Below, piece by piece: positions 1 to 25,073 of a DNA stretch of 25,073 nucleotides (the first letter of the stretch is position 1; every line of letters begins with the position of its first letter). Source of the DNA: a virus; IMG/VR virus record IMGVR_UViG_3300025655_000267, positions 1 to 25,073 of that record. One strand, 5' to 3'. The position numbers and the translations under genes are program-made. A model generated the notes under the pieces. The model saw only the letters and a list, made by a program, of their open reading frames with translations, was not told where the DNA came from and did no database searches.

Positions 1-822
1 GGCCACCATCCCCTCATACACCCGCCAGAGGCTCTCCAATTCGCTCTGCAGGCGCTCTGGGGGCGGCAGGAAAGGCGACTCGCGGTACAAGTCCACAAGG
101 CGCCCGAAAATCATGCGGGCCATCTTGTCTTCGCGACCGTCCGTGAGCATGCCGAAAGCATTCGTGGACGTCGCCTGAGCCCCAGACAACGTCCCTGCAG
201 CGCTCAATGGCGTCACCTGAGGCTTCGTCTGTAGTAACTCGTCAATCGCTTCACAGAGGCCCTGAGGGGCTTCGGCGATTTCCTGCTCCCACGGCGCTCG
301 ATTGGGGAGCCACTGGTAAGCACCGCCAGACTCGTGGATCGAGGGCGGGAGGACCGCAAAGCCGCCCTGCCCACGGATATCGATACCGAGGCTCGACTTG
401 CCTGTGGGGGGCGTCCACCCCGCTGGAGCCTTGAAAAGATACTGCAGGCCCCCTCCCCCTGTACGCTGGCAGGGCGTTGGGAAGTCCTTCCCGTCAGTGA
501 CTCGATCCTTCAGGGCCGCAAGCCACGTCTCGGCGAGCGGGATCTTTTGGATGTCCGCATCGAGAATGAAAAGGCCGCCGGAGGCGGACCCTGTCACCAT
601 GCCGATATTGCTGCTGTTGGCGTACCGAGCACCGTGCCCAAACCAAGACTCGAACTGGGCGTCCGAGACAAGGGCGCTCTCGAAGTCCCGCCATGGAATG
701 GCAGGGCGCTTCCAATTCTTGGGGTCCGTTAACGGCGAATGGCCCGGCACCACTTGAATACCGAGGGCCCTGTATGTGCGGGCGTAATCGACGGGCCCCG
801 CAAAATCTGGATCAAAATTCAT
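1..822 (-). CDS. Bifunctional primase-polymerase (PrimPol) N-terminal domain, cut by window edge
   Basis: The reading frame stays open from an ATG at 822 to the left edge (274 codons, no stop), so the C-terminus lies outside the window. The product matches the prim-pol family of archaeo-eukaryotic-type primases, which make primers and extend DNA during phage or plasmid replication. Visible motifs are NIGMVTG (res 72-78), the metal-binding LDAD (D88 and D90), the QRTGGGGLQYLFKAP segment (119-133) and IDIRGQGGFAVLPPSIH (147-163) ending in the conserved His. These appear in the family's order and spacing. A helicase domain could follow outside the window; this is inference. An in-frame ATG at 837 would add five residues but has no ribosome site. 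The ATG at 822 has only a weak GGGAATCGAG upstream. It is the last visible gene of the leftward operon, 169 bp after the RuvC-like gene. Confidence 0.9.
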   Translation of the reverse strand, partial: MNFDPDFAGPVDYARTYRALGIQVVPGHSPLTDPKNWKRPAIPWRDFESALVSDAQFESWFGHGARYANSSNIGMVTGSASGGLFILDADIQKIPLAETWLAALKDRVTDGKDFPTPCQRTGGGGLQYLFKAPAGWTPPTGKSSLGIDIRGQGGFAVLPPSIHESGGAYQWLPNRAPWEQEIAEAPQGLCEAIDELLQTKPQVTPLSAAGTLSGAQATSTNAFGMLTDGREDKMARMIFGRLVDLYRESPFLPPPERLQSELESLWRVYEGMVA

Positions 823-864
823 TTGCTCGATTCCCATAAAATTTGGGGCGAGCCTAACCTGTCA

Positions 865-875
865 CACAAGTTGTG
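865..875. promoter_or_regulatory. Short inverted repeat CACAA-G-TTGTG, possible operator
   Basis: A perfect 5-bp dyad with a one-base centre lies 43 bp upstream of the PrimPol start, in the 169-bp gap after the RuvC-like gene. On the minus strand a GTGACA hexamer overlaps it and a TTTTAT hexamer follows 18 bp later, which could be a weak promoter for the PrimPol gene. An 11-bp dyad can occur by chance, so the operator role is only a suggestion. Confidence 0.25.
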
Positions 876-925
876 ATACAGTGCGCCTCGCCCGGCATCC
901 TCGCTTTCCCCACGTTAAACCGGGT

Positions 926-952
926 GGGGCGGCGGCACTAAACCTCCGCCCC
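926..952 (-). other. GC-rich intergenic hairpin (GGGGCGG/CCGCCCC)
   Basis: Seven perfect base pairs, GGGGCGG at 926-932 and CCGCCCC at 946-952, enclose a 13-nt loop in the gap between the RuvC-like and PrimPol genes. A smaller 5-bp hairpin (GTCTC/GAGAC, 962-976) lies next to it. Read on the minus strand, the direction of transcription here, no U-tract follows. It is therefore better described as a stable stem (processing, pausing or RNA stability) than as a classical terminator. It shares its GGGCGG core with the hairpins at 9722, 10198 and 11757. Confidence 0.5.
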
Positions 953-991
953 GTCTTTCAAGTCTCTCACCGAGACCTGAACCAATCAAGC

Positions 992-1477
992 TTAACCTTC
1001 ACTCCAAAGCCGAGAACAGTAAAGTGCGATCAGGGCTGCATCGCTGCGCCCGTCATCCTTCTTACGCTTGAACTGGTCAGCATACCTCGGGAAGGTCCTG
1101 ATGGCGCACTCTCTCGAGCCATCCTTGCCAGCACGAACCCCAAACATCTTTTGCCAAGCCTGCGGCGATGCAAAGTGTGTGGGGATTTCGTAGGCGGCCA
1201 AGACGCCCTCAATGATTCCAGCGCTCTTGCCAAAGCTGAAGACGGACGTCACCCCTTGGTTCGGCATAGCGCCCACTCTCTCAACGATTGCGACCTCGAT
1301 CCCTCGCCCCGCAACGATCCCCGCAACAAGGGCAGCCGAGACCTCGCGCTTTGTCTTGCCGTTTCGCGTGACTTCCGTGACCGGCATGTCGATGATCTCG
1401 AGCGACTTGTCTTGCGAGTTGTAAAAGGCAAACGCTCCGCCGAGGCCCGGGTCCACGCCCAAAAATATCGTGCTCAT
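992..1477 (-). CDS. RuvC-like Holliday junction resolvase
   Basis: A 161-residue protein of the RuvC/RNase H-like fold, the usual size for phage resolvases. It would cut four-way or branched DNA during replication, recombination or packaging. Visible catalytic-type motifs are GVDPGLGG at residues 7-14 (acidic D9 on the first strand), IVERVG at 64-69 (E66) and the C-terminal KKDDGRSDAALIALY (D142, D146). All four acidic positions expected for metal-dependent cleavage seem present. The start ATG at 1477 overlaps the stop of the preceding gene by four bases (ATGA), so translation is probably coupled. Neighbours are PrimPol downstream and small phage genes upstream, consistent with a DNA-replication cluster. 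Whether it prefers Holliday junctions or other branched DNA cannot be read from the sequence. Confidence 0.9.
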   Translation of the reverse strand: MSTIFLGVDPGLGGAFAFYNSQDKSLEIIDMPVTEVTRNGKTKREVSAALVAGIVAGRGIEVAIVERVGAMPNQGVTSVFSFGKSAGIIEGVLAAYEIPTHFASPQAWQKMFGVRAGKDGSRECAIRTFPRYADQFKRKKDDGRSDAALIALYCSRLWSEG

Positions 1478-1668
1478 TCTGCAAGCCCCCTTCTACGGAT
1501 AGCATCCGCCATGTCACTCGGCGGGAGTTCATCAAACTCCTCTCCCAGAGTTTCGCAAAGCCTCGCGCAGGATTCGCGCTCGACTTTGGCGCCAGACTCA
1601 AACCCTTGCTGGTAAGCGTTAAATATAATGTCAGCTTCCATCTGAAGCGTAATCGGATCTTTTTTCAT
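1474..1668 (-). CDS. Small conserved-type phage protein, function unknown
   Basis: A short protein (64 residues from the chosen start) that is mostly helical and charged, with a central FESGAKVERESCARLCE stretch. That pattern, an Ala/Glu-rich helix followed by CARLCE, recurs in small phage proteins of unknown role. Three in-frame ATGs exist (1677, 1674 and 1668). The 1668 start is favoured because AGAGGA lies about nine bases upstream, whereas for 1677 it abuts the start. The ATG at 1677 overlaps the glycosyltransferase stop (ATGA), so it cannot be excluded. The gene ends in an ATGA overlap with the RuvC-like gene. No catalytic motif is visible. Confidence 0.7.
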   Translation of the reverse strand: MKKDPITLQMEADIIFNAYQQGFESGAKVERESCARLCETLGEEFDELPPSDMADAIRRRGLAE

Positions 1669-1673
1669 ATTCA

Positions 1674-2531
1674 TCATTCCTCTGATAAGTAAAGGCCATA
1701 ATTATTAACCTTCGGCATACTCGATGTATCAACAACCTTGATCAATCTATTCTTTTTGAAAGGCGAATAGTCAACGTGATGATGCCATCGGTTAAATCTA
1801 AAAACCACTTTCGCAACGTCAGGGTGCAAGTCCTGAAGCATTTGACTTTTCGGGAGCGTCCCTTCTGTATCGTAAAAGTCTCCACTGTTTCCCCCGCGCA
1901 TTCTCTGCGTTGTGGTCTTACCGCATAAAAAAGCATTGAACTGAATCGTGCAGTGACCATCCCTTAAGACGCGCAGACTCAAATCCGTATCCTCGTTATA
2001 CCGTGCTCGCCATCGATACCCTGATGCATTCTCTATCAGCAGGCAGCTATAGATGCGCGTATTCAAAATGTAGGGAGGGACTGCATCTGTCTTCTTGCAA
2101 AATGAATAGTAATTCAGGCCTGCCACGGGGACGTTCGCATACCTGTCAACAAAATCCTCTGATGCCCTGAGCGTAGCGCCCGTCCTCACTTCAAACTTTT
2201 CATTGCGGTTCAGGTAATGGAAGGCATCGATGTTATCGTCCATGACCCAGTGCCGTTTGTGATCCTTGCTATGGTCGATGCAGAAGTTGCGCGCAGGGCC
2301 CGGCCCCGTGCTCTTCCCCAAACCAAACTCATCGCACGTCTCGTACGTTGTTTTGTATTCCTTCGGAAGCACCAGCAATTCCCCATGGCACCGGCCTTTT
2401 CTGTACAGGTCCAATTCCTGCTCCTCAACCACAATGAAGTGAGGAACCCCCATCTCGTGCAGGGCTCGAGTTGTCAGGCCATTTTCGCTACGGCCTTTTG
2501 AAACAATGTAAACGGGATATCTAGGATTCAT
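1674..2531 (-). CDS. TAGT-like (TET-associated) family glycosyltransferase
   Basis: A 285-residue GT-A-type glycosyltransferase. It opens with PVYIVSKGRS (res 6-15), followed by a G-rich GPGPARNF (76-83), the metal/nucleotide-sugar motif WVMDDNID (95-102, equivalent to DxD) and YNEDTDLSLRVL (178-189), then a Thr/Gly-rich segment near 206-216. This order matches the TET-associated glycosyltransferase family, which was described by comparative genomics of phages that oxidise and then glycosylate DNA bases. The product could therefore add a sugar to a modified base, protecting phage DNA from restriction. No TET/JBP dioxygenase, DNA methylase or hydroxymethylase is visible in this window, so the acceptor is unproven and may not be DNA. 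The start ATG lies 11 bp inside the upstream partner gene. Confidence is high for glycosyltransferase, moderate for the TAGT family, low for the substrate. Confidence 0.82.
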   Translation of the reverse strand: MNPRYPVYIVSKGRSENGLTTRALHEMGVPHFIVVEEQELDLYRKGRCHGELLVLPKEYKTTYETCDEFGLGKSTGPGPARNFCIDHSKDHKRHWVMDDNIDAFHYLNRNEKFEVRTGATLRASEDFVDRYANVPVAGLNYYSFCKKTDAVPPYILNTRIYSCLLIENASGYRWRARYNEDTDLSLRVLRDGHCTIQFNAFLCGKTTTQRMRGGNSGDFYDTEGTLPKSQMLQDLHPDVAKVVFRFNRWHHHVDYSPFKKNRLIKVVDTSSMPKVNNYGLYLSEE

Positions 2532-2757
2532 CGCTGCGGTAAACCTTTCGGTGCAACCCCCAATGCGATTTGAAAGGGTGCCAAATACTTTTGGTTTTCA
2601 GGGTCAGCTTTTGATCAATCAGCTTTGCAAAATCCTGATAATCCGTCTCCGATTCAAATCGGACAATCAGGGTTTTGTAAGGCTCCTTTTTTTCTTGCAC
2701 AAATTCTGGCATCCCCACCCACTCTGGGTATTCATCAAAAAGCTTTCGATCCTTCAT
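2521..2757 (-). CDS. Small conserved protein paired with the glycosyltransferase
   Basis: A 78-residue protein starting at the ATG at 2757, which shares one base with the upstream stop (TGATG). A longer frame reaching to 2805 would run into the upstream gene. Its core is MPEFVQEKKEP, then an alpha-beta stretch (TLIVRFESETDYQDFAKLI), then LTLKTKSIWHPF. I recognise the pattern MPEF-QE...VRF...D...FA.LI.Q..T.KTKSIW.P from phage genomes, where it sits beside glycosyltransferase, ParB-like or methylase genes. I know of no assigned function. It overlaps the glycosyltransferase by 11 bp, which suggests co-production and possibly a shared role such as DNA recognition for modification; that is inference. 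Confidence 0.75.
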   Translation of the reverse strand: MKDRKLFDEYPEWVGMPEFVQEKKEPYKTLIVRFESETDYQDFAKLIDQKLTLKTKSIWHPFKSHWGLHRKVYRSDES

Positions 2758-2954
2758 CACTTCACCCCGAAATGATCTTTGACGGCCTGATCCACAGAGT
2801 CCCACGAGTGACTATTATGGAAAGCGACATTGGCGCACTCCCGAATAATCGATTCAGCGAAGCGCTCAAGTAATGGAACGGTGGATGGCAACGCCAAAAG
2901 TTCATCGTGCCATCCCGCCTCTCTCGCCAGCCGGATGATGTTGTAGCGGTTCAT
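2757..2954 (-). CDS. Small phage protein of unknown function
   Basis: A 65-residue protein. It has an N-terminal IRLAREAGWHDE motif and a central LLERFAESIIRECANVAF helix. That combination (LAREAG...LERFA...ER.CA) recurs in many small phage proteins without known activity. The start ATG at 2954 overlaps the preceding stop by four bases (ATGA), and the stop overlaps the next ATG, so the gene is locked into a translationally coupled chain. No membrane segment or catalytic motif is seen. Confidence 0.75.
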   Translation of the reverse strand: MNRYNIIRLAREAGWHDELLALPSTVPLLERFAESIIRECANVAFHNSHSWDSVDQAVKDHFGVK

Positions 2955-3166
2955 TTTTCCCTTTCCTCGAGCATGATTCGATAGTCGTAACGCTTGATGC
3001 CTTTTCTCGTTGCACTAACTATGGTGCCGACTTTCAGTCCAAGCTCCTCAGCCAAGTCGCCGTAAGATTTTTTCAAATCTTTTTTGTTCTTTTTGAACTC
3101 CAAGATTTGCTTGTACTCTTCAAAGGTGATGATGGGCTTGGGGCCCGGGTTCTTAAAATGTTTCAC
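2951..3166 (-). CDS. Small basic HTH-like protein
   Basis: A 71-residue, Lys-rich protein. The frame is open further upstream to 3274, but the better start is the GTG at 3166, which has a strong AGGGGG about six bases upstream. Starting there leaves only a 14-bp overlap with the preceding secreted-protein gene. The segment SYGDLAEELGLKVGTIVSATRKG (about res 38-60) reads as a helix-turn-helix: a helix with Ala-Glu-Glu-Leu, a Gly turn and a second helix with Ser/Thr-Arg-Lys. It could bind DNA as a small regulator. The N-terminal basic part (KNPGPKP) resembles an extended DNA-contacting arm. The DNA-binding role is inferred from pattern only. Confidence 0.7.
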   Translation of the reverse strand: MKHFKNPGPKPIITFEEYKQILEFKKNKKDLKKSYGDLAEELGLKVGTIVSATRKGIKRYDYRIMLEEREK

Positions 3167-3482
3167 TTCTTGCCCCCTCTCGAACGTGTCTCTCGAACTC
3201 TTGCGTGAAAACCAATGCGTCAAATGGGTACGTGAAAACGTCCCCGTCGCTCCAGACCACAAAAAGCTCATCATCGATCAGGCGGTAACATCCTGTGATG
3301 CCTATCCTGCCCCCCTTCTGTTGACCGTAGACAATCAATTGATACTCTGGGCAATCCCCACGCTCTGTGGTGAACGTGATCTTGCTTCCAGCCTGATTGG
3401 GAATGTGCCCCACGATGGTCGGCTGATTAGCTGATGCAATCGGCACGAGCAAAAGGGAAATCCAAGAGAAATTCTTTTTCAT
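3153..3482 (-). CDS. Secreted or periplasmic small protein with signal peptide
   Basis: A 109-residue protein whose N-terminus is a textbook type I signal peptide: MKKNFS, then a hydrophobic core WISLLLVPI, then an ASA cleavage site at about residue 18. The mature part contains two Cys residues (in GDCPEY and TGCYRL), which could form a disulfide in the periplasm. No family is recognised. A phage-encoded exported protein in an early-type operon may act on the host envelope, for example in superinfection exclusion; this is speculation. It ends 14 bp inside the next gene and begins 2 bp after the previous one. Confidence 0.75.
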   Translation of the reverse strand: MKKNFSWISLLLVPIASANQPTIVGHIPNQAGSKITFTTERGDCPEYQLIVYGQQKGGRIGITGCYRLIDDELFVVWSDGDVFTYPFDALVFTQEFERHVREGARSETF

Positions 3483-3484
3483 GG

Positions 3485-4000
3485 CTATGGGTTCCAGTAG
3501 TAGTAAGTGACACCTTTGATATCAATCGAGGAGTAATCGACCAGCATTTCTTTGGCGGTCTTTTCCCAATCGATATGAATCCAAGGCGGGAGGTCGCCCT
3601 TGAAGTATCCGCAATCGATAAGTAATTCTTTTGCGTAATCAGTGAAATGGTAATCAGCAATGAGAATGGGCGGATACCAATCACCGCGCCACTGCTCATC
3701 CCCGCTATCGCCCTTGAGTTCCTCGAGGATAGCCTTGAGGCGAGCGAATTCGCCTATGTTGTCCAACTCCCAAGAAGATTTAACCTGCAGGGCTCGTGCA
3801 TTGGCAGCGGTGACTGTCGCTTCGGTCTCGTGCACGCCAGCTATAATTTCCCAGCGCCCATCGACCTGACTCGACAAAAACTCGGCAACGTGATCTCGAG
3901 CGGCAGCCACGGCGTCATCATGGAAGTTCTTCTCAAGTTCCAATTCTTCGTAACGTTCGATGACGTCGCGAATATCAACAATGTTATCTTTGAATAGCAT
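3485..4000 (-). CDS. Conserved phage/plasmid-type protein with ArdA-like C-terminal pattern
   Basis: A 171-residue acidic protein. Residues about 1-60 are helical with a repeated Glu/Asp pattern. The C-terminal third reads DYHFTDYAKELLIDCGYF, then PPWIHIDWEKTAKEML, then DYSSIDIKGVTYYYW. This YA.EL..D.G...W...IDWE..A..L..DY...D..G..Y arrangement is a conserved module in phage and plasmid proteins. It resembles the C-terminal part of ArdA-type antirestriction proteins, which mimic DNA through surface acidic residues. The similarity is distant and rests on pattern, so an antirestriction role is only a hypothesis. The start at 4000 is supported by AGAGGT seven bases upstream. Confidence 0.75.
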   Translation of the reverse strand: MLFKDNIVDIRDVIERYEELELEKNFHDDAVAAARDHVAEFLSSQVDGRWEIIAGVHETEATVTAANARALQVKSSWELDNIGEFARLKAILEELKGDSGDEQWRGDWYPPILIADYHFTDYAKELLIDCGYFKGDLPPWIHIDWEKTAKEMLVDYSSIDIKGVTYYYWNP

Positions 4001-4014
4001 AAAAAATACCTCTA

Positions 4015-4233
4015 TTAATTTGGTGGATCTTTTTCAATATTTGAACAAAGCCAATCGGGGGGTAGCCTTTCCTCAGCATATGCTTTGATCAGTAGCTGCG
4101 CATACTGAGGAACGGCAAACTCGCCAAGGCACCATGCCCTGACTTGTCTCACGTAGACCCCGCAGATCCAAGCTGCATCGATTTGACGCAGCCCAGACTG
4201 GCGGAGCAATTCTCGAAACTCAGCGCCTGTCAT
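4015..4233 (-). CDS. Small XRE/Cro-like HTH protein
   Basis: A 72-residue protein with MTGAEFRELLRQSGLRQIDAA, then WICGVYVRQVRAWCLGE, then VPQYAQLLIKAY. The pattern (FR.LL..SGL.Q.DAA...GV..RQVR.W..GE..VP..A..L) is that of small phage and plasmid helix-turn-helix proteins, with the recognition helix near VYVRQVRAWC. It is a candidate small transcription regulator. The ATG at 4233 shares its A with the upstream stop (TGATG); a GTG three bases earlier is possible. Confidence 0.75.
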   Translation of the reverse strand: MTGAEFRELLRQSGLRQIDAAWICGVYVRQVRAWCLGEFAVPQYAQLLIKAYAEERLPPDWLCSNIEKDPPN

Positions 4234-4394
4234 CACTTAGCCGCCTCTAATAGTCCCAAGTACATATCCCAAATCTCGCTCGGGCTGTAAAAGTAAAAGA
4301 GGACCCCCAACTCGATAACGTTGAGGGCGACATAACCTAAGATGAGCCACTTCCAAGGGATGCGGCTCTTCAGGTTTGCGATAAAAGCGCTCAC
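4233..4394 (-). CDS. Tiny single-pass membrane protein
   Basis: A 53-residue protein starting at a GTG at 4394, which overlaps the previous stop (GTGA); the frame ends in TGATG, overlapping the next start. The N-terminus is basic (LKSRIPWKW) and is followed by one hydrophobic span, LILGYVALNVIELGVLFYFY (about res 18-37), then a short acidic tail. The basic-in pattern predicts a cytoplasmic N-terminus. Coupling on both sides and a clear membrane profile support a real gene. Function is unknown; small phage membrane proteins can affect host envelope processes, but nothing specific is visible. Confidence 0.65.
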   Translation of the reverse strand: MSAFIANLKSRIPWKWLILGYVALNVIELGVLFYFYSPSEIWDMYLGLLEAAK

Positions 4395-4555
4395 TGAACT
4401 GACTCCAGAGCCCCAACAATCTTGCCCAGACCAAAGAATATGGGCGACCAGAGTTGGTAAAAGGCGAAGCCGATTGCGATGCCAATAATGCCAAAGAAAA
4501 TGGATCTCTCGACAAGGCGGTTGATCAGTTGAATAAAATCAAATTGAGCTTTCAT
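4391..4555 (-). CDS. Tiny single-pass membrane protein
   Basis: A 54-residue protein beginning at the ATG at 4555 with GAGGAT upstream, inside the end of the preceding gene (17-bp overlap). A longer frame to 4660 would overlap that gene far more and has no better ribosome site. Residues about 18-40 (SIFFGIIGIAIGFAFYQLW) form one strongly hydrophobic segment after a charged N-terminal helix. It is translationally coupled to the next membrane protein by a GTGA overlap. The pair may act together in the inner membrane; no homology is recognised. Confidence 0.65.
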   Translation of the reverse strand: MKAQFDFIQLINRLVERSIFFGIIGIAIGFAFYQLWSPIFFGLGKIVGALESVQ

Positions 4556-4901
4556 TTCTGTAATCCTCAGATGGTTTGTAATCAGGAAATCGATGCTTGT
4601 GTAGCGTATCTTCAACGTAAATGAGGGCCCTGACATCAGTACCTCCCACATTCCAGACAAGAATATCTTCTCGAGGGATTCGGGCTAATTTCCAATCGTA
4701 GAGTGAAGCAACGACATAGTCGTCCGCCCCGACATCAAAAAACTCGACGGCAAACTGAAACCGAGTTTTGCCATCAAATGACGCGCCCATGTCGTCCTTG
4801 AAGCAAGCCACAAGCTCGTCATACGTTGCGGTCACTTGGCCGACAAAAGACGTCCCATTGATGTTGACATCATGGCCAACACCGACAATTTCAATAGAAG
4901 C
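4539..4901 (-). CDS. Hypothetical phage protein
   Basis: A 120-residue acidic protein. The start chosen is the GTG at 4901, which has GGAGG eight bases upstream; an upstream GTG at 4919 lacks a comparable site. The sequence alternates short beta-type strands (ASIEIVGVGH, TRFQFAVEFF, VVASLYDWKLA, VRALIYVED) and has no membrane segment. The family is not recognised and no catalytic motif stands out. It overlaps its neighbours on both sides by 11-17 bp. Confidence 0.65.
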   Translation of the reverse strand, partial: ASIEIVGVGHDVNINGTSFVGQVTATYDELVACFKDDMGASFDGKTRFQFAVEFFDVGADDYVVASLYDWKLARIPREDILVWNVGGTDVRALIYVEDTLHKHRFPDYKPSEDYRNESSI

Positions 4902-5166
4902 CACGGTTGAGTCCTCCACGCTTGCGGATCAATTCTGCGGCGAGGCGGTTCACTTCCTTCTGAGCCTTCCGGCTGCTCTCGAACATGCGCTCGACGGATT
5001 CTTTGGTGTAGCCACGATAGGCCCAGTGGAACTGGCGGGAGGCCTCGCGAAGCTCGGGGCCCGGGTCCACCGCCCACTTCAAGCCATCTTCCCAGCCCTC
5101 AGGCGCAACCCGCGAGTACCGGTGTTCCTGTTCCAATCGCTTGTTTTTCATATCTTGGTTTTCCAT
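4891..5166 (-). CDS. Hypothetical phage protein, Arg/Glu-rich helical
   Basis: A 91-residue highly charged protein with a central Trp/Tyr cluster (EGWEDGLKWAV, QFHWAYRGYTKES) and a long Arg/Lys/Glu helix at its end (SSRKAQKEVNRLAAELIRKR). The start ATG at 5166 has TAGGAGC eight bases upstream, a strong site. This fits its position as the first gene after the 106-bp gap with the 5201-5218 hairpin. No family is recognised. Confidence 0.65.
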   Translation of the reverse strand: MENQDMKNKRLEQEHRYSRVAPEGWEDGLKWAVDPGPELREASRQFHWAYRGYTKESVERMFESSRKAQKEVNRLAAELIRKRGGLNRGFY

Positions 5167-5200
5167 TTGATTTGCTCCTATAAGGTATGGTGCAAGTATG

Positions 5201-5218
5201 GGGGGCGTTATAGCCCCC
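5201..5218 (-). other. Intergenic hairpin GGGGGC/GCCCCC
   Basis: A perfect 6-bp GC stem (5201-5206 with 5213-5218) with loop GTTATA lies in the 106-bp gap between two minus-strand genes. No U-run follows on the minus strand, so it is a weak candidate for termination. It may pause polymerase, protect RNA ends or mark an RNA-processing site. Confidence 0.45.
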
Positions 5219-5272
5219 GTCCGTTCGTTACGATACGTTTAGAGGGGATCATTCAAGTAGGCGTTGTTGGCG

Positions 5273-5554
5273 TCAGCCCCCCTTCGCCTTGGCCACTACG
5301 GCTCGAGCCGCCTTCAGGGCCTCCTGATGATCAGGGTCGAAGTCATCATCAATCTGCTCGAGGGCCCACTCGAGGGCCTCCAGCAACTCCGGCGCCATGA
5401 CGATCAGGCGAGCATTTGCGCGGGCGACAGGCTTGCTCCAGCCGGTTGCCAAGGTCTCATCGACCGTCGCGATTCGTGCGACGCCCTCCTCGTCAGGGGG
5501 CGCGTAGATTGTCGCGCCCATCAATTGCCAAGGTCCTGCTACGTGCTTGCTCAT
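5273..5554 (-). CDS. Small conserved phage protein (GPW...NARLI..APELLEAL type)
   Basis: A 93-residue protein with the layout AGPWQ near the N-terminus, a short beta region (ARIATVDET) and then ARANARLIVMAPELLEALEWAL. This is one of the commonest small unknown families in phages and prophages (GPW ... IA.V ... ANA.LI..APELLEAL). No biochemical role is established. The start ATG at 5554 follows AAGGGGT at a reasonable distance. The C-terminus is Ala/Lys-rich. Confidence 0.8.
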   Translation of the reverse strand: MSKHVAGPWQLMGATIYAPPDEEGVARIATVDETLATGWSKPVARANARLIVMAPELLEALEWALEQIDDDFDPDHQEALKAARAVVAKAKGG

Positions 5555-5565
5555 GATTGCACCCC

Positions 5566-5874
5566 TTAAAAATTGTAGTCGTAAAACTTTTGAGGCTTGT
5601 CGGCGAGCACGTACCGCGCACCGCCCGAATCCTTCCAGCCTTTTTTGCCGAGGCGGATGCGAAACACGCGAGCCTCAGGGTTGCTGCTGATGATCCAGCG
5701 CTGGCGGTTCTGGTTCACCACCGTGCCGCAAAAACCGCCTGCGACGAAGTCAGGCTTCCATTCAGGGTCCCGCTCGGCGCTCATGGCGCGGATCTCGAGA
5801 GTTTTATCGCTGATGCGGCGGACCACTTCGTGCGGGTTCACGTCCGAGTAGCCAATATGATTTGCGTAGTTCAT
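5566..5874 (-). CDS. Conserved phage/plasmid protein of unknown function
   Basis: A 102-residue protein. The blocks GYSDVNPHEVVRRISDKTLEIR, PDFVAGGFCG, NQNRQRWIISS and FRIRLGKKGWKD...FYDYNF follow an arrangement I recognise as widespread in phages and plasmids, including enterobacterial ones. It ends in the characteristic DYNF. No activity is known. The repeated beta strands and many aromatic and Arg residues would fit a small nucleic-acid- or protein-binding fold, but that is a guess. GAGGT lies upstream of the ATG. Upstream, an ATGTCA-N17-TAAGAT pair in the 89-bp gap is a weak promoter candidate. Confidence 0.8.
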   Translation of the reverse strand: MNYANHIGYSDVNPHEVVRRISDKTLEIRAMSAERDPEWKPDFVAGGFCGTVVNQNRQRWIISSNPEARVFRIRLGKKGWKDSGGARYVLADKPQKFYDYNF

Positions 5875-5963
5875 TTCATGTACCTCAATAAAATAAAAAT
5901 AAAGTCGATGGTTGAATCTTAACAGCGGAAAACCACAATGACATCAGTGACTTCCGCAGGCGA

Positions 5964-6659
5964 TCAGGCCCCCTCCTCGGGGGCCGTCTCGCTGATGAAC
6001 TTCGGTCGGGCGATGATGGTTTGCTTCACGCCCTCACGCTCGCCATGGGCCTTGACGGTCGCTTTGATGACGAACCGCCAGCCCTTGTCGAGGCCATGGC
6101 TGCCCTTGTACACAATCACGTTGCCCGCCTCATCGCGGCAGATGTTGATGTAGGTGACACCGTAGTGGCCCTCGAACGAAAAAGACTTCTCACAGAGCAC
6201 CGAGAACTCGCGGCGCTCGCCAACGGCACCAACATGGGCGCTACCAGCACGGTCGGCCTCGAGGCGCTCTTCGCGACGCTGGGCGGCACGGGCAAGACGC
6301 TCCTCGGCACGGGCCAACGCACGACGAACGAGGTCGGTCTGCTTGTCGGTCAGACCACCCCACTCATCCAACGCATCGCGCATCTCGAGTAGCACTTTAC
6401 CGAAGTCACCATCGAAAATGCCCTTGCGCAGTGGGTGTTCGCTTACGAAGTTACCTTCGTCGTCGTATATGGTCTTGAACTCACCACAGGTGTTCAACCA
6501 GTCATAAAGACGGCGTGCGTCGGCGTGCTGCTCGAACCACTTGATGCGACGGGTCTTGCTGGCATTCTGCTTAATCCTGTTACGGATTGCAGCTTCGTAC
6601 GCAGCAGGGTGCTCGATGCGGTCATCCATGTGGGCGTTTCGTACTTTGATTCGTGACAT
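5964..6659 (-). CDS. Conserved phage protein with OB-like C-terminal domain, possible ssDNA-binding role
   Basis: A 231-residue protein and the first gene of the leftward operon. The N-terminal half is helical and very charged, with RRALARAEERLARAAQRREERLEADRAG forming a probable coiled coil (split over about res 112-140). The C-terminal half begins HVGAVGERREFSVLC and continues through strands FEGHYGVTYINICRDEAGN, VIVYKGS and FVIKATVKAHGEREGVKQTII. GERREF..., YG.T...D..GN and the final TVKAHGER.GVKQT form an OB-like pattern shared by many phage proteins, so ssDNA or RNA binding is plausible. No catalytic residues are seen. The ATG at 6659 has AGGAG eight bases upstream and lies about 40 bp downstream of the predicted promoter. 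Confidence 0.75.
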   Translation of the reverse strand: MSRIKVRNAHMDDRIEHPAAYEAAIRNRIKQNASKTRRIKWFEQHADARRLYDWLNTCGEFKTIYDDEGNFVSEHPLRKGIFDGDFGKVLLEMRDALDEWGGLTDKQTDLVRRALARAEERLARAAQRREERLEADRAGSAHVGAVGERREFSVLCEKSFSFEGHYGVTYINICRDEAGNVIVYKGSHGLDKGWRFVIKATVKAHGEREGVKQTIIARPKFISETAPEEGA

Positions 6660-6840
6660 TTGAATATCTCCTGAATACGTTTCGTCGATGAGCGAATCCT
6701 AAGCCTATTTATATATTCGGGCATCGTGGATGTCAGCAAGCTCTTAGAGGTTTTTACGTATTTTGCGCGGGGGCGCACATTGATTTGATTGGGGCTGGCG
6801 CATTCTCAGCGCTTATTCGACCTACACAGGAGTTTTTTCA
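6660..6840. promoter_or_regulatory. Divergent control region between the two early operons
   Basis: This 181-bp non-coding gap separates a minus-strand operon from a plus-strand one, so it must hold promoters in both directions. The leftward promoter is listed separately (6708-6736). A perfect TGCGC-GGGG-GCGCA hairpin or dyad at 6764-6777 lies in the middle and could be an operator or a leader hairpin. No convincing rightward -35/-10 pair was found by eye. A phage-specific or divergent promoter, or a host factor, may serve that side. Confidence 0.7.
6708..6736 (-). promoter_or_regulatory. Sigma70-type promoter for the leftward operon
   Basis: On the minus strand a CTGACA -35 box (6731-6736) and a TATAAA -10 box (6708-6713) are separated by exactly 17 bp. 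Each matches the consensus at five of six positions. The expected transcript start falls near 6701, giving a leader of about 40 nt to the ATG at 6659. Confidence 0.65.
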
Positions 6841-7050
6841 ATGAAAATCGGTGACAAAGTTCAGTTAATTATGGGCGGTCCTGAAATGACCGTTGTCCAC
6901 AAAGATGGGGATCTTATCCATGCTTGGTATTTTGACGCCAACGGATGCCTGCAGCGACTGGTGCTGGAGCCCGAGTTGCTTCAGCCTTTCAAGCATTCGC
7001 CTTGGCGTTCTCTTGATCCATTCAAAGATATCCCTGAAAAGCCTTTTTGA
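6841..7050 (+). CDS. YodC-like (DUF2158) small protein
   Basis: A 69-residue protein with IGDKVQLIMGGPEMTVVHKDGD, then AWYFDANGCLQRLVLEPELL. The pattern G..V.L..GGP.MTV......C/A.WFD..G......F....L is that of the DUF2158/YodC family of very small SH3-barrel-like bacterial proteins. Their cellular role is unknown. It is the first gene of the rightward operon, with AGGAG about nine bases before the ATG. Confidence 0.8.
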   Translation: MKIGDKVQLIMGGPEMTVVHKDGDLIHAWYFDANGCLQRLVLEPELLQPFKHSPWRSLDPFKDIPEKPF

Positions 7051-7062
7051 GGAGAGATTAAA

Positions 7063-7383
7063 ATGATACTTCAGGCTTGGGCATTGTTTGCTGTTGGGTT
7101 ACTTCTGGTTGCCGTGCTTTGCGCAATCTTTGTTGCTTACGACAACTGGAAGGAACGCAACATCGCCCCTTACGTCCTGAAATTTCGCAGATGGTTCTGG
7201 AAGTTTCGTTACGGGACGACAGACCTCGTGCGCATTGCTTCTCTCAGGAACTCTCTTGCCGTGTTTCCTGATGGAACCATTCGTGACAAAAAAGGGCGGG
7301 CAGTTGAGGTTCGCGAATTTTATGATTTACATGCCTATCTGATTATTTGGAAAAACGGGGACGGCCCCAAGGAGTATCGGTAA
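7063..7383 (+). CDS. Hypothetical single-pass membrane protein
   Basis: A 106-residue protein with one N-terminal transmembrane span (about res 4-26, AWALFAVGLLLVAVLCAIFV). An Arg/Lys/Trp-rich cytoplasmic-type segment follows (LKFRRWFWKFRYG), then a beta-rich tail containing FPDGTIRDKKGR and LHAYLIIW. The positively charged region after the membrane span suggests N-out/C-in topology. No family is recognised. Its stop overlaps the next ATG (TAATG), so it is coupled to the following gene. GAGGAGAG precedes the start. Confidence 0.7.
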   Translation: MILQAWALFAVGLLLVAVLCAIFVAYDNWKERNIAPYVLKFRRWFWKFRYGTTDLVRIASLRNSLAVFPDGTIRDKKGRAVEVREFYDLHAYLIIWKNGDGPKEYR

Positions 7384-7637
7384 TGACGCCTGAAGCAAAT
7401 AGACTTTCAAGACTTGCCCGAAGCATGCTGAATGCAATAAAAAGCGGGGATGCCTCTGCTGACGAAGTATCAGAGCATTTACTGAAGCTTCAAGATTTAT
7501 TGGTAGTGGTTCAAGTGGACTTGATAAACTGCAGTTTCGCAGATGCCACTAGGCTTAAAGCTTTGGCGGATGCCTCGGCTCTCGGGCGAAAAGCTATTCG
7601 TGCTGGAACAAAATACTTGATGGGGTGTACGTCATGA
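7383..7637 (+). CDS. Hypothetical small helical protein
   Basis: An 84-residue protein starting at the ATG of a TAATG overlap; an upstream in-frame start at 7347 would lie inside the previous gene. It is almost wholly helical, with leucine-spaced heptads (LLKLQDLLVVVQVDL) that could form a coiled coil. No family is recognised and no membrane span is present. The end overlaps the next start (ATGA). Confidence 0.65.
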   Translation: MTPEANRLSRLARSMLNAIKSGDASADEVSEHLLKLQDLLVVVQVDLINCSFADATRLKALADASALGRKAIRAGTKYLMGCTS

Positions 7638-7834
7638 GTAATGAAAAAGAAACTTTTCTAAGCTTGGATGCCGCTGCATCAGAGTATGCAGATAAGGTAG
7701 CCAATCGAGGGAATGACGTCTGGTACAAGGCTTACGAGGCCTTTATCAGGGGTGCTGAGTATGGCCGCAAGACTGTAAAATCTTGCGGTTGTGGTGAAGT
7801 GAGAGTTGAAGTCAAAAACAAATGTAATTCTTAG
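7634..7834 (+). CDS. Hypothetical small protein with Cys-rich tail
   Basis: A 66-residue protein whose start is the ATG at 7634, overlapping the previous stop. A helical body (DAAASEYADKVAN, YKAYEAFIRGAEYGRK) is followed by a short CGCGEVRVEV segment and a final Cys, a possible metal-binding or redox tail. The family is not recognised. Confidence 0.65.
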   Translation: MSNEKETFLSLDAAASEYADKVANRGNDVWYKAYEAFIRGAEYGRKTVKSCGCGEVRVEVKNKCNS

Positions 7835-7848
7835 GAGATATTTTTATG
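7831..7848 (+). repeat. 18-nt translation leader, copy 1 (TTAGGAGATATTTTTATG)
   Basis: This 18-nt stretch (ribosome site AGGAG, T-rich spacer and ATG) is identical to that at 8082-8099. It decides the start of the two-span membrane protein gene at 7846. Related but non-identical AGGAG/T-rich leaders precede several other plus-strand genes (6841, 9174, 9762). Confidence 0.8.
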
Positions 7849-8076
7849 GAAGCTCAAGGTCCTTTAGCAATTGCTGCGCGGGCTCTAGAATACTGGCTGA
7901 TGCGGTCATTCTTGATCGGCCTCGCAGTGTCTACTTTTTTTCACTTTGATTTTAAGAGCATTGATTTCACGTACACGCCAATGTTTTGGCCGACAGTACT
8001 TATCGTGTCGATCTTAGCTGCGGTATTTATTGCAGTGCGTGGATTCTTTCGTGCCTTATGGAATGACCCGATTTAA
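7846..8076 (+). CDS. Hypothetical two-span membrane protein
   Basis: A 76-residue protein with two hydrophobic helices, around residues 19-34 (MRSFLIGLAVSTFFHF) and 45-67 (MFWPTVLIVSILAAVFIAVRGFF). The loop between them is short and acidic/polar. It has no family I recognise. Small two-span early phage proteins are sometimes inhibitors of host membrane functions, but nothing here identifies a target. Confidence 0.7.
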   Translation: MEAQGPLAIAARALEYWLMRSFLIGLAVSTFFHFDFKSIDFTYTPMFWPTVLIVSILAAVFIAVRGFFRALWNDPI

Positions 8077-8081
8077 ATTTA

Positions 8082-8099
8082 TTAGGAGATATTTTTATG
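8082..8099 (+). repeat. 18-nt translation leader, copy 2 (TTAGGAGATATTTTTATG)
   Basis: Identical to 7831-7848, about 250 bp away. Exact conservation of both the ribosome site and the spacer suggests a duplicated or selected initiation element rather than chance. Confidence 0.8.
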
Positions 8100-8285
8100 T
8101 ATTCAGATATTTTAAAACTTGTAAACGAACAGACCGAAGATGAATTTTTGTGGAACTGGGAAAACCCATCCCCTCAGGAGCAGTACTTGCAAAGCGCCCT
8201 GCGCAGCCTGCACGAACTGATTGAGGCTCAGGCTGGAATTACAGTTCACAATCATGTCCGCCCCTCCGTTGAAAAGCTTCATTGA
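8097..8285 (+). CDS. Hypothetical small acidic protein
   Basis: A 62-residue protein rich in Glu, Asp and Trp (EDEFLWNWENP), with a helical segment LQSALRSLHELIEAQAG. No family is recognised. The start is fixed by the repeated 18-nt leader, and the gene ends 8 bp before the next start. Confidence 0.65.
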   Translation: MYSDILKLVNEQTEDEFLWNWENPSPQEQYLQSALRSLHELIEAQAGITVHNHVRPSVEKLH

Positions 8286-8293
8286 GGTGCGTC

Positions 8294-8623
8294 ATGATCA
8301 AACGATTCACAGGATATAGGCAAAACATCAACAGGCCTGATGATCCAGAAAAGTTTGGGGAAGTTGAGGGCTTGTACAGGCAATTCCAAAACGATTGGGA
8401 CCACCCTCAGTATGAGGGCGTCATCTGGTCTGACGGGTCCGTCTCGGTCAAGTGGTTGACAGACGTAAGTTCGCAATCGATATGGCGAAACTTGTATGAT
8501 TTCCTGACGATTCACGGGCACCCTGAGTACGGGACCCATATCGAGTTCCATGACCATGATGAATGGCCTCGAGAGTACGAACAGATTATTTTGAGCAATT
8601 CAATATTTGGAAAAGAGGATTGA
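8294..8623 (+). CDS. Hypothetical phage protein
   Basis: A 109-residue protein starting at the ATG at 8294, preceded by GAGGTG. A TTG start at 8282 is possible but overlaps the previous stop and lacks a ribosome site. Its centre YEGVIWSDGSVSVKWLT is a two-strand beta unit seen in small phage proteins of unknown function. The C-terminal part has many His and Asp residues (HGHPEYGTHIEFHDHDEW). These might bind metal but do not form a recognised motif. Confidence 0.7.
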   Translation: MIKRFTGYRQNINRPDDPEKFGEVEGLYRQFQNDWDHPQYEGVIWSDGSVSVKWLTDVSSQSIWRNLYDFLTIHGHPEYGTHIEFHDHDEWPREYEQIILSNSIFGKED

Positions 8624-8628
8624 TTACC

Positions 8629-8844
8629 ATGAGCATTCATTCCATTGATTCAGAAAAAGTCGGCATCCTGACCATCACCAAAGCTTTGGAAAACTTGCGC
8701 ATCAACGGTTTGGTTGATGAAGCTAATCTTTTTTCAAAGACCATCCTGCAGCTTTCGTATGAATTTTCTTTGGAAAAGTTTAAGCGAAAAGCGCTAGACC
8801 AAAAAATTGCAGAATATTTGGAAACAAAGACAGAGGAGAATTGA
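8629..8844 (+). CDS. Hypothetical small helical protein
   Basis: A 71-residue protein starting at the ATG at 8629 with GAGGAT about nine bases upstream. A longer frame beginning at 8563 would lie inside the preceding gene. It is predicted to be fully helical with Leu/Lys-rich amphipathic stretches and a charged tail (EYLETKTEEN). No family is recognised. Confidence 0.65.
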   Translation: MSIHSIDSEKVGILTITKALENLRINGLVDEANLFSKTILQLSYEFSLEKFKRKALDQKIAEYLETKTEEN

Positions 8845-8846
8845 GT

Positions 8847-9161
8847 ATGTGCATTTGCGGAAAACCAGAAACTTTGGGGGTCGTTCACTCGAATGATTCC
8901 CCATGCTTTCACTATCAGGCGCCGGACCCAAGGCCTGACGCTTTCGCTCGAGAGTTTTTCATTGCAGCGATATCAGGGAATCGAGCCATGGCGGATGCGG
9001 CTTCGGAAAAGCTTTTGCGGTACGTCTTATCGACACCGCCGCTGATCCCGATCAAGTTTGGAAGCCCTTCGGTAAGTACTGACGAAAAAAGTGAGCCGAA
9101 TGTGACCAACCCAACCGAGGCTCAGGAGGGTGAGGCGCAAGATTCGCCCATCACTTACTGA
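8847..9161 (+). CDS. Hypothetical protein with N-terminal Cys/His cluster
   Basis: A 104-residue protein starting at the ATG at 8847, which has GAGGAG eight bases upstream; a TTG six bases earlier is less likely. The N-terminus holds C2, C4, H14, C20 and H22 (CICGKPET...HSNDSPCFHY), a probable small zinc-binding knuckle of a type met in phage proteins. A helical middle and a disordered Ser/Thr/Pro/Glu tail follow. A role in nucleic-acid or protein contact is possible but unproven. Confidence 0.7.
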   Translation: MCICGKPETLGVVHSNDSPCFHYQAPDPRPDAFAREFFIAAISGNRAMADAASEKLLRYVLSTPPLIPIKFGSPSVSTDEKSEPNVTNPTEAQEGEAQDSPITY

Positions 9162-9173
9162 GGAGATTTTCTC

Positions 9174-9368
9174 ATGGACTCATTCACCGCTGTCGGTATT
9201 GCTGAAGGCTTCATTGAAGCCGAGTCTGAAGAGCAGGTTATTGAGGCTTGGCAGTATCTGCACGATACGCGCATTGCCTACAGCCTGCAGGGCTGGTTTG
9301 GTCGAACTGCTTCGCAATTGCTACGTGAGGGGATCATTGTTGACAATTCTGAGGTATTGCAGTCATGA
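9174..9368 (+). CDS. Conserved small phage protein (EGFIEAESEEQVIEAWQ type)
   Basis: A 64-residue acidic helical protein. It matches a widespread small phage family with the order GIAEGFIEAESEEQVIEAWQYLHDT, then LQGWFGRTA. The function is unknown. AGGAGATTTTCTC precedes the ATG. The end overlaps the next gene start by four bases (ATGA). Confidence 0.8.
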   Translation: MDSFTAVGIAEGFIEAESEEQVIEAWQYLHDTRIAYSLQGWFGRTASQLLREGIIVDNSEVLQS

Positions 9369-9712
9369 AAAACGAATTAAATTTTGAGATCTTTCGCGCC
9401 GCTCACGAGGCGGGTCACGAGGCCGCCATGGCGGCTATCCCTGAGGCCATGGTCGTCACTGACGGCAAAAACTTTTGGCATTGCGACGAGGGCCTCTGCG
9501 GCTTCGCTTGGGTCGGGTTCAAGGGCAACACCAGCTTCGGGCGCTGGACTAAGCAAAACAAGCTTACCCGCAAAAGCTACACGGGCGGCCTGCATCTTTG
9601 GGTCAGCGACTACAATCAGTCATATGACCGCAAGCGTGCGTACGCTGAGGCTTTCGCGAGAAAGCTGAACGAGTACGGTATTGAAGCTTATTCGGACAGT
9701 CGCTTAGACTGA
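9365..9712 (+). CDS. Conserved phage/plasmid protein of unknown function
   Basis: A 115-residue protein with an N-terminal AHEAGHEAAMAA helix, then the blocks GLCGFAWVGFKG, FGRWTKQNK, YTGGLHLWVSDYNQSYDRKRAYAEAFA and a final YSDSRLD. This block order is recognisable in many phage and plasmid proteins. No biochemical role is known to me. HEAGH superficially resembles a metalloprotease HExxH site but does not fit it (HEAGH with no downstream Glu), so it should not be called a protease. The gene is followed by a terminator. Confidence 0.75.
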   Translation: MKNELNFEIFRAAHEAGHEAAMAAIPEAMVVTDGKNFWHCDEGLCGFAWVGFKGNTSFGRWTKQNKLTRKSYTGGLHLWVSDYNQSYDRKRAYAEAFARKLNEYGIEAYSDSRLD

Positions 9713-9721
9713 CACTATAAC

Positions 9722-9749
9722 GGGCGGGGTCAAAGCCGCCCCTATTTTT
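9722..9749 (+). terminator. Rho-independent-type terminator
   Basis: A 6-bp GGGCGG (9722-9727)/CCGCCC (9736-9741) stem with an 8-nt loop is followed by a U-rich CTATTTTTG tract. It lies in the 49-bp gap after the gene ending at 9712. The next gene's ribosome site overlaps the U-tract, so some read-through must occur or a new promoter must be used. Confidence 0.65.
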
Positions 9750-9761
9750 GAGGATTATTTT

Positions 9762-10187
9762 ATGAATTTTGTCAAAGAAGCAAATGAGTCTGCCCGCAAA
9801 ACTTCTAGGTTCATCGCGAATGTCATTCGTCGCGATGGGAAGAGGGTTACCGACATTGTGAAACTTTTGAGCAACGCCAGCCTGAATATTGTCGGCGTTT
9901 CCATTGATAGGGTTTCCTACAACATCAACGTGTCTGGGTCTCGAGCAGAACTCGACATTTTATTTGGCATACTGCGCCGAGCAGGATTGACGCCCCTTAG
10001 AAGGCCTGAGGAGGGGCAGCCCTCTTACTCCACGTATTGGTACTTTGATGCGGTAGGTGGCGAAGATTTGCTCGTGACCGACAAGCCTTGCATTTGGGTC
10101 AACTTTTCATCGACTAGCTGCAAACGAGTCAAGGTCGGTACTAGACTCGAAGAGGTTGACGTATACGAAACGGTATGCGAAGAATGA
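9762..10187 (+). CDS. Hypothetical protein
   Basis: A 141-residue protein. Its N-terminus is helical and basic, and the middle is alternately hydrophobic (LNIVGVSIDRVSYNINVSG). An aromatic-rich segment follows (PSYSTYWYFDAV), then an acidic tail. The pattern suggests a small alpha/beta fold. No family is recognised. It sits alone between two terminator-like hairpins, which could let it be expressed independently of its neighbours. Its ribosome site is GAGGAT, a few bases before the ATG. Confidence 0.65.
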   Translation: MNFVKEANESARKTSRFIANVIRRDGKRVTDIVKLLSNASLNIVGVSIDRVSYNINVSGSRAELDILFGILRRAGLTPLRRPEEGQPSYSTYWYFDAVGGEDLLVTDKPCIWVNFSSTSCKRVKVGTRLEEVDVYETVCEE

Positions 10188-10197
10188 CGGAGGGGTC

Positions 10198-10232
10198 GAG
10201 GGCGGGACTTCCCACCGCCCTCATTTTGATTT
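10198..10232 (+). terminator. Rho-independent-type terminator (GAGGGCGG/CCGCCCTC)
   Basis: An 8-bp perfect stem (10198-10205 with 10215-10222), which can also form an inner GGG/CCC pairing, is followed by ATTTTGATTT. It lies just after the gene ending at 10187. It is the strongest of the GGGCGG-core hairpins in the window. Confidence 0.7.
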
Positions 10233-10270
10233 AGTATTCCCCGCTTACACGTATCGAATCAGGTGATTTT

Positions 10271-11023
10271 ATGAATGCATTTGAATCTCACGGTATCGAG
10301 CACCTTTCAGCATCGACCTGCAACATGTTCGCTTCGTCTCCGGCGATGTTCGTCCTGACGAAAGTCCTGAAGCGCCCGAATGTTGTCGGTGCAGCCGCCC
10401 ATCGCGGTTCTGCCGTTGAGGAGGGCATCACTGCAGGGCTTGTAGATCAGCGCTTGGACGTCCTCCAGTGCGCCGGTATCGCCCTCGATAAGTTCAAGAC
10501 CCTAACGGCCCTCTGCGGCGATTCTCGCCTCGAAAAGGAGCAGGGAGCGGTCCCCATGATGGTCGAGCAGGGCCTGAATGCCCTGCGCCCGTATGGCGTC
10601 CCCTCTTCGGCTCAGGGCGAGATCCGGTTCGAGGTGGAGGGCCTCTCGGTCCCCTTTATCGGGTTTTATGACTTTGAGTGGAATGATGGAAAGGTCCTCA
10701 TCGACCTGAAGACTACGCATGCATTGCCGAGTCAAATCAACAATGCCCATGCGCGCCAACTGGCCCTGTATCATGCTGCCCGTGGCGGGAATTCGGATGC
10801 GCAAATTGCATACGTGACGCCAAAGAAATATGCCGTGTACCGCCTCGAGAATCCTGCGGATCACGTCAAGGCGTTATCGAAGATTGGCTTATCCATCCAA
10901 AAGTTTTTGTCGATCACGAAGGACCCTGATGAATTGGCATCGCTTGTGGTGCCTGATGTCGACAGTTTTTATTTTGCCGATCCGTTGACGCGCAAAGCTG
11001 CGTTCGACGTATGGGGCGTGTAG
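10271..11023 (+). CDS. PD-(D/E)XK nuclease, Cas4/RecB-like exonuclease
   Basis: A 250-residue protein with the features of RecB-family/Cas4-like nucleases. It starts with LSASTCNMFASSPAMFVL (typical S.S....F..CP entry helix, about res 13-30). An AAAHRGSAVEEGI segment (about 41-53) carries the conserved His and Glu. The active-site strands are FIGFYDFEW (about res 128-136, D134) and KVLIDLKTTH (about 140-149, DLK). A Q motif follows in HARQLALYHAA (about 159-169). Members degrade or process DNA ends in recombination and repair. Typical Cas4 Fe-S cysteines are not evident. Next to it is the SSB-like gene, a natural partner for a 5'-3' exonuclease in phage recombination. The start has AGGTGATTTT before the ATG. 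Confidence 0.88.
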   Translation: MNAFESHGIEHLSASTCNMFASSPAMFVLTKVLKRPNVVGAAAHRGSAVEEGITAGLVDQRLDVLQCAGIALDKFKTLTALCGDSRLEKEQGAVPMMVEQGLNALRPYGVPSSAQGEIRFEVEGLSVPFIGFYDFEWNDGKVLIDLKTTHALPSQINNAHARQLALYHAARGGNSDAQIAYVTPKKYAVYRLENPADHVKALSKIGLSIQKFLSITKDPDELASLVVPDVDSFYFADPLTRKAAFDVWGV

Positions 11024-11026
11024 GTT

Positions 11027-11040
11027 TCTGCATAAGCAGA
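11027..11040 (+). other. Small intergenic hairpin TCTGC/GCAGA
   Basis: A perfect 5-bp stem with an ATAA loop starts 4 bp after the nuclease stop. There is no U-tract, so it is unlikely to terminate strongly. It could be a processing or stability element in the 65-bp gap before the SSB-like gene. Confidence 0.35.
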
Positions 11041-11088
11041 GAAGCAAGCTGCGGGCTATATCGCGGCATATTGTAAGAGGTACTTGAA

Positions 11089-11745
11089 ATGGCACTTGGT
11101 TTTAACTTTTCTGAAGGTGGTTCTGGCGGCGAGATCATTCCGATCATCAAGTTTGATTGTCGGTCGGGCCGCATGTTCCGCCGAGACCGTGTCAACGGCG
11201 AAGACAACGTCGTCGACATCAGCCGGACTTTCAAAGCTGTTTTTGACTTTGAGAATATCGAAGTCGGATACATCAACTTTGATACCGGCACCGCCCCTGA
11301 CTTTCAGGTTGTACGCTTCGGCGAGAAGCAGCCTGACCGTCCAAGCGAGAAGCACAAGCCGGGCGTGCGCCTACTTGTGAAGCTCACGAAGGAACTGGGC
11401 GGAGACCTTCGCGAACTTGCATCCACCGCTCGAGCCTTCCTGCGTGGCATTGATGAACTGCATACGGCATACGCCGCTGGTGCAGCCGCCAATGCTGGAA
11501 AGCTCCCTGTAGTCGTCCTGAAAGATACTGTGGCGATCACTACGGGCGAAGGGGCTCGCAAGTCGACGAATTATTCGCCGGTCTTTGAGATTGTGGGCTG
11601 GGTTGCGCGTCCTGCGGATCTAGTATACAAGCCAAAGAATTCTTACTCGGCACCAGCGCCTCAGCAGCCCAGTGGGCCGCCGACAACTGGATCAACTCAG
11701 GTCTCAGCGCCAGCCCCCGTAACTGACGCAGAGGACTTCGGATAA
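11089..11745 (+). CDS. Probable phage single-stranded DNA-binding protein
   Basis: A 218-residue protein. The conserved-looking body starts IIPIIKFDCRSGRMFRRDR and includes FKAVFDFENIEVGYINFDTG, then GKLPVVVL near the middle and STNYSPVFEIVGWVARPADL near its end. This block order recurs in phages beside Cas4/RecB-like nucleases, where it serves as the single-stranded DNA-binding protein. The final part is a disordered Pro/Gln/Ser/Thr linker (about res 185-208) followed by a short acidic tip TDAEDFG. This linker-plus-acidic-tip layout is typical of SSB proteins, whose tips recruit partner enzymes. DNA binding is inferred from context and layout, not from a recognised OB sequence motif. A terminator-like hairpin follows. 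Confidence 0.75.
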   Translation: MALGFNFSEGGSGGEIIPIIKFDCRSGRMFRRDRVNGEDNVVDISRTFKAVFDFENIEVGYINFDTGTAPDFQVVRFGEKQPDRPSEKHKPGVRLLVKLTKELGGDLRELASTARAFLRGIDELHTAYAAGAAANAGKLPVVVLKDTVAITTGEGARKSTNYSPVFEIVGWVARPADLVYKPKNSYSAPAPQQPSGPPTTGSTQVSAPAPVTDAEDFG

Positions 11746-11751
11746 CAGGTC

Positions 11752-11783
11752 AGGGTGGGGCGGAGAGGGGCCGCCCCTTCCCT
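11752..11783 (+). terminator. Terminator-like hairpin (GGGGCGG/CCGCCCC with outer AGGG/CCCT)
   Basis: GGGGCGG (11757-11763) pairs with CCGCCCC (11771-11777). An outer AGGG (11752-11755)/CCCT (11780-11783) pair extends the stem across a small internal loop. It sits immediately after the SSB-like gene. The U-tract is weak (no clear run), so attenuation is likelier than full termination. Confidence 0.6.
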
Positions 11784-11795
11784 ATAAGGAAAATC

Positions 11796-12029
11796 ATGAG
11801 GTTCATACTCACACTTAACATGCCCTCAAAAGCGGGCAACTCAGTCCATCAAATCATGGGGGATCACCCTGCGAATACTTTGGAAGAGTTGGCTACCGTT
11901 TTAATTGATGATGGCTTGATCGTTCTTGATGAAATCTACAAGGATAACAACTCGGGGACTTACTACAGCGTTGGCCCGATTATTATCACTGCTCACGTTA
12001 TTGGAAAAGTAAAAGTAGCTACCAAATGA
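11796..12029 (+). CDS. Hypothetical small protein
   Basis: A 77-residue protein with a beta-alpha-beta type pattern: FILTLNMP, then HPANTLEELATVLIDDGLIVLDEIY, then SVGPIIITAHVIGKVKV. The family is not recognised. TAAGGA precedes the ATG. It shares four bases with the next gene (ATGA), suggesting coupling. Confidence 0.65.
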   Translation: MRFILTLNMPSKAGNSVHQIMGDHPANTLEELATVLIDDGLIVLDEIYKDNNSGTYYSVGPIIITAHVIGKVKVATK

Positions 12030-12325
12030 ATCACAAAAAAGTATTGGAAGAAGCGCTCAAAATTGTCGATGAGCGCGGCGAAGATTACGGGACAGTGGCG
12101 GAAAACTTCGCCGGAATCGCCGCTATCTTTTCAAAGGCGACAACGAAGACTCTCACCCCAAATGAGATTGCCATCCTATTTGCGGCAACAAAGCTCTCGA
12201 GGATGAAGGAGTCACCCAAAAAGCTCGACCACTATGTCGACGCCATCAACTACTTGGCGTTTGCCGCTGAGCTTGCATCGTCCGAGCCACCGCTCGATGA
12301 ATCCGAAGAATCCGACTTTGCCTGA
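12026..12325 (+). CDS. DUF6378-like phage protein
   Basis: A 99-residue helical protein with the family pattern VLEEALKIVDERGEDYG, then NFAGIAAIF, LTPNEIAILFAATKLSRM and LDHYVDAINYLAFAAEL. The RG.DYG...NF...IA...K..R......D...D...Y layout is that of phage DUF6378-type proteins. Its all-helical build with conserved Glu/Asp resembles MazG-like nucleotide-hydrolase folds, but activity is unproven. Its C-terminal 76 bp are shared with the endolysin gene on the other strand. It is the last gene of the rightward operon. Confidence 0.75.
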   Translation: MNHKKVLEEALKIVDERGEDYGTVAENFAGIAAIFSKATTKTLTPNEIAILFAATKLSRMKESPKKLDHYVDAINYLAFAAELASSEPPLDESEESDFA

Positions 12326-12849
12326 GACTCTTCAGCTTTTTTAATTAATTCTGCAGAGCCTACCATAACGTCAGAAGCTCTTTTCCCCCAACCTTTGCCA
12401 AACGTCTCAAACGTTTGTAGCTGCCTATAAAAATTCATTCGGGCACTAAAGTAATCGCCCACAATCTTTTTAGGGGGCGCTTCCAAAACAGCTTTCATCG
12501 TCATGGGTCCAAAGATGCCATCATCTTTGACGCCCACGGACCTTTGCAAAGTAATGATTGATCGGCGCGGGCCTGCATTGACTCCAAAATCAAAGACCGA
12601 ATAGTCCACGCCTGAAGGGAGTTCATCGCAGCGACATTTGTCCCAGTACATGACTTTGTAAAACTCACGAACAAGTTCAGCCGTAAGGCCGCGCATTTCC
12701 TGCTCGGTGACTTCTCTTTTGACCCAAGTTTCCCAAGAGCGTTTGGTGACGCCGAGGTTGGTCATGCCGCCCGGGTCCTTGGGGTGATTTACATATCCCC
12801 CCTCGTGCTTCAATACTTGCTGGAAGCAGTACTCGAAATTCTCTTTCAC
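12250..12849 (-). CDS. Endolysin, glycoside hydrolase family 108 muramidase
   Basis: A 199-residue peptidoglycan hydrolase. HEGGYVNHPKDPGGMTNLGVTKR near the N-terminus (split about res 15-37) holds the catalytic Glu (E16) of the GH108 family, and FDFGVNAGPRRSI about residues 87-99 is the second family block. The later GVKDDGIFGPMTMKAV belongs to the C-terminal peptidoglycan-binding part of this family. It would cut the glycan chain at lysis. It starts at a GTG overlapping the holin stop (GTGA). The last about 25 residues are a Ser/Asp/Gly/Ala-rich disordered tail, encoded in the 76-bp overlap with the opposite gene. No signal peptide is seen, so it needs the adjacent holin. Confidence 0.9.
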   Translation of the reverse strand: MKENFEYCFQQVLKHEGGYVNHPKDPGGMTNLGVTKRSWETWVKREVTEQEMRGLTAELVREFYKVMYWDKCRCDELPSGVDYSVFDFGVNAGPRRSIITLQRSVGVKDDGIFGPMTMKAVLEAPPKKIVGDYFSARMNFYRQLQTFETFGKGWGKRASDVMVGSAELIKKAEESQAKSDSSDSSSGGSDDASSAANAK

Positions 12850-13256
12850 TTTTTTAGAATCTCCGCAACAGTCGGCAATACTTTTTCTGCGCTTCTACCA
12901 ATGACATACCCGCCGAGACCAAGCTGGACGATATCCCAAAGGGCTAAATATTCTGCCTGCGAAATATTTGGAGCTGCCCAGCCAAACCATCTCGCAACAA
13001 TAAGCCCGACAAATGTCAGCATGGTAAGTGGCCGCCAATTTGAGGCGAGCCAGTGAGTTGAAGCGGCTTCTGTTTTAATAATTTCAGCAGCCCCTTTCCT
13101 CAACTCAGTTTGCGCTGCAAGCTCCGCAAGGGCGCCACTTTGCTGCATTTTGAGTAGTTCAAGCTTAGCCTGATCGCGTTGAGCCGGATCTGGCCAAAGC
13201 CTGTCAATAATTTTTGAACCAATGTCGAGCGCTGCTGATACAGGATCAAATGCCAT
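12846..13256 (-). CDS. Holin, 3TM family
   Basis: A 136-residue protein. An N-terminal amphipathic segment (VSAALDIGSKIIDRLW) and a helical linker rich in Gln and Lys are followed by SNWRPLTMLTFVGLIVARWFGW (about res 71-92) and IVQLGLGGYVIGRSAEKV (about 108-126). The WRPLTML and GGYVIGRSAEK blocks are the hallmarks of the 3TM holin family common in phages. It forms lesions in the inner membrane to release the endolysin. It precedes the endolysin with a GTGA overlap, so the two are made together. Confidence 0.9.
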   Translation of the reverse strand: MAFDPVSAALDIGSKIIDRLWPDPAQRDQAKLELLKMQQSGALAELAAQTELRKGAAEIIKTEAASTHWLASNWRPLTMLTFVGLIVARWFGWAAPNISQAEYLALWDIVQLGLGGYVIGRSAEKVLPTVAEILKK

Positions 13257-13258
13257 GA

Positions 13259-14095
13259 TTAAACTCTCCAGAAAGCAAATCTTACAAAACAGTCTCCGCC
13301 TTTTTGACCGTATGAATTATATCCCCCCGCTCCTCCGCCACCAACAATAGGATAAGTCCATGTTGCTCCAAGATATTCTCCGTACAAATACCCTCCCCGT
13401 GATGCTCCTAGCAAGGAACCGGTATTCTCGCCACCTTCGCCAAATCCCCATGCGTTAGTAAATCCAGAATTTCCTGTTGTAAGAGTAGAATTGAGATATA
13501 CGGTTCCGCTTCCTGAGGTGCCTCCTCCTAAGCCATGAGTTCCTGACGCGAGCCCTCCGTTACCGCCATCTGCTGTCATACTATTTCCGGTCCAACTTAC
13601 CGTAAATGATCCGCCATTAGCGCCATCTCCGCTGGTTGTGATGCCGTTTTCATTTCCAAAAGACCAATTAAACGTATCAAATTCATTGACTGCAAAACCA
13701 CTAGATTGCGTTAGAATTGCGCCTCCAGCACCTCCGGCTCCGGCTGCAGAATTTGATGCTGAGGCTCCGCCAGCGCCGCCCTGTCCTACCATTAGAATTC
13801 GGCAACGATTAGCTCCATATGGAACTTGAACAGTTCCGCTCGTGCCAGATGGGTATAAAACAGGCTCATAAAAACCACTAGAGCTAAAAGTTGAACTGCT
13901 ACTGCTAATAAATGAAAGATAGGGGTAATTCCCCGGGCTAAAAAAAACAAGCTGCCAAAATGTTGTGTCAAGTGGGGGATTAAACTGCCCCGGCTTAACA
14001 TAAAATTGTTCAATAGCCGTCCATGAACCGGCGCGTTTTACGTAAACTTCGGTAGCGGTTTCCCAGTTTCCAGAAACTTTGACAAAGGTTGTCAT
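13259..14095 (-). CDS. Glycine-rich tail tip/adhesin-like protein (copy 2)
   Basis: A 278-residue protein. It starts with repeated short strands, VKVSGNWETATEVYVKRAGSW, which form a beta-type attachment module. A Ser-rich linker (ISSSSSTFSSSG) leads to VPYGANRCRILMVGQGGAGG, then a Gly/Ala/Ser-rich body and a C-terminal VGGGGAGGYNSYGQKGG. Gly-rich tail tips of this kind (poly-Gly helix bundles, as in adhesins of T-even phages such as S16 gp38) bind cell-surface receptors. The protein resembles its neighbour in the N-terminal repeats and VP.GA segment, so the two are paralogues. A receptor-binding role is inferred. It ends 2 bp before the holin gene. Confidence 0.75.
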   Translation of the reverse strand: MTTFVKVSGNWETATEVYVKRAGSWTAIEQFYVKPGQFNPPLDTTFWQLVFFSPGNYPYLSFISSSSSTFSSSGFYEPVLYPSGTSGTVQVPYGANRCRILMVGQGGAGGASASNSAAGAGGAGGAILTQSSGFAVNEFDTFNWSFGNENGITTSGDGANGGSFTVSWTGNSMTADGGNGGLASGTHGLGGGTSGSGTVYLNSTLTTGNSGFTNAWGFGEGGENTGSLLGASRGGYLYGEYLGATWTYPIVGGGGAGGYNSYGQKGGDCFVRFAFWRV

Positions 14096-14097
14096 GG

Positions 14098-14892
14098 CTA
14101 TGACCAGTCAACGTATAGGACAGGCGTGACGCCAAAATGCCCATCAGATCCATTGAATCCGCCCGGTCCCCCTCCGCCCGGGAACGTTGGCGCAACATAC
14201 GGGTTAACTTGACCGCCAAGACCCCCACCGACACCGCCAGCATTGCCGCCAGATCCACTTGCAGGCTGAACCGCAGAGGGGAACCCGTTGTTGGGATTGG
14301 TAGGATCATCGATGACCCCTCCGCCGGGCCCATCAACAGAAATAAATCCTCCCTCGCCGCCCGAAGCAAAAAAGAAAAAGTCAGGGGCTGGCAAATTACT
14401 CACATTTGCTTGATCGCCTAATTCGCCATTTTGGTCAAAAAGTTCAACATAATTATATGGGTTAGGATCTGAATTACTGCCCGGCGCTGTTTGTCCGCCA
14501 ATGTAAAAATCAAAAAAGTCACTAGAGGTTACAGCGTATGGGCCTTGCTCGTTGTATTGACCGCCGCCGCCAGATCCAGCAACTGAAGTACCTCCTTCAG
14601 TTAAAAACTTTGCCCCTCCAGACCCGCCACCGCCCCATGCCCTTAGGGTCATTGAGGTGGCTCCGCAAGGGACATAAAAAGTTCCGAATATCCCAAATTC
14701 TTTTGGAGTTCTATTGGGCTCGTAAAAAGTTTGAGTAAAAGGAGAAAATCCGCCCGGCTGCCAAAATATACGCCATGCGCCATCGACGCGATGCCAGCCC
14801 TCGGTAATAGTCGTCCATACACCGCTGATCTTTACTGAAACGGTGGTGACTTGCTCCCAATTACCGGCGACTTTGACATAAATTTCGCACAT
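14098..14892 (-). CDS. Glycine-rich tail tip/adhesin-like protein (copy 1)
   Basis: A 264-residue protein. Its N-terminus has the repeated pattern VKVAGNWEQVTTVSVKISGVWTTI, in which VK..G.W units recur, and a following WHRVDGAWRIFW. Then come VPCGATSMTLRAWGGGGSGG, a polar middle, and a Gly-rich C-terminus with GGNAGGVGGGLGGQVN. It is about the same size and layout as the next gene, so the two are tandem paralogues. The Gly-rich region would fold as a bundle displaying receptor-contact loops. Its ATG shares one base with the tail fibre stop (TGATG). Confidence 0.75.
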   Translation of the reverse strand: MCEIYVKVAGNWEQVTTVSVKISGVWTTITEGWHRVDGAWRIFWQPGGFSPFTQTFYEPNRTPKEFGIFGTFYVPCGATSMTLRAWGGGGSGGAKFLTEGGTSVAGSGGGGQYNEQGPYAVTSSDFFDFYIGGQTAPGSNSDPNPYNYVELFDQNGELGDQANVSNLPAPDFFFFASGGEGGFISVDGPGGGVIDDPTNPNNGFPSAVQPASGSGGNAGGVGGGLGGQVNPYVAPTFPGGGGPGGFNGSDGHFGVTPVLYVDWS

Positions 14893-15926
14893 CAGTATCT
14901 CAGCCAGATATCGCCGTCATTTCCGCCAGATGGAGCAGCCGTGGAAGCTGTAACCTTGGCGCTGGCAAAAGCTCCATCCCAGTTCAAATAATCGGAAGGC
15001 GGTGTACCGCCTCCAGTAGAGGCAATTGTGATGGCCCCATCGCCGTTGGTGATGGTCACGTTTGAGCCTGCGGTGAGCGTGGCTTTAGTCAGGCCACCGC
15101 TGGCGTTACCGATCAAAAGTTGGCCGTTCGAGTAAGTTGTTTCGCCCGTACCGCCGTTTGCTTCAACCAGCGTACCACCCAAAGTAATGATGCCCGTTGT
15201 TGCCGTAGCAGGCGTGAGGCCCGTAGTGCCGCCCGAGAATGAATCGACTGCACCACCGCCACCGCCGCCGCTTTGAACGACCCAAGATAGCGTCCCCGCG
15301 CCGTCTGTCGCTAAAACATAGCCAGACGTCCCGTCAGAGGCTGGCCATGTATAGACCGTCCCATCAGACACCGAAGCAGGGATGAGGCCCACAAAGCCGC
15401 TAGAGGCGCCTACCAAGGTGAGGCCTCGAGTGCCGAGGTATGTCCCGTCAAAAGTCAGGTTTGCAGAGCCTGCCAGCACCCCGTTGTCGTTGTACTGGAC
15501 CATCGTGTCGCTACCGCCCGGCAGTGAATTCGTCGACGCAAAGTCGATATTGGTGCCGTCACTGATGACCTGCGTCCGATATCCTTGGCGAAGCAAAAGC
15601 GACGTGCCGCCGCCCGCCGAAGAAAAGGTGACTGTGAAAGCGCCTGTGGTGTTGTTGTAGATCGACCAGACGCCGCCGATACCAGAGGGCAATTCGTACA
15701 CCACATTTGCGGTCAAGAGACCGGCGATGACGATATTCGGAGGGCGATACTGAGTTGAAGTCAAAGTAATTGTGCCGCTCGCTCCCACGGCATTGATATT
15801 CGTGATTCCGCCAAACGAAGTGTCGATGACGTCAAAGTCGGCATTGACTGGAGCGTCCCACGTATTTGCGTAGTCGCCTGAGCCCGGCTTTTCGATAGAT
15901 TTGTTTGTCGTAAAAGTACTAGCCAT
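14892..15926 (-). CDS. Tail fibre protein
   Basis: A 344-residue Gly/Ser/Thr-rich protein. It opens with TTNKSIEKPGSGDYANTWDAPVN (split about res 6-28), an N-terminal virion-attachment segment found in fibres of many aquatic-type phages. Beta-helical, trimer-type repeats follow, with a GGGGGG run near the middle and ANGGTGETTYSNGQLLIGNASGG (a common fibre repeat) near the end. It closes with PSGGNDGDIWLRY, a typical fibre tail-end. The protein probably recognises or carries the receptor-binding tips encoded next. The start has AGGAG seven bases upstream. Confidence 0.82.
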   Translation of the reverse strand: MASTFTTNKSIEKPGSGDYANTWDAPVNADFDVIDTSFGGITNINAVGASGTITLTSTQYRPPNIVIAGLLTANVVYELPSGIGGVWSIYNNTTGAFTVTFSSAGGGTSLLLRQGYRTQVISDGTNIDFASTNSLPGGSDTMVQYNDNGVLAGSANLTFDGTYLGTRGLTLVGASSGFVGLIPASVSDGTVYTWPASDGTSGYVLATDGAGTLSWVVQSGGGGGGAVDSFSGGTTGLTPATATTGIITLGGTLVEANGGTGETTYSNGQLLIGNASGGLTKATLTAGSNVTITNGDGAITIASTGGGTPPSDYLNWDGAFASAKVTASTAAPSGGNDGDIWLRY

Positions 15927-15934
15927 GATCGCTC

Positions 15935-18304
15935 CTAAATCGCTTTGTCAGCTATCTCAAGTGCCTTTGCTACATGATCATCATGAACATCTAAAAAGTC
16001 TTGCGTGCTCGAGCTATTGTGCTTCTTTGCCGCCTCAGCCGCATTCATCAATTTACCAACAAGGCCGCCCACTGAGACGCCCACCTTGCCGCCCGTTGCT
16101 CGAGCCGTTCTACCGCCAGCCTGCATCGTGCGCTGCCCGAAAATCTTCCTGACATAGTCTTGCGTCTCTCGTGGCAAGAAGTTCAGGAAGGACTCGCCAG
16201 ATTCCGCTGCATCCCTTAGGGCGCGCCTTACCGCAGCCGGTCCCGCATTATACGCAGCAGCAGCCTGCATGGGATCGCCGAAGCTGCGCAGTTGCTCTTC
16301 AAAGTACGCACGCCCTAAGGCGGCGTTGTACTCGGCATCATTTCGCAGTCTGTTCTCATCGTAAGGGAGACCAGCAAGACGGGCTGCCTCAGGAGCCGTA
16401 GTGGGCATCACTTGAGCAATGCCAAGCGCCCCAGCCGAGGAAGTCAGGACGTTGCCCTGACTGTCAAATTGGCGCTTATTGCTCTCAACCTGAAGCATGC
16501 GGTCAAAGATTTGAGATGTAGAGGCGTTGTCTTGCCGGACAGGCATACCAACAGAGCCCACCGTAGTAGTGCCCTCAGGGCGTGCAGCCTCTTCCTCGAC
16601 GCGACCAGCATAATATCCCGTTGTCGTGACGGGCCTACTTGTAATTGTCTCTCCAGCCTTTGCGGCGCGCCCAATCATCTGCTGAGTTTTAGCCGCAAGC
16701 CGTGGCGATGAAATAGCGGCTTGCCCCACCACCAAAGCGGGATTGACGCCAAAAGCTAAAGGCGCAAGACCGGCATTGGCAATGTAAGCTTTTAATCCGC
16801 CCGGCAAGATATCTTTAAGCTCCTGCCCCGCAAGCATGTATGGAATTTCAGGCTCTAGCTTTGAAAGCTCATCTAAAAGAGTTTTCTTTGTTGTATTGTC
16901 TTTTGTAGCAAGAATTCTGCGCAAAACAGATTCGTCTGCAACGCCTCTCCTGCCAAGACCAAAAGCAGACCTCATGTCTGCTAATTCTTTGCTAGCGGTT
17001 GAATAAGCTTCCATGGCTTTTGCATATTCGGGGTGCGCATTTTTAATAGAATTCAAGACAGAGTTATACATATCTGTCGCAATTCCATGAGCCACAGGAT
17101 TTTGGCGGGCAGCATCCCCTACTTCGCCAATATATCTCTTTAGTGCATCAAAGCCTTCCAGCGTATGTGCATTTGATCCAAGAGGCTGATTCTTGAAAAA
17201 ATCTACAGCTTTTTGAATTTCGTCCGCAACTTCTTGCGCTTGTCGATACATTGTAAATTGAGGACCAGCTACTCCTGTAGGACCTCTAACCTGAAAGCTA
17301 ATCTTCTGAAGATTTGCTTTCATAGCATTGTCGACAGAGTTCCAAGGCAATTGAGGCAATTGCCCTCCTTTTAATTTGGCAATGTCATCAACGTATTGAG
17401 CACCTCTTTGAGCGGAAAGTTGTCTTAAAGCGCTTTGAGCTTTTTCAACAATTTCCGTCGCATCGGCTCCTTTAAGATGACTCTCAAAAGCTTTTTTGAG
17501 GAGAGGATTTGAAGTTCTTCCGGCCTCTTGCGCTGTTTTTAAAGCATTTACAGAAGAGCCGCTAGGAACAGATTGAATGTAAGGGGCAGCTTTTCGTACT
17601 AAACTTACAGGCGCCTTGGCAGCTTTTACAGCCAGCGAAATAGGATCAGTCGCAGCACTAACTTTTCCAAGAGCAGACGCTGTTCGTTGAAGACCAGCAC
17701 CTTTTGCTGCTAATCCAGCGCCGCCTAATAACGTGCTGGCATCCATTAAAATGCTGACGGGATCTTCTGCAAATGCTTTTTTGAAGCCAGACGTATCGCC
17801 GCGAAGCAAGCCGCCGTAAATATTCGAGTAATGCTCGCCGAGAGCATTTGCCAATCTTTCGGTTTGTGCTTTTTCTTCAGGGTCTTGCTCGATACCTACT
17901 GCGCCAGCAACTTTTGAAGCTATTCCTTCGCCAAGCTGTCCAATAGCCTTTGCTGTTTGCACAGGGCTTGTAAAAACGCCCACCAAAGCTCGCCCTGCTT
18001 CCAAGGCGCTCGGCACAAAACTTTCGGCAGCCTGACGTCCAGTCTCCCCCCAAGTTAATTCAGGCTCAGGGGGAGCCGAGGGCTCAGGAAGAGGGGGAGG
18101 TTCAGCAGCCCTTTGAAAACGAGTTTCTGCGACGCGAGCGCCGGGCCGTGTAACCTCAGTAGATACAGCAGGCGCAGGAGCAGCCGCCCTCGAGATAACA
18201 TACCGATCCATGATGGGACCAGTCCGAGGGGCTTCAGGCGGGCGCTCCTCGGGAGCCTCTCTTTGAGGCGCTACCTGATAACGGCCAAGGATGCTCTCTG
18301 CCAT
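15935..18304 (-). CDS. Large virion/ejection protein with C-terminal lytic transglycosylase (SLT) domain
   Basis: A 789-residue protein. Residues 1-85 are Pro/Arg/Ala-rich and disordered, and residues about 85-560 are helical with Ala/Lys/Glu-rich coils. The domain at about res 595-720 carries MLQVESNKRQFDSQGN with catalytic Glu in VES, SAGALGIAQVMPTTAPEAA and AAAYNAGPAAVRRAL. These are the E, GxxQ and AYNAG motifs of goose-type/SLT (GH23) transglycosylases. Long virion proteins of this type (such as T7 gp16) are injected and open peptidoglycan for genome entry. That the domain lies near the C-terminus rather than at the N-terminus (as in gp16) is unusual but not unique. It ends with a His/Asp-rich tail (DVHDDH). 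Confidence 0.85.
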   Translation of the reverse strand: MAESILGRYQVAPQREAPEERPPEAPRTGPIMDRYVISRAAAPAPAVSTEVTRPGARVAETRFQRAAEPPPLPEPSAPPEPELTWGETGRQAAESFVPSALEAGRALVGVFTSPVQTAKAIGQLGEGIASKVAGAVGIEQDPEEKAQTERLANALGEHYSNIYGGLLRGDTSGFKKAFAEDPVSILMDASTLLGGAGLAAKGAGLQRTASALGKVSAATDPISLAVKAAKAPVSLVRKAAPYIQSVPSGSSVNALKTAQEAGRTSNPLLKKAFESHLKGADATEIVEKAQSALRQLSAQRGAQYVDDIAKLKGGQLPQLPWNSVDNAMKANLQKISFQVRGPTGVAGPQFTMYRQAQEVADEIQKAVDFFKNQPLGSNAHTLEGFDALKRYIGEVGDAARQNPVAHGIATDMYNSVLNSIKNAHPEYAKAMEAYSTASKELADMRSAFGLGRRGVADESVLRRILATKDNTTKKTLLDELSKLEPEIPYMLAGQELKDILPGGLKAYIANAGLAPLAFGVNPALVVGQAAISSPRLAAKTQQMIGRAAKAGETITSRPVTTTGYYAGRVEEEAARPEGTTTVGSVGMPVRQDNASTSQIFDRMLQVESNKRQFDSQGNVLTSSAGALGIAQVMPTTAPEAARLAGLPYDENRLRNDAEYNAALGRAYFEEQLRSFGDPMQAAAAYNAGPAAVRRALRDAAESGESFLNFLPRETQDYVRKIFGQRTMQAGGRTARATGGKVGVSVGGLVGKLMNAAEAAKKHNSSSTQDFLDVHDDHVAKALEIADKAI

Positions 18305-18309
18305 GGCGT

Positions 18310-21300
18310 TTACCTATTGAAGAAGTAACGCGAAAAGCCGGGCATGCCAAGCTCTTCATCAAGCTGACGAGGATCGACCGACCCAAGCAAGATATCGTCG
18401 ATCAAAGTTTTGCCTGTTTCAGGATCTTTGGCGCGGAGAATATCGTTCAAACGCTGGCGCTGACGCTCGTAGAACTGATCGTTGTAATCCGTTCTAAAGG
18501 CCAACTGCGCCTGAGCCGATTTGTACATGCCCGGCATTTCCGCAAGATTTTTGTACTCCTCGAGGTAGCGGGCAAGATCAAGCTGCTTTTGCTTGTCGAT
18601 GTACATGTTCCCAATGATTTCGAGGGCTGCTTCTTTGGGCATTCCGGGCCCCGGGATCGCTGCCGCAATTTGATCAAGGGCTTGCACGGCTCGCTGACCG
18701 GCGGCCTGAACGCCCTCAAACTGCAAAGCCGTTGCAAGCTTATTAGCAATGATGCTGCGATCAACATCCTCAGGAAGAATTCTAAATTGTTGAGGAACAC
18801 CAGCCGTATCCATCAAATCATTGAGGTAAGCGGCAACAGTCGTCTTCATCTGGTTCAGGGGGCCCGGGTCAAGGGGCCCGTCAAGCGCAGAAATTTGACG
18901 AGCAAGCTGGTTCAAGCTGGTGCCCGCTTCGGCTGCTGTAGATGCTCCGGCGAAAATGGCCTCTTCGTCCGCCACGGACTTCGCAATGAATTGATTGCGG
19001 ACTGTTTCCGGCATGGCAAGTAGCGCATCAGAATCCTCACGCGCTTTGGCAATGTTGGTTTCAGAAATCGATGGCGACCAACCGTAGCTTTTGACTGCTT
19101 TATCGCCCTGTGTTTCGGGCGCTTTGCCGGAGACGGTTGCCTCCTGAGGCGATGCAAGCGTCGTTGCCGCAGAAACGCTTGCGCCAGAAATGGGCTCAGC
19201 GCCCGGCAAGTTTTTGATGATGCCGGAGGCCTGCGCAGCGCCTGCGGTAGGCGGCTTGCCCATCTTGTGCCACTGAGAAAGCGTAACGACATTTCCGTCT
19301 GCGAGCATGACGTATGTGATGCCAGCGCGAACAAAGATTGCGTTTTGTGGAATCGTCTGCGCTTCTGCGCCAGTAAGAACGCGAGTCTGTTGGGTATCGG
19401 CTTGGGTCTTTTCGATGTCCGCCAATTGTTTGCGGATGTCGGTGTAAGACTTGGTTGCTGCACCGAGACCTGCGGCGAGCGCTACGCCCGGCAAGTAGGT
19501 CGGTGCCGTACCCATGGCAGCGATGCCGCTCAAAAGCGGAATCAAATTCTCAGGCTTGCTGAACGTAGTTCGCAAATCGCCAAAAGCTTGCCCAATACGC
19601 TCACCGCGAGTCGGCAAGACTCTTTGCGGGGGAGGCATGGGGAGGCCGCCAAGGCCTGCAGGGGGCTGCACAAAAGCAGGTAATTGAGCACCTGCTGCCA
19701 TGCCAGACAACCCCAAAGAAGTTGCAGGTGGAGGGGGAGTAGCTTGTGCCGCCCCTAATGCTGCTGCATCAGCCGCTGGCGCTGCAGGAGGAGTTGCGGC
19801 AACGCTAGCAGGCGGTGGTGCAGCGACGGGCTCAGGAGTGGTGCCCGTAGTGCCCGGCGCGGATGCCGCCGCCACGGCATCTCGCTGGGTAGGCGGAGCG
19901 AGACCCGGGCGACGGACTTCGTAATCACCGGAAGCATACCTTTGCATATCTTGTGGAATTTCGCGAAGGGTTCGTGCAATTCGATCAAAAAACCCTTCTT
20001 CCTCAAATGATCCTGAGGCGCCTCTGCCCCATCTCCCTGTCGCGCCCCTGTTCTCGCGAACAGAGCCATCGGTCTGATATCCATGACGAGCGCCGCCTCC
20101 CAAAGCTTTACCAGCAATAGATTGGGCGCTGCTGAGGATATCCAAAATTTGAGAGGCCTTATCCAAATCGGATTCTTGCTCGGGTAACTGCCCCGGCTTA
20201 GCCATCTCAAAACTTTGCAAGTCGGTCGGGATATCAAGCTTAGGCCCCTGAATCTTTTGCTCATACGGCATCACTTCGCCGCCCGAAGCTCGAGGACCTA
20301 CGATGCTAGAAGTCGGGGTTGCAGGAGGCGGAGCAGACTCTGCCTCACGCTGCTGTTTGCGCTTTTGATATTCCTGATACTTTTTATAGACGTTTGCACC
20401 AGCCTCACCGATTCGAGCGCTTTGCTCGAGCGTATCAAGCACGCTGGGCGGTTCAGGCAAGGCCCCTGCCGTGACAAGAGAGGAAACGGGAAGCGTACCT
20501 TGTGGGACGTACCCACCGCCCCCGCCCGGCAATCCGCCGGGTGCCGCCCCATATAGTCCGGCTTGGCTATAAGGCCCAAACATTTGAGCCTGCGCGGCAA
20601 GCAAAGCAGCCATATCGCTCGGTCCCGCAAGGCCCGGGCTACCGCCAGCCTGAAACCCTTGATACGCATCATCTTGGCTGACCGCACCGCCCATGGCGCC
20701 GCCCAAAGCTTTTTTGGCAGTTTCCTTATATTGGAAGCTGTACACCGGCTGGCCATCATGAAGTTCGCCGACTTTGCGCACGTTTTTCTTTGTGCGCCGG
20801 TCGGACATCGATGCAATCGTTGCAACAATTGTCGCAAGCTGCGCGGCCTGCTCGAGGCTTGGATCTTTGGCGGATACGCCGCCCGGCGCTTCGAGTTTCG
20901 GAGCGGCTTTGTTTTCTTGCGGAATCTCAATGCCTTTTTGTTCCGGCAGATCGACTTTTGCGGCTCCCACGGGAGGGGCGCCTGCGGGAGGCGTCATAGG
21001 CTTTGAAGCCTCAGCAACCGCCGCTTCAGCCTTGCGCTTTCGCTCTTCAGCTTCAGGATCAGCAGGGCCGCCTAAGGCGCGCTTGCGTGCAGCGTCTTCG
21101 GTCGCCTTGGCATAGTCGACCGTCTTGAAGCCGCCCATCTCGCCGACCGCCTCCGGCTTGACCTTCTCGACGTCCTGCGCCATGAGGCCAAGCTGGGTGC
21201 GCGGTTCGCCTTTGTATTTGAAGGCGTAGATCGGCTGGCCATCGTTGGTCTTGCCGACCTCGCGGACGTCTTCCTTGAGGCGCTTGTCGGAGAAAAACCC

Positions 21301-22452
21301 GCCCGGCTGCCGAGTGGTAGTGGTCGAGCCAGACAAGGAGCCCGTGCCCATGGCGATGTTCGCGAGGAACTGCGCCACTTGGAAGGGGTAGGAAAGGCCT
21401 TGCAGGTACTGGTTGTAGAGGGCCTGCAAGCCTGCCTGCTGAGTCTGCTGAGCCGCCTGACCGGCGCCAAGCTGAGCCTGAGCCCCTTGCAGAGCGGCCC
21501 CCTGAGCCCCTGCGCCGATTCCGGCGAGTTGCTGCGCGGTACCCGCCCCCATGCCATAGAGGCCCTGTCCGAGACCCTGCTGAGCCTGTGCGGCCTGTAG
21601 GGCCTGCTGGTATTGCTGCTGGCCAAGGCCTTGGTAGGCCTGACCGAGTCCCATACCCATGCCATATTGCTGCTGGGCGAGGCTGCCGAGTTGTCCGGCT
21701 GCCGCCAATTGTGCCGCCCTGTTCGCCTGAGCGGCCCCCAGACCGAGTTGCTGCTGTTGTTGGGCCGTCTGCAGGGCCTGCTGGTAACCGCCGCTGAAAA
21801 GGTTCGAGAGGACGTTACCGCGAGCCAGTTCCTGCTCACGGCCAAGGTTTGCCGCCGCAATACCCGCACGGTCTCCGCCAAAGGCGCCAGATCGAATGGC
21901 GGACCCGAGTTGCCCAGCCTGAGCAAGCTCAGACTCTCGGCGCATCAGATCCATGGTGCTACCGGCGACCGTCCCCAAGAAGGGGTTCATGTACTGCCCG
22001 ATTTGCTGGGCGCCAAGCTGGCCGGGCGTGACCGCCCCTGCGGCCCCTCCAGTCAGGGCGAGCGCTGCCTGCTGAGCAGGTTGGGCGGCCCCATAGGCGC
22101 CCCCAAAAGTCTGTCCAGCCTGCGTTCCAAGGGCGGCGCCAATATCCTGCCCCGCCGCAATATTTTGAGCGCCTGCCATATAAAAGGGCATGGCAGCCTG
22201 TTGGGCTCCGGCAAGTTGATATTGGGCGCCTGTGAAATAAGGCTGCGCTAATCCGGCAGCTTGATTGACGTTATAGATACCCGCCTGTTGGGTGGGAGTT
22301 AAGGGGGCGACAAAAGCTTCAGGGGCGAAGGAGTAAGGCTGGAATCCTTGCCCAGCAACCTGCTCGGCACGCGCATTAACGGCGTTATAACGAGCCAAAA
22401 CCTCTGGTGGGATTTGGACCGTTTGACTTGAGGTTGTACTTTTGCCGCCCAT
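18310..22452 (-). CDS. Very large virion protein with two internal S74-like chaperone segments
   Basis: A 1380-residue protein. Residues about 30-380 are very Gln/Ala/Gly-rich (QQQQQLGLG, AQAQQGLGQGL). At about 387-450 comes SDKRLKEDVREVGKTNDGQPIYAFKYKGEP...LGLMAQDVEKVKPEAV, the pattern of the Peptidase S74 intramolecular chaperone. A second copy, SDRRTKKNVRKVGELHDGQPVYSFQY, lies at about 547-580 but is truncated. Low-complexity Pro/Ala/Gly stretches follow to about residue 950, and then a helical C-terminal part to res 1380. Internal S74-like segments occur in virion proteins of many environmental podoviruses. As it precedes the transglycosylase protein, it is likely an internal virion or ejection protein. 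Function is inferred from position and length only. The start has GGGAG about nine bases before the ATG. Confidence 0.78.
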   Translation of the reverse strand: MGGKSTTSSQTVQIPPEVLARYNAVNARAEQVAGQGFQPYSFAPEAFVAPLTPTQQAGIYNVNQAAGLAQPYFTGAQYQLAGAQQAAMPFYMAGAQNIAAGQDIGAALGTQAGQTFGGAYGAAQPAQQAALALTGGAAGAVTPGQLGAQQIGQYMNPFLGTVAGSTMDLMRRESELAQAGQLGSAIRSGAFGGDRAGIAAANLGREQELARGNVLSNLFSGGYQQALQTAQQQQQLGLGAAQANRAAQLAAAGQLGSLAQQQYGMGMGLGQAYQGLGQQQYQQALQAAQAQQGLGQGLYGMGAGTAQQLAGIGAGAQGAALQGAQAQLGAGQAAQQTQQAGLQALYNQYLQGLSYPFQVAQFLANIAMGTGSLSGSTTTTRQPGGFFSDKRLKEDVREVGKTNDGQPIYAFKYKGEPRTQLGLMAQDVEKVKPEAVGEMGGFKTVDYAKATEDAARKRALGGPADPEAEERKRKAEAAVAEASKPMTPPAGAPPVGAAKVDLPEQKGIEIPQENKAAPKLEAPGGVSAKDPSLEQAAQLATIVATIASMSDRRTKKNVRKVGELHDGQPVYSFQYKETAKKALGGAMGGAVSQDDAYQGFQAGGSPGLAGPSDMAALLAAQAQMFGPYSQAGLYGAAPGGLPGGGGGYVPQGTLPVSSLVTAGALPEPPSVLDTLEQSARIGEAGANVYKKYQEYQKRKQQREAESAPPPATPTSSIVGPRASGGEVMPYEQKIQGPKLDIPTDLQSFEMAKPGQLPEQESDLDKASQILDILSSAQSIAGKALGGGARHGYQTDGSVRENRGATGRWGRGASGSFEEEGFFDRIARTLREIPQDMQRYASGDYEVRRPGLAPPTQRDAVAAASAPGTTGTTPEPVAAPPPASVAATPPAAPAADAAALGAAQATPPPPATSLGLSGMAAGAQLPAFVQPPAGLGGLPMPPPQRVLPTRGERIGQAFGDLRTTFSKPENLIPLLSGIAAMGTAPTYLPGVALAAGLGAATKSYTDIRKQLADIEKTQADTQQTRVLTGAEAQTIPQNAIFVRAGITYVMLADGNVVTLSQWHKMGKPPTAGAAQASGIIKNLPGAEPISGASVSAATTLASPQEATVSGKAPETQGDKAVKSYGWSPSISETNIAKAREDSDALLAMPETVRNQFIAKSVADEEAIFAGASTAAEAGTSLNQLARQISALDGPLDPGPLNQMKTTVAAYLNDLMDTAGVPQQFRILPEDVDRSIIANKLATALQFEGVQAAGQRAVQALDQIAAAIPGPGMPKEAALEIIGNMYIDKQKQLDLARYLEEYKNLAEMPGMYKSAQAQLAFRTDYNDQFYERQRQRLNDILRAKDPETGKTLIDDILLGSVDPRQLDEELGMPGFSRYFFNR

Positions 22453-22455
22453 GAA

Positions 22456-22974
22456 TCAATGCTCCCTTCTGTTTTCCTTTCCGGTTTTTGCTCCGTACAG
22501 GAAGAAAGCGCCGCTCGGCTTTCCAAACTGGCGCTCATACATGCGAACTTTGGCCTCAGTGCGGCTATTGGACAATACACCAATGATAAGCGGTATTCCA
22601 AGCGTGTCAGCAACTCGTTTGCTGAATTCGCAAAGTTTACGCGCTCTGCCGCCTTTTGCATTACGAAAATCGGGGTGGATGAAAATGGCTTTTTCTTCCA
22701 CTACGTAATCATCGGCATACCACATTGTGCCGATTCTCAACAAAACAACGCCTTCGATTTTATCGTTTGGCTTGCCGATCAAACCCACAATGCCGTAGTT
22801 AAAGCATAGGGCTGGGTAAATCTCTGCGGCTAGTTTGGCAGGGTTAGGATTCAAAAACCCGTTTTCATCACAAGCCAAAGTAGCAATTTGCATGATCTCA
22901 TCGAGATCCTCGGGGCGTCCTGCCCGAATGCGTAGTCCTTCGGAATCAACTTCAATATTCTTGATGTCTTTCAT
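22456..22974 (-). CDS. GNAT-family acetyltransferase
   Basis: A 172-residue protein starting at the ATG at 22974, with AAGGA upstream; a TTG at 22980 overlaps the previous stop. Residues about 13-24 (IRAGRPEDLDEI) are the typical GNAT opening. The acetyl-CoA-binding strand-loop-helix is seen as KAIFIHPDFRNAKGGRARKLCEF (Q/R-x-x-G-x-G/A variant RNAKGGRA, about res 105-125). LSNSRTEAKVRMYERQFGKPSG at the end matches the C-terminal AR..Y...GF region. It lies inside the structural operon, three bases before the 1380-aa gene. The substrate is unknown; it may acetylate a virion or host protein. Confidence 0.85.
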   Translation of the reverse strand: MKDIKNIEVDSEGLRIRAGRPEDLDEIMQIATLACDENGFLNPNPAKLAAEIYPALCFNYGIVGLIGKPNDKIEGVVLLRIGTMWYADDYVVEEKAIFIHPDFRNAKGGRARKLCEFSKRVADTLGIPLIIGVLSNSRTEAKVRMYERQFGKPSGAFFLYGAKTGKENRREH

Positions 22975-22976
22975 TT

Positions 22977-23687
22977 TCAATCCTTTTTAGGGCCGGGTAG
23001 TTTTTGAAGCGTTTGAATGGTTTTCTTTCGATATGATTTGACGAATTCATCTAACACGCGATGGCCGAGTTCCAAGTCTCCCTCGCCTACCATGCGCACT
23101 TGCTCAGGCGACACAACATATTCTCCGCCAGCCGCTACGATGGGGACTGCCTCTGCTTCGCCGCCTGCGGCTTTCATGCTCGGCATTTCGGCTCCGTAGG
23201 GACCCCCCTTGCCGCCATAAGGCGTGCCTGAGGTTTGAATGCTTGTCGGGCTGCCATAAGGGATATCTCCCTTTCCCCCATACGGCATGCCCCCAAAGAT
23301 AATTTTCATTTGCTTAAATCCAGCCATGGTATTCCCCTCACCCATGGCGCTTACGATATCCGCCGGAATGACATAGGAACCACTGGGGACATGCATGGGC
23401 AGATGGTCTGTCCTGCCCGCAACGTGACTGTGAATTGGACCAGTATGCAGCTTAGTCACGGGCGCCTTGACTGCAGGCGAGAGAGGCTTTTTTTCTTTTT
23501 TCATAGGCTGGAATAGGCCGCCTGCGGTCGTCGTTTCGACCTCATAACCTTGGCCGCCCAAAGCTCTTGTCTTGCGCGCCGTATCGAGGGCTGCAGCAAT
23601 GGCCTGCTTTTGCGGATGGCCAGCACGCATCATCTCGCTAATATTGCCGCTGATGGTTTTTTGAGATTTTCCTTTTTTAAGTGGCAT
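22977..23687 (-). CDS. Phage structural protein, unknown role
   Basis: A 236-residue protein. It begins with MPLKKGKSQKTISGNISEMMRAGHPQKQAIAAAL (split), a helix seen at the start of many phage virion-associated proteins. The centre is HTGPIHSHVAGRTDHLPMHVPSGSYVIPADIVSAMGEGNTMAG, followed by repeated PYGGKG units (MPYGGKGDIPYGS, TPYGGKGGPYGAE). It ends with GGEYVVSPEQVRMVG...GHRVLDEFVKSYRKK. I recognise the block order from environmental podovirus and siphovirus genomes, but its function is not known to me. Spacing to the next genes is 2 bp on each side. Confidence 0.75.
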   Translation of the reverse strand: MPLKKGKSQKTISGNISEMMRAGHPQKQAIAAALDTARKTRALGGQGYEVETTTAGGLFQPMKKEKKPLSPAVKAPVTKLHTGPIHSHVAGRTDHLPMHVPSGSYVIPADIVSAMGEGNTMAGFKQMKIIFGGMPYGGKGDIPYGSPTSIQTSGTPYGGKGGPYGAEMPSMKAAGGEAEAVPIVAAGGEYVVSPEQVRMVGEGDLELGHRVLDEFVKSYRKKTIQTLQKLPGPKKD

Positions 23688-23689
23688 GA

Positions 23690-24937
23690 TTACACCGTCA
23701 AGTTCCAGTAAGTGATTGCGCCAATGGCATCACCGGTTCCACTAAGAGTTCTAATGCCGAGGGTATAGATATCGCTGGCAGGAGCTAATGAAACCCCCAA
23801 CTGCAAATCCCAGTTGTAAGACAGTATTTCAGAGATAGGGGATGAGCCTTGATTGCTGGCCGCAACATAGCCTTGCTCGCATATATCACCGCCCGTATAC
23901 CCGGTAGCGGCTACATCAAATTCAACCGTTGCGTCAGAAGGAACCGCACTCCAAGAAGGAGAGCCTGTTAAAGTTGGGTTCTTAACAAGAACAAATTCAA
24001 AATCATCTGCAGAGGCTGGGAAAACGTTAAGAGTTCTAGGAAGAACAACGCCGCCGTATCCCGTCGCGGCAAGGCGGATAGAAATTAGAGGCACGAATGT
24101 TGTGCCAAGGCCGGTTAAAGATGTTGACCTTCTTGCTACCTGAGGTTGGGAAATTTGCTCATATCCACCTTCAGAAACAACACTGGAGCAAATTTGTTTT
24201 AGTGTTGCAGCGCCGCCAATAGTCCCTGTTGTTGTGATTTCATATCGAACAGGCAAAACGGCAGTTGTCATGTAAACCGTGTTGTTCACGTTCGCATTCT
24301 GAAATGTATGGCAAATAATGTACTGGCCATTAATAATGAAACCGCATCGCACATTGCCTACGCCAAGCCATTCCATGTCAGTCCAAAATATTTGAGATTC
24401 AGCCAGATCAAGCGTAATGCCGCTAGGGCCTGTCCCATCTAATTTGTCTCCATTCCAATTTGCTTGCGTCACCGCATTAGCATCACTGGGAGAGCCGCTT
24501 ACAGATGAACGAATGACAAAAGAAACTGTGGTGTCATCCTGTTCTAAAAATATGCCGTTATCAGCATTAAAATATCCTACGCGCTGACGCAAGTTCTCTT
24601 CGGCTTCAGCCATGACAAAAGTGGCAAGAACAAGAAGCCCTTTGCCGGGCTGGTAAGGCATCACCCGAAAACTTTGACGGACAGCCGAATCACCAGAGGC
24701 GGTCGTTACGTTTAAATTGACAGCCGCTTCATCTGCAGTGAACGTAATCGTGGCGCTGCCCGCAAGAGATTCTGAAAATTGGGCGTCTTTTACAAACCTA
24801 TTTTTGCTATCAAAAATAGTGTAAGGCTGGCTTACTCTAAGCCTTCCAAAAGCATCAACCGTAGGGCCGCCAAACTGCGTGTACTGAGCATTGGAAGTAG
24901 ATGACCCAATCGGTGGAAATAACGAAATCGTGCTCAT
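23690..24937 (-). CDS. Phage structural/tail-associated protein
   Basis: A 415-residue beta-rich protein starting at the ATG at 24937, with GGAGG nine bases upstream. A longer open frame to 25033 overlaps the previous gene and lacks a ribosome site. It opens MSTISLFPPIGSSTSNAQYTQ, then DAFGRLRVSQPYTIFDSKNRF (split), a segment common in marine and freshwater phage structural proteins. Thr/Ser/Val strands, an aromatic-rich middle and a C-terminal GAITYWNL follow. It lacks any enzyme motif. It is likely a tail or surface protein made before the ejection proteins. Confidence 0.75.
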   Translation of the reverse strand: MSTISLFPPIGSSTSNAQYTQFGGPTVDAFGRLRVSQPYTIFDSKNRFVKDAQFSESLAGSATITFTADEAAVNLNVTTASGDSAVRQSFRVMPYQPGKGLLVLATFVMAEAEENLRQRVGYFNADNGIFLEQDDTTVSFVIRSSVSGSPSDANAVTQANWNGDKLDGTGPSGITLDLAESQIFWTDMEWLGVGNVRCGFIINGQYIICHTFQNANVNNTVYMTTAVLPVRYEITTTGTIGGAATLKQICSSVVSEGGYEQISQPQVARRSTSLTGLGTTFVPLISIRLAATGYGGVVLPRTLNVFPASADDFEFVLVKNPTLTGSPSWSAVPSDATVEFDVAATGYTGGDICEQGYVAASNQGSSPISEILSYNWDLQLGVSLAPASDIYTLGIRTLSGTGDAIGAITYWNLTV

Positions 24938-25073
24938 ACGATCAAGCCTCCAGAGGCCGTGATCGTGCAGCCTGTAGTCGACCCTTGAACCTGAATAGTA
25001 GTGCCGAATGACATCGCGATGGCGCCAGTCCACTGCATCGTGCTGTAGCCGGGTAGTGCAGCATTATAAAAAA
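24934..25073 (-). CDS. C-terminal end of a structural gene, cut by window edge
   Basis: An open frame enters from the right edge and ends in TGA at 24934-24936, overlapping the next ATG (ATGA). The last 45 residues include ALPGYSTMQWTGAIAMSFG and GSTTGCTITASGGLIV. This is a Gly/Thr/Ser/Ala-rich, beta-type end like those of phage surface or fibre-like structural proteins. The start lies outside the window, so its identity is unknown. Confidence 0.6.
   Translation of the reverse strand, partial: FYNAALPGYSTMQWTGAIAMSFGTTIQVQGSTTGCTITASGGLIV

Follow-up and report, generated by a model that had tools for sequence, protein, structure and literature searches.

The window analyzed here comprises the whole record, a linear virus fragment of 25,073 bases, and absences from the window alone weigh little. 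It harbors two overlapping minus-strand genes, one encoding a glycosyltransferase of the TAGT family (P0001) and the other encoding a small partner or adaptor protein (P0002). Their coordinates and those of their motifs and neighbors are given in Table 1. On the basis of the RuvC-like resolvase and the primase-polymerase nearby, the pair is placed in a replication/recombination region. The initial annotation had described an enzyme with SKGR, GPGPARN, DDN, and NEDTD motifs, a small protein with the pattern MPEF-QE...KTKSIW.P, and an 11-bp overlap between their genes, and all of these features are located at the locus. Neither open reading frame is judged to have arisen by chance, since P0001 matches PF20691 and phrog_842, and P0002 has more than 200 distinct relatives.

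Table 1. Coordinates of the glycosyltransferase–partner module, its motifs, and its neighbors in the window.
Feature	Position	Strand	Remarks
Primase-polymerase	1..822	-	Neighbor outside the module; runs off the record; PF09250, E = 5.6e-25
RuvC-like Holliday junction resolvase	992..1477	-	Neighbor outside the module; phrog_1770, E = 4.7e-34
TAGT-family glycosyltransferase (P0001)	1674..2531	-	ATG start, 285 aa; PF20691 and phrog_842; catalytic subunit, predicted GT-A fold
NEDTD (P0001 residues 179–183)	1983..1997	-	Candidate catalytic-base motif; ED aligned in all ten TAGTs compared, T6 Ggt included
DDN (P0001 residues 98–100)	2232..2240	-	Position of the DxD metal/nucleotide-sugar motif; aligns with DDD in T6 Ggt and branch 2
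GPGPARN (P0001 residues 76–82)	2286..2306	-	AR pair invariant in branch-2 TAGTs too
SKGR (P0001 residues 11–14)	2490..2501	-	By position, start of the sugar-nucleotide binding half; aligns with SKSR (Aeh1) and HGR (branch 2)
Overlap of P0001 and P0002 genes	2521..2531	-	11 nt; similarly tight spacing in most relatives
Small partner/adaptor protein (P0002)	2521..2757	-	ATG start, 78 aa; no family in Pfam, PHROGs, or NCBIfam
KTKSIWHP (P0002 residues 54–61)	2575..2598	-	W and P invariant, K54, K56, and S57 at least 90% in 58 relatives
MPEF.Q (P0002 residues 16–21)	2695..2712	-	No variation at M, P, F, or Q among 58 aligned relatives

The TAGT enzyme and its small partner

TAGT is the sole Pfam family that P0001 matches above cut-off (PF20691, residues 5–214, E = 5.5e-49, 167.3 bits against a curated cut-off of 27.5 bits), and the protein also matches phrog_842 in PHROGs (E = 3.8e-51). 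The profile search proposed as a check therefore upholds the original family assignment, placing the protein in TAGT and not in a capsid- or O-antigen-type glycosyltransferase family, none of which is its best match in Pfam. The DDN and NEDTD motifs of P0001 align with DDD/DDN and ED, respectively, in every other TAGT examined. The TAGT is predicted to be a catalytic subunit of GT-A fold, with the DxD-like and ED motifs of the family assigned by alignment and the fold modeled not on P0001 but on a compact fused homologue, L278 (355 aa; mean pLDDT 86, pTM 0.82). With the L278 model as the query, the top Foldseek match is TarP (E = 1.3e-5), and in VIA-align the Z scores against enzymes of the GT2 and GT27 types reach 14.3.

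The partner, described from the outset as conserved but without an assigned function, indeed belongs to no family in Pfam, PHROGs, or NCBIfam, and nothing significant is found for it in the PDB. Weak matches to AAA_7 (0.007) and BTG2 (0.35) were rejected as chance. Residues W13, M16, P17, F19, Q21, Q49, W59, and P61 are invariant among 58 aligned relatives. The structural model of the partner is modest (mean pLDDT 79, pTM 0.50), and a fold search with this model alone returns zero matches.

The characterized member of the family is T6 Ggt (beta-glucosyl-HMC-alpha-glucosyltransferase), which adds a second glucose to alpha-glucosyl-hmC (PMC13390438, PMC13216743). T6 Ggt matches PF20691 (E = 1e-8), its DDD and ED motifs align with the window TAGT, and it has a GT-A fold (PMC13216743), like the fold predicted here. 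However, it lacks the partner domain, shows no BLASTP similarity to the window TAGT, sits on a long branch, and is encoded beside gp42. Closer relatives are found in Aeromonas phages 65 and Aeh1, whose TAGTs belong to the same PF20691 branch, are 52–65% identical to P0001, and carry the same partner domain, although it is fused to the enzyme in these phages and encoded by a separate gene in the window. A glucosyltransferase that Aeh1 has in common with phage 65, for which Aeh1p093 is the candidate, “presumably modifies DNA” at an “unknown base” (PMC8056088); the partner domain is not mentioned in the passages covered. A 2026 survey counted, among 753 phage genomes, 288 that have TAGT homologues but neither of the T4-type glucosyltransferases, and described these homologues as potentially novel transferases (PMC13216743).

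Pairing, fusion, and ParB-like heads

The pairing was counted in two mutually independent searches, one with the TAGT alone and the other with the partner, using single sequences and profiles against virus contigs and genomes. The counts refer to the best 80 matches of each search, and most of the records are fragments. In virus contigs, the TAGT-only search finds the partner upstream in 79 of the best 80 loci. The eightieth locus has only 18 nt upstream before the contig ends, and another fetch of the same contig (L082) holds the partner. The partner searches yield at least 202 distinct partner domains. Among the 202 listed, the TAGT follows the partner directly in 170 cases (in 40 of which the partner is extended by a long N-terminal region), belongs to the same protein in 11, and is separated from the partner by one or two genes in 18; the remaining 3, all near contig ends, have no TAGT in view. 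The tabulation of gene adjacency that had been called for thus yields, at the level of gene order, a near-obligate pairing.

When the two are fused in relatives, the partner occupies the N terminus of the enzyme. Partner and TAGT form one protein in the cultured relatives examined, namely Vibrio phages 1.076.O and 1.124.O, Aeromonas phages 65 and Aeh1, Tenacibaculum phage PTm1, and Pectobacterium phage POP12, and both tandem TAGT copies of Vibrio phage Kuja are fused to the partner. The fused genes from virus contigs adjoin the clade of the window, as its sister group, in a tree built from 74 TAGTs. Because the two genes overlap or abut, are fused in close lineages, and almost always occur together, it is close to certain that partner and TAGT share a function. 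The tandem TAGT pair of Kuja (L281:4581-7266) has a DNA end protector gene next to it and ribonucleotide reductase genes in its vicinity.

The genes inserted between partner and TAGT encode small-molecule-type SAM methyltransferases (7), GT4 enzymes (2), another TAGT-like enzyme, and a radical SAM protein, as well as adenine-methylase-like proteins (5, recognized by sequence inspection). These insertions fit decoration of a sugar or a base, as if the same product were further decorated. Loci with inserted genes include L080, L126, L129, L156, L172, L189, L199, and L275.

The partner also occurs as the C-terminal domain of a ParB-like protein in 40–50 loci, and a ParB-like head is recognized in 48 of the 53 partner proteins with a long N-terminal extension. 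PF02195 is detected in the extended partners of L195 (5e-6) and L202 (1e-7). Against phrog_498, annotated as “DNA methyltransferase”, the head matches over the N-terminal part (about 20–173) at 1e-43 to 1e-53. Its matches in cultured phages are annotated mostly as adenine-specific methyltransferases or ParB proteins. In other phages the same head is fused to DNA N6/N4 methyltransferases, and a checked example harbors PF02195 and PF01555 in one protein. Since the head is common to methylase fusions and partner fusions, the modification enzyme behind it is, by this domain comparison, swapped, being a methylase in some phages and the partner with its TAGT in others. The ParB-headed methyltransferases of phrog_498 thus share their head with the extended partners; unlike in the TAGT pair, their catalytic part is a methyltransferase on the head’s own chain.

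The partner had been proposed to act in target recognition. This proposal gains indirect support from the occurrence of the partner either fused to the TAGT or behind a head that other phages join to methyltransferases. In the window, P0002 is a stand-alone protein of 78 residues and carries no ParB-like head. An unusual chain is encoded at L202:3188-4522, directly upstream of a TAGT, and combines a GT32-type domain, a ParB-like head, and the partner domain.

A second TAGT branch and its adaptor

Following the ParB head leads to a second branch of TAGTs (PF20691, E = 1.1e-34), with members in E. coli Rac-type prophages, Lactobacillus phage phi jlb1, halovirus HHTV-2, Nocardia phage NTR1, and Vibrio phage pv27. 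Among the best 80 virus loci of this branch, 79 have a different small domain directly upstream of the TAGT, attached to a ParB head in 74 loci and alone in 5; the eightieth locus is truncated. Profile comparison of the first and second adaptors gives zero matches in either direction, and neither adaptor was found in the other’s loci among those examined. In the tree of 74 TAGTs, the adaptor type tracks the enzyme with the fewest possible changes, and the second branch has a support of 100/100.

The main new result is that each TAGT branch examined has, by profile and tree comparison, its own small adaptor, sometimes ParB-tethered. This amounts to a testable rule in which each such branch travels with its adaptor in one of three arrangements, the adaptor being a stand-alone protein, a part of the enzyme chain, or the portion that follows a ParB-like head. 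The second-branch pairs (ynaK with a “GREB1-related protein”, phi jlb1, HHTV-2, and NTR1) resemble the module of the window and its relatives in having a small conserved domain directly upstream of the TAGT and a ParB-like head, and several lie near terminase. In contrast, profile search detects no relation between their adaptor and P0002, and their TAGTs form a separate branch.

The TAGT itself, its solitary occurrence (PMC13216743), and a candidate role in DNA modification (PMC8056088) are already known. In the mostly open-access literature covered, neither the adaptor families nor the adaptor/ParB/TAGT rule was found to be described, although some of this context may have been reported elsewhere.

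In E. coli Rac-type prophages, ynaK encodes the ParB head with the second small domain and is followed by a TAGT annotated as “GREB1-related protein” (L289:2995-4711, Escherichia phage vB_EcoS-473R12). Strains such as C600 match the pair over the first 254 bases only, corresponding to a ynaK remnant with ydaY. The ynaK–TAGT pair is present over at least 80% of its length in 885 of 5,426 complete E. coli genomes, which makes it testable in a laboratory host.

Acceptor and proposed mechanism

With modest confidence, the pair is proposed to be a two-part phage glycosyltransferase, in which a GT-A-fold TAGT is docked by its cognate adaptor on a substrate, most likely phage DNA, as a means of protection. 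The adaptor and the TAGT, made together from overlapping genes, would act as one functional unit, which is the well-supported step. The adaptor would most likely dock the enzyme on its substrate, as its fusions to the ParB head and to the enzyme suggest. The substrate would most likely be phage DNA, with the sugar added while the DNA is replicated or afterwards; the swap between methylase and partner behind the ParB head, the location among replication and terminase genes, and the activity of the family’s characterized member, T6 Ggt, all point in this direction. Protection from host nucleases is a general role of base modification in phage DNA, and the sugar may serve the same purpose here.

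If the acceptor is DNA, a handle for the sugar could be supplied by either of two known routes. The initial annotation had envisaged that TET/JBP oxidizes 5-methylcytosine, which the TAGT then glycosylates, and it had noted, correctly, that no TET/JBP gene lies in the window; with a fragment of 25 kb, such a gene could lie beyond its ends. The name of the Pfam family, TET-associated, and the fragmentary nature of the record favor this route. However, it is highly improbable, as no TET/JBP gene rises above the curated cut-off in about 80 records of the window’s branch, many of which are fragments but which include complete genomes of 107–235 kb. The positive control of this search, the known TET phage Nigel at 4.2e-8, is itself under the curated cut-off, and two sub-threshold matches at 0.006–0.008 are at chance level. 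Moreover, a C5-methylase gene is found in 1 of 33 virus-contig records, with a weak match in Vibrio phage 1.124.O. The TET/JBP route is therefore rejected as a general explanation. In a T-even-type route, which is improbable as well, a gp42-like enzyme would provide a hydroxymethyl pyrimidine at the nucleotide level, and the TAGT would add the first or second sugar. This route draws on T6 Ggt, which shares the Pfam family and adjoins gp42, and on the presence of PF00303 (hydroxymethylase-type) genes in Kuja, henriette, 65, Aeh1, PTm1, and POP12, although these may be ordinary thymidylate synthases. Against it, PF00303 is present in 1 of the 33 virus-contig records and absent from the other 32, the window among them, as well as from Vibrio phages 1.076.O and 1.124.O, and the window, as a fragment, contains no dCMP hydroxymethylase gene. 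In addition, T6 Ggt has no partner domain and escapes BLASTP, and genes 42 and 56 as well as both T4 glucosyltransferase genes are missing from Aeh1 and 65 (PMC2993671). Petrov et al. considered major modification of dCMP improbable in those T4 relatives that are devoid of gene 42 and the network around it (PMC2993671). Vibrio phage 1.076.O (47.9 kb, deposited as a partial genome) lacks TET, PF00303, and C5-methylase alike, and the neighborhood survey found no third conserved enzyme beside the pair. Thus, with TET lacking, PF00303 and C5-methylase rare, and no conserved third gene, the known handles are not general. Nucleotide-level hydroxymethylation and C5-methylation were likewise rejected as a conserved handle because their genes are rare.

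The main rival to a DNA acceptor is that the same two-part enzyme glycosylates a protein, be it of the capsid, of the tail, or of the host; the partner would then act as a peptide-recognition or chaperone subunit. Among solved structures, those nearest in fold include glycosyltransferases of GT2/GT27 type that act on proteins and polysaccharides, for example ppGalNAc-T2, although the fold does not tell the acceptor. The fused gene of 1.076.O lies between portal and head-morphogenesis genes, and no base-handle enzyme accompanies the pair. A relationship between TAGTs and GREB1 has been reported, and GREB1 is claimed to glycosylate proteins. A protein acceptor is nonetheless unlikely: in relatives the partner carries ParB-like heads of the DNA-methylase type, the commonest neighbors of the pair are terminase and replication/recombination genes and not capsid or tail genes, and T6 Ggt works on a DNA-linked sugar (PMC13390438). 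Another alternative, in which the acceptor is RNA or a small molecule (e.g., a tRNA base or an intermediate) and the ParB-like head is incidental, is quite improbable. The fused gene of phage 65 does lie beside a large tRNA cluster, and the absence of a conserved DNA handle enzyme is consistent with such an acceptor; however, tRNA clusters are not seen as a general neighbor, and the partner is linked to ParB and DNA methylases.

Counted against the favored DNA acceptor are the lack of any conserved handle-making gene, the other roles that ParB-like heads can serve, the gene setting of 1.076.O, the reported GREB1 link, the modest model of the partner with its empty fold search, and the view of Petrov et al. 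For the two-part enzyme acting on DNA, a bolder and tentative proposal, itself doubtful, is that a widespread form of viral DNA glycosylation, in bacteriophages and a halovirus, may proceed without a hydroxymethyl-pyrimidine handle made by any known route. In such a scheme, a branch-specific adaptor, often tethered to the ParB-like head that phage DNA methylases share, would bring the GT-A enzyme to DNA, and the sugar would be placed on a base that carries no modification or on an as yet undescribed handle, possibly with a choice of sites.

Should the substrate be DNA, a large number of marine, Vibrio, and Aeromonas phages, as well as many E. coli prophages, would carry an unrecognized DNA sugar. 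The database label “beta-glucosyl-HMC-alpha-glucosyltransferase” would then be misleading, since most of the genomes concerned show no sign of making HMC. This label, likely carried over from T6, has been put on TAGTs of phages with no evident hydroxymethylcytosine pathway in RefSeq records such as NC_015251, NC_005260, and NC_049340.

Elsewhere on the minus strand of the window, two genes encode uncharacterized proteins with relatives in PHROGs only, at 3485-4000 (phrog_25535) and at 5964-6659 (phrog_27218 and phrog_2319). A structural protein of 1,380 residues (18310-22452, minus strand) harbors a Peptidase_S74 chaperone domain in the middle of the chain, at residues 388–436, and a second S74-like stretch, recognized by eye, further on (SDRRTKKNVRKVGEL...); the usual arrangement is a single C-terminal copy. 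The 789-residue protein encoded at 15935-18304, also on the minus strand, carries, close to the C terminus, a transglycosylase domain of the SLT type (PF01464) and is probably an ejected virion protein.
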